Positions 1 through 46,095 of a stretch of DNA of 46,095 nt are shown here, piece after piece. The DNA is from a virus. The stretch is from positions 1-46,095 of IMG/VR virus record IMGVR_UViG_3300035661_000106. One strand, given 5' to 3'. The translations under genes were made by a program, and so were the position numbers. The notes under the pieces are model-generated. The model had not been told where the DNA came from. It did no database searches and saw only the letters and a program-made list of their open reading frames with translations. Position 1 is the stretch's first letter; every line of letters starts with the position of its first letter.

Positions 1-357
1 GTTTAGCGTCGCTTTATGGCTAGATTCAGAAGATGGGATTCAGGTTTCCAGCAAGGAATCGCCGATGAAAACAGAGTGGATCGACGGGCGGGAATACACG
101 ATCGGAACCCCCGAGCATGCCGCCGCGAAGACGGCCCACGGGCTGAAAATCCAGACGCTGACCCAGGAGCGAGATCAGGCCCAGGGCCGAGCTGACGCCG
201 GGGATCGCGCTGTGGGGCTCCTGGCTCAGGCACAAAAGGACCTGGCCACGGCCACGGACCCGGCGAAGATCGCGGCCCTGGTCAGCCGCCGGGCCAGGGT
301 CGTGACCGACTGTGCCAGGGCCGCGAAGCGCGTGGGCGTCAAGTTCGATGACGCCGC
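1..357. repeat. Terminal overlap, left copy
   Basis: Bases 1-357 match 45739-46095. Positions 48-357 are identical. The first 47 bases differ at 3, 4, 17, 25, 34, 40, 46 and 47, always T here and C in the right copy. The overlap means the contig closes into a circle of 45,738 bp. That fits a circularly permuted (headful-packaged) phage or a circular assembly graph; true direct terminal repeats cannot be excluded from sequence alone. Confidence 0.95.
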
Positions 358-724
358 CGCGGCCAGCATGGGGGAAGGGGATATGATCGTCCAGGCGATC
401 AAGCTCCTGGATCCCGGCGCTGACGTCGAAGGGAAATCCCCGGATTACCTGGCCGGCATGTTCGCCACCCTGATCAAGGGCCTGGCGGGGGACGAAGCGG
501 CCGAAGTGGCCGCTGGGGACGCCCCGAAGGACCTGGCCGCCATGCCGCCGGGAACCCAACCGAAGACGGACAGCGCGAAGCCGTCGATCTTCACGGCCCG
601 GGCCGGCGAAGCGCCCCAGGGCGGCCAGCGTCAGGACAGCGCCCAGGGCCCCGACGCGGCCCGGGCCGCGCTGGTCCAAACGAACCAGGAACGCTGGAAG
701 AAGCCCCTGGCCGCGTCGAAGTGA
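2..724 (+). CDS. DUF2213 prohead protease/scaffold, C-terminal part
   Basis: This is the 3' end of the gene that starts at 45212 and crosses the circle junction; the frame is open from base 2 through the ATG at 65, so that ATG is internal. The segment is rich in Ala, Gln and Lys and predicted helical (residues about 198-290 of 416), then becomes low-complexity near the C-terminus. This is what a scaffold domain fused behind a DUF2213 protease should look like: it would guide capsid assembly and then be cleaved and lost. The next gene is the cement protein. Relative to the other copy of the overlap, this copy carries S-to-F, R-to-W and P-to-S changes plus silent ones, with no stop. Confidence 0.85.
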   Translation, partial: FSVALWLDSEDGIQVSSKESPMKTEWIDGREYTIGTPEHAAAKTAHGLKIQTLTQERDQAQGRADAGDRAVGLLAQAQKDLATATDPAKIAALVSRRARVVTDCARAAKRVGVKFDDAAAASMGEGDMIVQAIKLLDPGADVEGKSPDYLAGMFATLIKGLAGDEAAEVAAGDAPKDLAAMPPGTQPKTDSAKPSIFTARAGEAPQGGQRQDSAQGPDAARAALVQTNQERWKKPLAASK

Positions 725-764
725 AACCAAACCCCCGGCCGAGCCGGGCCAGGAGTTCGATCCC

Positions 765-1268
765 ATGTTGCAAGCGCCCCAGACCAGTTACACCCAGTTT
801 CCCCCCGTCGCGTTCGCCGGCCAGCGCGCCGATTCCGGCGAATTCGAGGCTACCAGCGCGCTGGCTGAAGTGGTCTTTGATTGCGGCCTGGGCCTGGTCA
901 AAGGGACGGCCGGGGGCCCCACGCCCCAGGTCAAACTTCCGACCCAGGCCAGCGACGTCACGAACCTTTTCAAGGGCGTGAGCCTGTATCAGGCGTATCG
1001 TCAGCCCACGAACACGGCGAATCGTTACGCCGTGGGGGACGCCGTCCCGGTCGTGGAAACGGGCCGGATCTGGGTCAAGATCGATCCCACGGTCGGGGCT
1101 ACCATGTCCGACGAAGGCCCCGTGTTCCTGGTCCACTCGGGGGCGAACGCCGGGACCTTCCGGGGGGACGCCGGGGTTGGTCCGTCGGCCACGGTCGTGG
1201 CCGGGGCGAAGTGCAAACAGGGTGGGATCGCCGGCGGGATCGCCGCGGTCAAGTTCAATATCCCCTGA
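765..1268 (+). CDS. Capsid cement/decoration protein
   Basis: 167 aa, ATG start with AGGAG about 10 bases upstream. Small beta-rich protein with many Gly, Thr and Val residues, placed between the protease/scaffold and the major capsid gene, the usual place for a structural cement (gp24-like) protein that stabilises the expanded shell. The N-terminal part (about 1-60) resembles cement proteins that start with a short loop followed by a Gly/Ala-rich beta region. Assignment rests on size, composition and gene order rather than on a diagnostic motif. A head fibre base or another decoration protein is the main alternative. Confidence 0.65.
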   Translation: MLQAPQTSYTQFPPVAFAGQRADSGEFEATSALAEVVFDCGLGLVKGTAGGPTPQVKLPTQASDVTNLFKGVSLYQAYRQPTNTANRYAVGDAVPVVETGRIWVKIDPTVGATMSDEGPVFLVHSGANAGTFRGDAGVGPSATVVAGAKCKQGGIAGGIAAVKFNIP

Positions 1269-1299
1269 TCTGGGGCGAAAGGAAGAAGGAATCAGGGAT

Positions 1300-2259
1300 A
1301 TGATTTTCACGAAACACGCTGTGGCCACCTTGCTGGCCGTTCTGGGGCTCCACTCTGACGCCGGGGAAACCGCTGGTTTCACCCGTCAGCTGGAATTTAT
1401 CGAAACCGAGATCTACAAGATCGAATACCCGGCGAATCGAGCCCGGGATTTCATCCCTGTGGATTCTTCGGTCCCCGACTGGGCCGAAGAGTTCACCTGG
1501 CGAATGTGGGACTGGGCCGGCATGGCCAAGATCATCACGAACTTCTCGGATGATCTCCCGGCCGTGGACGTCATGGCAGCCGAGGTCCACCAAAAGGTTC
1601 GGACCCTGGGCGACTCGTTCGGCTATTCGATCAATGATCTGGTCGTGGCCGCGAAAATGTCCACGAACCTGGAAAGCGAAAAGGGCGAACTCGCCCGAAT
1701 GGCGATCGAAAACAAGGTGGAACAGCTGTCCACCTTCGGCGACGCTTCGGCCGCGCTTCCCGGCTTCCTGAACAATGCGAACGTCCCGATCCTGAGCGCC
1801 CCGGGATCGCTGAACGGCGACTGGCTGAACCCGGCCACGACGCCCCAGCAAATCCTGGCCGACCTTCACGCCATGGCCATGGCTGTGGTCGTTCAGACGC
1901 TGAACACGCACGCCCCCGATACGCTGCTTTTGCCGCTGACGCACTATCAGCATATCAGCCAGACCACGCTGAACCAGTATAACAGCGAAACGATCCTGAC
2001 CACGTTCCTGAAACAGTCCACCTGGATCAAGAACGTGGACCAGTGGATCCCCCTCGCCACGGCTGACGCGGCCAGGACGGGCCCCCGGGCCGTCTGCTAC
2101 CAGCGAAATCCGCGCGTGGTTCGCCTGGTCATTCCCCGTGAGTTCACCATGCAACCTCCCCAGGCGAAAAACCTGGCGTTCGTGATCCCCTGTCACGCGA
2201 AGATCGGGGGCGTGTCCTGGCGCTACCCCCTGGCCGCCGTTTACGCTGACGGGATCTGA
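1300..2259 (+). CDS. Major capsid protein (DUF2184 type)
   Basis: 319 aa. The ATG at 1300 is chosen over an upstream in-frame start because AGGAAGAAGGA lies just before it. Sequence features match DUF2184 capsid proteins: an N-terminal 'RQLEFIETEIYKIEYP' segment, a central 'NLESEKGELARMAIE' helix, a long beta-rich second half and the 'YQRNPRVVRL' and 'MQPPQ' segments near the C-terminus. It forms the HK97-fold icosahedral shell. A strong hairpin follows directly (2270-2313), consistent with tuning of expression after the most abundant virion protein. Confidence 0.9.
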   Translation: MIFTKHAVATLLAVLGLHSDAGETAGFTRQLEFIETEIYKIEYPANRARDFIPVDSSVPDWAEEFTWRMWDWAGMAKIITNFSDDLPAVDVMAAEVHQKVRTLGDSFGYSINDLVVAAKMSTNLESEKGELARMAIENKVEQLSTFGDASAALPGFLNNANVPILSAPGSLNGDWLNPATTPQQILADLHAMAMAVVVQTLNTHAPDTLLLPLTHYQHISQTTLNQYNSETILTTFLKQSTWIKNVDQWIPLATADAARTGPRAVCYQRNPRVVRLVIPREFTMQPPQAKNLAFVIPCHAKIGGVSWRYPLAAVYADGI

Positions 2260-2269
2260 TTCCCGCCCT

Positions 2270-2313
2270 GGAAGGCCCCGAGCCCCGAGCCCTAAAAGGG
2301 CCGGGGCCTTTCC
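2270..2313 (+). terminator. Terminator-like hairpin after capsid gene
   Basis: GGAAGGCCCCGAGCCC at 2270 pairs with GGGCCGGGGCCTTTCC ending at 2313, around a short A-rich loop. The stem is long and GC-rich but the following T tract is poor (TTTCCGGTT), so it may be a partial terminator or an mRNA-stabilising element rather than a full stop. Confidence 0.65.
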
Positions 2314-2331
2314 GGTTAAAGGGAGTCAATC

Positions 2332-2778
2332 ATGGGAAAAAGGTACACGAACACGGCCGCCAGACTGATCACGATCGCTTTCGTCAAGTTCCTTCCGGGG
2401 GCCACGGAAACGGTCCCCAGCGATGCGACGATCGCCAGCTGGAACGCGGCCTGGAAGCCGTCTGACCCGAAGGCTTCGGCCACGGTCCAGGACGCCGAAC
2501 GGAAAGCCAGCCTGGCCGCCCAGGAAGGGGCGCTGATCACCAGCCTGGAAAAGGCCCCCGTGTTCCTGGCGGGTCTGTTGAAGCCCGGAACCGTGGCCAT
2601 GCCGGCCCCCGATCGTGTGACCCTGTCCAGCCTGATCGATCTGGACCTGGGGAAGGCTTCGGCCCAGGTCAGACTTTGCACAGACCTGGAAACGCTGGCC
2701 GGCTGGGTTACCTCTGAGACCCGCCAGGTGATCCTGGACCTGATCAAGGCCCGTGGCGAAGCCCTGACGAAGGCTTGA
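2332..2778 (+). CDS. Hypothetical head-region protein
   Basis: 148 aa, ATG with AAAGGGAG upstream, four bases before the next gene. Mostly helical with alternating Ala/Leu/Lys, no Cys-rich motif and one Cys near residue 122. I do not recognise the family. Its position between the capsid and the DUF4054 connector gene suggests a head completion, decoration or morphogenesis role. It is the first gene after the capsid terminator, so its expression probably depends on read-through. Confidence 0.7.
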   Translation: MGKRYTNTAARLITIAFVKFLPGATETVPSDATIASWNAAWKPSDPKASATVQDAERKASLAAQEGALITSLEKAPVFLAGLLKPGTVAMPAPDRVTLSSLIDLDLGKASAQVRLCTDLETLAGWVTSETRQVILDLIKARGEALTKA

Positions 2779-2781
2779 TCC

Positions 2782-3894
<1,113 letters not shown>

Positions 3895-3906
3895 ACAGGA
3901 AATCAC

Positions 3907-4194
3907 ATGTCTCTGGTAACGCTTGCAGTCGTGTTCCACAAATCCGAAGGCTTCGGGGCTTCGCTGGCTTCCGAAATGGTCACGGCCGGCCTGGTTCAGT
4001 ACGATCCCGAAACGGCAAACGAAGGATCCGCCCAGTTCACGGGGCTGACGTCGGGGGCTGACGGCGATTCAACCAAAGTCGTGATCTATACGATCCCGGC
4101 CCGCTGGGACGATCAGGCCACGACCACGGCCGCTACCGTGATCGCCCTTCACATTCCCACGGCCGGGGCCCCGCCCGTTCCCGACGATAGCTGA
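3907..4194 (+). CDS. Hypothetical structural protein
   Basis: 95 aa, ATG after AGGAAATCAC. Beta-rich, Thr/Ala-rich, no Cys, no membrane segment. Unrecognised family. It sits four bases before the next gene, in the neck region of the late operon, so a small virion or fibre-associated protein is plausible. Possibly co-folds with the collagen fibre encoded just upstream. Confidence 0.65.
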   Translation: MSLVTLAVVFHKSEGFGASLASEMVTAGLVQYDPETANEGSAQFTGLTSGADGDSTKVVIYTIPARWDDQATTTAATVIALHIPTAGAPPVPDDS

Positions 4195-4197
4195 GCC

Positions 4198-4671
4198 ATG
4201 GCCGGCGGAACCACGGATAAGGATCAGGGCCTGAACGTGCTCCTGACCCGGCTGGAATGGTCAAAGGGCCTGACCCTTACCGTGGGCGTGCATGGGGCCG
4301 AAGGGGGCGAGATTGACGGAAAGGGCCCACTGACGATCTTACAGGTCGCAACGGTCCACGAATTTGGCCTGGGTAACAATCCAGAGCGATCCTTTATCCG
4401 ATCCTGGTATGACGAAAAGCTGACCGAGCATACGGAAGCGCTCAGGAAGATCGGGGCGGCCGTAGTCAAAGGACAGTTCACGGCCCAGGTAGGTCTGGAA
4501 CGGGCGGGAAATCTATTCGTCGCCGAAGTTCAGGCAAAGATCGCCAGTAACATCGTCCCGCCCCTGAAAAAGGAAACGTCAGATCGCAAGGGATCGACCG
4601 TGGCCCTAGTGGATACGGGTCAAATGAAGGCTTCGATCCGTTTCAAGATCACCACTTCAAAGGATCTATGA
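4198..4671 (+). CDS. Neck/head-tail joining protein (gp10/gpG-like)
   Basis: 157 aa. The N-terminal half carries the typical pattern of this broad family: 'TVGVHG' followed by 'VATVHEFG' and 'PERSFIRSWYDE' (residues about 30-75), as in HK97 gp10-like and Mu virion-morphogenesis proteins. The C-terminal 'LVDTGQMKASI' is the usual closing signature. It is expected at the head-tail interface. Its stop overlaps the ATG of the next gene, a sign of translational coupling. Confidence 0.8.
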   Translation: MAGGTTDKDQGLNVLLTRLEWSKGLTLTVGVHGAEGGEIDGKGPLTILQVATVHEFGLGNNPERSFIRSWYDEKLTEHTEALRKIGAAVVKGQFTAQVGLERAGNLFVAEVQAKIASNIVPPLKKETSDRKGSTVALVDTGQMKASIRFKITTSKDL

Positions 4672-5201
4672 ACTGGGGAACCATTCGACCCGGCCTAAAG
4701 GCGCTGATTACCAGCCTATCAGGTGGCCTGGAAGCGTTCTGGGTTGACGAACCCCGGGGGTTCACGGATCCGAGCACTCAGGCGATCCTGACGCTGACGA
4801 TCAAAAGCGTGACCACGATCGGCTGGGATGAAATGTCCCAGCTGCAAGACCTGACGAAGCCCACGGGCCATGAGCTACAGGACGAATGGCGAGGCAATCG
4901 CCGTTTCACCCTATCGATCAAGGCTGAGTCAGAGATCCAGACGGACACAGGCTCGGCTTATCAGTACCTGGAAAACGTCAGGGATCGGCTGAACTTCCGG
5001 GGCTCCTGTGAAACGCTTCGGGGCCTAGATTGCGTGGTCGTGAACCTGATTCCGACCGAAGATCTGACAGCGGCCCTGGATGACAGGAACCGATCGATCG
5101 CTGTCCTTGACGTGATCATGAATGCCAGAGTTCTATTCCTGGATCCGGCCGAATATGGCTACATCGAAACGGCCCCCGTCACAGGGACGCTGACTAGCTG
5201 A
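4668..5201 (+). CDS. Tail terminator/neck completion protein
   Basis: 177 aa; the ATG overlaps the previous stop as ATGA. The protein has the alpha/beta pattern of phage tail terminators: an N-terminal helix ('IRPGLKALITSL'), a beta hairpin with 'LTLTIKSVTTIGWDE', a central helix ('AYQYLENVRDRL') and a final beta strand ('IAVLDVIMNARVLF'). Position between the gp10-like protein and the sheath supports a role capping the tail tube and joining it to the head. Family assignment is by fold pattern and synteny. Confidence 0.75.
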   Translation: MNWGTIRPGLKALITSLSGGLEAFWVDEPRGFTDPSTQAILTLTIKSVTTIGWDEMSQLQDLTKPTGHELQDEWRGNRRFTLSIKAESEIQTDTGSAYQYLENVRDRLNFRGSCETLRGLDCVVVNLIPTEDLTAALDDRNRSIAVLDVIMNARVLFLDPAEYGYIETAPVTGTLTS

Positions 5202-5228
5202 CGATCCAGGCTTGCAGTAGCCACGGAA

Positions 5229-5248
5229 GGGGGATAACCTGAACCCCC
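5229..5248 (+). other. Small hairpin in sheath 5' leader
   Basis: GGGGG (5229-5233), loop of 10, CCCCC (5244-5248), ending 17 bases before the sheath ATG and next to its ribosome binding site AGAAGGA. It could modulate sheath translation; no T tract follows, so it is not a terminator. Confidence 0.35.
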
Positions 5249-5265
5249 AGAAGGACTGTATTCCC

Positions 5266-6591
5266 ATGCCTGGACTTGACGAAGTAGTCAATTTGCAGAT
5301 CTCTACAGCGGCCGGAAGTCCTACCCGGGCCGGCTTCGGGACCATGCTTTGCCTGGTCCTTCACAACGTGATCCCGGATCTGTTGAAGATCTACAAGTCG
5401 CCGTCAGAAATGACGGATGACGGGTTCGCCGTCACGGATCCGGCCTATCGCATGGCCCAGGCCGCGTTCAGCCAGAACCCCCGCCCCGTCCAGATCGCGC
5501 TGGGGAAGCGAACCCTGGCCTACACTCAGATCGTGGAACTGACGCCCACGATCACGCGCGTGGGTTATCACTACCTGTTCGAGGTAATCGATCCCGTGGG
5601 CGTGGTCACGGCGATTGACTATACGGTCCTGAGCGGCGACACGCTGGCCGCGATCTGTACGGCCCTGGCGGCCCTGATCGATCCTGCCGCCAGCGTGACG
5701 GCGACGGCCACGACCACGAAGGTTACCTGTACAGCGACGGCCGGGAAGCTGTTCAATCTTCGCAAGCTCCCCAGGCCCCTGGAATTGAAGGTCAAGGACG
5801 TGACGGCCGATCCCGGAATCGCCACGGACCTGAGCGCGATCGAATCGGCCGATTCAACGTCCTGGTATGCCCTGACGGCTGACCACGCTGGGAAGGCTGA
5901 AATCGAGGCCGCCGCGGCCTGGACCGAAGCCCGGCGAAAGATCGCCGTATTCAATACCTCTGACGAAGAAGTCCTGGAAGCCCTGGTCACGAACGATGTC
6001 TGTTCGGATCTGAAAGCCGCGGCCTACGCCAGAACGGAAGTCCTGGGTTCATACAGTGAGCTTCTGTCCTATTCTGACGCGGCCTGGCTCGGCCGAATGC
6101 TTCCGACCGATCCCGGCTCTGCTACCTGGGCTTTCAAAACCCTGAAAGGGATCACGGTAGACACGCTGGGTGGATCCCAGAAGACGGCCGCTACAACCAA
6201 GCGCCTGAACACCTATACGGTCCTGGGCGGCCTGAACGTGACCCAGTGGGGCCAGGACCCTGACGGCGGCTTTACCGATATCGTGGTCGGGACTGACTGG
6301 CTTTACGCCAGGATCCAGGAAGCCGTGTTTGGGGCGCTTGCCTCGAACGACAAGATCCCCATGACTGACAGCGGGGCGGAAACCATGCGAAGCCTGGTCA
6401 TGGCCGTCCTGACCCGTGGAATCCAGGCGAACTTCCTGGCGGCTGATCCGGCCCCCGTGGTCAACGTCCCGAAGATCAAGGACGTGGATCCGGTGGATAA
6501 GGCGATCCGCAATCTCCCGGGGGTCACGTTCCAGGCTGTTCTGTCGGGGGCCATTCACACTGTAGCGATCAAGGGCGTTCTTTCGCTCTGA
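5266..6591 (+). CDS. Tail sheath protein (DUF3383)
   Basis: 441 aa, ATG preceded by AGAAGGA. Recognisable as DUF3383 sheath: N-terminal 'DEVVNLQISTAAGSPTRAGF', then 'SPSEMTDDGF' and 'AYRMAQAAFSQNPRP', a beta-rich inserted domain (about 95-180), the conserved 'WLGRMLPTDPGSATWAFKTL' and the C-terminal helix-strand unit that holds neighbouring subunits in the contractile cylinder. Its presence with DUF3277 tube protein defines the phage as a myovirus. Confidence 0.93.
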   Translation: MPGLDEVVNLQISTAAGSPTRAGFGTMLCLVLHNVIPDLLKIYKSPSEMTDDGFAVTDPAYRMAQAAFSQNPRPVQIALGKRTLAYTQIVELTPTITRVGYHYLFEVIDPVGVVTAIDYTVLSGDTLAAICTALAALIDPAASVTATATTTKVTCTATAGKLFNLRKLPRPLELKVKDVTADPGIATDLSAIESADSTSWYALTADHAGKAEIEAAAAWTEARRKIAVFNTSDEEVLEALVTNDVCSDLKAAAYARTEVLGSYSELLSYSDAAWLGRMLPTDPGSATWAFKTLKGITVDTLGGSQKTAATTKRLNTYTVLGGLNVTQWGQDPDGGFTDIVVGTDWLYARIQEAVFGALASNDKIPMTDSGAETMRSLVMAVLTRGIQANFLAADPAPVVNVPKIKDVDPVDKAIRNLPGVTFQAVLSGAIHTVAIKGVLSL

Positions 6592-6603
6592 TAGGGGTCT
6601 GTC

Positions 6604-7053
6604 ATGGGCGAGAAAACGAAGGTTTACGATCTGGGCGAGGTCACCTGTAACTTCCTGGCGATCCCCTTGGATTCGCTCGGGGGCTGGGGTGAAGGATCCG
6701 GCGGCATCGAATGCGAAAAACAGGATCCGTCGTTCACGATCAAGCGGGGCGCTGACGGCTCTGTCGTTCGGTCGAAGACCTATAGCGGCGTCTGGATGGT
6801 CAAGCTTGTGGTCTTGCAGACGGCCGCGATCAATGCCGTCCTTTCGGCGATCCTGGCGCTGGACGAAAAAGCCACGAACGGGGCGGGGGTCGGCCCTCTC
6901 CTGGTTCGTGATCGCCAGGGCCTGACCGTGATCGCCGGCCCGGAATGCTGGATCGAAGGTCACCCGAAAACGGTCAAGTTCAATGCCGAACAGAATAACA
7001 ATGAATGGGTGATCGTGATCGCGAACGGAACGGCGTTCGTGGGCGGGAACTGA
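6604..7053 (+). CDS. Tail tube protein (DUF3277)
   Basis: 149 aa starting 12 bases after the sheath gene. The N-terminus 'KVYDLGEVTCNFLAIPLDSL' and the 'GADGSVVRSKTYSGVWMVKL' segment match DUF3277 inner-tube proteins, whose beta-barrel hexamers stack to form the DNA channel. Length is normal for the family. A very strong hairpin terminator sits directly after it, so sheath and tube probably form the most highly expressed tail unit. Confidence 0.9.
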   Translation: MGEKTKVYDLGEVTCNFLAIPLDSLGGWGEGSGGIECEKQDPSFTIKRGADGSVVRSKTYSGVWMVKLVVLQTAAINAVLSAILALDEKATNGAGVGPLLVRDRQGLTVIAGPECWIEGHPKTVKFNAEQNNNEWVIVIANGTAFVGGN

Positions 7054-7056
7054 TTC

Positions 7057-7137
7057 AGATCCAGCCCCGCTATCACGCCCCTGGGCTGGGTTTCTCCCGG
7101 CCAGGCTCGGGGGCGTGTTAGCGGGGCTGGATCTTTT
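7057..7137 (+). terminator. Strong terminator after tail tube
   Basis: AGATCCAGCCCCGCTA-T-CACGCCCC (7057-7081) pairs with GGGGCGTG-T-TAGCGGGGCTGGATCT (7110-7134): 25 positions with a single T-T mismatch, followed by TTTT (7134-7137). The 28-base apical region contains further self-complementary CCTGG/CCAGG. The best terminator in the plus-strand operon; downstream tail genes must rely on read-through or antitermination. Confidence 0.85.
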
Positions 7138-7154
7138 ACGGCCGGGAGATCAAA

Positions 7155-7610
7155 ATGGGAATCGAGACGCGACGAAAGACGATCGGCGAAAACACGTTCG
7201 AGCTGACTTTGCTCGGAACCCGGGAAGGTCAGAGGGTCCTTCTTCGTCTGGGGAAGCTTCTGGGCCCCGCGTTTATCGTGATCAAGCTGAAAGGCGCTGA
7301 CGGCCTGGGGGAAGCGATCCAGACCGCGCTGGGCTCAGCTGACGGGGCTGATCTGGACTTCCTGATCGATACGTTCGCCGCGAAGACTGACAGGATCCTG
7401 ATCACTGACGCGAAGGCCGGCCCTGGGTCGATCAAGGTCAGCATGTCCGATCAGTACGATTCCACGTTCGGCCGGCGCTACCCCGAAGCCCTGGCCTGGA
7501 TGGCCTGGGCGATCCAGGAGAACTTCGCCAGTTTTTTCGACGCAAAGGGGCTCGCCCCCTTGCTCGCTCTGTTCCCGGGGCTGTCCAGGTCCGAATCCCA
7601 GAAGGATTAG
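7155..7610 (+). CDS. Tail assembly chaperone, short form
   Basis: 151 aa, located between tube and tape measure, the position of lambda gpG-like chaperones. N-terminal beta/alpha domain ('ENTFELTLLGTREGQRVLLR') and a helical C-terminal part. It is thought to bind the tape measure during tail assembly and is not in the virion. The zero-frame product ends at 7610 after a slippery heptamer at 7532-7538, where a fraction of ribosomes shift to the -1 frame and make the longer form. Confidence 0.85.
   Translation: MGIETRRKTIGENTFELTLLGTREGQRVLLRLGKLLGPAFIVIKLKGADGLGEAIQTALGSADGADLDFLIDTFAAKTDRILITDAKAGPGSIKVSMSDQYDSTFGRRYPEALAWMAWAIQENFASFFDAKGLAPLLALFPGLSRSESQKD
7532..7561 (+). promoter_or_regulatory. 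-1 frameshift site with downstream hairpin
   Basis: T TTT TTC at 7532-7538 is in register for the X XXY YYZ slippery heptamer of the 7155 frame. After a 6-base spacer, AAGGGG (7545-7550), loop CTCGC, CCCCTT (7556-7561) forms a hairpin. The -1 frame is open from the site to the TAG at 7787-7789. Confidence 0.85.
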
Positions 7611-7789
7611 ACTGGTTCACCTGGCGGGTCATGACCGATCCCAGGGTATCTGTTTCGCTCAGGGAACTGGAAGAATACTGGACGATCGATGACGTCCTAT
7701 CGTGCCATGATGCTCTGGACGCGCTAGACGCGGCCGAACACGAAGCGGCCGAACGGGCCACTTCCGACAACCCACGATCCAGAACGTAG
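7536..7789 (+). CDS. Tail assembly chaperone, -1 frame extension
   Basis: The part made only after the -1 shift at 7532-7538. It reads through 'VRIPEGLDWFTWRV' and then, from the ATG at 7631, 'MTDPRVSVSLRELEEYWTID' to the TAG at 7787. The 'PEGLDWF...LRELEEYWTIDDVLSCHDALD' pattern is typical of the second domain of chaperones in DUF3383-sheath myophages (gpGT equivalent). The full fusion would be about 210 aa. Codon use matches neighbouring genes. An independent 52-aa gene from the ATG at 7631 is possible but no ribosome binding site is seen. Confidence 0.8.
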
Positions 7790-7808
7790 CGCTAGAACGG
7801 GTGATCCA

Positions 7809-9596
7809 GTGTCAGCTTTGCGAGAAATCATTGCCAAATTCGGCTTTGACGTTGATTCCACGAAGCTGACACTGGCCGTCAAGGACGTTGACGCATTCGC
7901 CACGAAGCTGAAAACCCTGGCGGAGAAACTGGCCGGGGGTGATATCACCACAGGGATCAAGGACATGGTCTCTGATCTGAAAGATCAGACGGCCGAAATC
8001 AAAAGCCTGTCCAGGCTCACGGGCCAGACGTTCGCCGAAACCCAGCGCTGGGCGTCAGCTGCAAAGCTCAGCGGGTCCAATATCCAGGCCCTGGCTACGG
8101 GCTTCCGCGTTCTCCAAAAGAATGCCGCCGCGGCGGCCGGGGGCGTGGACGAAGCGGCCGGCGGCATTGTCGACGCTGGCGACGGCATGATCGAAGCCGC
8201 CCTGGGGAGCAAGGCTAGCAGGGAAGCATTCAAGGCCCTGGGCGTGGACGTGAAGGACGCCAGCGGCCAGATCAAATCTTCGTCTCAGCTCATGGGGGAC
8301 GCTGGGCTAGCCATTGCTGCGCTTAAAAGCCCGGCTGAGCGCTCAGCGTTTGCAATGAAGATCTTCGGCCGTTCGGGGACGGCCCTGTTACCTATGTTCG
8401 CCCAGGGGGAAAAGGGCTTACAGGGGTTCCTGGATACGATCGATCAGCTGGGCGGGGGTATCAGTGACGAAGCCGTCAAAGCCATGGCTGAAAACAGCCG
8501 GGCTTCTAAAGAATACGACATGGCGATCCTGTCGTTGAAATCGTCCCTGGTTACCGTGCTTCTCCCGGCCATGACGGCCAAAGTTCAGATCCTTTCCAGG
8601 ATCGTGGGATGGTGCGTCAAAGCCGCCCAGGGGACTGAGCTGATCAGGTCGGGGGTCATGATCCTGGCTGTGGCCATGCTCTGGCTAAAGCGCGCGGCAA
8701 TCGACGCCGGGATCAAATCGGCGCTGGCCTGGCTTCCTACGATCGCCCTGTTCGCCGTTCTGATTCTGCTAGTTGACGATATCACTACCGCTTTCAAGGG
8801 GGGTGACAGCGCGATCGGTAGGCTCCTGGATAAGATCGGCGGGGCTGGAACCAGCGCGGCCGTTCTGGGGAAAATGGGGAAGGACGCCGAAGATCTGGGA
8901 AAGAAGCTGGATATCCTTCCCACGATCGGGGCGAAAGTCGAAGAAGGGTTTTCAGTAGTCGGGGCGTCGATCGTTAGGTTCTTCGTGGACGATATCCCCG
9001 AAGCCTGGGGATTCCTGACGAAGGACCTTCACCCGCTGGATTTCCTGTCGAAGCTGAACGACAGTTTCACCCAGGGGTTACTGGACGTTATCCACGGGAT
9101 CATTAAGTGGACGAAAGACGCGGCCACGGCGATCACTGACGGGATCTCTGACGGGCTTCGGGACGGCTGGGTGAAGGTCAAAGCTACCTTCACAGAGCTT
9201 TTCACTAGCCTGAAAGACGATTTCAAAAAGTTTTTCAAGATCAATTCCCCGTCTAAGCTCTATTATGAACTGACCGGGTTTCTTCCTGACGGTATGATCG
9301 GTGCTCTGGCTGACGCGGCCCCGGCTGTCAGGTCTCAGGCGAACGATACCTGGGCCCAGGCCATGCCGGGCCAGGGCCAGTTCGCCCCGAATATCAAGGT
9401 TCAGACCGTGGCCCCCGCTGGGGGGCGTCAGGGCCCTTCTTCCAGGACTGCTAACGTGGACGCGAAGTATACGATCCAGGTCGTGGGCGGGGCCGGCGGG
9501 GGCGTCAGCGGGGCTGTCAGGGAAGGGATCGGCCAGGCGAACGGCGACGGAAACCGCGCTATGCTGGCCGCGCTGGAATCCGAACCGGAAGGCTGA
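7809..9596 (+). CDS. Tape measure protein
   Basis: 595 aa from a GTG. Long, Ala-rich and mostly helical, with an N-terminal region like myophage tape measures ('REIIAKFGFDVDSTKL'), a central part containing two hydrophobic segments (about 282-294 and 307-323), and a C-terminal Gly/Ala-rich tail. It sets tail length and is ejected with the DNA, where the hydrophobic part may help cross the inner membrane. At 595 aa the tail should be short. It follows the chaperone gene after 19 bases; the ribosome binding site is weak, suggesting coupling to the frameshift product. Confidence 0.9.
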   Translation: MSALREIIAKFGFDVDSTKLTLAVKDVDAFATKLKTLAEKLAGGDITTGIKDMVSDLKDQTAEIKSLSRLTGQTFAETQRWASAAKLSGSNIQALATGFRVLQKNAAAAAGGVDEAAGGIVDAGDGMIEAALGSKASREAFKALGVDVKDASGQIKSSSQLMGDAGLAIAALKSPAERSAFAMKIFGRSGTALLPMFAQGEKGLQGFLDTIDQLGGGISDEAVKAMAENSRASKEYDMAILSLKSSLVTVLLPAMTAKVQILSRIVGWCVKAAQGTELIRSGVMILAVAMLWLKRAAIDAGIKSALAWLPTIALFAVLILLVDDITTAFKGGDSAIGRLLDKIGGAGTSAAVLGKMGKDAEDLGKKLDILPTIGAKVEEGFSVVGASIVRFFVDDIPEAWGFLTKDLHPLDFLSKLNDSFTQGLLDVIHGIIKWTKDAATAITDGISDGLRDGWVKVKATFTELFTSLKDDFKKFFKINSPSKLYYELTGFLPDGMIGALADAAPAVRSQANDTWAQAMPGQGQFAPNIKVQTVAPAGGRQGPSSRTANVDAKYTIQVVGGAGGGVSGAVREGIGQANGDGNRAMLAALESEPEG

Positions 9597-9599
9597 TCA

Positions 9600-10316
9600 A
9601 TGCCTGTCTATCTTCTTCCTGACGATGGTTCTTCTATCATTGTCCAGTTCGATCTGACGCTGTCAGAGGGCCACGAAGCCACAGCCGAGGTCACGGATCA
9701 TCCAGTGGAGACTGGATCGAACGTCGCTGACCACATTCGGGCGAATCCCCCGAGCCTGAACCTGGAACTATACGTCACACAGACGCCGATTAATGATCTG
9801 GGCGGCCGTGGGTCGATCAATACCTACGAACTGACGATCCCCAAATACGAAGCCCCACTGGCCCCCACGCCTGGGGCTCTGTTCCGTCTGGCTGGGGACG
9901 CTATCGGGGCTGTGGTAGACGCGATCACTGGCGGCCCAGTGCCTATTAGAGCCCAGGTCCTGAGCTTCCCTGAGCCCTTCGATCGGGTCAAGGAAACCCA
10001 TACCACGCTCCTGGATCTGTTGAAGCGGGGCGTTACTTCGTCAGTCGTTACTTCAACGCTGACTTATGATCTAATGGCCCTGACGTCTGTCAGCCTTCCG
10101 ATCACTGAGCCCGGCGGGGGTTCGTTCGGCCTGGCCATGAAACAGATCAGGACCGTTACCACGGGAACCACGAAGGCCCCGAAGCCGGCCGAAAAAAGAG
10201 GGGCCCCAGGCCAGGCTAAGGGCGGCCAGGCGTCGAAGCCAGTGGGCGGAAAGGACGCCGTCAAAGCTTCGTCAGCCGCCGTCAAGGCGTTACAGGGCCT
10301 GGGGATCTTGCCATGA
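9600..10316 (+). CDS. Dit-like baseplate/tail tip protein
   Basis: 238 aa starting 3 bases after the tape measure stop. The N-terminus 'TLSEGHEATAEVTDHPVETG' followed by 'NPPSLNLELYVT' is the pattern of the Dit-like N-terminal domain of contractile phages, a hub joining tube and baseplate. The central part is beta-rich ('RVKETHTTLLDLLKRG'). The last 50 residues are a Lys/Ala/Gly-rich tail, unusual for the family, which may be flexible. Its stop overlaps the next start (ATGA). Confidence 0.8.
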   Translation: MPVYLLPDDGSSIIVQFDLTLSEGHEATAEVTDHPVETGSNVADHIRANPPSLNLELYVTQTPINDLGGRGSINTYELTIPKYEAPLAPTPGALFRLAGDAIGAVVDAITGGPVPIRAQVLSFPEPFDRVKETHTTLLDLLKRGVTSSVVTSTLTYDLMALTSVSLPITEPGGGSFGLAMKQIRTVTTGTTKAPKPAEKRGAPGQAKGGQASKPVGGKDAVKASSAAVKALQGLGILP

Positions 10317-10639
10317 GTGATCCGATTGAAATTCCCGTGGCCGAAGATACGCCCCTTTATTCAGAAAGGATCACACTGGACGGCCGGGATTTCCTTTTTG
10401 AATTCGACTGGAACGACAGGGAAGGGCGCTGGTATCTTTCGATCCGTTCGGTCAGTGGTTCGCCCCTGGTCCTGGGGATCAAGATCGTGGCAAACTGGCC
10501 CCTGCTCCACAGGTTCACGAATCCAGATCTTCCCCCGGGTAACCTGTTCGCGTCCGATCTTTCGCCAGAGGCCGGCGAATCCCCCGGCTTCCTGGAACTG
10601 GGGAAGCGCGTCAGGCTACTTTACTTTACCGTGAGCTGA
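10313..10639 (+). CDS. Baseplate plug protein (Pam3 gp18-like)
   Basis: 108 aa, ATGA overlap with the Dit-like gene. The sequence 'SERITLDGRDFLFEFDWNDR' followed by 'WYLSIRS' and, at the end, 'NPDLPPGNLFASDLS' is typical of the small plug protein described in the cyanophage Pam3 baseplate. It closes the tube in the pre-contraction state. Its presence marks the simple Pam3/Mu-like baseplate architecture rather than the T4-like one. Confidence 0.85.
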   Translation: MSDPIEIPVAEDTPLYSERITLDGRDFLFEFDWNDREGRWYLSIRSVSGSPLVLGIKIVANWPLLHRFTNPDLPPGNLFASDLSPEAGESPGFLELGKRVRLLYFTVS

Positions 10640-10643
10640 CATC

Positions 10644-11468
10644 ATGGCTGACGTCGAATTATTCGATCGCCGGATCAGGGTCGTGGTTTCGACAATCGAG
10701 ATCAAGGATCTTGATATGGCGTTCCGCGTCAAAAAATCCCTAAAGCCAGAACCAAACACAGCTGATCTGACGATCTGGAACCTGAACCCGGATCACCGAT
10801 CGGCCCTCGAACAATTGAAGATCGCCCCCGTCATGATCGAAGCCGGGTATAAGGGCGGCGTCTCTACTCTGTTCCTGGGTGACCTTCGGACAGCTACCAC
10901 GACGCACGAAGGGACCGATTACATTTCCCGTCTGGGCTCGGGGGACGGCGAAAAGAAGATCAAGAAAGCCAGGATCAATGTCAGCCTGAAAAAGGGGGCC
11001 GCTACCCCGGCGAAAGTTCTGGAAGCCGTCGCCAGGTCACTGGGCGTGGGGGAAGGGAACCTGAGCCAGGCCATGAGCCAGATCCAGGGGGCCGGGATTG
11101 CCAATCACTTCGCCGAAGGTGTAGTGATTAGCGGGTCAGCCTTCCGTGAAATGAATTCGATCTGTCGGTCACTCAGCCTGACGTGGTCAATTCAGGGTGG
11201 GAAGCTGCAAATCCTACCGCTGAAAACGGCGCTGGAAGGACAAGCGATCGTCGTTTCTGAAAGAACAGGAATGATCGGATCCCCGACTGTGGATAATGAC
11301 GGCGTCCTATCCGTGAAAATGCTCCTGGCCCCAGACGTGTTTCCTGGCCGGAAGATCGTCCTGGAAGCTGAGCGCCTGAAAGGTCAATACAGGATCGAAT
11401 CATGTTCATATTCCGGGGACACACACGGGGGTGACTGGTATATTGATATTGAAGCGAAGAGATACTGA
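10644..11468 (+). CDS. Baseplate hub protein (gp27-like)
   Basis: 274 aa, ATG start. 'DLTIWNLNPDHRSALEQL' (about 41-58) followed by 'VMIEAGYKGGVSTLFLGDLR' is the first tube-like domain common to gp27/gpD-family hubs. 'NSICRSLSLTWSIQGGKLQI' (about 173-192) is the second. The C-terminal 'GQYRIESCSYSGDTHGGDWY' is the usual final strand pair. It forms the trimeric hub that carries the spike encoded next. Confidence 0.85.
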   Translation: MADVELFDRRIRVVVSTIEIKDLDMAFRVKKSLKPEPNTADLTIWNLNPDHRSALEQLKIAPVMIEAGYKGGVSTLFLGDLRTATTTHEGTDYISRLGSGDGEKKIKKARINVSLKKGAATPAKVLEAVARSLGVGEGNLSQAMSQIQGAGIANHFAEGVVISGSAFREMNSICRSLSLTWSIQGGKLQILPLKTALEGQAIVVSERTGMIGSPTVDNDGVLSVKMLLAPDVFPGRKIVLEAERLKGQYRIESCSYSGDTHGGDWYIDIEAKRY

Positions 11469-11471
11469 CCC

Positions 11472-12119
11472 ATGGGCCTGAGCATTGATCAAGCTGAGCT
11501 AATCCGCCGGGCCCTGGAATCCAGGATCCTGGAAGTCTGGACGTCATTCCCGGCCAGGGTCACAGCCTATGACAGCGCCACACAGACGGCTGACGTGGCC
11601 CCCGTCATTCGCCGGCCACTACCTACCGAAGACGGGGGTTCAGTCGCCGAAGACTTGCCAGTGATCCCGAACGTGCCGATCCTATTTCCCAGGGGCGGGG
11701 GCGATTCATACGCCATGACCTGGCAAATCCAGCCAGGCGATCACGTCCTGGTCCACGTCAGCGCGGTTTCGTTCGCCGGCTGGCGAAGGACGGGCGAAAC
11801 GTCAGACCCGGGGGACGTCAGATCACACAGCCTGGGGAACGCTTACGCCATTCCAGGGGCGGCGCATAACGCCCAGTCAGCCGCTCTGGCTCAGGCCCAG
11901 GACGCCGCCATGGTCCTGGAAGCGCCGATGATCAAGCTAGGGGCTGGGGCTACCGATTTCGTGGCGCTGGCGTCAATCGTGATGGCAAATCTAAACGCCC
12001 TGAAAGACGCGATCGGTAACACGGTCGCTGTCCCGAATGACGGCGGGGCGGCCATTATCACGGCCGTGGCCGGCGTCTCATTCACTGACGTGAAAGCCTC
12101 GCAAGTAAAGGCGAAATGA
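11472..12119 (+). CDS. Baseplate spike protein (gp138/gpV-like)
   Basis: 215 aa. Residues about 18-125 contain 'PARVTAYDSATQTADVAPVI' and 'PILFPRGGGDSYAMTWQIQP', the OB-fold domain (gp138 N-terminal family) of central spikes; 'HSLGNAYAIPG' closes it. The remaining C-terminal region, Ala/Val-rich, would form the trimeric beta-helix needle. Three bases separate it from the hub gene. It punctures the outer membrane on contraction. Confidence 0.85.
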   Translation: MGLSIDQAELIRRALESRILEVWTSFPARVTAYDSATQTADVAPVIRRPLPTEDGGSVAEDLPVIPNVPILFPRGGGDSYAMTWQIQPGDHVLVHVSAVSFAGWRRTGETSDPGDVRSHSLGNAYAIPGAAHNAQSAALAQAQDAAMVLEAPMIKLGAGATDFVALASIVMANLNALKDAIGNTVAVPNDGGAAIITAVAGVSFTDVKASQVKAK

Positions 12120-12120
12120 T

Positions 12121-12495
12121 ATGGCTCTGGGCCTGTCCACGTTCGCCACGAACCCGGCCACGGGTAACCTTGAATTTCCTCTGAGAGTCATTCGCGGGGC
12201 CGAAGCCGTGGCCCAGCGAATCAGGATTCGCTTCCGCTGGTTCCTGGGGGAATGGTTTCTGGATACGCGCCAGGGCGTCCCTTACTTCCGGGACGTTCTG
12301 ATCAAGAATCCTGACCCTATCCTGATCAGCTTCATTTTCCGTCAGGTTCTCCTGACCACTCCCGGCGTCAAGTCTGTGGCGAAGATCCAGGCCGCGCTGG
12401 ATAAACAGACCAGGGCGCTACAGATAGACTTTGAAGCCACTCTGGATGATGGTACGATCTTAGCCCCCACGGCTGAACCTTTCATTATCGGGTGA
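12121..12495 (+). CDS. Baseplate wedge protein (gp25-like)
   Basis: 124 aa. 'QRIRIRFRWFLGEWFLDTRQ' followed by 'GVPYF' is the hallmark of gp25/gpW-like wedge proteins in this group, and the C-terminal part keeps the alpha/beta lysozyme-inhibitor-like pattern. It connects sheath and wedge. Start ATG is 1 base after the spike stop; its stop overlaps the next gene (GTGACC region). Confidence 0.88.
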   Translation: MALGLSTFATNPATGNLEFPLRVIRGAEAVAQRIRIRFRWFLGEWFLDTRQGVPYFRDVLIKNPDPILISFIFRQVLLTTPGVKSVAKIQAALDKQTRALQIDFEATLDDGTILAPTAEPFIIG

Positions 12496-13718
12496 CCATG
12501 CTCGGAACTTACGTCACGCCCCAGGGGCTACAGATTCCGACTGTTCAGGCGCTTCTGGATTCAATCGCTCAGGATCAGAGGTCCACGATCGATCCTCTCC
12601 TGAACACGGATCCTGACTCGCCCCAGGGCCAAATGAATGGGATCTTCGCGTCCCACTTGCGTGAGGCGTGGGAAGCCCTGGGCGTGGCCTATAACGGGGG
12701 TGATCCGAACGCGGCCGAGGATTTCTTACTGGATGCGATCGGGGCTATCACTGGCACGAAGCGCGCCCCAGCGACGCGATCGAAATTCGTGGGCGTGCGA
12801 CGGCTTCGCGTGAACCTGAATTCAGGGACGGGCCTACCGATCGGGACTACCTTCCACCCAGCTGGCGACCCTACGATCCTTTTCGCCACGTCTGAAAAGG
12901 TCAAAGCCACGGCTGGAACGGGGGATTATTTCGTTTCGGCCCTGTGTACTGTGACAGGCCCTGTCACCTGTAACGCCGGAACACTGACCGTGATCGCGTC
13001 CCCCTTCGTGGGCCTGAATTCGGTTACGAACGATTTCGACGCCCAGGTGGGACAGCTGCAAGACAATAACGCCCAGTATCGTTTAAGGCGTGAACAGGAA
13101 CTGAGAGCGACGGGATCCGGGACAGTGGATAGCCTTCGCGCTGACTTGCTGTCCTACGAAGACGAAAACGGGGCGAAGCCGATCCTAAGCGCGATCGTGT
13201 TTGAAAACACGACTGACGCTTTCAACGCGAACGGGCTTCCCCCTCATTCACTGGAATGCCTCGTTTTTGACGGCGTAGTCCCGGCCGTGCTGAACGACAC
13301 GATCGCTCAGGTGATCTGGAATTCCAAACCCGGCGGGATCCCTGTCGTGGGCGGGTCCTTCGGGACTGCAACGGATAAGATCGGGGCGCTTCGGGTCGTT
13401 CGCTTCTCCCGGCCCACGGTCAGCGAAGTGATCGCGAAGGCTACGCTGACGCTGACGAACCCGAATCAGGTTCCGTCCCAGTATGTGGCCCAGGTCAAGC
13501 AAGCGATCATCGATCGTTTCGCTTTGAAGGTCAGGCTTCCCGGGGTTGTGATCCGTTGCAATCACTACGAAGCGGCCGTGACCGATATCCCCGGGATCGA
13601 AGACTGTCTGATCCAGATCGGTTTCCTGGCTCAGGGGTTACAGGCCGTGGACGTCAATCTAGCCCTGGCCGTTCGTGAAATCGGGTTCATTCAAACCAGC
13701 GGGATCACGGTCGTATGA
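12492..13718 (+). CDS. Baseplate J-like wedge protein
   Basis: 408 aa starting at a GTG that overlaps the gp25-like stop. N-terminus 'TPQGLQIPTVQALLDSIAQD' and 'DPDSPQGQMNGIFASHLREA', then 'LRREQELRATGSGTVDSLRA' in the middle, are standard for Mu gp47/P2 gpJ-like proteins. These form the wedge ring that transmits the contraction signal. Length is normal. Confidence 0.9.
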   Translation: MTMLGTYVTPQGLQIPTVQALLDSIAQDQRSTIDPLLNTDPDSPQGQMNGIFASHLREAWEALGVAYNGGDPNAAEDFLLDAIGAITGTKRAPATRSKFVGVRRLRVNLNSGTGLPIGTTFHPAGDPTILFATSEKVKATAGTGDYFVSALCTVTGPVTCNAGTLTVIASPFVGLNSVTNDFDAQVGQLQDNNAQYRLRREQELRATGSGTVDSLRADLLSYEDENGAKPILSAIVFENTTDAFNANGLPPHSLECLVFDGVVPAVLNDTIAQVIWNSKPGGIPVVGGSFGTATDKIGALRVVRFSRPTVSEVIAKATLTLTNPNQVPSQYVAQVKQAIIDRFALKVRLPGVVIRCNHYEAAVTDIPGIEDCLIQIGFLAQGLQAVDVNLALAVREIGFIQTSGITVV

Positions 13719-14062
13719 TTTTCGACGTCCCCCAGGGAATCGTTTCCGTGGCCGCCGTGGGCGTCTGTAGCGCGGCCAGCTACGGAATCAAGCTGATCAC
13801 GTCAGAGGTCCTGGCGTATATCCGGGAAGGCCGGGCCGATCAAAAAGAGGTCCTGAAACTGACCCGGGATCTGGTAGCTCAGCTGGGCCTGAGCCGTGAA
13901 CTATCCGGGATCAAGCGCGCTGTTCTTCGCATGAATTCCCAGGCGTTCACTTGCGAGGCTTGCGGGGGCTGGGACGGCCCCGAAGACGAAAAGCCCAAAG
14001 GGCTGAAAGTGTGCGCTTGCTCAGAGCGACCCCCGCCCCTTTCCTCTCAGCCGAAAGCCTGA
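13715..14062 (+). CDS. Small membrane protein with Cys motif, possible lysis gene
   Basis: 115 aa; ATG overlaps the J-like stop (ATGA). A hydrophobic stretch covers residues about 8-30 ('GIVSVAAVGVCSAASYGIKL'). A charged helical region follows, and then CxxC ... CxC (about 80-101), a likely metal-binding knuckle. It opens a four-gene block ending with the endolysin, so a one-span holin-like or membrane-anchored lysis function is possible. No holin family signature is visible; the Cys motif is odd for a holin. Confidence 0.6.
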   Translation: MIFDVPQGIVSVAAVGVCSAASYGIKLITSEVLAYIREGRADQKEVLKLTRDLVAQLGLSRELSGIKRAVLRMNSQAFTCEACGGWDGPEDEKPKGLKVCACSERPPPLSSQPKA

Positions 14063-14065
14063 ACC

Positions 14066-14401
14066 ATGCGACGCCATGCGCTAATGCTCCTGTCCCTGTC
14101 GATCATCCTGACAGCCCTCGTGTGTCTGTCATGCGCTCAGGGGATCAGCCCTGTGATCAGCATGGCCAGGTCAGGGGCGTCCTTCGTATCCGCGGCCGAT
14201 CCCTTCCTTCGGTCCAGATACGAAGCCGAGCTGACGGCCTGTCTGGCGCTGGCGAAACCTGACCGGGATCCCTGTCTGGCCAGGGTGCGAAGTGAGTGGG
14301 CCCCTATCCGTCAGGGACTGGGGGATCTTCGCGTCGCATGGTGCGAATTCGAGCCGGCCAAATGCCAGGCCCAGGACGCGACGCACAATCAGAAAAGGTG
14401 A
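14066..14401 (+). CDS. Secreted or lipoprotein-like small protein
   Basis: 111 aa. N-terminal signal: Arg-Arg, then a hydrophobic core 'ALMLLSLSIILTALVCL' and Ser-Cys at about 22-23, a weak lipobox. The mature part has three more Cys (about 60, 70, 93) that could form disulfides in the periplasm. Between a membrane protein and the endolysin, an outer-membrane spanin-like role is attractive, but the low Pro content and the extra Cys do not match classical Rz1. Confidence 0.6.
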   Translation: MRRHALMLLSLSIILTALVCLSCAQGISPVISMARSGASFVSAADPFLRSRYEAELTACLALAKPDRDPCLARVRSEWAPIRQGLGDLRVAWCEFEPAKCQAQDATHNQKR

Positions 14402-14404
14402 CCC

Positions 14405-14596
14405 GTGGAAGCTCTGGACATGTTGATCAAGTTTCTGGCGTTCGCCCTTCCGAAGGTCCCAGGCCTGGCTGACGTGGCGAAAGACTTCTGGGGCCAGAAC
14501 AATCTGGGCCCCATGCCGCCGGATCTGGGGGCGTGGGATGACGTTGACGCGAGGGTCAATCAGGCCCGTGACACTCAAAATGAAAGGGGCCTGTGA
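14405..14596 (+). CDS. Small amphipathic protein in lysis block
   Basis: 63 aa from a GTG 3 bases after the previous stop. Residues 3-20 form a hydrophobic/amphipathic helix ('ALDMLIKFLAFALPKVPG'); the remainder is acidic and polar. Its TGA overlaps the ATG of the endolysin (TGATG). Function unknown; membrane association and a lysis role are inferred from position only. Confidence 0.55.
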   Translation: MEALDMLIKFLAFALPKVPGLADVAKDFWGQNNLGPMPPDLGAWDDVDARVNQARDTQNERGL

Positions 14597-15807
14597 TGTC
14601 CTGGCGTGCTGTTCAATCCCCGAAGAATCCGATCGCTCTCATGGTTGGCTGGCTGATTCCGAATCGCCCCGACCTGGATCAAAAGCTACGGGCCGCCCTT
14701 CCGGGCTGGGCGATCGTGGCCACTGACCTGGCCCCGCTGACTGTCACGTCAGCGGATATCCAGGCCGCCAGACGGGCCGTCAAAGCGCCCCAGTCCCTTC
14801 GCGTGGCCGGCATGGCCTGGTCAGCCGGCGTCCAGTCCTTGCGTTCGGCGATCGTGTCGAATGCTGTGGAATTCTGGGGCGTGGCCGCTTTCGACGGAAC
14901 CCACGCCAGGGTTCCCCCCGAGCCCTGGCAAATCACGGTCTGGGAACGCCTGGCCGAACGGGCCCAGGCTGGCCTGGGGCCCTTCGTGGCCACGTCCACG
15001 GCCATGACATACACGAAGGACATTCCCGCCGGCCAGAAGGGCCAGGCGTGGCCCACGGGCTGGGTTCTGGCGCGCGCGCTGGGGCGGCCTGACGGCGGCC
15101 TGATCCCTGGCGTACCTGTCGAAGACGGGGGCCTTTACGTGGCCTGCTACCCCAGCGACACGGGGCCCACGGCCGCCGCGAAGCACGCCCACGAAGACCA
15201 GATCCTGAACGTGGCCCCGCCCCTTCTGGCGCGCTTCTTCGGGCCGGGGCCGAGCCCCGAGCCGGCGGATAAGCCGATCGTCCAGGAGCCCCGCGCCCCC
15301 TGGCTGAACCCGTCCCTGGGGCTCGGGGCTCGGCTGGTCCTTTGGGGCCAGAACGAATTCCAGACCTGGAAGGATACTCCACTGGGCGAAAGCCTGGGCC
15401 CGAACGATTCGCCCCGGATCCGTGAATACCTGGGGCTTCCCTACAAGCGCCGGCTGACGGGCCAGGCGCTGACGCTTCGGGCCGTGGCATGGTGCGCCGC
15501 GGCGGCCTGCTACGGGATCACGGTCTGTTCCCTTTCGGGTGATCCGATGATCGCGATCCGGGTCAGCGGGATCGAACTGGAACAGGACGCGAAGGCGAAC
15601 CATACCTGGACCCATACCCCCGAGCCGGGATATCTGATCATCATGAGCCGTCCCGGCCCCAGCTGGGGGCGGCATGTCGGGATCGTGATCAGCGTCAACG
15701 CCGATGGCACGATCACGATCGTGGCCGGGAATGAAGGGGATACCTGGGGCGAACGAACGATCGCGCTGACTGACGCCGTCATTCTGGGTTACGTTCCGAT
15801 CAGCTGA
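14596..15807 (+). CDS. Bimodular endolysin: esterase-like plus Cys endopeptidase
   Basis: 403 aa from the ATG at 14596 (a GTG at 14593 is one codon upstream; the TGATG overlap favours the ATG). Residues about 245-400 match TIGR02594/CHAP-like lysins: 'QNEFQTWKDTPLGESLGPND' then 'PRIREYL', catalytic-type Cys in 'VAWCAAAACYG' (C300), 'GRHVGIVI' (H360) and 'VAGNEGD' (N379). Residues about 10-215 form a second alpha/beta domain with 'GMAWSAG' (S76), which looks like a nucleophile elbow, an Asp in 'FDGTH' (D100) and His residues at 197-199. That suggests an alpha/beta-hydrolase. The endopeptidase call is firm; the esterase call is inference. A Pro/Glu-rich linker (about 216-235) separates the two. 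Confidence 0.8.
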   Translation: MSWRAVQSPKNPIALMVGWLIPNRPDLDQKLRAALPGWAIVATDLAPLTVTSADIQAARRAVKAPQSLRVAGMAWSAGVQSLRSAIVSNAVEFWGVAAFDGTHARVPPEPWQITVWERLAERAQAGLGPFVATSTAMTYTKDIPAGQKGQAWPTGWVLARALGRPDGGLIPGVPVEDGGLYVACYPSDTGPTAAAKHAHEDQILNVAPPLLARFFGPGPSPEPADKPIVQEPRAPWLNPSLGLGARLVLWGQNEFQTWKDTPLGESLGPNDSPRIREYLGLPYKRRLTGQALTLRAVAWCAAAACYGITVCSLSGDPMIAIRVSGIELEQDAKANHTWTHTPEPGYLIIMSRPGPSWGRHVGIVISVNADGTITIVAGNEGDTWGERTIALTDAVILGYVPIS

Positions 15808-15812
15808 TCGCC

Positions 15813-16427
15813 ATGCCCTACGATATCACGCAATCCCCAGACCACGCCGATCGGGGCGTGGCGAAGTTCCTGGAACAGTTCAAAAACGATCCAGGGCTGG
15901 ACGCCGTGACAAGGTCCTACCTGAACCGGGTTCAGGAACTGGAAAACGCGATCTGGGAAGTGATCCTGATTCGGGGAATCGATCTGTCAGAGGGCGTGGG
16001 CCTGGACGTGATCGGCCGGGTCGTGGGGCGTGCTCGGCTGGGTCTGATCGATTCGGACTATCGGATCGCGCTTCGGGCCCAGATCCGAATCAACCGATCG
16101 TCTGGGACGCCAGAAGACTTGATCGCCGTCGCCGTGCTTTCGATGCCGGCCGGGTTTACGTTCTCTTATGACGAATTCCCCACGGCCACGATCGTGGTTC
16201 ACGTGAATGAACAGGTCGGGTTTAATATCCAGGTCCTGTTTGATAACCTGAATCGAACCAGGGCTGGGGGCGTGCGTCTGCTCCTGGAATACCCTTCGAT
16301 CGACGCTGACACGGCCTTCGCGTTCTCTAACGTCAGCGCCACAAGTGATCCCTTGAAAGGGTTCGGCGACGCTGTTACACCGCTTCCTAGCGTGGGCGGA
16401 TACCTGATCTCTGTGATCAGTTCATAG
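15813..16427 (+). CDS. Baseplate protein (DUF2612)
   Basis: 204 aa. 'LNRVQELENAIWEVILIRGI' then 'GVGLDVIGRVVGRARLGLID' and 'YRIALRAQIRINRSSGTPED' is the conserved DUF2612 core, equivalent to the gpI-like wedge protein that links J to the fibres. It is separated from the J-like gene by about 2.1 kb of lysis genes, which is unusual because the two normally adjoin. Confidence 0.88.
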   Translation: MPYDITQSPDHADRGVAKFLEQFKNDPGLDAVTRSYLNRVQELENAIWEVILIRGIDLSEGVGLDVIGRVVGRARLGLIDSDYRIALRAQIRINRSSGTPEDLIAVAVLSMPAGFTFSYDEFPTATIVVHVNEQVGFNIQVLFDNLNRTRAGGVRLLLEYPSIDADTAFAFSNVSATSDPLKGFGDAVTPLPSVGGYLISVISS

Positions 16428-16435
16428 GTGAAAGC

Positions 16436-17635
16436 ATGTCAAGGCCGAAGGGGAAAGCTCGAATCTGGTCCAGTGATCCGACGTATCCCGCCGGGGCGAA
16501 CGTCTGGAACAATGCACCCAACAACGCCACGAAGGTGGACCCGGGGGATTCAGCGGTAGCTGGGGGCGTCGTTCCTGATCGCCAGTTCCCGGCCCAGTAT
16601 TTCAATCAATACCAGAACGAACAGTCAGCGCTGACGGCGTACCTGGACACGATTGACGTCCTGAACTGGGGAGCACCGATCGCCACGGGGCTGGTAGTTG
16701 CCTACTCGGGGGCGTCGATCACCTGGGATTCCTACGTGGGGCGAACCTGGATCGTGGGCCTGGACAACGCAAACAGGGGCGATGTCTGGTTCAGCTTCAA
16801 CGGCCTGACGTGGTCAAACGAAATCCTGGGCCTGGGCGTCAATCCCGGCTTCGCGTCGATTGCAGCTGATCCGACTGACGGATCTATGTGGATCGTTTCC
16901 GATATCAATTCGGCGCTGGGGAAGATCTACTTTCTGGCCGCGCCCATGGGGGCCTGGGTATCGTTCACCCTGGCCACGAAAGGTTTTTCCGCAATCGTCT
17001 GGGATGACTACGAAGCCGCGTTCGTGCTCCTGGGGAAGGGTTCCACGAACCATCCAGAGATCTGGACGAACCCCGGCGGCTCGGCCGTATCGGCCACGGT
17101 CGGGAACGCGGCCAGCTACACGGGGGCGATGCAAGTTTGCGCGCTGGGTCCAGGCGTGAAACTGGCCGTGGGAACGACAGGGGGCGGCCTGTCAACAGAG
17201 CGCCTCTGGGCGTCCACGACCCTGGCCGGCCCATGGGTCGATCGGGGCTACGTTCCGGGGGTCGTGGGGGGAACTGGAACGTTCCGAGCCATGGCCTACG
17301 GGGCCGCTGACGGCGTTTTCATGATCGTGACGGGAAGCGCGTCAGGGGATCAGATCTTCACTTCGTCTGACGGCCTTTCCTGGGCGCTCAGATTCTCTTC
17401 TAACTTCTGGGTTTTCTTTTCGCTGGTAGCCAGGGGCGGCGTCTGGGTAGCTCAGATCAAGGATCAGAACAATGTCCTGGGCCAGGCGATCAGCACTGAC
17501 GGGGGCGTGTCCTGGGTCCAGGTCCCCTGGATGTATAACCAGTCAGCTCTGGCCGCCGGGCTCACGGTCCTGGACGGCCGGATCGCGTCGCTTGCGAGTA
17601 ACGCCAGCGTGTCCCTTTCGCTCAGGACCCGCTAG
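16436..17635 (+). CDS. Tail fibre with Asp-box beta-propeller
   Basis: 399 aa, last gene of the late operon. The N-terminus (about 1-85) is a short attachment region. The rest repeats a blade unit ending in an Asp-box-like turn: 'FSFNGLTW', 'ASTTLAGPW', 'SSDGLSW' and 'STDGGVSW', about 50-60 residues apart, as in BNR/sialidase-like propellers. It is expected to recognise a host surface glycan. No catalytic Arg triad or Asp/Tyr pair can be assigned, so receptor binding is more likely than sialidase activity. Its TAG overlaps the stop of the convergent minus-strand gene. Confidence 0.75.
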   Translation: MSRPKGKARIWSSDPTYPAGANVWNNAPNNATKVDPGDSAVAGGVVPDRQFPAQYFNQYQNEQSALTAYLDTIDVLNWGAPIATGLVVAYSGASITWDSYVGRTWIVGLDNANRGDVWFSFNGLTWSNEILGLGVNPGFASIAADPTDGSMWIVSDINSALGKIYFLAAPMGAWVSFTLATKGFSAIVWDDYEAAFVLLGKGSTNHPEIWTNPGGSAVSATVGNAASYTGAMQVCALGPGVKLAVGTTGGGLSTERLWASTTLAGPWVDRGYVPGVVGGTGTFRAMAYGAADGVFMIVTGSASGDQIFTSSDGLSWALRFSSNFWVFFSLVARGGVWVAQIKDQNNVLGQAISTDGGVSWVQVPWMYNQSALAAGLTVLDGRIASLASNASVSLSLRTR

Positions 17636-17874
17636 ACCAGAATCCCCAGCCGGGCCCTGATCTCGCTCAGGGCCTGGGACAGGTCGGGGAAGTCCTGGAT
17701 CGCCCGTTCCAGGGTTCGCCGTTTCGCCCCCAGCGCGGCGGCCGTCTTCGTCAGGTCCCTATTCTCGCCATAGCTCTGGACGATTGCCGCGATCATGGCC
17801 GGCCTGGTTTCATCCAGGGTAAGGCGTGCTCGAATGTCAGAGGTCTGGCCGCTTCCGCGCGTGGGCTGGGGCAT
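17632..17874 (-). CDS. Small Fis-type HTH protein
   Basis: 80 aa. The ATG at 17874 is preferred over one at 17910 because it follows the upstream stop by a few bases and has GGGGGA in front. Residues about 44-66 ('LTKTAAALGAKRRTLERAIQ') form a helix-turn-helix like the Fis/NtrC C-terminal domain. It is probably a DNA-binding regulator of the minus-strand region or of the host. It is the second gene of the cassette driven by the operator promoter at 18280-18308, and its stop overlaps the fibre stop tail to tail. Confidence 0.7.
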   Translation of the reverse strand: MPQPTRGSGQTSDIRARLTLDETRPAMIAAIVQSYGENRDLTKTAAALGAKRRTLERAIQDFPDLSQALSEIRARLGILV

Positions 17875-17879
17875 GGGGA

Positions 17880-18248
17880 TCAGTGTCCCCCGCTCAGGCA
17901 AACATTGCAATACCTGCTACCGGGGGCGGCCAGGAACGGACAGCGCTTCCCCTGAGCGTGGGCCGTGCAACGGCCGATATCCTGGGGCCGTGGATCCGGC
18001 TGGGGCCTGGCGTTACGCCCTTCCAGGTACGCGCTCAGCGCTTCATTGATCTGGAAGGGCGTCAGGGTCTGGACGCCCCAGACCTTCGACAGACGCACGA
18101 TCCGGCCCTCTCCTGACGTATGCCGGCCGGCGGCCGTGGCAAGATCACGAAAGATGACGGCGAAGCCCTGGGGGGCGCGCTGACTCCTAGCGACCCAGCC
18201 CAGCGTGGCCCCCACGATCAGGGCGAACAGGAACATGATAGGGATCAT
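17880..18248 (-). CDS. Membrane-anchored protein with Cys knuckle
   Basis: 122 aa, first gene of its cassette; GAAGGAAGG precedes the ATG. Residues 2-19 ('IPIMFLFALIVGATLGWV') form one membrane span. A helical linker follows, and the C-terminus holds C-x9-C-x10-C-x2-C (about 94-118), likely a metal site. Family unknown. Membrane anchoring combined with a Cys cluster suggests a superinfection or host-envelope interacting accessory protein. It is transcribed from a promoter whose spacer is a perfect 18-bp palindrome. Confidence 0.7.
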   Translation of the reverse strand: MIPIMFLFALIVGATLGWVARSQRAPQGFAVIFRDLATAAGRHTSGEGRIVRLSKVWGVQTLTPFQINEALSAYLEGRNARPQPDPRPQDIGRCTAHAQGKRCPFLAAPGSRYCNVCLSGGH

Positions 18249-18279
18249 TTGAAACCTTCCTTCGTTCAGGTGAGCCTGG

Positions 18280-18308
18280 GTTATACGTCAGCGCTGACGT
18301 AATATCAA
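18280..18308 (-). promoter_or_regulatory. Operator promoter A (perfect 18-bp palindrome)
   Basis: Minus strand: -35 TTGATA (18308-18303), 17-bp spacer, -10 TATAAC (18285-18280). TACGTCAGCGCTGACGTA (18284-18301) is a perfect palindrome filling the spacer. The transcript leader GGCTCACCTGAACGAA is shared with the other three copies. Confidence 0.8.
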
Positions 18309-18310
18309 GC

Positions 18311-18349
18311 AAAAGAAAACGGCCCAGATCCCTTTCAGGACCTGGGCCG
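18311..18349 (-). terminator. Terminator of the 82-aa gene
   Basis: Stem CGGCCCAGATCC (18320-18331) with GGACCTGGGCCG (18338-18349), followed on the minus strand by TTTTCTTTT (plus 18311-18319). It separates the 82-aa gene from operator promoter A immediately downstream. Confidence 0.8.
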
Positions 18350-18372
18350 CTTCGGCCGCCGGGGGCGTCAGC

Positions 18373-18621
18373 TCACGTGATCGAATCGAGGGGGACGGCG
18401 CTGATCTTGTAGCGCTTCCCGTCCTTGCGGAACGTGGCGACCATGACCGAGCCGTCCGGCATGGGGAGCTTGTGGGGGCCGGGGCCGTGGTCCTTGACGA
18501 TCTGGGCGATCGTGACGCCGGCCCCGTCTTCCAGCTTCTCCACTTCCTTCGACGCGGCGAGGATGACGGCGTAGTCCTGGCCGACCGTGGCCATGACCGT
18601 GGACTTATCGATCTTGCTCAT
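18373..18621 (-). CDS. Small hypothetical protein
   Basis: 82 aa. Start at 18621 chosen because AAAGGGAGATCC stands before it; the longer frame lacks a site. Alpha/beta: an N-terminal helical part ('TVMATVGQDYAVILAASKEV') then beta strands ('DGSVMVATFRKDGKRYKISA'). No known motif. Single-gene unit with its own promoter (18683-18711) and terminator (18311-18349). Confidence 0.7.
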   Translation of the reverse strand: MSKIDKSTVMATVGQDYAVILAASKEVEKLEDGAGVTIAQIVKDHGPGPHKLPMPDGSVMVATFRKDGKRYKISAVPLDSIT

Positions 18622-18682
18622 GTTCTGGATCTCCCTTTGGGGTAGTTCGGGGGCCCGAATCCGGGCCGGTTTCGAGTTACGG

Positions 18683-18711
18683 TTATGACAGACGAACGGC
18701 CTGGACGTCAA
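18683..18711 (-). promoter_or_regulatory. Putative promoter without operator
   Basis: Minus strand TTGACG (18711-18706), 17 bases, TCATAA (18688-18683), upstream of the 82-aa gene. Same spacing as the four operator promoters, but the spacer has no palindrome. The -10 match is weak. Confidence 0.45.
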
Positions 18712-18714
18712 TCA

Positions 18715-19299
18715 CTAATCGTCAGGGTCGTTCGGTTCGTCCCAGCCTTCCGTGACCACGCGAAAGCTAGTCACCCGATACTGGGCCGGGACAGGATCAG
18801 AGGGCGGGGCGTCAGGCGCTCTGGTCACGTGGCCGAAGTTATAGTCAGGCTCTTTCGGCGTCAGCCCCTGAGCCGGCTCAGGGGCGATCGGAACCCGGCG
18901 AACGGGGGCGAAGACCTGGACAGGGTTACCCGTCGTGGGCTCCTGGGGGCCCAGGATGGCCCTGACCTTCGACGCGGCGGCCAGGGCCTGGGTCGTGGCT
19001 TCGGGTAAACCCGGGGGCCACTTGTGAGCCCAGCCCATTTTATCCCAGGCCCTTTTCAAGGAGGCCAGTTCTCGCCAGCCGATCAGATCCCGGCCGGGGC
19101 TCAGGAACACGGCCGCTTTCAGGACTTCCAGATCGCTGGCCGGGCCTTCCGTGAACAGGTCGGAAACCAGACGGGAAGCCATACGCTGGGCCGCGGCCAG
19201 GATCACGGGGCTATAATTCTCCTGACCACGATCAGAAGCCCAGGCGATCAAGTGGGCGGCCAGCGCGCAACGCTGGGGAAAGGTCAGCTTCGTGATCAT
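18715..19299 (-). CDS. Hypothetical protein, cassette B second gene
   Basis: 194 aa; ATG overlaps the stop of the preceding gene (ATGA). The first 120 residues are helical, with three Trp residues near 75-95 ('IGWRELASLKRAWDKMGWAH'), and the remaining C-terminal tail is Pro-rich and probably disordered. No recognised domain. Co-transcribed with the 153-aa gene from operator promoter B. Confidence 0.7.
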   Translation of the reverse strand: MITKLTFPQRCALAAHLIAWASDRGQENYSPVILAAAQRMASRLVSDLFTEGPASDLEVLKAAVFLSPGRDLIGWRELASLKRAWDKMGWAHKWPPGLPEATTQALAAASKVRAILGPQEPTTGNPVQVFAPVRRVPIAPEPAQGLTPKEPDYNFGHVTRAPDAPPSDPVPAQYRVTSFRVVTEGWDEPNDPDD

Positions 19300-19757
19300 G
19301 ACCCGCCCCCGTCAGCCAGGATCCGATCCCTGAGCCCCAGCGCCGTATCCAGCGCGTTCGCGATCGGGTCTGACTTGTACCCCTCCCCCTCGCTTCCGTC
19401 ATCCTTGCAGGGCTGGAACAGGCCAGCCCGGGCCAGTTCAATGGCCCGGGACACGGCCACGAATTCGGTCACGTTCCCGTCAGAGCGGCGCATGATGTAG
19501 TCAGTAACGTCCTGTTCGCGCTCAGCATAGGTCAGGACGTGAGCCACGCGAGGGGGCGGGGCCGCCGGCATCGGATCCCAGGGCGTGTTCCCGTCTTCCA
19601 GATCCGTGACCCGGCGATCCGATTCCTTCGCCAGATCGCGGAACCCGTTCCTGATCGCTACCCATTCGTCACAGGACCTGGCATCCGACGTCAGCCGAGC
19701 CAGGAGCATGTTCAGCGTGGCGATCATTTCGGGGGTCGTGATTCGGTTCGTGGACAT
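19296..19757 (-). CDS. Hypothetical protein, cassette B first gene
   Basis: 153 aa. Start at 19757 (ATG after AAAGG) is chosen over an upstream in-frame ATG that lies inside the promoter spacer. Helical throughout, acidic, with 'ARLTSDARSCDEWVAIRNGF' and 'AVSRAIELARAGLFQPCKDD'. It resembles the many helical accessory proteins of unknown role in phages. The cassette is a two-gene unit with the following gene. Confidence 0.7.
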   Translation of the reverse strand: MSTNRITTPEMIATLNMLLARLTSDARSCDEWVAIRNGFRDLAKESDRRVTDLEDGNTPWDPMPAAPPPRVAHVLTYAEREQDVTDYIMRRSDGNVTEFVAVSRAIELARAGLFQPCKDDGSEGEGYKSDPIANALDTALGLRDRILADGGGS

Positions 19758-19787
19758 GGTCAGGGCCTTTCGTTCAGGTGAGCCCGG

Positions 19788-19816
19788 GCAATACGTCAGA
19801 GCTGACGCACGGTCCA
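19788..19816 (-). promoter_or_regulatory. Operator promoter B
   Basis: Minus strand: TGGACC (19816-19811), 17-bp spacer, TATTGC (19793-19788). The spacer contains CGTCAG-AG-CTGACG (plus strand 19794-19807). The leader CGGGCTCACCTGAACGAAAG follows. Confidence 0.8.
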
Positions 19817-19817
19817 G

Positions 19818-19858
19818 CAAAAAGAAACGGGCCCGATCCTTTTCTGGATCGGGCCCGT
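19818..19858 (-). terminator. Terminator after Cys-rich lipoprotein gene
   Basis: ACGGGCCCGATCC (19827-19839), 6-base loop, GGATCGGGCCCGT (19846-19858): a perfect 13-bp stem followed on the minus strand by TTTCTTTTTG. It ends the upstream operon directly before operator promoter B. Confidence 0.85.
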
Positions 19859-19883
19859 CCTTCGGCCGGCGCTCAGCCGTGGG

Positions 19884-20585
19884 TCAGCGCTGGCTGATCC
19901 AGCGTTCTTCGTATTCCCAGCACGCCCCCACGTCCAGGCCCGTGGCCGGGTCACAGACCAGACCACAGGCCGGGTTCACGAACCCGACGCAATCGCCGGC
20001 CGTGACGCACGTCTGATCGTCGGGGCTCAGCCGCCCCCGGCCGTAGCAGAGATCCGCCGGGTCGTGGTCGTCCACGCAAGCGCCGAACTCGCCCAGACAC
20101 GGCGTCACGAAACACGCCTTGCAGCTGGCCGAGCCCGGGCCGCCGTTGATTGAAACCGGGGGCGTGGCGTACATGATCCCAGAACAGGGGCTGGAACAGT
20201 TCGCGGCCATGCACGCTTCCAGATCGGCGAAGACCTGATCCGTGGCCGGGGACGTGGGGCCGAGCATGGCGGGGGCGTTCGTCTCCTGAACCCAGGTCAG
20301 GAGCAGATCGACGCAATAGGACGGCTCAGGGGCCGAGCCGCCCCCGCCCCCCGAGCCGCCCTGATTCAGGTCCTGGACCGTGGGCCGGCCGCGGCCCGGG
20401 GGCTGGGTCAGCTGGGGGGCGTGGGCCCGAAGGTAGCCCTGGGCCAGGGCATCTTCGTAGCGGCTGACGGCGGCCGGGTCGGGCTCGGCCGAGCCGCCGG
20501 CCCCGCTGTCCACGGGGCGGGTCTGGGAACTGCAAGCCCCGAGCACGGTCAGCGCCAGAGCAAGAAACGCGATCCTTCGATTCAT
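19884..20585 (-). CDS. Cys-rich lipoprotein
   Basis: 233 aa. Signal 'MNRRIAFLALALTVLGACSS' with lipobox LGAC (lipidated Cys at 18). A Gly/Ser/Pro-rich spacer (about 20-85) is followed by a domain with about 14 Cys, including 'ASCKACFVTPCLGEFGACVD' (about 157-176) and 'VCDPATGLDVGACW'. Such Cys-rich outer-membrane lipoproteins are common in myxobacteria and seldom phage-encoded. Inferred role: altering the host surface during infection or lysogeny, for example superinfection exclusion. GAAGGGG precedes the ATG; a strong terminator follows. Confidence 0.8.
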   Translation of the reverse strand: MNRRIAFLALALTVLGACSSQTRPVDSGAGGSAEPDPAAVSRYEDALAQGYLRAHAPQLTQPPGRGRPTVQDLNQGGSGGGGGSAPEPSYCVDLLLTWVQETNAPAMLGPTSPATDQVFADLEACMAANCSSPCSGIMYATPPVSINGGPGSASCKACFVTPCLGEFGACVDDHDPADLCYGRGRLSPDDQTCVTAGDCVGFVNPACGLVCDPATGLDVGACWEYEERWISQR

Positions 20586-20631
20586 GGTGATCCCCTTCGC
20601 CCTGAACTGGGCGCTGGATCACTACCACGAA

Positions 20632-21339
20632 TCAGCCAGGGATCAAAAGGAACCCGGCGGGAAGGATCTTCCCAGCCCCGCCATGGGTCACCTTCACCCT
20701 GAGCTGATGTCCGTTCACGATCGTGGGTACGGTCCAGCTGAGCTGATTCGGGACGTTCGCCGTCAGGCCGTTCGTTCCCCCGGTCACCTTCGTGGTCTTC
20801 GTGCTGAGCACGACCGGATTCGCCCCGGCGTTGTCGTAATCCAGGAACGTGAAGATCAGCCAGTCGGTATCACTTCCGATCACAGCCGAGCCGGGGACGA
20901 TCTGGGGCTGACCCCCGAATGCGAAATCGACCCCCGTATTATTCGACATCAGGATTTGTTCCGGGACATCGGTCCCGGCCGGGATCGCCGTGGGGAAATT
21001 GACGATGAATCCCCGCGTTGCAGTGGGCCCCGTGGGCCCCGCGTCCCCCTGATCTCCCTTCGGACCCGTGACGGGCCCGGGCCCCGTACCGAAGACGAAC
21101 GCCCCCGAAGCGGCCGTGATCGCCTTGATCTTGACGTTCCAGGAGCTGACGCCAGTCCCGGCGATCAGCGTCGTGTCAACGCCGGTCAGATCCGTGATCG
21201 TGACCGAACTCCCTTCCCCTTCCGGTAGCTGGATCCACTCGGCGGGGGCCGCCGGGATTCCGTCGCCGTCCAGGTCTGTGGTGATATGAATCGCGGCCAC
21301 GAACGCGGCCACGGACCGAACGAAACTGATCTTGCTCAT
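20632..21339 (-). CDS. Virion-like protein with short collagen segment
   Basis: 235 aa. N-terminal 'HITTDLDGDGIPAAPAEWIQ' includes a D-x-D-x-D-G loop of the calcium-binding type. A beta domain follows, then six Gly-X-Y triplets ('GPVTGPKGDQGDAGPTGP', about 88-105), and a C-terminal beta domain of 130 residues. The overall design parallels the connector-fibre at 2782. It is likely a fibre or capsid decoration protein, though encoded among minus-strand accessory genes, away from the late operon. Confidence 0.7.
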   Translation of the reverse strand: MSKISFVRSVAAFVAAIHITTDLDGDGIPAAPAEWIQLPEGEGSSVTITDLTGVDTTLIAGTGVSSWNVKIKAITAASGAFVFGTGPGPVTGPKGDQGDAGPTGPTATRGFIVNFPTAIPAGTDVPEQILMSNNTGVDFAFGGQPQIVPGSAVIGSDTDWLIFTFLDYDNAGANPVVLSTKTTKVTGGTNGLTANVPNQLSWTVPTIVNGHQLRVKVTHGGAGKILPAGFLLIPG

Positions 21340-21361
21340 GGCCCCAGGGTATCACAGGGGC

Positions 21362-21925
21362 TCAGCCCTTGCTGGCTTGCTCGGCCGCTTCCTGGATCTT
21401 TCTTAGATCCCTAAGCTGTTCAATGCTCAGCCCGGCCACAAGCTCTGTCCCTGTGTCGATCTTATCGGTCGATTCGCCCAGGGCCAGGCGCTCTGTCCTG
21501 ACGCCCCGATCGATCAGCCGTAGGACGTCCCGAACCTGAATCAGTCCTGGCATGCCGTCAGGTCTGGAAGCGACCTTGATCCACTTGTCCAGTTCGTGTT
21601 CGCCCAGGGTTTGAAGTTTCCTCGCCAGTTTCCCGTGTCGCTCAGCACGCTGGGCCGCGTCTTCGCGCGTGACCTGTTCGATCGTCTGAACCCTGAGCGC
21701 GTCAAGGTGCATGTCGAAGGCCCGGGCCCTGTCGATCCAACCGTCTTCCCAGCATAGGGTTTGCAGCTGGGCCCAGGACACAGGGCACGAAGGCGCTTTC
21801 GCTACATCGATCAGCCGGCGGGGGATCGGCTGGGCCAGGTAAAGCTGGAAGCACGCCCAGGAAAGATCCGTGTCAAAGGGCTGGCGTGTCCAGGGCTCGG
21901 CCGGATTGTAGTCATAGACGCCCAC
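21362..21925 (-). CDS. terS: Terminase small subunit-like protein
   Basis: 187 aa from a GTG. The N-terminal half carries the HTH pattern of small terminases: 'ACFQLYLAQPIPRRLIDVAK', then a helix and 'WEDGWIDRARAFDMHLDALR', the familiar W-x2-R-x-x-A-[FW]-D-x-H segment. The rest is a long helical region ('ERHGKLARKLQTLGEHELDK') suited to ring assembly. It would recognise the packaging site and load TerL. The large subunit lies about 20 kb away on the other strand. A regulator with a terminase-like HTH is the alternative. Confidence 0.7.
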   Translation of the reverse strand: MGVYDYNPAEPWTRQPFDTDLSWACFQLYLAQPIPRRLIDVAKAPSCPVSWAQLQTLCWEDGWIDRARAFDMHLDALRVQTIEQVTREDAAQRAERHGKLARKLQTLGEHELDKWIKVASRPDGMPGLIQVRDVLRLIDRGVRTERLALGESTDKIDTGTELVAGLSIEQLRDLRKIQEAAEQASKG

Positions 21926-21958
21926 GCCCCGAGCATAGCAGGGGGCGGGGCGCTGGGG

Positions 21959-22180
21959 CTAGTGTCCTTCACTGGCCCGGCCTAGTTGCCAGGCCAGCCG
22001 TCTGGCCGCGTCGCTCTGGGCGACCGTGATCAGGCCCCGGCGTTCGTCTGTCAGGGCGTAATCCCAGACGGCCCCGGCCAGCAATCGAAGCACGAAGATC
22101 GCGATCGGGCTCAGGGGCTGATCACGGTCTGGATCCGTGGCTTCCCAGGCTTCCCGCTCCTGGCGCTGTGTGCGGCTCAT
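21959..22180 (-). CDS. Small protein, paralogue of the 61-aa neighbour
   Basis: 73 aa. Start at 22180 is chosen because its ATG overlaps the previous stop (ATGA). Contains 'LSPIAIFVLRLLAGAVWDYA' (about 27-46), matching the neighbour's 'VSPIHFWALQFLAGAVLESM', so the two arose by duplication. A hydrophobic helix flanked by charged residues suggests membrane or protein-protein contact. Function unknown. Confidence 0.6.
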   Translation of the reverse strand: MSRTQRQEREAWEATDPDRDQPLSPIAIFVLRLLAGAVWDYALTDERRGLITVAQSDAARRLAWQLGRASEGH

Positions 22181-22362
22181 GATCGCATGCTCGCACGGTC
22201 CAGGGCCGCGGCCAGCTTCGTCAGCTGACGCTTCCGCCGTCCTTGCCATTGCCCTGGGTTGTCATGTCGCCAGCCGAACCCGGGATCGAACGCCATGCTT
22301 TCGAGCACGGCCCCGGCCAGGAATTGCAGGGCCCAGAAGTGGATCGGGCTCACGGTCGCCAC
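22177..22362 (-). CDS. Small protein, paralogue of the 73-aa neighbour
   Basis: 61 aa from a GTG. 'SPIHFWALQFLAGAVLESMA' (5-24) aligns with the adjacent 73-aa protein; the C-terminal half differs but both end in an Ala/Arg-rich helix ('LTKLAAALDRASMRS' versus 'DAARRLAWQLGRASEGH'). Coupled to both neighbours by overlapping starts and stops. Confidence 0.55.
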   Translation of the reverse strand: MATVSPIHFWALQFLAGAVLESMAFDPGFGWRHDNPGQWQGRRKRQLTKLAAALDRASMRS

Positions 22363-22595
22363 CTGGATCCCAGGTAGTGGGCCAGGGGACTGGGGACGTG
22401 TTCGTCAGGACAGTGAGCCTGGCCCAGACCGTAGATCGGCTCAGCGGCCCGGAACAGGTGGCCGAAGGCCCTACCCTGGCAACGGGCCGCGGTCAGTTCT
22501 TTTCCAGGTATGCCTTCCCCGAAACCCTGGGCCCCGGAACAGGCCATGGCTTCGGACAGCTGATCCTGGATCGTGTCGGGAACATGGCGGGTCAT
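22350..22595 (-). CDS. Small protein, paralogue of the 77-aa neighbour
   Basis: 81 aa; the ATG overlaps the stop of the 77-aa gene (ATGA). 'GRAFGHLFRAAEPIYGLGQ' (about 41-59) matches 'GAALGHAFRAAELAYDLGQ' in the neighbour. Cys at 19, 39 and 62. Unknown role; a duplicated helical unit. Confidence 0.55.
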   Translation of the reverse strand: MTRHVPDTIQDQLSEAMACSGAQGFGEGIPGKELTAARCQGRAFGHLFRAAEPIYGLGQAHCPDEHVPSPLAHYLGSRWRP

Positions 22596-22825
22596 ACCTT
22601 CGGCCCTACGTGCGCGGCGATTACTCGGGGCAAGCGAACCAGGACCCGCTGGATCCCGTGTCTCTGACCCAGGTCATAGGCCAGTTCAGCGGCCCGGAAG
22701 GCATGACCCAGGGCCGCCCCGTGATATTCAGCCTTCGCCAGTTCGTCCTGACGATCGGCCGCGGCCCTGCAACCATAGGCCAGGTTAACGACTATCACCA
22801 GACGATTGCCGATCCTGTCCTTCAC
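22592..22825 (-). CDS. Small protein, paralogue of the 81-aa neighbour
   Basis: 77 aa from a GTG. Helical; 'DELAKAEYHGAALGHAFRAA' and 'YDLGQRHG' are shared with the following gene. No motif beyond the duplicated 'A-x-GHxFRAAE-x-x-Y-x-LGQ' core. Confidence 0.55.
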   Translation of the reverse strand: MKDRIGNRLVIVVNLAYGCRAAADRQDELAKAEYHGAALGHAFRAAELAYDLGQRHGIQRVLVRLPRVIAAHVGPKV

Positions 22826-22839
22826 TTCGGATCCCCCGG

Positions 22840-23016
22840 CTACTGATCGATCACTTCGTAGCTTCGATCGCTCAGCTCAGCCCGCAAGCGCTGGATCTCC
22901 TGGGCCTGTTCGCCATTGACCACGATCACGGCGTCATAGTGTTCCCGGGCTTCTTCCAGCTTTGCTTTCAGAGCCCGGTGGATCCGGCGCTGGGTGCGCT
23001 TCTGGGCCCTGTTCAC
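22840..23016 (-). CDS. Small coiled-coil protein
   Basis: 58 aa, GTG start at 23016 whose GTGA overlaps the stop of the next gene upstream. Basic N-terminus ('NRAQKRTQRRIHRALKAKLE') continuing as one long charged helix ('GEQAQEIQRLRAELSDRSYE'), with heptad-like Leu/Ala spacing. Likely a small coiled coil, perhaps nucleic-acid binding because of the basic start. Codon usage and tight coupling support it as real. Confidence 0.6.
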   Translation of the reverse strand: MNRAQKRTQRRIHRALKAKLEEAREHYDAVIVVNGEQAQEIQRLRAELSDRSYEVIDQ

Positions 23017-23222
23017 GGCTCACGCCCCCCAGCATCCTTCCACGCCTTGCGCTCCTGGGTCTCCTGGGCGTCAGCCATGGCCCGAAGCTGGGTCATACAG
23101 GCTTCTTCCGATTCCCCTTCTTCCCGCTCCACTTCCCAGCCGAACCAGACCTTTTGAGTGTGGCCCCGGCCGAACTTCCCCAGTTCGATGGTTCGCCCGT
23201 AACTGACCGATTTTACTTTCAT
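23013..23222 (-). CDS. Small hypothetical protein
   Basis: 69 aa. Start at 23222 chosen for GAAGGGAGATC in front; the upstream in-frame ATG at 23396 lies inside the lipoprotein gene. Basic beta-like start ('MKVKSVSYGRTIELGKFGRG'), then a Trp-Phe-Gly-Trp segment and an acidic helical C-terminal half. Similar layouts occur in small phage proteins, but no family is recognised. Confidence 0.6.
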   Translation of the reverse strand: MKVKSVSYGRTIELGKFGRGHTQKVWFGWEVEREEGESEEACMTQLRAMADAQETQERKAWKDAGGREP

Positions 23223-23253
23223 GATCTGATCTCCCTTCGGGCCTGAGCCCTGT

Positions 23254-23511
23254 TCACTTCCCGCCCCCGCCCCCGGTCGTGGCCCCGGTCGAATCGACCC
23301 AGCACGGGAACCCGGCGTCAGCCGAGCACGGGGGAAGCGACGTCTGGATCGGGGGGCCGGCTGGGCCCACAAGCTGGGGGTCCCCGTCTTCGCCACCCTG
23401 GCCCCCCGAGCCGCCGTCCCCTTCCGAATCCCCGGCGTCCCAGTGGCGAGGATTGACGGCCGAGCACCCAGCCAGGAGCAGGGCCGCGATCAGGATCAGC
23501 TTCGTTTTCAT
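23254..23511 (-). CDS. Small Gly/Asp-rich lipoprotein
   Basis: 85 aa. Signal 'MKTKLILIAALLLAGCSAV' with lipobox LAGC (Cys 16). The mature chain is a Gly/Asp/Ser-rich tether ('DAGDSEGDGGSGGQGGEDGD'), then two Cys and a Gly-rich end. This tether composition is typical of myxobacterial lipoproteins. AAAGGGAGATC precedes the start. Probably a surface-exposed accessory protein of the infected host. Confidence 0.7.
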   Translation of the reverse strand: MKTKLILIAALLLAGCSAVNPRHWDAGDSEGDGGSGGQGGEDGDPQLVGPAGPPIQTSLPPCSADAGFPCWVDSTGATTGGGGGK

Positions 23512-23540
23512 CTTCGTGATCTCCCTTTGGTTCAGTCTAC

Positions 23541-23590
23541 CCCAGAACCCAGGGTCCGATCCAGAAAAGGATCGGGCCCTGGGTTCTGGG
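23541..23590 (-). terminator. Long hairpin, terminator of cassette C
   Basis: CCCAGAACCCAGGGTCCGATCC (23541 onward, 22 nt) pairs with the segment ending at 23590 with one mismatch, around a 6-base loop. No long T tract follows on the minus strand, but the stem is among the strongest in the window. It shares the GATCC-loop-GGATC apex with the terminator at 19818-19858. Confidence 0.75.
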
Positions 23591-23610
23591 CCCGAAGGCC
23601 CAGGCCGCGT

Positions 23611-23925
23611 TCAGGGAAGCGTCAGCCGAACTTCCACCTGACGGCCCCGGTTCGGTTCCACCTGTTCGGTCCCCAGGGGCTTCCCCAGGTCAATGGTGAT
23701 CCAGCGCGTCCCCACGGCCTTGACGTTGTGGAATTCGTTAACCAGATTCAGGCCGTCCAGCCCCGACCCCTGGACGGCTTCGGGCCCGAAGTAGCCCTTG
23801 ATCCTGACCACAGGCTTGACCTTGAAAAGTTTCTTGAAAGTGGCGATCACGCCCTGGATCTCTGTGGCGCTGGGCTGGGTCAGGACAAGGGCCGAGCCAG
23901 TGATCGTGATGGTTCCGGGATTCAT
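23611..23925 (-). CDS. Hypothetical protein of cassette C
   Basis: 104 aa, single gene between operator promoter C and the long hairpin. Start at 23925 follows AAAGG; an upstream in-frame ATG lies inside the promoter. Alpha/beta: 'GTITITGSALVLTQPSATEI' strand-helix, then 'KPVVRIKGYFG' and a beta-rich end. Overall pattern (strand, helix, 'V-x-P-V-V-R-I') recalls the 102-aa protein of the neighbouring cassette, so they may be distant paralogues. Confidence 0.7.
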   Translation of the reverse strand: MNPGTITITGSALVLTQPSATEIQGVIATFKKLFKVKPVVRIKGYFGPEAVQGSGLDGLNLVNEFHNVKAVGTRWITIDLGKPLGTEQVEPNRGRQVEVRLTLP

Positions 23926-23955
23926 CGTCGGGGCCTTTCGTTCGGGTGCGCCCGG

Positions 23956-23984
23956 ACAATACGTCAGCTCTGACGCATGGTCCA
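23956..23984 (-). promoter_or_regulatory. Operator promoter C
   Basis: Minus strand: TGGACC (23984-23979), 17-bp spacer, TATTGT (23961-23956). The spacer contains CGTCAG-CT-CTGACG (plus 23962-23975). Leader CGCACCCGAACGAAAGG follows. Confidence 0.8.
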
Positions 23985-23991
23985 CGTAAAT

Positions 23992-24028
23992 CGACCCCGC
24001 CCCCGAAAATAGATCGGGGGCTGGGTCG
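23992..24028 (-). terminator. Terminator of cassette D
   Basis: CGACCC-C-GCCCCCGA (23992-24006) with TCGGGGGC-T-GGGTCG (24014-24028), 7-base A-rich loop. It follows the 102-aa gene and precedes operator promoter C. Confidence 0.75.
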
Positions 24029-24032
24029 GGGC

Positions 24033-24341
24033 TCAGCGCGCCAGGTGGTATTCGACGATCAGATCCGGGACCTGTTCCGGGACCAGATCCAGCGTTCGGC
24101 CCCCGGTCATGTCCAGACGCACGAACAGGCGCTGGATGACCACGACCCGGCGGGGCTCCTGGAAGGACACGGGAAGGCCCGTCATGACGGCCCGGCGGCT
24201 GACCGTGGGGGCCGCGATCTTGATCAGGGGGTAGCTTCCAGTCAGGGCTTCAAACGCTTCCACCCTGCTCCTGATCGCTTCACAGGTCATGGGCCCGAAG
24301 AAGACGGCCCGGCCTTCCCGGATCTCAATTCGGTTTTTCAC
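24033..24341 (-). CDS. Hypothetical protein, cassette D second gene
   Basis: 102 aa; ATG overlaps the stop of the winged-helix gene (ATGA). Begins with a strand ('NRIEIREGRAVFFGPMTCEA'), a helix and a second strand ('YPLIKIAAPTVSRRA'), then 'RRVVVIQRLFVRLDMTGG'. The layout resembles the 104-aa protein of cassette C. No catalytic motif. Translational coupling suggests it works with the DNA-binding partner. Confidence 0.65.
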   Translation of the reverse strand: MKNRIEIREGRAVFFGPMTCEAIRSRVEAFEALTGSYPLIKIAAPTVSRRAVMTGLPVSFQEPRRVVVIQRLFVRLDMTGGRTLDLVPEQVPDLIVEYHLAR

Positions 24342-24760
24342 AGCTTCCAGATCCGGCGGCCAGCGCCCTGACCTTCGGCCGCGATCACGCGCTCGCCCAG
24401 GAGCATGGCCACAGCGTCACGCCAGACGCTGGAATCCCCGACCACGCCCACGGCCGTTTTCAATTCGCCGGGGCTTTTCTTCGTCCCCTTCGGGTCCAGG
24501 GCGGCCATGATCTTCTGGGCCAGGGCCTGGGTCTTCGTCTGATCCTTCTGGGCCGGGGCGTCAAAGCTGACGTCAATCGTGGCCCCACCCTGGGTCGCTT
24601 GCGTGGCCCCTTCGATGATCAGGGACGCTGACATACCCAGCCCCGAAACGTCATTCCGAAGCGTACTCAGCGCGTCCAGGTATGCCTGGCGAAGCGCCGG
24701 GTTCCTGTCCAGGAGCAGGTTCAGAAGCCACAGCTGATCGGGTTTGATCCAGTCCTTCAT
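24338..24760 (-). CDS. Putative winged-helix DNA-binding protein
   Basis: 140 aa, first gene of cassette D; AAAGGAATT before the ATG. The N-terminal half is helical with a Gln/Thr-rich linker (about 50-80). The C-terminal 50 residues ('KSPGELKTAVGVVGDSSVWR' then 'LLGERVIAAEGQGAGRRIWK') read as a winged helix: recognition helix around S-S-V-W-R, wing strands V-I-A-A-E-G. As the gene nearest the control region it is one of three candidates for the protein that binds CGTCAG-N2-CTGACG; autoregulation would then be built in. Confidence 0.65.
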   Translation of the reverse strand: MKDWIKPDQLWLLNLLLDRNPALRQAYLDALSTLRNDVSGLGMSASLIIEGATQATQGGATIDVSFDAPAQKDQTKTQALAQKIMAALDPKGTKKSPGELKTAVGVVGDSSVWRDAVAMLLGERVIAAEGQGAGRRIWKL

Positions 24761-24788
24761 AGTCTCAATTCCTTTCGGGTGAGCCGGG

Positions 24789-24817
24789 ACAATACGTCAG
24801 CCCTGACGCATGGTCAA
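24789..24817 (-). promoter_or_regulatory. Operator promoter D
   Basis: Minus strand: TTGACC (24817-24812), 17-bp spacer, TATTGT (24794-24789). The spacer contains CGTCAG-CC-CTGACG (plus 24795-24808). It drives the winged-helix gene and the 102-aa gene, and has the best -35 match of the TGGACC/TTGACC group. Confidence 0.8.
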
Positions 24818-24824
24818 GGGTCTG

Positions 24825-24842
24825 GATCCAGAATTCTGGATC
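24825..24842. repeat. 18-bp perfect palindrome
   Basis: GATCCAGAATTCTGGATC. It lies 8 bases upstream of the -35 of operator promoter D. No loop and no T tract, so a protein-binding site is likelier than a terminator. Confidence 0.7.
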
Positions 24843-24918
24843 GCCGATCGGTGTAGGTAAAGGTCACACTTCCCCGACCCTGGCCAGGGCTGGCTGTCCT
24901 ACATCATCCCACGTCCAG

Positions 24919-24999
24919 GGCTCTGGCCATGTACTGAAGGTCGCGCCAGAGGTCCAGATCGGGGCCGGCTCTGGCCAGGCTCTGACCATGGCCAGAGCC
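24919..24999. repeat. 11-bp iterons (GGCTCTGGCCA)
   Basis: Exact copies at 24919-24929 and 24967-24977, a one-mismatch copy (GGCTCTGACCA) at 24978-24988, and an exact inverted copy (TGGCCAGAGCC) at 24989-24999. The last three abut without gaps. More partial CTGGCCA copies occur at about 24888, 25010, 25057 and 25183. Confidence 0.75.
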
Positions 25000-25308
25000 T
25001 GAACATGACCTGGCCATGCCTACGCCGATCGGTCGATTTGCTCAGTTCCAGTCCTTCTGGCCACTAGTGGAGTAAAACCTATTAAGAAAGCCCAAAATCT
25101 TCGATCTGTCTTACATGAGAATACATTTTATAGAAATCGGGGGGGTCCTTAAAGGTCTTTAGACACGCTGGACAGGCCATCCCTGGCCATAGCTACCGCG
25201 CGCCAGAGCCCCGAGCCTGGCCGGATACGTAGCTTAGAAAACTAAGATTCGTCCAGGGCGTGGATTCGGCGTTGACGCCGGCCCTGAAATACTTCCTAGT
25301 GGGGGACC

Positions 25309-25605
25309 ATGACTCGCAAGGAAGCCAATCAAGCCTTCGGCCAGGTCCTGAGCCAGTTCAGAGCCAGGGCGGGAAAGACCCAGGCCCAGACGGCCGAAGC
25401 CCTGGGCGTGGACCCGGCCACGATCGCGAACTGGGAGAACGCCAGGGCCGAGCCCAGGGCGTCCCACGTCATGCGTCTGGCGCTGTTCTTCGGGATCCAG
25501 GTCGTGGACCTGTTCCAGGCCCTGACGGATACGCTGAACGGGTCCAGCCCTGTTCCCCCGCCCCCGGAATCCTACGCGGGGCCGATCACGGGTTCACGGG
25601 TCTAG
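25309..25605 (+). CDS. XRE/Cro-type HTH regulator
   Basis: 98 aa, GGGGGA before the ATG. Residues about 8-62 are a typical HTH: 'VLSQFRARAGKTQAQTAEAL', then 'GVDPATIANWENARAEPRA' with the recognition helix A-T-I-A-N-W-E-N. The C-terminal part is Pro-rich. First gene of the plus-strand early operon, next to the control region, so it probably regulates the early switch and may bind the 24.8-25.3 kb sites. Its TAG overlaps the GTG of the methylase (TAGTG). Confidence 0.85.
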   Translation: MTRKEANQAFGQVLSQFRARAGKTQAQTAEALGVDPATIANWENARAEPRASHVMRLALFFGIQVVDLFQALTDTLNGSSPVPPPPESYAGPITGSRV

Positions 25606-26381
25606 TGCAATACCTGGGCGGAAAATCTAAGTGGGGCCGCCAGATCGTGGACGTGATCGAACCCTGGCGGGAACCCGGGGCGCTATTTGTCGACGTGTTC
25701 ACGGGGGCGCTAAACGTGGTCCGGCATGCGAAGGCCCCCCGGATCGCTCTGGATCTTTGCCTTCCCCTGATCACGACCCTTCGGGCCACCCAGGCCGGCT
25801 GGGTTCCACCTGAGAGCGTCAGCCCTGAGCTATACGCCAGCGTAAAGGCGAACCCGAACCCCCAGGATCCACTGACGGCGTTCGTCATGTTCGGCCGCTC
25901 TTATGGGGGGAAGTGGGGCGGGGGTTACATGCCGGATTTCAGGCAAGTAAACCGCAAAAACGATGCTCGAAATAAGGTAGAAAAAAGCGGCCAATGGGTC
26001 GCACATTCGACAGTGAAAAAACTCCTGGACTGTCGGGATCTGGAATTGTTCCACCTGGACTACCGCCAGATCCCCGACCCGCCCCCGGGGACGATCATGT
26101 ATGCGGATCCACCATACGAAGGAACGACGGCATATAACGGCGTCCCGGCCTTCGATCCCCAGGAATTCTGGGCCCATGCCCTGTGGTGGCACAAATGCGG
26201 CGCGCTGGTCTTCGTTTCGGAAGGGGCAGGAGCCAGGCCGCCAGCTGACTGGCTGGTATTCAAAGAGTGGGATCAGCAATCCGCCCTGGCGTCAGATAAG
26301 ACCCGGCGAAGGACTGAACGCCTTTACGTTCACAGGTTCAGCCCCATGGGCCTGAGCATTCAAGGGGGCCCCTGTGTCTGA
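25605..26381 (+). CDS. Dam-like adenine methyltransferase (D12 class)
   Basis: 258 aa. The GTG at 25605 is chosen because the protein then starts at 'QYLGGKSKWG', the N-terminal SAM-binding motif of the D12 class, and because of the TAGTG overlap; upstream sequence in this frame overlaps the XRE gene and reads as an antisense-like Arg/Gly-rich string. 'VDVFTGALNVVRHAKAPRIA' and the catalytic 'YADPPYEGTTAY' (about 164-175) complete the family. Expected to methylate adenine, plausibly in GATC, which is very frequent in this genome. Confidence 0.85.
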   Translation: MQYLGGKSKWGRQIVDVIEPWREPGALFVDVFTGALNVVRHAKAPRIALDLCLPLITTLRATQAGWVPPESVSPELYASVKANPNPQDPLTAFVMFGRSYGGKWGGGYMPDFRQVNRKNDARNKVEKSGQWVAHSTVKKLLDCRDLELFHLDYRQIPDPPPGTIMYADPPYEGTTAYNGVPAFDPQEFWAHALWWHKCGALVFVSEGAGARPPADWLVFKEWDQQSALASDKTRRRTERLYVHRFSPMGLSIQGGPCV

Positions 26382-28803
26382 CGATACCGTCCGATTCTCT
26401 GTCTTTCACCATGCGAAGGACGGGATCCCGAAGGCCGGCGGCCCCATGCCCTGGGCCCAGTTCGTGGCCGGGCTCGGCCCCTGTCATCGTTTCGACGTGG
26501 CCGATAAGAAAAAGGTCCCCATGTTCAGCCCGGCGGAATTCAAACCCGGGCTTCCACGAATCGGTAAGAACGTGGTCAGGGTCTGGTTCGGCGTCCTGGA
26601 TCTGGACATGGTCACGGCCGATCAGCTGGCCGAAGTGTGCGGCAAACTGGAAGGGCTGGACGCTGTTCTATACACGTCCTGGCGTCATCCGTTGACGGCC
26701 GCCCAGGGTCTCTGGCGGGTCCGTGTCTGTGTTCGCCTCTCACGGCCGATCGAACCCCCAGAGTGGCCGTCATTCTGGCTGAGCTTTTCGGCCCACTTCT
26801 GTGGCCTGAACGATCCGTCAGACAAGGACATTAACCGCTGTTACTTCGGGCCCAGCGCCCCGCCGGGAACTGATCCCCGGCTCTGTCACTTCGTCACGTT
26901 CCAGGGCGGCCCCTTGCAGGTCGACACGATCACCGATCACAGCTTCGGCCGAAGCACGGCCAGCAAGGCTGACAAGGTGACCCGGGAACGGCTCGAACGC
27001 CTGGCCCAGCGCTGGAAGAAGTCCAGGGACGGTTATCGATCCGAACTGGGGGAAATGCTGGCGAAACTGTGCAAGGGCCTTCCCTACGCTGACGCCGGGA
27101 ATCGGGACAATGCCACGTTTCAGCTTTGCCAGGACCTGGCGAAGGAACTTCCAGACGCTGACCACGCATCGATCGCGGCCCACTTCGCCCAGTCCTTGCA
27201 GGTCATGCCAGGACGCGACGCGATCACGGAAGCTGACGTGATCGCAAAGCTCGAACGGGCCGCGGAAAAGGTCATGGCTGAGACCCTGGCCCAGGAGCAG
27301 ATCCAGATCGCCGAAGGGAAGCTCAGGATTCGACAGGCGTTCGCACACATAGACCCAGAGCGAGACTACCCCTACCGGGAAACCGAACTGGACGCCATGG
27401 CCCTGACGTGCGCTTGCACGCGCGAAGAACTCAGGAAGCGCTGGGTGATTCAGCGAAGGACCACGTTCTATGTTCTGGGCCCCGGGGGGACGTATTCCCC
27501 GGCCTACTCTGACAAGGACGTCGGGAACGCGATCCTTCGTGACCTGGCCCCGGCCGTGTCAGCTGGCGTGGATCTCTGGACCCAGGGCCAGACGGGCGAG
27601 TCAGTACGTAAGGGTCTTCCAGCGATCATGGGTGAATTCGGGTCCGTGGCCACTGACTACGTCCAGGACCTTCGGGCCCAGGTGGCCAGGTATGACGCCA
27701 GCCAGCGAACCTTCATTGACGCCCCCTGTCCCCTTCGGCCGCTGACGCCGGCTTATGATCAGGATGTAGCTGACTGGCTGTCCGTGGCCATGGGTGACAA
27801 TCTCCCAGACGTTCTGAACTGGATCGCCCAGGTCACGAACCTGGATCAGATTTGCGCCGCCCTCATGCTGACAGGGGCCCCCGGGATCGGGAAAACGCTC
27901 CTGGCCCTGGGGCTGTCCAGGCTCTGGACCACGAACCAGCCCACGGACCTGGATTCGGCCCTGGGGGACTGGAACGATTCGATCAGCCGCTGTCCCCTGA
28001 TTCTGGCTGACGAACAGTTACCGAAGGACTGGCGGGGCCACGGCCGAACGGCCGAGCTTCGACAGTTTATCGCGGCCAGGTCCCGACCCTTCAAAAAGCG
28101 CTATCATGACGAAGGAACGATCATCGGGGCGATCCGGCTGATCATTACTGGCAATAACGAAGACATGCTGGGCCTTTCAGAGCATTTGACGGCCCACGAC
28201 ATTGAAGCGATCGGCGATCGGTTCTATCACGTCAGGGTTCGTCCAGAGGCTGGCGAATTCCTGACCATGGTTGACACGGCCCGGCTAGTCCAGGGCGAAG
28301 GGATCGCCCGTCACGCGCTCTGGCTTCGGGATAACTACCCCGTCCAGCGAAATGGCCGCTTCCTGGTCAAGTCTCCTGACCGTGAGTTTTACCGCGGCCT
28401 AGCTACCCGGGCCGGCATTCGCTCAGCTGTCCTTCAATGGCTGATCGGTTACCTGAAATCCCCGGGTCGGATCGACACTCGGGGGGACCTGGACGTCAGG
28501 GTCAAGGACGGGGGCCTATACGTCAAATCCCAGGCCGTCCTGGATTCATGGGCGATCTACGTCACGAATGAACCCGTTCCCCCGACCGGGAAGCTAGCCC
28601 AGGCGATCGGCGAACTGTCCACGAAGCGGGAACACTTGACGAAGCCCGGGGGTAAATCCGCCCACTATCGGCTAATCGACCCGGATCACCTTCACGCCTG
28701 GGCCAAACAGACCGGGTTCGCTGAGCGGGAAGAAATCGATCAGGCCCTGAGCGTCGACACGGAAACCCGGATCCGGGCCCTGATCAAGGTCCCGGGCATG
28801 TAG
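26374..28803 (+). CDS. Primase-helicase: PrimPol-like plus VapE/SF3 helicase
   Basis: 809 aa from a GTG overlapping the methylase stop. Residues about 70-190 resemble archaeo-eukaryotic primases ('WFGVLDLDMVTADQL', then 'VLYTSWRHPLTAAQGLWRVR'). About 480-680 is a VapE/D5-type helicase: Walker A 'MLTGAPGIGKTLLALGLSRL' (about 497-516), then 'PLILADEQLPKDWRGHGRT' and 'AIRLIITGNNEDMLGLSEHL'. The C-terminus holds a winged-helix-like segment. It should prime and unwind at the phage origin, which is probably the iteron region upstream. Confidence 0.88.
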   Translation: MSDDTVRFSVFHHAKDGIPKAGGPMPWAQFVAGLGPCHRFDVADKKKVPMFSPAEFKPGLPRIGKNVVRVWFGVLDLDMVTADQLAEVCGKLEGLDAVLYTSWRHPLTAAQGLWRVRVCVRLSRPIEPPEWPSFWLSFSAHFCGLNDPSDKDINRCYFGPSAPPGTDPRLCHFVTFQGGPLQVDTITDHSFGRSTASKADKVTRERLERLAQRWKKSRDGYRSELGEMLAKLCKGLPYADAGNRDNATFQLCQDLAKELPDADHASIAAHFAQSLQVMPGRDAITEADVIAKLERAAEKVMAETLAQEQIQIAEGKLRIRQAFAHIDPERDYPYRETELDAMALTCACTREELRKRWVIQRRTTFYVLGPGGTYSPAYSDKDVGNAILRDLAPAVSAGVDLWTQGQTGESVRKGLPAIMGEFGSVATDYVQDLRAQVARYDASQRTFIDAPCPLRPLTPAYDQDVADWLSVAMGDNLPDVLNWIAQVTNLDQICAALMLTGAPGIGKTLLALGLSRLWTTNQPTDLDSALGDWNDSISRCPLILADEQLPKDWRGHGRTAELRQFIAARSRPFKKRYHDEGTIIGAIRLIITGNNEDMLGLSEHLTAHDIEAIGDRFYHVRVRPEAGEFLTMVDTARLVQGEGIARHALWLRDNYPVQRNGRFLVKSPDREFYRGLATRAGIRSAVLQWLIGYLKSPGRIDTRGDLDVRVKDGGLYVKSQAVLDSWAIYVTNEPVPPTGKLAQAIGELSTKREHLTKPGGKSAHYRLIDPDHLHAWAKQTGFAEREEIDQALSVDTETRIRALIKVPGM

Positions 28804-28879
28804 GGAAACGCCCCACCTAAATTAGTTCAGGTCGAAAAAACGCTGGACTGGACGGCCGGGAAAACTTAGATTCAGCGAA

Positions 28880-28898
28880 CCCCCGGACGGCCCGGGGG
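28880..28898 (+). terminator. GC hairpin after primase gene
   Basis: CCCCCGG (28880-28886), 5-base loop, CCGGGGG (28892-28898); the alternative outer pairing GAACCC/GGGTTC is also possible. No T tract, so a weak or factor-dependent terminator at best. Confidence 0.4.
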
Positions 28899-28914
28899 CC
28901 GGGTTCAGTTTCAA

Positions 28915-28929
28915 TGACACGAAGTGTCA
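28915..28929. repeat. Short hairpin TGACAC-GAA-GTGTCA
   Basis: A perfect 6-bp stem with a 3-base loop. It could be an operator or a small RNA hairpin; it does not match the CGTCAG operator. Confidence 0.4.
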
Positions 28930-29033
28930 GCGGGGCGTTTGCTTCGTATGGGCGTTTAACGGGGCGGCCTGTTACTCGCGGCCTGTGGAATCCAGGCGCT
29001 GACCCATCGCTCTAGGCCAGGCGATAGATAGGT

Positions 29034-29060
29034 GGAACGGTTTACGACCTTCGCCGTTCC
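29034..29060 (+). repeat. Inverted repeat upstream of tRNA-like element
   Basis: GGAACGG (29034-29040), 13-base loop, CCGTTCC (29054-29060), ending just before the tRNA-like element. Confidence 0.45.
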
Positions 29061-29061
29061 C

Positions 29062-29135
29062 CTGCTAGCCAGTGTCGACTAATTGGAAGGTCAGCCCAGG
29101 CATGGGCTACCCGGGTTCGATTCCCGGCCTGGCAC
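29062..29135 (+). tRNA. tRNA-like element with defective anticodon arm
   Basis: A canonical T arm is clear: CCGGG-TTCGATT-CCCGG. A normal D arm also fits (GACT-AATTGGAA-GGTC, with the conserved GG in the loop). Between them GCCCA-GGCA-TGGGC forms a perfect stem but leaves only a 4-base loop where a 7-base anticodon loop belongs, and no U33. The acceptor stem is partial (GCCAG/CTGGC, or TGCTAGC/CCTGGCA with a mismatch). The 3' end is ACGAA, so CCA is not encoded. It is either a decayed tRNA gene or a tRNA mimic; I would not assign an amino acid. Confidence 0.5.
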
Positions 29136-29171
29136 GAATTCAGAATCAGGATCTAGTAAAGGACCACGGCC

Positions 29172-30521
29172 ATGGCGGGAAAGAATTCACAGGCTCAGTT
29201 CAAAGAAACCTGGGGTGCTTCGTCCACGACCACGATCGGGGCCGTGTCCCCGGAATCGATCCTGATCGTGGGTCACGATATCCCCCTGGATGACACTAAC
29301 CAGGATTGCTGGGACGAAGCCCGGCTGATCTGGTCCCTGGCGAACCCGATCGACCCCCAGCACGTTATCACCCGTCTGGACCTGGGCGGGAAGATCCCGG
29401 CCGTGGACGTGATCAAGCGCGACGGGAAGATCCTGGCCGTGGACGGCCGGCGGCGCATCATTGCGGCCAGGGCCGCGAACAGGCTGATTCTGGCCGGCGG
29501 GGGTTCCCCCGACGAATTGATCGAAATCCAGATCATTCCCCTGAATAAAGGGGCTGACGTGGAAGTGTGCGTCAGGGGCCCGAACGCGGGCCGGCTGGAC
29601 GATCCGCCCTACGTCAGCGCGAAGAACGCGGCCAGGCTCAGGGCTCGGGGGAAGGACAACGCCCAGATCGCCCAGATCATGGTAGTGACGCCGATCAGCG
29701 TCACGAACTGGTTCTTTTACCTGGACGTGGACCCGGCGATCCGGGCCATGGTCGAAGATCCGAACCTGAACAAATCGGATCGCCTTCCGTTCGCCATGGT
29801 CGTGGAACTGGGGAAGCTGTGTAACCCGGCCGATCCCGACGATTCCAGGGGCCCGGAACAGTATCAGCGCCAGGCCACGGCTCTGGACTACCTTCGACGC
29901 ACGAACGCCCCCCTGACGGGCGAACGGGGCCGGGAGAACGCGAAGGCCGTGGTTCGGGCCCTCATGTCTGGCGAGGCGTTGAACCTTCCCCGTTCGCCGA
30001 ATGACGAAGACGAACAGGACGGGCCGATCCTGATCCAGGTCCCGCCGGGGACGCCGGGGATCGAAGGACTGACGGGCCAGGATCAAGGCGTGACGGGTTC
30101 GGCCGAAGCCCAGGCCCTGGCGTCCCAGCCCGGCGCAATTCGTCAGCGTGGGGGCGCTACGGGTCAGCGCGGCCCCACGCTCAGCCAGGGCTGGCACTTG
30201 ACCAGCCGGGCCATGCGAGAAGTCTTCGCCCGAATCGAGCCCACGGCCGGCCAGCCCCTGAAAACCGAAGCCGATCGGGTCGCTTATGCCGTGCTGGCTG
30301 TGGTCACGGGCCAGGACCCGCACGGCGACGGCCTGAAAGACTGGCCCTACATCCAGAACGCTTTCAAGGGCGTGGTTCGGTCCCCCGTGATCGACCCGGA
30401 CAAGTGCCAGAACCCGACCTGTGATCGGGGCCATGACACGAAGCGAAAGGACACTTGCAAGAAATGCGAGGGGACGGGGAAGGCCCCCGCCCCGAAGCCG
30501 GCGGCGGGGAAGAAGAAGTGA
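29172..30521 (+). CDS. ParB-like nuclease-fold protein with zinc knuckle
   Basis: 449 aa. About 60-105 carries the ParB/Srx pattern ('GGKIPAVDVIKRDGKILAVD' followed by 'GRRRIIAARAANR'). About 140-170 reads as an HTH ('ARLRARGKDNAQIAQIMVVT'). The middle (about 255-330) is a Gln/Gly-rich linker. The C-terminus has C-x4-C ... C-x2-C ('CQNPTCDRG', 'CKKCEGTG') and a Lys/Pro tail. No ParA accompanies it, so a transcription or replication regulator is likelier than plasmid-style partition. Confidence 0.8.
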   Translation: MAGKNSQAQFKETWGASSTTTIGAVSPESILIVGHDIPLDDTNQDCWDEARLIWSLANPIDPQHVITRLDLGGKIPAVDVIKRDGKILAVDGRRRIIAARAANRLILAGGGSPDELIEIQIIPLNKGADVEVCVRGPNAGRLDDPPYVSAKNAARLRARGKDNAQIAQIMVVTPISVTNWFFYLDVDPAIRAMVEDPNLNKSDRLPFAMVVELGKLCNPADPDDSRGPEQYQRQATALDYLRRTNAPLTGERGRENAKAVVRALMSGEALNLPRSPNDEDEQDGPILIQVPPGTPGIEGLTGQDQGVTGSAEAQALASQPGAIRQRGGATGQRGPTLSQGWHLTSRAMREVFARIEPTAGQPLKTEADRVAYAVLAVVTGQDPHGDGLKDWPYIQNAFKGVVRSPVIDPDKCQNPTCDRGHDTKRKDTCKKCEGTGKAPAPKPAAGKKK

Positions 30522-30533
30522 AGGGAGATCACC

Positions 30534-31424
30534 ATGGGCGACAAGATCACGCATATCACGATCACGGACATTGAAACCACGGGGCTCTGTGGCCCGAACA
30601 CGACCGATGATCAGATCATCGAAGTGGCCACGTTGAAGGTCAGGCTGGCTGACCGTGCGATCGTCGGCTGGTTCAGCACGCTGATCAAGCCCCACGGAAC
30701 CGATCAGACCGTGGCCGGCTTCTTCGGCCACGACCCGGCCCCGCTGGCCTGGGACCTGGGTCAGTACCACCTGGACGGGGGTCACTTCACCTTCGTGGAT
30801 CAGGCTGAGTGGGATCGGGCCATGACGCTGGAAGCGGCCCTGACCCGGCTGGCTTTCGAGTTCTTCCCGGGGGCTACGTTTTGCGGGAATAATGTCCCCT
30901 TCGACGTGCGCCACTACCAGCGCGATTTCGCCGCGCTGAACATGCCCTGGCCGAAGACTGATTATCATGTCGTGGATCTCACCAGCCCGGCGATCTTCCT
31001 GGCCATGACGGGCCAGATCCCCGGCGTCAGCCTTCGACATTCGGCGAAGTGGGCCGGCCGTGGCCCCCAGAAACACAGGGCTCTGGAAGATTGCCTGGAC
31101 GTTTACGCCGTCTTCTGGGCCATGTTCGATTTCTATACAATGGGAATGCACCCTGGGGACAGTCACGGCCCCTACTTCGTCCTGGGTGAGGGCGTCAGCC
31201 CCTTTCCGGGTTTCAAGCCCGAACCCCTGACCATGACCAGCCCCACTCTGACGCTGACCCAGCCCACGACCGTGGGGGTCGTCGCCGATCTGGTCCTGGG
31301 GGATCTTCCCGTCGTTCGCCAGCCCCGTGACCCGGCCGATCACCTGAGCCCGGATCGTGACGAAGCGCCGGCCCACGACTGTGGCCACGCCAGCTGTCAT
31401 CATAAGCACGGCCCGATCCACTGA
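30534..31424 (+). CDS. DnaQ-like 3'-5' exonuclease (DEDDh)
   Basis: 296 aa, AAGGGAGATC before the ATG. Exo I 'TITDIETTGL' (D12, E14), Exo II 'GNNVPFDVRHYQRDFA' and Exo III 'HRALEDCLDVYAVF' are all present with His and Asp in place. The C-terminus adds a disordered Thr/Val stretch and ends in 'HDCGHASCHHKHG', a possible metal-binding tail. Likely proofreading or DNA-end processing, additional to the exonuclease domain inside the phage polymerase. Confidence 0.88.
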   Translation: MGDKITHITITDIETTGLCGPNTTDDQIIEVATLKVRLADRAIVGWFSTLIKPHGTDQTVAGFFGHDPAPLAWDLGQYHLDGGHFTFVDQAEWDRAMTLEAALTRLAFEFFPGATFCGNNVPFDVRHYQRDFAALNMPWPKTDYHVVDLTSPAIFLAMTGQIPGVSLRHSAKWAGRGPQKHRALEDCLDVYAVFWAMFDFYTMGMHPGDSHGPYFVLGEGVSPFPGFKPEPLTMTSPTLTLTQPTTVGVVADLVLGDLPVVRQPRDPADHLSPDRDEAPAHDCGHASCHHKHGPIH

Positions 31425-31426
31425 TC

Positions 31427-31654
31427 ATGGCCTGGGTCAGAATCCCGAACCGGAAGGTTCGTCAGACGTGGGACGCCCTGGCCAGGAAGGGCCAGAGCCC
31501 CTTCCCCGGGCCGTGCGTCAAGGCTCTGGCCCCGGCGGATTGTCCCGCTCTGTCAGGGCCCCTTCCCGTCGATTACGAAGCGTGCGGGACCTGTGGATAC
31601 GATCACGCATACGAACCCGAAGAAGCCGCCAGGGTGAACCATGGGGCGAAGTAA
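31427..31654 (+). CDS. Small Cys-containing protein
   Basis: 75 aa starting 3 bases after the exonuclease stop. Basic N-terminal half, acidic C-terminal half; Cys at about 30 and 39, then 'EACGTCGYDH' (CxxC). Perhaps a small metal-binding protein. The next gene overlaps its end by 14 bases. Confidence 0.55.
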   Translation: MAWVRIPNRKVRQTWDALARKGQSPFPGPCVKALAPADCPALSGPLPVDYEACGTCGYDHAYEPEEAARVNHGAK

Positions 31655-31886
31655 CCACGTTCAGATCAGGGCCTGTCAGAGGGCCTGGGCCGGCGGCCCG
31701 TCAGCCCTTCTGGGAGAAGCGATCAAGGCTGTGGATAAGAGCCAGGCTGACTGTCCCCACGCCCCCGAAGACCACAGGACGGGCCTAGCCACTCGAACGA
31801 CACAGACCCTGAAACAGGGCGAATCGATCCTGTGGTGCGTCAATTGCTCGAAACTCCTGGATCACGAATTCGCGGCCGGGGGTTGA
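31641..31886 (+). CDS. Small Cys-containing protein
   Basis: 81 aa. Cys/His pattern 'ADCPHAPEDH' (about 36-45) and 'WCVNCSKLLDHE' (about 65-76) can form a zinc site, a layout seen in small phage zinc-ribbon proteins. No enzyme signature. Confidence 0.55.
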   Translation: MGRSNHVQIRACQRAWAGGPSALLGEAIKAVDKSQADCPHAPEDHRTGLATRTTQTLKQGESILWCVNCSKLLDHEFAAGG

Positions 31887-31887
31887 C

Positions 31888-32202
31888 ATGGCGATCAGGA
31901 CTTACGATCTGGATTCGGTCCAGGTCACCTTCAACGGGCTGGCACTGGACCCGGGGATCCTGAACTATCGCTGGGCCCCTGTCCTTGACGATCGGGTCAG
32001 GCCGTCACACAGGATCACGCTGACGAACACACAGCGAATCAAGCCCAGGTATCGATCAGCGTGGAAGAAGCCGCCGGCCACGCCCTGGCGTTCACGCCCT
32101 CACGGGTCCTGGGCTGTCTGGCGTGCCAGTTCCCCGGGCCGAGCATGGGCCGAATCCCCGATCCAGACCATGCTGGCGTGTCGCCGCTTGCTCAGGTTCT
32201 AG
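31888..32202 (+). CDS. Hypothetical protein, probably frameshifted
   Basis: 104 aa as read. The first 37 residues ('AIRTYDLDSVQVTFNGLALD' onward) look like normal protein. From about residue 38 the frame becomes Arg/Trp/Pro-rich, as out-of-frame GC-rich DNA does. The -1 frame is instead sensible from after a TGA at about 31990 to a TGA at 32232-32234 ('SISVEEAAGHALAFTPSRV', 'HDRGAYVGA'). One extra G in the GGG run at about 32000 would join them into about 115 aa. Family unknown. Confidence 0.5.
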   Translation: MAIRTYDLDSVQVTFNGLALDPGILNYRWAPVLDDRVRPSHRITLTNTQRIKPRYRSAWKKPPATPWRSRPHGSWAVWRASSPGRAWAESPIQTMLACRRLLRF

Positions 32203-32205
32203 GCC

Positions 32206-32418
32206 ATGACCGGGGCGCATACGTGGGCGCTTGATCGGGACCTGGGCCAGGCTCGGCTTCGGAAGGACCCAGAAGGGGCGATCCGAATCATGGCCGCGAT
32301 CCTGGACTACAGGGCCACCTGTCCCCACGTTGCGAACCCGGCCAAACGCAAGAAAGGGATCCGGCCGCCCTGCTACAAATGCGGCCAGCCCATGACCATT
32401 ACCAGGAAGGGCCAGTAA
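32206..32418 (+). CDS. Small zinc-ribbon-like protein
   Basis: 70 aa. C-x-H then C-x2-C ('TCPHV', 'PPCYKCGQPMT') near the C-terminus, after a helical N-terminal part with 'GAIRIMAAILDYRATCPHVA'. Overlaps the end of the alternative frame of the previous gene. Sits directly before the Cas4-like nuclease, which itself opens with Cys motifs. Confidence 0.55.
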   Translation: MTGAHTWALDRDLGQARLRKDPEGAIRIMAAILDYRATCPHVANPAKRKKGIRPPCYKCGQPMTITRKGQ

Positions 32419-32419
32419 C

Positions 32420-34012
32420 GTGGCCGAGCTTTGCCACGGCTGTGGCCTGGTCTGGAAGAACGGCGGCTGTTCTAGCCCTTGCACCCATTGCGGGGCCTGG
32501 GGCCTTTATTGTTCCAGCTGTTCTTCCCAGTATGAAATGGGCTCCTGTTCGCTTACTATCACCCGTTGCATGGCCCCTCACCCTACCAAGCCCGAACGAC
32601 GCCGGGGGCCCCCTGGGGCTCTGTCGGCCACTCAGATCAGCAATTATGCCCTATGCCCCAGGAAGTGGGGCTGGGACAAGCTGAACGGGATCCCGGGGAA
32701 GCCGAACGCATACGCTGAATTCGGCCTGGAAGTTCACGATCAGCATGAAAGGTATCTTCGGGACGGCGTCCCCTACGATCTGACAACGCTGGCCGGCGAA
32801 TGTGCCATGTCCGGGATCCACTTCCTACCAGCCCCAGGAACGCCTGGGATGGGCATAGAAGGGGATTTCGTCCTGGAAGCCTGGGGTCATAAGTTCTATG
32901 GGTTGAAGGACGTTCAGAACCTGGATCGGGTCATTCCTGAAAACGAGCTGAGCGACGCGAAGCGTGGCCAGCGTGTTCCCCTGGTTCTGGACCATAAGAC
33001 CACAGGGGATCTCAAATGGGCGAAGAGGCCGGCCGAGCTTGTCACTGACCCCCAGGCCGTGATCTATGCGGCCCACGCCATGGTATCAGCTGGCGTGGAT
33101 ACGGTCGATCTTCGCTGGGTTTACTACAAGCGGCCCCCCAGGTCGAAGGCCCAGGTTACTGACGTTCGAGTCACGCGCGACGATATCGCCCCTACCCTGG
33201 CTCAGATCAAGGTCTGGGCCGATGAAATGGCCGCGATCAAAGTTTCCGGGAAAAAGGCGCTGGACCTGATCCCGAATCCGTCAGCGTGCGGGGCCTTCGG
33301 GGGCTGTCCGTACGTTTCACACTGCAATCTCAGCCCCCGTGAAATGGTGCTTTCAATGATGACTCAGCCGGGACAAGCGCAAGGATCCGTCGATCAGCGC
33401 AAAAACGATTTCCTCGCCACGATCCGGGGCGCTCAGGCCGCCGGCCAGGCCCCCACCGGGGCGATCAATCCGCCCCAGAACCAGGCCCCGCCCCAGGGTC
33501 AGCCGCCCCAGAACTGGACGCCCCCGCCCCAGAACCAGGGTCAGCCGCCGGCCCAGGGACAGGCCCCCTGGCAACCCCAGCCCGCGTTCACCCAAATGGG
33601 CGGCCAGCCCCCGCCCCAGGGTCAGCCGCCGGCCCAGCCCGTCTGGGGCCCCCCGGACATCATCGCCCAGGCCCAGGCGATTCACAACGGCTGGATCCCG
33701 GGTCAGCAGTGGTGGAACGGTACGATCTGGATCCCGCCCGGGGAGCAGGGCTATCCGCCCGTTTCCCAGGTCATGCCTGGGGGTATGGGTTCCGGCCAGC
33801 CGCCGGCCCAAACCCAGGCCCCCCAGGGTCAGCCGCCGGCCCAGGAGCAGACGCCCCCGGCCCGGCGGGGCCGGAAGAAGAAGGACCAGACCGCGGCGGC
33901 CACGGGGGCCGGGGAAGAAGAGCCCCAGGACCTGGCCGAAAAGGCCCTGACCATGATCGGAAACGGGTTCCTGCTCCTGGCTTCGGCCGTCGCACAGGGG
34001 CTCTGGGGCTGA
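32420..34012 (+). CDS. PD-(D/E)XK nuclease, Cas4/RecB-like, with P/Q-rich tail
   Basis: 530 aa from a GTG. N-terminal Cys pairs (about 5-38: 'CHGCG', 'CTHCG', 'CSSC') form likely zinc ribbons. The nuclease core runs from 'LSATQISNYALCPRKWGWDK' (about 68-87) through the catalytic 'PLVLDHKTTGDLKWAK' (about 187-202) and 'DPQAVIYAAHA' to 'SACGAFGGCPYVSHC' (about 290-304), which with the earlier Cys can bind a 4Fe-4S cluster. Residues about 345-480 are a Pro/Gln/Gly low-complexity tail, ending in a basic patch and a hydrophobic helix. Probable role: recombination and DNA-end processing with the neighbouring helicase. Confidence 0.85.
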   Translation: MAELCHGCGLVWKNGGCSSPCTHCGAWGLYCSSCSSQYEMGSCSLTITRCMAPHPTKPERRRGPPGALSATQISNYALCPRKWGWDKLNGIPGKPNAYAEFGLEVHDQHERYLRDGVPYDLTTLAGECAMSGIHFLPAPGTPGMGIEGDFVLEAWGHKFYGLKDVQNLDRVIPENELSDAKRGQRVPLVLDHKTTGDLKWAKRPAELVTDPQAVIYAAHAMVSAGVDTVDLRWVYYKRPPRSKAQVTDVRVTRDDIAPTLAQIKVWADEMAAIKVSGKKALDLIPNPSACGAFGGCPYVSHCNLSPREMVLSMMTQPGQAQGSVDQRKNDFLATIRGAQAAGQAPTGAINPPQNQAPPQGQPPQNWTPPPQNQGQPPAQGQAPWQPQPAFTQMGGQPPPQGQPPAQPVWGPPDIIAQAQAIHNGWIPGQQWWNGTIWIPPGEQGYPPVSQVMPGGMGSGQPPAQTQAPQGQPPAQEQTPPARRGRKKKDQTAAATGAGEEEPQDLAEKALTMIGNGFLLLASAVAQGLWG

Positions 34013-34015
34013 CCT

Positions 34016-35761
34016 GTGTTCGCCCCCACCCCCGGCGTCGTTAGGGTCGTTCAGTTCACGCGCGAACTTCAACGGATCGTAAATCTTCCCAGGCGTGTCT
34101 GGGAAGATGATCAATCCGAACAGTTCGCGCTGGACCTGACCGCGGCCCTAAGACGCCCCGAAGGGTCAATGACGCTTCGGCCTATCCAGGCCGCCGCGCT
34201 ATTCGACGCCGGGACGATCGGGGGGCTAGTCGGCCCCATAGGCGTGGGGGAAGGAAAGACCTTGATCAGCGGTCTGGCCCCAAAGATCCTGAATTCCCGC
34301 CGGCCCTTGCTCCTGACCAGGGCGGCTCTGGTAGAAAAGACGAAGCGCGAATTCAGGGAACTGGCCTACCACTGGCCGATCCCGAACTTCATTCGGATCA
34401 TGTCCTATGAACTCCTGGGACGGACCAGCCACGCTGACGCCCTGTCCCTGTTCAGTCCTGATTTCATCTTCGCTGACGAAGCCCACAAGCTAAAAAACCC
34501 GAAAGCCGCCGTCACTAAGAGGGTCGCCAGATACATGGCCGAAGCCCCAGGAACGAAGTTCGCGGCCGTGTCTGGCACGTTCACGAAGCGATCCCTTCTA
34601 GATTACGCGCATCTAGTGCGCTGGGCCCTGGGTGAGCTAAACGCCCCCATGCCCATGACATTTAGTGAACTGGCCGACTGGGCCGAAGTGATCGACGAAA
34701 AGACCCTTTCACAGAAGCCGTCAGAGAAGCCGATCCAGATCGGGGCTCTGGCCGTCCTATGCACGCCCCAGGAGCGGGCCGAGCCAGACACTAGGACAGC
34801 GGCCAGGAAGGGCTTTGAACGAAGGTTCGAGGAAACGCCGGGGGTAGTCGCGTCAGACCGAACGAAGCTCGGCTGTTCACTCATGATCCAGGGTCTGGAA
34901 GTGGACGTCAAACCGATCACGGATGACGCTTTTGATTTGCTCAGGGGGACCTGGACCACGCCTGACGGCTGGCCTATTTCCGACCCCATGACGCTCTGGC
35001 GACACGCCAGGGAACTGGCGCTGGGCTTTTATTACAAGTGGGATCCCAGGCCCCCCGACGATTGGCTTTCAGCCCGAAAGGAATGGGCCGCCCTCTGTCG
35101 TGAGATCCTGACGAACAATCGCCGGAACCTTGATTCTGAATTGCAAGTGGTCAACGCGACGGACCAGGGACACTACCCAGAAGCGAAGCCGGCGCTGGAC
35201 GCCTGGCGAAGGGTCAAACCACTGTTCACGCCGAACACGGTTCCGGTCTGGATCGATGACTCAGTGATCGACGCGGCGGCCCGCTGGGCCATGGCCGGCC
35301 CCGGGATTATCTGGACCGAACACACAGCCTTCGCTGAAAGGCTTGCTTGGAAAACTAATTTAACGTACTATGGCCGGAAGGGCTTAGACAAGCTCGGCCG
35401 GGACATTGAACAGCACGACCCAGCCGAACCCCTGATCGCCAGTATCAATTCAGTGGGGGAAGGCCGGAACCTGCAAGCGTGGGATCGGAACCTTTATACG
35501 TCCTGTTCTTCGTCAGGCATTCAGCACGAACAGACGGCCGGCCGAACACATAGGCTCGGCCAGAGGTCTGACGAAGTAACGATCGAAATCGTGATCACTT
35601 GCCTGGAACACGTCATGGCGTTTGAACAGGCCAGGCGTGACGCCAGGTACGAAGATCCGACAGGCCGAAAGCATCGATTGAATTTCGCTGACATAGTGTT
35701 TCCGACCCCCGAAGAAATCCTTTCGACACGCACGGGGGCCAGGTGGATCAAAAAGCAATAG
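34016..35761 (+). CDS. SF2 helicase (Snf2-like)
   Basis: 581 aa from a GTG 3 bases after the nuclease. Walker A 'GPIGVGEGKTLISGL' (about 75-89), DEAH ('FIFADEAHKLKNPKAA', about 151-166), motif III 'AAVSGTFTKRS', and motif VI 'QTAGRTHRLGQRSDEVTIEI' (about 501-520), the Arg-finger pattern of Snf2 helicases. The insertion between domains (about 215-420) is large. Pairing with the nuclease gene suggests they act together in replication-linked recombination. Confidence 0.88.
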   Translation: MFAPTPGVVRVVQFTRELQRIVNLPRRVWEDDQSEQFALDLTAALRRPEGSMTLRPIQAAALFDAGTIGGLVGPIGVGEGKTLISGLAPKILNSRRPLLLTRAALVEKTKREFRELAYHWPIPNFIRIMSYELLGRTSHADALSLFSPDFIFADEAHKLKNPKAAVTKRVARYMAEAPGTKFAAVSGTFTKRSLLDYAHLVRWALGELNAPMPMTFSELADWAEVIDEKTLSQKPSEKPIQIGALAVLCTPQERAEPDTRTAARKGFERRFEETPGVVASDRTKLGCSLMIQGLEVDVKPITDDAFDLLRGTWTTPDGWPISDPMTLWRHARELALGFYYKWDPRPPDDWLSARKEWAALCREILTNNRRNLDSELQVVNATDQGHYPEAKPALDAWRRVKPLFTPNTVPVWIDDSVIDAAARWAMAGPGIIWTEHTAFAERLAWKTNLTYYGRKGLDKLGRDIEQHDPAEPLIASINSVGEGRNLQAWDRNLYTSCSSSGIQHEQTAGRTHRLGQRSDEVTIEIVITCLEHVMAFEQARRDARYEDPTGRKHRLNFADIVFPTPEEILSTRTGARWIKKQ

Positions 35762-35780
35762 CAGGAAGGATCGGATCAGC

Positions 35781-36680
35781 ATGAATCAGAGCATTTTCAA
35801 CGGCCTGGGTGATTCCCCCGTTTTCGAGCGGGGCCAGTATATGGCCCCCGGGATCTACGTGGTTCAGTTCGGCCGAGCCCTGGCGAAGAAGACGAACGCC
35901 GGGGACGTGGCCACGATCGTGGAACTGGATATCCTGTCGTCTGACCCCCGACCCCAGGAAGATCCGAAGGGCCAGGGAAGGACCTGGAACCCGACCCCCA
36001 CCGGCCAGCAAGGCACGTATTATCAAAGCATGCTGGACGGGAAGATCGCCCTTCCGGCGATCAAATCGATGGCCCGGGCCTTCCTGGGGCTCGGCCACGA
36101 CGATCCCCGGGCCGCGGAACTGGATCAGGTGATCTGTCACAATCCGCGAATCAGCGTGATCCAGAACCTCATGGATCTGGCTATCGGCGAAGGGAACATT
36201 TTCTCTGGCCTGATCTGTCGGCTGGAATGTCAAATGATCAAAACGAAGAAGGGCGAAGACTTCACGCGCTACGATTTCAGCCCCCTGAACTTCGTGGCCA
36301 TGGGCCGCCCCGACATGACCCCTGACGTGGCCGGTTTCATGGCTCGGGGGCGAACCCTTCCCGCCCCCGCCCCTGGCTACGGTCAGGCCCCGTGGGGCCA
36401 GGCCGCCCCGCCCCAGGGCTACGGGCCGCCCCAGGGTCAGCCGCCGGCCCAGACCTGGGGACAGCCGCCCCAGGGGCCCCCGCCCGGATACGGTCAGCCC
36501 CCCTGGGCCCAGGCCGGCCACGGTACGCCGCCCCCGAATCAGGGACAGCCCCCGGCCCAGCCGCCCTGGGGTCAGCCGCCCCAGAACCAGCCCCCGCCGG
36601 CCCAGACCTGGGGGCCCCCGCCCGGGCCGCCCCAGGGGCCCCCGCCCGGATACGGTCAGCCCCCGCCCTGGGGTCGCTGA
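35781..36680 (+). CDS. SSB-like protein with Pro/Gly/Gln-rich tail
   Basis: 299 aa. Residues about 20-190 are a beta-rich fold of the kind seen in phage single-strand binding or DUF669-like proteins ('YVVQFGRALAKKTNAGDVAT', 'IFSGLICRLECQMIKTKKGE', 'YDFSPLNFVAMGRPDMTPDV'). Residues about 195-299 are repeats of PPGYGQ, PPAQ and WGQ units ending in 'PPPWGR'. Phage SSBs often have disordered tails that bind partners, but acidic tips are usual and this tail has none. It lies between the helicase and the polymerase. Confidence 0.7.
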   Translation: MNQSIFNGLGDSPVFERGQYMAPGIYVVQFGRALAKKTNAGDVATIVELDILSSDPRPQEDPKGQGRTWNPTPTGQQGTYYQSMLDGKIALPAIKSMARAFLGLGHDDPRAAELDQVICHNPRISVIQNLMDLAIGEGNIFSGLICRLECQMIKTKKGEDFTRYDFSPLNFVAMGRPDMTPDVAGFMARGRTLPAPAPGYGQAPWGQAAPPQGYGPPQGQPPAQTWGQPPQGPPPGYGQPPWAQAGHGTPPPNQGQPPAQPPWGQPPQNQPPPAQTWGPPPGPPQGPPPGYGQPPPWGR

Positions 36681-36686
36681 GCCGTC

Positions 36687-38606
36687 ATGCTGAATCCCCT
36701 GGCCCTGGACACAGAAACACGACTGATCACGCCTGAGATCCAGGCCCCTGGTCTGGCGTGCGTCGCTGTCCACTGGGCCGGGGGCCAGGAATTGATTCAC
36801 CATTCAGAGGCGTTCAACGCCGTGGATCAGATCCTGAGTGAACCCACGATCCTGATCGTGGGTCATTCGATCGCTTTTGATATGGCCGTCCTGGCCGCGA
36901 ACTTCCCGGCGCTGGTCCCGGCTATATTCGCGGCCTACGATGCGAACAGGATCACTGACACTGAGATCCGGGAAAAACTCCTGGACATCGCCCGGGGCCG
37001 ATACCGTGGCTTTGACGTGATCAATGGGGCCACGGTCAAACTAAATTACAGCCTCGATTCTATCTCTCAGCGAATGCTGGGAAGGAAGCTGGAAAAGGAT
37101 ACCTGGCGGCTTCGCTATGGGGAACTGATCGATCTTCCCCTGAGTGTATGGCCCGAAGGGGCCAGGCGTTACCCGTTAGAGGATGTCCGGGCGACGCTGG
37201 ACATTTACCAGACCCAGGAGTCACCCGACCTGATCCCGTTCCTGGGTGATCAGTTTCGCCAGGCCAGGGCCGCGTTCTGGATCCGGCTCATGTCGTGCTG
37301 GGGGATTCACACTGACGCCCAGGGGGTCTGGGAACTGTCAGAGCGTACGCGCCAGGAATACGACACGATCGCGGCCGAGCTTCGGGCGCTGGGCCTATTG
37401 AAGCCTGATCGCCAGGTCAAGCGACGGGCCACGGGTCTGGTAGAAACAGAGCCCGGATCCAGGAATACGAAGCTGGCCGGCCAGCGCCTGATCGCGGCCT
37501 ACGTCAGCCAGGGGAAGGACTACCCTCGAACGCCCACTGGCGGCCCATGCCTGGACGAACGGGCCTGTTTAGACTCAGGGGATCCCGTCCTGTGTCAATA
37601 TGCGAACTTCGCCAGCCTGGGCGCCGTCCTGGCAAAAGATATCCCCCTGCTAGAAAGGGGCCTGATCTGGGCCATTCATTCGCGCTTTGAATCGCTCCTG
37701 GAAACGGGCCGCACTAGCTCAGCTGACCCGAACATTCAGAACCCGAAGCGCAAGGGCGGGATCCGGGAATGTTTTATCCCCCGACCTGGAACCGTGTTCG
37801 TGGCCGGCGATTACAGCGGGGCCGAGCTTTGCGCCCATGGCCAGGTGAATATTTCGATCCTGGGTCGTTCAGCTCTGGCTGACGCCATGAATGCGGGACT
37901 GGATCCCCATTTAATGCTGGCCGCTCAGATCCCCGAGATCCCTTATGACGTCCTGAAACGGATCTTCGACGCTCAGGAATCAGAGACCTGGGCCGGCCGG
38001 CTGGTCACTTATGACGAAGTGGACGCCTGGCGTCAAACGTCGAAGATGGGAAACTTCGGGTTCCAGGGCGGCATGGGGGCGAAATCGTTCGTAGCCTTCG
38101 CCCTGGGTAATTACGGCGTCAGGATCACAGAAGAAGAAGCCCGGGACCTGAAACGGGCCTGGCTCGCAACGTGGCACGAAATGGCGGATTATTTCCGCTG
38201 GATCAATTGGCAAATCAGCAAGCCATTTCCGATCATTGAACAGCTGTTTTCTGGCCGATTCCGCGGCGGCGTCAACTACTCAGAAGCCGCGAACACAATG
38301 TTTCAGGGCCTGGCCGCTGACATGGCCAAAGCCGCCGGCTGGCTGATCTGCAAGGGCTGTTACCTGGACACGTCCAGCCCCCTGTTCGGTTGTCGGATCG
38401 TTAACTTCGTGCATGACGAATTCATTCTGGAAGCGCCCGAAGCCAGAGCCCACGAAGTAGGGGCCGAGCTTTCCAGGCTCATGGTCCTGGCCGCTGACGA
38501 ATGGTTGCCTGACGTCAAGATCGTGGTCAAGCCTGTGGCTATGCGTCGCTGGTCCAAAAAAGCGAAACAGGTCTGGGAAGGTGGAAGGTTAGTCCCATGG
38601 GGCTGA
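36687..38606 (+). CDS. polA: Family A DNA polymerase with 3'-5' exonuclease domain
   Basis: 639 aa. Exonuclease domain: 'ALDTETRL' (D8, E10), 'VGHSIAFDMA' (D65), 'YPLEDVRATLDIY' (Y162, D166). Polymerase domain: motif A 'VAGDYSGAELC' (D375), O helix 'RQTSKMGNFGFQGGMG' (R449, K453, F457), motif C 'FVHDEFILEA' (D577, E578). At the position equivalent to E. coli Pol I Y766 there is Gly (G461), while F762 is kept (F457). Main replicative polymerase of the phage. Its stop overlaps the next start in another frame by 10 bases. Confidence 0.9.
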   Translation: MLNPLALDTETRLITPEIQAPGLACVAVHWAGGQELIHHSEAFNAVDQILSEPTILIVGHSIAFDMAVLAANFPALVPAIFAAYDANRITDTEIREKLLDIARGRYRGFDVINGATVKLNYSLDSISQRMLGRKLEKDTWRLRYGELIDLPLSVWPEGARRYPLEDVRATLDIYQTQESPDLIPFLGDQFRQARAAFWIRLMSCWGIHTDAQGVWELSERTRQEYDTIAAELRALGLLKPDRQVKRRATGLVETEPGSRNTKLAGQRLIAAYVSQGKDYPRTPTGGPCLDERACLDSGDPVLCQYANFASLGAVLAKDIPLLERGLIWAIHSRFESLLETGRTSSADPNIQNPKRKGGIRECFIPRPGTVFVAGDYSGAELCAHGQVNISILGRSALADAMNAGLDPHLMLAAQIPEIPYDVLKRIFDAQESETWAGRLVTYDEVDAWRQTSKMGNFGFQGGMGAKSFVAFALGNYGVRITEEEARDLKRAWLATWHEMADYFRWINWQISKPFPIIEQLFSGRFRGGVNYSEAANTMFQGLAADMAKAAGWLICKGCYLDTSSPLFGCRIVNFVHDEFILEAPEARAHEVGAELSRLMVLAADEWLPDVKIVVKPVAMRRWSKKAKQVWEGGRLVPWG

Positions 38607-39070
38607 TCGGATTCATTGACCCAGGAGAACAGTCAGGCTGGGCCGCCGGCTGGAACGGCGTTCTGGTAGGCTGTGGCCTGATACATGTCACGAAGGATCG
38701 CCCCCTGGGGCTGGGCCTGGAACACGGAATCACGGGGCCTGGCAAGTTCTGGATCGAAGATCCCGAATTCCGAAGGGCCCAGAACAGGGTGGACCCAAAC
38801 GATCTGATCGCTCTGGGTAGGAAGGTCGGAAGGTTCCAGGAACGGCTTCTGATTCTGGGCTTCCAGGTGACCCTAGTCAGGCCCTCTGGCTGGAAAGGTT
38901 CGATTGATAAGACGATCCACCACAGCCGAATCGCGAAAGAACTGTCACGATCTGAGCGGGAAACGGTAGACTGGTCAATGAAGGACGTGGCCCAGGGCCT
39001 ACGTCACAATGTCTGGGACGCCGTCTGTGGCTACGTCTGGGCCGCGAAGAAAGAACGGGAACACCGATGA
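38597..39070 (+). CDS. RuvC-like Holliday junction nuclease
   Basis: 157 aa overlapping the polymerase end. An RNase H-like layout: first strand 'GLIGFIDPGEQSGWAAGWNG' (D8), acidic 'FWIEDPEF' (E54, D55), helix 'ALGRKVGRFQERLLILGFQV', and a last helix with Asp in 'RHNVWDAVCGYVWAAKK' (about D139). The pattern is that of phage RuvC-like resolvases. It would resolve branches before packaging. Its stop overlaps the next ATG (ATGA). Confidence 0.75.
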   Translation: MGLIGFIDPGEQSGWAAGWNGVLVGCGLIHVTKDRPLGLGLEHGITGPGKFWIEDPEFRRAQNRVDPNDLIALGRKVGRFQERLLILGFQVTLVRPSGWKGSIDKTIHHSRIAKELSRSERETVDWSMKDVAQGLRHNVWDAVCGYVWAAKKEREHR

Positions 39071-39339
39071 AACTGGATCAATGGGTGGCCAGGAAGGTGA
39101 CAGCCGGGGCCGCGAATAAAAAGGCCGTGATCGCTGACCTGTCGAAGGCTTCGGGCATTTCGACCCAGACCCTTGACGCCACGGTCATGGGGAAGCGCCT
39201 GGGCCGCTATGACGTGGCGAAGGCCGTATCAGCGGCCACGGGCTGGGAAGTGACGATCCCTGAGCTTTGCGAAGAAGACGCGATCAATACGCTGTCTTGC
39301 ATTTACGAAGCCGTCGATCGCCAGGACATGAGGATTTGA
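39067..39339 (+). CDS. Cro-like HTH protein
   Basis: 90 aa. HTH at about 24-66: 'IADLSKASGISTQTLDATVM' with 'GKRLGRYDVAKAVSAATG' following, as in XRE-type proteins. The C-terminus is acidic. Second HTH regulator of the plus strand, placed late in the early operon just before the coiled-coil gene, and thus a candidate for early-to-late switching. Confidence 0.7.
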   Translation: MKLDQWVARKVTAGAANKKAVIADLSKASGISTQTLDATVMGKRLGRYDVAKAVSAATGWEVTIPELCEEDAINTLSCIYEAVDRQDMRI

Positions 39340-39341
39340 CA

Positions 39342-39923
39342 ATGAAGATCCCCAGCGTGGCAATGGTCCAGGCCGAATTGACCCCCGAAGGGACGGCCAC
39401 TGAACAGGCCCTGGGCTGGCTTCGGGACGTGTTCCAGGTCGTGGACGACACTACGGCGGCCAGGGCGGGGGAAATACTCCTGAGCGCGAAGGGGCGCTAT
39501 AATGCCCTGGAAGCCCAAAGGAAGGAACTGACGGCCCCACTTCTGAGCGTCAAGGCTGGGATTGACGATCTGTTCAAACCCCTGACGAAAGCCCTTCTGA
39601 CGGCTGAAACCCTTCTGAAAAGCAAGCTGGGGGCCTACCACTCAGCGAAGGAAGCCGAACGCCGGGCCATCATGCAAGCGTCAGCGGCTGAGTATCAGGC
39701 CGGGGGAACGCCCACGGCGATCATTCCCCAGCCGGCCCAGGTCCAGGGGATCACGGTTCGCCAGGTCTGGGATTACGAGATCACGGATCCTGTCCTGGTC
39801 CCCCGTGCTCTGTGTACGCCAGACGAACGCCTGATCCGGCTGTGTATCGCTGACGGCGATCGATCCCTTCCAGGAATCCGAATCTTCCAGCGCGATCAGG
39901 TGATCGCTCGGGGGGCGAAGTGA
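39342..39923 (+). CDS. Coiled-coil DNA metabolism protein
   Basis: 193 aa. The start ATG at 39342 is chosen over an out-of-context upstream start inside the HTH gene. About 30-105 forms long helices ('ARAGEILLSAKGRYNALEAQ', then 'LFKPLTKALLTAETLLKSKL'), and the C-terminal part is beta-rich ('GITVRQVWDYEITDPVLVPR'). This two-part layout is common in phage proteins encoded near recombination genes, but no function is established from sequence. Confidence 0.65.
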   Translation: MKIPSVAMVQAELTPEGTATEQALGWLRDVFQVVDDTTAARAGEILLSAKGRYNALEAQRKELTAPLLSVKAGIDDLFKPLTKALLTAETLLKSKLGAYHSAKEAERRAIMQASAAEYQAGGTPTAIIPQPAQVQGITVRQVWDYEITDPVLVPRALCTPDERLIRLCIADGDRSLPGIRIFQRDQVIARGAK

Positions 39924-40093
39924 GAACCAGAGCAAGCAAGCGCGGCGGCCGTAGGGTGAAAGGGGGACTGGCGAAACTGCATATTGGTTGCAGCTTGCCT
40001 CACCCGAACAATGCTAGCCAGGACAACCCCGGGCCCTCCGGGATCGTCAGGCCCAGAATGAACAGGACACGGCCGGCCAGGGTGACGAAATGA
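39920..40093 (+). CDS. Small basic protein
   Basis: 57 aa from a GTG (GTGA overlap with the previous stop); its TGA overlaps the ATG of the methylase gene (ATGA). Very basic N-terminus ('RTRASKRGGRRVKGGLAKLH') and another Arg cluster near the end. Probably nucleic-acid binding if real. Coupling at both ends supports it, the composition less so. Confidence 0.5.
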   Translation: MRTRASKRGGRRVKGGLAKLHIGCSLPHPNNASQDNPGPSGIVRPRMNRTRPARVTK

Positions 40094-40890
40094 TGATCTG
40101 GCAACGTGACTCGCTCAGCCTGGATCCGGCGTTCGTCAGTCAGTTTGACGTTCAGCTGACCGATCCCCCGTACTCGGAACACGTCCACTCAAACGCCACA
40201 AGCCAGAGCCGTGGCCGTGGAACTAGGAAGCGAGATCTGGGTTTCGCGTCCCTGTCGGTCAGGGCCCGGCGCTGTGTCGCGTCCTGGGCCGCGCTGGTCC
40301 GTCGCTGGTCCGTCATTTACTCTGACGTGGAATCGTCAAACTGGCTGGCTCTGGCGTGCCAGGCTCGGGGCGTTGACTATGTGCGAACCATGCCCTGGGT
40401 TCGATGGTCAATGCCCCAGCTGTCTGGGGACAGGCCGCCCCAGGGGTTCGAGCACTTGCTATGCGTTCACCCGAAGGGTAAGAAGCACTGGAACGGGCCC
40501 GGGATCCTGACTCACTTTTCCCATTTGGCCACGAGAGGGGAAGAAAAACACAAATGCGAAAAGCCCCTGGATCAGGCGCTGGATCTCGTTTCGTTTTTCT
40601 CTGACGTCGGGGAACACGTATTCGACCCGTTCGCCGGCTCGGGGGCGATCGGCCTGGCGTGTCTGCTCCTGGGCCGGCGATACACTGGCTTTGACGATGA
40701 TCCGATCTGGGTCCCCAGGGCGAACGTCAGGCTGACAGGAGCGATCAGCGCCAGAGATTGCGACAGGATCCAGCGCTGGCTGGACGCCGATTCAGAACCC
40801 GTGTCAGCCCAGAAAGACGGGCTCGGCGTCGCCCGGGCCAGGTCCAGGGCTCTGGACAAGGACAACGTTAGAAAGGGCGTCTACCTGTGA
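40090..40890 (+). CDS. DNA methyltransferase (N4/N6, beta class)
   Basis: 266 aa. Catalytic 'LTDPPYSEH' (about 23-31) lies before the SAM-binding 'FDPFAGSGAIGLACLLLGRR' (about 177-196), the motif order of the beta class. Also 'KPLDQALDLVSFF' (motif X) in front. No target-recognition insertion can be read to predict the site. Second methylase of the phage, after the Dam-like one at 25605; probably protects DNA from host restriction. Confidence 0.88.
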   Translation: MMIWQRDSLSLDPAFVSQFDVQLTDPPYSEHVHSNATSQSRGRGTRKRDLGFASLSVRARRCVASWAALVRRWSVIYSDVESSNWLALACQARGVDYVRTMPWVRWSMPQLSGDRPPQGFEHLLCVHPKGKKHWNGPGILTHFSHLATRGEEKHKCEKPLDQALDLVSFFSDVGEHVFDPFAGSGAIGLACLLLGRRYTGFDDDPIWVPRANVRLTGAISARDCDRIQRWLDADSEPVSAQKDGLGVARARSRALDKDNVRKGVYL

Positions 40891-41279
40891 AAGACTGTCG
40901 CTGTATGTGGAAGGGCTCGAAACGGGTCCGGGTCTGTCGGGGCTGTCTGGCTCTGGTGATCATCGAATCGTCCCTGGCTGGGGACGTGGCCACGAATCAA
41001 GCGTATGCCCGGGAATGTCTCCTGGATTCAATTCGCCGGGGGGAAGCCCCTCTGGCCAGTCACTTGCTTTATACTCAGGTCCTTGACGATTCTATGCCGG
41101 CCGCCAGGCATTTGGGGATCGAAGCTGGCCTGGCCTGGGGCCGTGTCGCTGACCTGACGGCCGTCTATACGGACCTGGGGATCTCTCCTGGAATGAAGGA
41201 AGGGATCGTCCGGGCTCAGAAGGAAGGCCGGGCGATCCGGCCGGCCCAGCGCCACTTCCAGGACACGGACAAGGACTAG
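40887..41279 (+). CDS. Nucleoside 2-deoxyribosyltransferase-like protein (DUF7768 type)
   Basis: 130 aa; ATG overlaps the methylase stop (GTGA region). After a short Cys-containing start ('DCRCMWKGSKRVRVCRGC'), the sequence follows this family: 'SSLAGDVATNQAYARECLLD', 'GEAPLASHLLYTQVLDDSMP', 'GIEAGLAWGRVADLTAVYTD' and 'GISPGMKEGI'. Such proteins are Rossmann-like and may act on nucleotide pools. Activity is inferred from the family only. The Cys knuckle at the N-terminus is not part of the usual domain. Confidence 0.7.
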   Translation: MKDCRCMWKGSKRVRVCRGCLALVIIESSLAGDVATNQAYARECLLDSIRRGEAPLASHLLYTQVLDDSMPAARHLGIEAGLAWGRVADLTAVYTDLGISPGMKEGIVRAQKEGRAIRPAQRHFQDTDKD

Positions 41280-41284
41280 CCCCC

Positions 41285-42853
41285 ATGGTTGACCTGTTAG
41301 CGGCCAGGGTAGCAACAGACCGCGCGATCGTGGCGAAGGGGACGCTTTACGATTTCTTCGCCATGGTCTGGCCGATGATCGACCCGGCCCCACTCACTCT
41401 GAACTGGCACTTAGAAGAGAAGTGCAAGCATTTAGAAGCTGTGTCAGCCGGCCTGATCAGGAAGCTGATCATAAACGAACCCCCGGGTTTCGGGAAATCA
41501 AACACTGTCAACGTGATCTGGAACGCCTGGGAATGGGTCAAGCGCCCCCAGACTAAATTCCTTTACGCCAGCTTCGACGCCTCCCTAGTCGGAACCCGTG
41601 ACGGCGGGAAGGTGATCAAGCTGTTACAGTCTGACTGGTTCAGGCTTCGCTGGGGCGATCTTCTGTCCCCCGGGAAGCCGGCGGCGTCCTGGTTTGAAAC
41701 GAAGGCCGGCGGCTTTCGGTTCTCCACTTCCCCCGGGGGAAAGGGGACTGGACGCCATGCAAATATCAGGGTCGTGGACGATCCGAATAAACCGAAGGAC
41801 GTCAGCGGGGGCGGGACCATGACCCGAACGGCGCTCAGGGCCGTTTCAGAGTGGGCCGCTAATACCCTATCCAGCCGGGCCACGGACCTGAGAACGGTTC
41901 GGGACGTCCTGATCATGCAACGCTTACACGAAGACGATCTGGCCGGGGAAATGCTGGCGAAGGGCGGCTGGGTCCACCTATGCCTTCCCATGGTCTTCGA
42001 TCCAGCTTCGGCCTGTTTCACTGAATGGTCTGGCGGCTCGGGGGGCGATCGACGCACGTTCGCCGGGGAGCTACTGTTCCCCGAACGGGCCCCCCAGGAA
42101 GTGGTGGACGAACTCAAAAACGATAAAATGGGCCCTGACGTGTTCGAGGCTCAGTGTCAGCAAAACCCGGTTAGGCCCGGGGGGACCGTGTTCCGCCGGG
42201 AGTGGTGGAAATTCTGGCACTATCGCGAAGGCATCCCAGCCCCCTGTTTATGTGACGCCTGTTTCAAGGCGAAACGAAGCCGGCCTGGCTGTCCTACCAG
42301 AACCGAGATCCAGATCTGTCGGCCCCTTCCCCCGACTGGCTACGAAGCGCAATCGTGGGATTGCACGTTCAAAAAGACGGACACGACCGATCCCGTGGCC
42401 GGGGGCGTCTTTCGGGTCAATATGGGTGGCGTCTATCTAGTGGACTGCAAGAACGAACGCGCTTCATTTACTGACACGGTCCAATCACTTCGGGTCATGT
42501 CTCTGAAATGGCCCCACGCCTATGACAAGCTGATCGAAGATAAGGCGAACGGGCCGGCCGTTGAAAACGCGCTCAGGGCTGAGATCCCCGGGCTCACTCT
42601 GGTGAACCCCCAGGGCGGGAAGGAAGCCAGAGCGAACGCTGGATCGATCTATTTCAGCGGGGGAAAACTGTTCTTGCCTCACCCTGATATTTATCCGTGG
42701 GTCTGGTCCTACATGACCCAGCATGAGAGTTTCCCCCGGGGCGTGAACGATGATATGGTTGACATGACGTCCCAGCTTCTGGTTCGGTTAAAGGCCCACT
42801 CTTCGCTGGAAAGCTTCGCGGCGGCCATGAAAAAACTTCGGGGCGAATCATGA
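41285..42853 (+). CDS. terL: Terminase large subunit
   Basis: 522 aa. ATPase: Walker A 'IINEPPGFGKSNTVN' (about 63-77), Walker B 'RVVDDPNKP' (about 160-168). Nuclease: 'QSWDCTFKKTD' (about 357-367), 'LIEDKANGPAVE' and 'GVNDDMVDMTSQ' (about 491-502), the acidic metal ligands. An insertion with five Cys ('CLCDACFKAKRSRPGC', about 321-336) lies between the two domains and may bind zinc. It powers DNA packaging and cuts the concatemer. First gene of the late operon, with no terminase small gene beside it. Confidence 0.93.
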   Translation: MVDLLAARVATDRAIVAKGTLYDFFAMVWPMIDPAPLTLNWHLEEKCKHLEAVSAGLIRKLIINEPPGFGKSNTVNVIWNAWEWVKRPQTKFLYASFDASLVGTRDGGKVIKLLQSDWFRLRWGDLLSPGKPAASWFETKAGGFRFSTSPGGKGTGRHANIRVVDDPNKPKDVSGGGTMTRTALRAVSEWAANTLSSRATDLRTVRDVLIMQRLHEDDLAGEMLAKGGWVHLCLPMVFDPASACFTEWSGGSGGDRRTFAGELLFPERAPQEVVDELKNDKMGPDVFEAQCQQNPVRPGGTVFRREWWKFWHYREGIPAPCLCDACFKAKRSRPGCPTRTEIQICRPLPPTGYEAQSWDCTFKKTDTTDPVAGGVFRVNMGGVYLVDCKNERASFTDTVQSLRVMSLKWPHAYDKLIEDKANGPAVENALRAEIPGLTLVNPQGGKEARANAGSIYFSGGKLFLPHPDIYPWVWSYMTQHESFPRGVNDDMVDMTSQLLVRLKAHSSLESFAAAMKKLRGES

Positions 42854-44370
42854 TCGAAGACACGATCAAGCGCGTGGTCGGGTTCGCCAGGGCCATCGGC
42901 CGGGCCGATTCCTGGCAAAACATGTTTTCAGGCATGGGGACAGGTGCTGACCGAACCACGGCCGGCGTTTACTCCGTCAGTGTCAGGATCACGGATCCTG
43001 AATTGTCGGCCCTCTATCATACCAGCGACACAGCGGCCACGATCGTGGACACGGTCCCCCAGGCCATGCTTCGCCAGGGCTTCGGCGTGACCTGTCCTGA
43101 CGTTGACGCGGCCACGAAGGTGACAGACCGCGCGAAGGCGCTGGACGTCCTGAACCACGTTCGTGAGGGCCTGATCTGGGGGCGTCTGTTCGGCGGGGCC
43201 GTGCTCCTGATCGGGGCTGACGATAACCAGGATCCCCGGCTTCCCCTGGACGAAGCCGGGATCAGGTCCCTGTCCTTCCTGCAAGTGTACGATCGGCGAT
43301 ATGCTCAGCCTGACACGTATTACGAAGACCCGAAGGCCCCGAAGTTCGGCCGGCCGAAAACGTTTCGGCTGACGAATCTTCGATCCGGGTCTGTGGCCTA
43401 CGTCCACGAATCCAGACTGATCGTCTTTCGAGGGGCGCACACAGGAGCGAAGGAACGCCAGGAAAATCTGGACTGGGATTATTCGACCCTTCAAAGACCT
43501 TACGAAGCCCTTCGACAATTCGACGCCGTCTATAAAGCGGCCGAAATCATGATGACAGACGCCAGTCAGGCCGTTTTCAAAATGACCGGCCTGCTACAAA
43601 TGATCGCCGGGGGTCAGCTTGACGTTCTGAATACTCGCGCGAACTTCCTGGACATGACCAGGAGCGTTTCAAGGGCCGTGCTCCTGGACGCTGACGGGGA
43701 AGATTTCACGAAGATCGCCACGTCATTCGCTGGCGTGGGGGACATGCTGGACAGGACGGCGAACAGGCTATCCGCCGCGTCGAAGATCCCGGTTCCCATT
43801 CTCATGGGCCAGGCCCCCGCCGGCCTGAACGCCACTGGGGATTCCACGATCCGAATCTTCTATGACGGAATCGAAAGCGAACGAACGGAAACGGTTGAAC
43901 CGAAACTGTTTCGGCTGGTCCGTCTGATCTCTATCGCCGAACGTCTGGGTGATCGAAGGTTCGGAATCAAGTTCAAATCCCTATGGCTGGAAACGCCGAA
44001 GGAAAAAGCCGATCGGGAAAAGGTCGAAGCCGATACGGCCGCCGTCTGGATCACGAATGAAGTCCTGGATCCCGATACCGTGGCAATCGCACACTTCGGA
44101 TCTGACGAAGCTCAGCCTTACAGGGTCGATCCGGCTGAGCGCCGGCCTGTCCCGACGCTGGAAACGAAGAAGCCGGATCAGGTCCTGAACGGGGCTCAGA
44201 TCCAGGCCGCTGAATCGATCGTCAGCCAAGTGGTAGCAGGGCAAATGCCCCGGGACAGCGCGATCGGTCAGCTGCAAATCATGTTCAATCTGACGATCCC
44301 CCAGGCTGAAAGCATCCTGGGATCGGCCGGGAAGGGATTCACGCCCACGAATGCGCCCCCGACCGTCTAA
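42850..44370 (+). CDS. Portal protein (DUF1073)
   Basis: 506 aa; ATGA overlap with TerL. Features of this group: 'NMFSGMGTGADRTTA', 'SALYHTSDTAATIVDTVPQA', the long central helix and 'ILMGQAPAGLNATGDSTIRI' followed by 'YDGIESERTETVEPKLFRLV' (about 325-360). The C-terminal part is helical and Gln/Ala-rich. Forms the dodecameric DNA gate. Its 3' end overlaps the next gene by 20 bases in another frame. Confidence 0.9.
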   Translation: MIEDTIKRVVGFARAIGRADSWQNMFSGMGTGADRTTAGVYSVSVRITDPELSALYHTSDTAATIVDTVPQAMLRQGFGVTCPDVDAATKVTDRAKALDVLNHVREGLIWGRLFGGAVLLIGADDNQDPRLPLDEAGIRSLSFLQVYDRRYAQPDTYYEDPKAPKFGRPKTFRLTNLRSGSVAYVHESRLIVFRGAHTGAKERQENLDWDYSTLQRPYEALRQFDAVYKAAEIMMTDASQAVFKMTGLLQMIAGGQLDVLNTRANFLDMTRSVSRAVLLDADGEDFTKIATSFAGVGDMLDRTANRLSAASKIPVPILMGQAPAGLNATGDSTIRIFYDGIESERTETVEPKLFRLVRLISIAERLGDRRFGIKFKSLWLETPKEKADREKVEADTAAVWITNEVLDPDTVAIAHFGSDEAQPYRVDPAERRPVPTLETKKPDQVLNGAQIQAAESIVSQVVAGQMPRDSAIGQLQIMFNLTIPQAESILGSAGKGFTPTNAPPTV

Positions 44371-45190
44371 ACTGACTCCACAGCACAGACGAACCAAGGG
44401 ATTGAAGCCGCCCATGGGCGTGGCGTTGCAATATGCCGGCGTCCTTCGCTCCTGGCTGAACGGCTTTCAGACCCTGATCCTGGAACAGGTCCTGGGCGAC
44501 TGGGAAAAAAACCCGGTAGCCTTCGCCCAGACTGTTCCGGCGGCCAGATCAGACGCCTCTGAATTCGTGCGCCGGAAGATCGGTCACTTACAGATCCAGC
44601 TGGAGGAAAAACTGGACCCGGCGCAATTGACGCCACAGATCCAGAAGTTCGCCAAACAGGTGGACGATAAAGGAAAGGCCGAATTCAAGCGCCTGATCGG
44701 GATTCCCACGACAGACATTCTGACAGGGGTTAAACTAGCCCAGTTCAGGGATCGAAATGTCGACCTGATCAAGTCACTGGCGGCCACCCAGCTGGATGAC
44801 GTCAGGAGTATTCTGGACGAAGCCGAAAAGGGGGCCTGGCGTGTCGAGGCCCTACGGGGCCAGATCCTGGATGCGTTCGGGGGGACTAAAGCCCGGGCCA
44901 GTCTGATCGCCAGAGATCAGGTCCTAAAGCTGAACGGCCAGCTTGTGGAGACCCGCCAGACCGGAGCAGGGATCACCCAGTATATTTGGACCACGTCCCA
45001 TGACGAACGGGTCAGGGGGACGCCGGGGGGAAAGAACCCGATCGGGCTCCACTATGATCTGGATGGCACGATCCAAAGCTGGGCCGCCCCGCCAGAGATC
45101 TCAGAAGACGGAAGGGTAGGGCACCCAGGCTCTGACTATCAGTGTCGATGTACGGCCTTCCCCATACTTCCAGAGCTTGACGAAGACTGA
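44351..45190 (+). CDS. Mu gpF-like head morphogenesis protein
   Basis: 279 aa. Helical first 200 residues, then 'LIARDQVLKLNGQLVETRQT', 'YIWTTSHDERVRGTPGGKNP' and the closing 'HPGSDYQCRCTAFPILP' with the conserved Cys pair, the standard Phage_Mu_F C-terminal domain. A minor head protein that assists assembly. A later ATG at 44414 is possible because the first residues lie in the portal overlap. Confidence 0.88.
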   Translation: MRPRPSKLTPQHRRTKGLKPPMGVALQYAGVLRSWLNGFQTLILEQVLGDWEKNPVAFAQTVPAARSDASEFVRRKIGHLQIQLEEKLDPAQLTPQIQKFAKQVDDKGKAEFKRLIGIPTTDILTGVKLAQFRDRNVDLIKSLAATQLDDVRSILDEAEKGAWRVEALRGQILDAFGGTKARASLIARDQVLKLNGQLVETRQTGAGITQYIWTTSHDERVRGTPGGKNPIGLHYDLDGTIQSWAAPPEISEDGRVGHPGSDYQCRCTAFPILPELDED

Positions 45191-45210
45191 CTGACAGAAT
45201 AGCCTGTCAG
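45191..45210 (+). promoter_or_regulatory. Hairpin just before protease/scaffold start
   Basis: CTGACAG (45191-45197), loop AATAGC, CTGTCAG (45204-45210), ending one base before the GTG at 45212 and right after the previous stop. It occupies the place of the ribosome binding site, so it could limit or couple translation. Confidence 0.5.
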
Positions 45211-45211
45211 C

Positions 45212-46095
45212 GTGGCTGTTCGCCGATACGATGACGGGATCCCATTTACGTGGGAGCTGACGCCCCAGGGCGGGATCCGTGCGCCGGCTCGGCCCACGCG
45301 CGTGGGCGTGCTGTCCTATCGAATGCCTGACGGAACGATCAGGCGTGAGCTTCGGCCCCCCGAAGAAGTCCTTTCCCCTGAGTCTCTGGCGTCCCTGGCT
45401 CACGCCCCGATCACGGATCTACATCCTGAGCGGGAAGGAATCAGGATCCCAGTCACGCCTGAGAACTTCCGGGAATTGTCCGTGGGGCATGTCGCCGAAG
45501 ACGCACGCCAGGATCCTGAGCTGACGGACCATGTAGCGGCCACGCTCCTGATCCAGGACGCTATGATGATCCTGAAAATCCAGGCTGGGGATCGTCGGGA
45601 ACTGTCCTGTGGATACTCATGCACCCTGGATCCCACGCCTGGAACCTGGGCCCCGACTGGCGAAGTTTTCGACGTCATCCAGCGTGGAATCGTATACAAT
45701 CACGTTGCACTGGGCCCCACTGACTGGGGCCGGGCCGGGTCCAGCGTCGCTTTACGGCTAGACTCAGAAGACGGGATCCAGGTCCCCAGCAAGGAATCGC
45801 CGATGAAAACAGAGTGGATCGACGGGCGGGAATACACGATCGGAACCCCCGAGCATGCCGCCGCGAAGACGGCCCACGGGCTGAAAATCCAGACGCTGAC
45901 CCAGGAGCGAGATCAGGCCCAGGGCCGAGCTGACGCCGGGGATCGCGCTGTGGGGCTCCTGGCTCAGGCACAAAAGGACCTGGCCACGGCCACGGACCCG
46001 GCGAAGATCGCGGCCCTGGTCAGCCGCCGGGCCAGGGTCGTGACCGACTGTGCCAGGGCCGCGAAGCGCGTGGGCGTCAAGTTCGATGACGCCGC
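45212..46095 (+). CDS. DUF2213 prohead protease/scaffold, N-terminal part
   Basis: Begins at GTG 45212 and runs off the window end, continuing as bases 2-724 (about 416 aa in total). The first 195 residues match DUF2213: 'MAVRRYDDGIPFTWELTPQG', 'LAHAPITDLHPEREGI' (likely catalytic His), 'SVGHVAEDARQDPELTDHVA', 'RRELSCGYSC' (likely catalytic Ser) and 'GIVYNHVALGPTDWGRAG' (second His). It should mature the capsid and remove its own scaffold part. No good ribosome binding site is visible; the hairpin at 45191-45210 stands there. Confidence 0.88.
   Translation, partial: MAVRRYDDGIPFTWELTPQGGIRAPARPTRVGVLSYRMPDGTIRRELRPPEEVLSPESLASLAHAPITDLHPEREGIRIPVTPENFRELSVGHVAEDARQDPELTDHVAATLLIQDAMMILKIQAGDRRELSCGYSCTLDPTPGTWAPTGEVFDVIQRGIVYNHVALGPTDWGRAGSSVALRLDSEDGIQVPSKESPMKTEWIDGREYTIGTPEHAAAKTAHGLKIQTLTQERDQAQGRADAGDRAVGLLAQAQKDLATATDPAKIAALVSRRARVVTDCARAAKRVGVKFDDA
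45739..46095. repeat. Terminal overlap, right copy
   Basis: Second copy of bases 1-357. Here the eight variable positions are all C, and the encoded protein reads on smoothly from the DUF2213 protease, so this copy is probably the reference form. Confidence 0.95.

Follow-up and report, generated by a model that had tools for sequence, protein, structure and literature searches.

Lambdoid Cro/CI-type regulators and the controller (C) proteins of restriction-modification (R-M) systems are single-domain XRE dimers that bind short palindromes at promoters, and the C proteins control their own R-M genes. In phiC31, a temperate phage with a serine integrase, short transcription units have early promoters, many of which carry conserved inverted repeats to which the repressor binds; the likeness to the sites described here is one of arrangement. 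Dispersed operators are already known in phages, and what we report is a new, lineage-specific form of them and not a new principle of regulation. The C1 repressor of phage P1, with its 22 dispersed operators, comes close to what we propose in that one phage repressor acts through many operators, several promoters are controlled jointly, and an integrated prophage is unnecessary; however, the P1 operator is the 17-bp asymmetric ATTGCTCTAATAAATTT scattered over the genome, whereas here a palindrome of 14-18 bp occupies a 17-bp spacer in a cluster on one genome arm (PMC8546580). The operators and stoperators of Cluster A mycobacteriophages are likewise multiple and oriented with transcription, and their sequence varies by lineage together with the repressor (heteroimmunity), but they are 13-bp asymmetric sites, 20-30 per genome, which lie mostly off promoters and block elongation (PMC6550527, PMC9283540). 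Unlike those of the temperate Cluster A phages, the conserved sites here are palindromic and lie within a promoter in every case, a pattern that does not fit the stoperator system. The SPBRE of SP-beta, recognised by sequence long before its repressor MrpR was identified, is also a repeated intergenic promoter element, associated with about ten phage genes; MrpR folds like a tyrosine recombinase and its motif is 15 bp long, whereas our candidate is a small HTH protein with an in-spacer palindrome (PMC10516654). As for P1 C1 and SPBRE, a single motif recurs at several promoters within one phage, in our case in each of four phages. Finally, the SAS/ESAS of Cluster K share with our element an inverted-repeat motif found at many small-gene starts and conserved with orthologues, but SAS is found close to the start codon, the 17-bp arms of ESAS flank a spacer of variable length, and no promoter-spacer operator has been described for them (PMC3203893, PMC12699233).

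The DNA analysed, hereafter the window, is a stretch of 46,095 nucleotides from an uncultured phage (G000). Since its two ends overlap by 353 bp at 98.3% identity, the 46-kb genome is nearly complete, and the four sites found in it represent the full count. As the initial annotation had claimed, four minus-strand promoters share a -35 element, a 17-bp spacer and a -10 element, with CGTCAGNNCTGACG (CGTCAG-NN-CTGACG) in the spacer, and all four were confirmed, each with TAT directly after the palindrome (4/4):

18280-18308, minus strand: promoter A, TTGATA-N17-TATAAC; operator core 18286-18299, perfect 18-bp palindrome 18284-18301
19788-19816, minus strand: promoter B, TGGACC-N17-TATTGC; operator 19794-19807
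23956-23984, minus strand: promoter C, TGGACC-N17-TATTGT; operator 23962-23975
24789-24817, minus strand: promoter D, TTGACC-N17-TATTGT; operator 24795-24808

The common leader (GGC[TG]CACC[TC]GAA behind all four promoters) and the extended palindrome of copy A (perfect over 18 bp, TACGTCAGCGCTGACGTA) are likewise present as described there. An independently found 62-nt repeat family has exactly promoters A-D as its members, and the CGTCA-N4-TGACG cores at 5402 and 24559 lie inside coding sequence without promoter elements. Exact CGTCAGNNCTGACG, observed four times, is absent from 60 order-1 Markov sequences, and its combination with TAT, also found four times in the genome, never arose in the Markov simulations.

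A motif search over the genome and its relatives, as suggested in the initial annotation, found 5, 5 and 7 equivalent promoters in three related uncultured phages (G002, G015 and G016), which together with the four here make 21 sites. Each of the 21 points the same way as the gene that it precedes; 20 have a 17-bp spacer and one has 18 bp. The core over these sites, TRCGTCA-R-NN-Y-TGnCGTA, is more conserved than the -35 element and the rest of the -10 element: eleven positions are invariant (2.0 bits), versus 0.3-0.8 bits at the second -35 base and over the final half of the -10 element. Drift of the palindrome among relatives, which the initial annotation had named as counter-evidence, is not what we see, the palindrome being kept in all three. 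In G016, all seven exact sites fall within the cluster and none elsewhere. When the leftward strand of the four phages was scanned for sigma-70 promoters, 13 of 15 were operator promoters, and the promoter of the 18373-family gene was recovered as well. The latter lacks the operator in all four phages (G000, G015, G002 and G016), and serves as an internal control: since the same cluster contains palindrome-free promoters, the palindrome is a regulatory site separate from the promoter itself. Among 2.9 million viral contigs, several matches to the 23-bp pattern were found only in the three relatives, our own record aside. Contigs with a single match represent one coding repeat (three times), a low-GC contig and an unrelated 136.5-kb virus. 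The exact 26-bp consensus had no match in the viral contigs because each relative departs from it at the inner base pair, in the right arm or in the leader. Annotated phage records showed no DNA similarity to the phage, and their terminase matches were all below 60% identity.

The junctions between the cassettes contain the following hairpins:

18316-18353, minus strand: intrinsic terminator directly before promoter A, 17 pairs, T tail
19825-19860, minus strand: intrinsic terminator directly before promoter B, 15 pairs, T tail
23993-24027, minus strand: strong hairpin before promoter C, 13/14 pairs, weak T tail

Only a short 7-bp hairpin precedes promoter D. The description of strong hairpins at most cassette ends holds for the T-tailed terminators before A and B, and less well for C, with its weak tail, and for D. 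The genes and the control promoter of the leftward units are:

24338-24760, minus strand: gene behind promoter D, 140 aa, predicted winged-helix C-terminal domain; in all four phages with the CGTCA operator
24033-24341, minus strand: second gene in unit D, paralogous to 23611-23925
23611-23925, minus strand: gene behind promoter C; in G002 (17864) and G015 (3442) its relatives follow operator sites
21362-21925, minus strand: small terminase subunit (phrog_6299, 7e-6); orthologues in G002, G015 and G016
20632-21339, minus strand: conserved collagen/fibre-like protein, adjoining the small terminase gene
19296-19757, minus strand: first gene behind promoter B, ATG at 19757
18715-19299, minus strand: second gene of unit B; G002 homologue directly behind an operator promoter (19924)
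18682-18711, minus strand: operator-free promoter of gene 18373-18621, TTGACG-N18-CATAAC
17880-18248, minus strand: first gene behind promoter A; homologue made distal by a different first gene in G002 and G016
17632-17874, minus strand: distal gene in unit A, for a small HTH-like protein; conserved across all four CGTCA phages

Searches with the cassette proteins gave no function other than those listed. The genes had been called unrelated, which holds only in part: those behind C and in second place in D are paralogues, whose relatives stand behind operator sites in G002 and G015. A regulon of accessory genes or morons only is not supported, given the small terminase and fibre-like genes, whose nearest recognisable upstream promoter is an operator promoter in all four phages (promoter C here), and on this arrangement the leftward regulon appears to include the small terminase gene. 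Morons carry their own promoter and terminator, as units A and B do, and are absent from relatives, but downstream in unit C comes the conserved small terminase, and the other genes are shared or paralogous. To transcribe the small terminase gene, a transcript from promoter C would have to pass a hairpin at 23541-23595. The proposal of promoter-module duplication followed by gene replacement gains support from site A, whose equivalents in the four phages have four different first genes before the same distal genes (17632 family in 4/4, 17880 family in at least three).

From these comparisons, the palindrome is very probably the binding site of one master switch protein controlling a whole genome arm. 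Our preferred reading, with a probability of roughly 0.58, is that each promoter carries one operator for a phage-encoded dimeric repressor, likeliest the following Cro-like protein, and that the leftward arm is switched jointly:

25309-25605, plus strand: single-domain regulator of the XRE / Cro-CI type (HTH_3), 98 aa; gene at the head of the rightward arm

The four leftward sigma-70-type promoters would have as their operator the palindrome TRCGTCA-R-NN-Y-TGACGTA, set in the 17-bp spacer, and a bound dimer would fill the space that RNA polymerase needs between -35 and -10. With the spacer so occupied, the four leftward transcription units would be switched together, namely those for the winged-helix protein, small DNA-binding-like proteins and, via promoter C, the small terminase and the fibre-like protein. 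As the XRE gene opens the rightward arm, immediately beyond the divergent intergenic region, production of the protein would turn the leftward arm off in the course of infection, or keep it off. Sequence shows the sites, their conservation, the neighbouring operator-free promoters and the place and conservation of XRE; binding, repression, the identity of the binder and its timing are inferred. Incoming genes could dock at the conserved terminator-promoter/operator-leader junctions and be controlled at once, a structure that suggests how phages could acquire genes yet retain control over them. The earlier idea of one regulator with an operator positioned to block polymerase is supported by this comparison of four phages. 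The locus offers a compact case in which regulator, operators and controlled genes can be traced through several related uncultured phages, and, in a lineage so far uncharacterised, a protein-DNA pair that can be tested.

The protein encoded at 25309 belongs to the XRE / HTH_3 family (PF01381, 3.4e-12, 46.6 bits against a curated cut-off of 23). Its model has five helices (pLDDT 83) and matches the folds of ClgR, C.BclI and C.AhdI; it consists of the HTH only, lacking a CI/LexA-type C-terminal dimerisation/self-cleavage domain, with residues after about 76 unstructured in the model. The fold matches and an adjoining DNA methyltransferase gene recall C proteins, but here the four promoters that carry the sites belong to the opposite arm. 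No endonuclease was identified, and in G002 there is no methyltransferase between the XRE gene and the next conserved gene. XRE orthologues stand in the same place beside the cluster in G002, G015 and G016, as counted where the sequence of these CGTCA phages covers that region, and in the more distant relatives G004, G006 and G017, which have a different 14-bp palindrome (ATAAGG-N4-CCTTAT). Homologues of 39067, 17632 and 24338, the other binders originally proposed, were found only in CGTCA phages. We rank 39067 and 17632 low because neither matches an HTH strongly or has a homologue in ATAAGG phages, which leaves 25309 and 24338 as serious candidates. Against the XRE protein, its promoter has no operator in CGTCA phages, and the winged-helix gene, which could encode a self-regulated repressor, is behind an operator in three of four.

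It is conceivable, though unlikely, that the 24338 protein is the binder, repressing units A-C and, by negative autoregulation, the gene that encodes it, and that XRE controls something else. The range of this family (4/4 CGTCA phages, no ATAAGG phage) is exactly that of the CGTCA operator, and its gene lies directly behind the operator in G000, G015 and G016, but in G002 it has an operator-free promoter. The model has winged-helix topology, Pfam CvfB_WH is found in two of four members, and PDB winged-helix matches reach a probability of 1.00 but with E of 0.02 or more; the evidence for wing and fold is moderate (mean pLDDT 63). Moreover, the protein cannot account for the analogous palindromes in G004, G005, G006 and G017.

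We regard it as improbable that a host transcription regulator, exploited by the phages, acts at the palindrome, such that the leftward arm follows the host state. We infer the link of the palindrome to any phage protein from sequence, and the unrelated 136.5-kb virus, which lacks both candidate regulators, has a repeated promoter element of partial likeness with twice a perfect TACGTCAAAGCTGACGTA. However, that element, for the most part asymmetric, looks like an independent invention, the operator type tracks phage lineage, and repeated 23-bp matches in the viral contigs are, our own record aside, confined to three relatives. Still less probable is an activator site, or a promoter class of a modified polymerase or sigma factor. 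Several copies match the consensus at only four of six positions in -35 and -10 (TGGACC, TATTGT), so that activator help might be needed, but all copies have recognisable elements at 17-bp spacing, those of G002 being near consensus (TTGACA/TTGACT, TATACT/TATGAT). MerR-type activators work on spacers of 19-20 bp, unlike the 17 bp here, a symmetric in-spacer site fits occlusion, and no RNA polymerase or sigma factor was found among the phage proteins searched. An artefact of chance or codon usage has next to no probability and is already refuted by conservation in relatives: although CTGACG is the commonest hexamer of the genome (110 occurrences on the plus strand), which is why expectation from the window's own hexamer frequencies matters, this predicts 0.16 exact CGTCAGNNCTGACG against four observed, each of them in register with -35/-10, and the pattern recurs in three other phages. 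An RNA hairpin was also rejected, the palindrome being upstream of its own transcript and its sixth pair A/C in many G002 and G016 sites. An Rfam search over 17.5-25.4 kb returned nothing, and hence no riboswitch or RNA family.

Returning to repression by the XRE protein, its timing is a separate matter. The set had been likened to a repressor-silenced prophage, which is not borne out: tyrosine integrase (PF00589) is absent from this phage and from 12 of 13 other phages tested, serine recombinase (PF00239) from 13/13, neither was found in this phage or in those closely related to it, and no relative of the lineage was found in the genome contigs of 84,980 prokaryote species genomes. Therefore, timing during infection is as likely as lysogeny; lysogenic silencing is unproven, and lysogeny of the plasmid type may occur.

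The ATAAGG phages have one site each in a good promoter (G004, G005 and G017), their other sites forming an array without -35. The XRE start codon of G017 is overlapped by an ATAAGG operator with one mismatch, as expected under autoregulation. The start of the XRE recognition helix (VD versus Y[STHQ]) splits along the two operator types, a split confounded with phylogeny, as there are only two clades. Tentatively, this could be a non-integrating lineage with one arm as a plug-in regulon, in which repressor-operator specificity was swapped wholesale between sister lineages, from the CGTCA to the ATAAGG type, and one operator per promoter replaced a single-promoter array. If XRE is the binder, the two groups would help in reading the HTH code, as each provides a natural operator specificity together with its regulator. 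The palindromes of L169 and L170 were set aside as iteron-like repeats that lack promoters; L161/G023 has a palindrome of its own, together with an integrase.

The initial annotation gave four minus-strand promoters, and their positions and hexamers are confirmed, with a spacing of exactly 17 bp. All four hold CGTCAGNNCTGACG in the spacer and share a common leader. These and the two main candidate regulators are:

18280-18308, minus strand: promoter A
19788-19816, minus strand: promoter B
23956-23984, minus strand: promoter C
24789-24817, minus strand: promoter D
24338-24760, minus strand: winged-helix protein
25309-25605, plus strand: XRE, a Cro-like protein

Since CTGACG is the most frequent hexamer of this genome, we used two null models: order-1 Markov sequences gave no exact palindromes, and the observed hexamer frequencies predicted 0.16. 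The genome contains four, all on a single strand and each followed by TAT. We found equivalent promoters in three relatives of the window phage (G000): five in the colinear phage G002 (IMGVR_UViG_3300031716_000017; reached via the large terminase, 67% identical), with CGTCAA-NN-[CT]TGACGTAT; five in G015 (IMGVR_UViG_3300037010_002200, 24 kb), three of which carry a single change in their right arm; and seven in G016 (IMGVR_UViG_3300010371_000015), the remainder of whose genome has none. The latter two were reached via the 809-aa gene adjoining XRE (85% and 59%, respectively). Across the 21 aligned sites, CGTCA, TG, CG and TA are invariant, the inner pair is purine/pyrimidine without exception, and the spacer is 17 bp in all but one (G002 18203, 18 bp). 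Variable positions include the central dinucleotide, the second half of the -10 and a single -35 base. The palindrome is thus under selection at least as strong as the promoter itself. Scanning 2.9 million viral contigs with a 23-bp pattern returned multiple matches, the window's own record aside, only in G002, G015 and G016. We conclude that this is a conserved operator-like element (probability about 0.97), and it is very likely a protein-bound repressor site.

When the leftward strand of these four phages was scanned for sigma-70 promoters, nearly all matches were operator promoters. Each phage has a version of the small gene 18373-18621 whose promoter lacks the palindrome (G000 and G015 share TTGACG-N18-CATAAC); the palindrome is therefore no fixed part of the promoters of this phage, and the steady promoter suggests that this gene escapes the switch.

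The window is nearly a complete phage genome, as the ends of its 46,095 bases overlap by 353 bp (98.3% identity). Rightward genes start at 25309 and include replication genes, the large terminase (41285), the portal (42850) and structural genes continuing across the record ends up to 17635; the leftward arm lies between ~24,817 and 17,632. Searches for a tyrosine integrase were negative in 13 of 14 phages and those for a serine recombinase in 13 of 13; no relatives turned up among 84,980 prokaryote species. Both a virulent lifestyle and persistence as a plasmid are possible. The regulon is best called a coordinated leftward-arm switch, with timing and immunity both possible roles. This arm also includes the small terminase and a fibre-like protein; the closest recognisable promoter upstream of them, 0.9-2.0 kb away, is an operator promoter in each of the four phages. 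A long hairpin just 3' of gene 23611 (23541-23595; 22-nt arms, 95% complementary) may act as an attenuator or terminator separating unit C from the small terminase, which makes read-through from promoter C uncertain in G000. This hairpin includes a copy, 28 nt long and inverted, of the 19829-19856 terminator. Strong hairpins, most with a T tail, also end within 15 nt of the -35 at about 13 of the 21 sites. The genes behind the promoters, initially described as unrelated, are not all so: 23611 (behind C) and 24033 (second behind D) belong to one family, other members of which follow operator sites in G002 and G015. At site A, the first gene differs in each of the four phages. Distally, all four keep a member of the 17632 family, and G000, G016 and (by eye) G002 keep one of the 17880 family, a pattern that would be expected from gene exchange behind a fixed promoter. 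Two neighbouring small genes (22350-22595 and 22592-22825) are paralogous. A candidate replication origin is the divergent intergenic stretch that separates promoter D from XRE (24850-25308). It includes the most AT-rich 100 bp of the whole genome (25060-25160) as well as TCTGGCCA repeats; G004 and G006 have GAGACAC repeats in their equivalent regions.

The CGTCA palindrome is absent from the more distant phages G004, G005, G006 and G017, where ATAAGG-N4-CCTTAT takes its place (one site in G004, four in each of the others). The single G004 copy, like the copy nearest the gene in G005 and in G017, sits within a promoter spacer with its end in the -10, and the remaining copies are arranged as an array. 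In G017 an additional site, one mismatch away from this motif, overlaps the start codon of XRE, as would be expected under autoregulation.

XRE (HTH_3, 98 aa, without a cleavable domain) opens the rightward arm, and its position is kept in G002, G015 and G016 as well as in the more distant G004, G006 and G017. Its recognition helix starts with V-D in the CGTCA phages versus Y-[S/T/H] in the ATAAGG phages; L137, assigned to neither operator class, has Y-Q. Homologues of the other three proteins proposed as binders (39067, 17632 and 24338) were found in the CGTCA phages only. We therefore favour XRE, and rate it somewhat better than even as the putative binder. The winged-helix protein 24338, the first gene behind D, is a real rival: its C-terminal winged-helix domain is predicted, it is kept in all four CGTCA phages, so that its range coincides exactly with that of the CGTCA operator, and its own gene follows an operator in three of them. 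As for XRE, fold comparison places ClgR and restriction-modification C proteins closest to it, and its gene in the window overlaps a DNA methyltransferase gene. Upstream (25228-25310), GAAAACTAAGATTCG and CGTTGACGCC are conserved with G015, and the window copy of CTTAGAAAACTAAG is palindromic; XRE may have a promoter or operator of its own in this stretch.

Dispersed phage operators are of an already known kind, including the 22 asymmetric sites of P1 C1 (PMC8546580), the 20-30 operators/stoperators of Cluster A, mostly away from promoters and with lineage-specific specificity (PMC6550527), which are also asymmetric (PMC9283540), the SPBRE/MrpR system of SP-beta at about ten promoters (PMC10516654), and SAS/ESAS of Cluster K (PMC3203893, PMC12699233). 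In contrast to P1 C1 and Cluster A, the site here is symmetric, and unlike those of Cluster A it always lies within the 17-bp spacer, one per promoter. Further differences from the known systems are that the sites cluster in one arm and that related lineages have exchanged one operator type for another.

Directly 3' of an operator promoter, G016 (L176:12274-12289; also L147:8613) has a near-perfect bacterial ParB site, GTTTCACGTGAAAC (15/16 to parS), and gene 29172 of the window phage codes for a ParB-like protein. G018 (L182-L184), a more distant relative, carries five near-identical modules GGGTTGTGTATAAATATACAGGGTGTATA dispersed over its genome (20999, 30493, 32181, 34193 and 43710), with a different palindrome within promoter-like spacers, and a weak XRE match at 42399. 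The unrelated 136.5-kb virus G024 (IMGVR_UViG_3300017700_000469; L194-L205) has about eight repeats of the promoter element TTGCAT..CAGCTTTGACGTA..TATTGAG, and in two of these the palindrome TACGTCAAAGCTGACGTA is perfect; the element probably arose independently.
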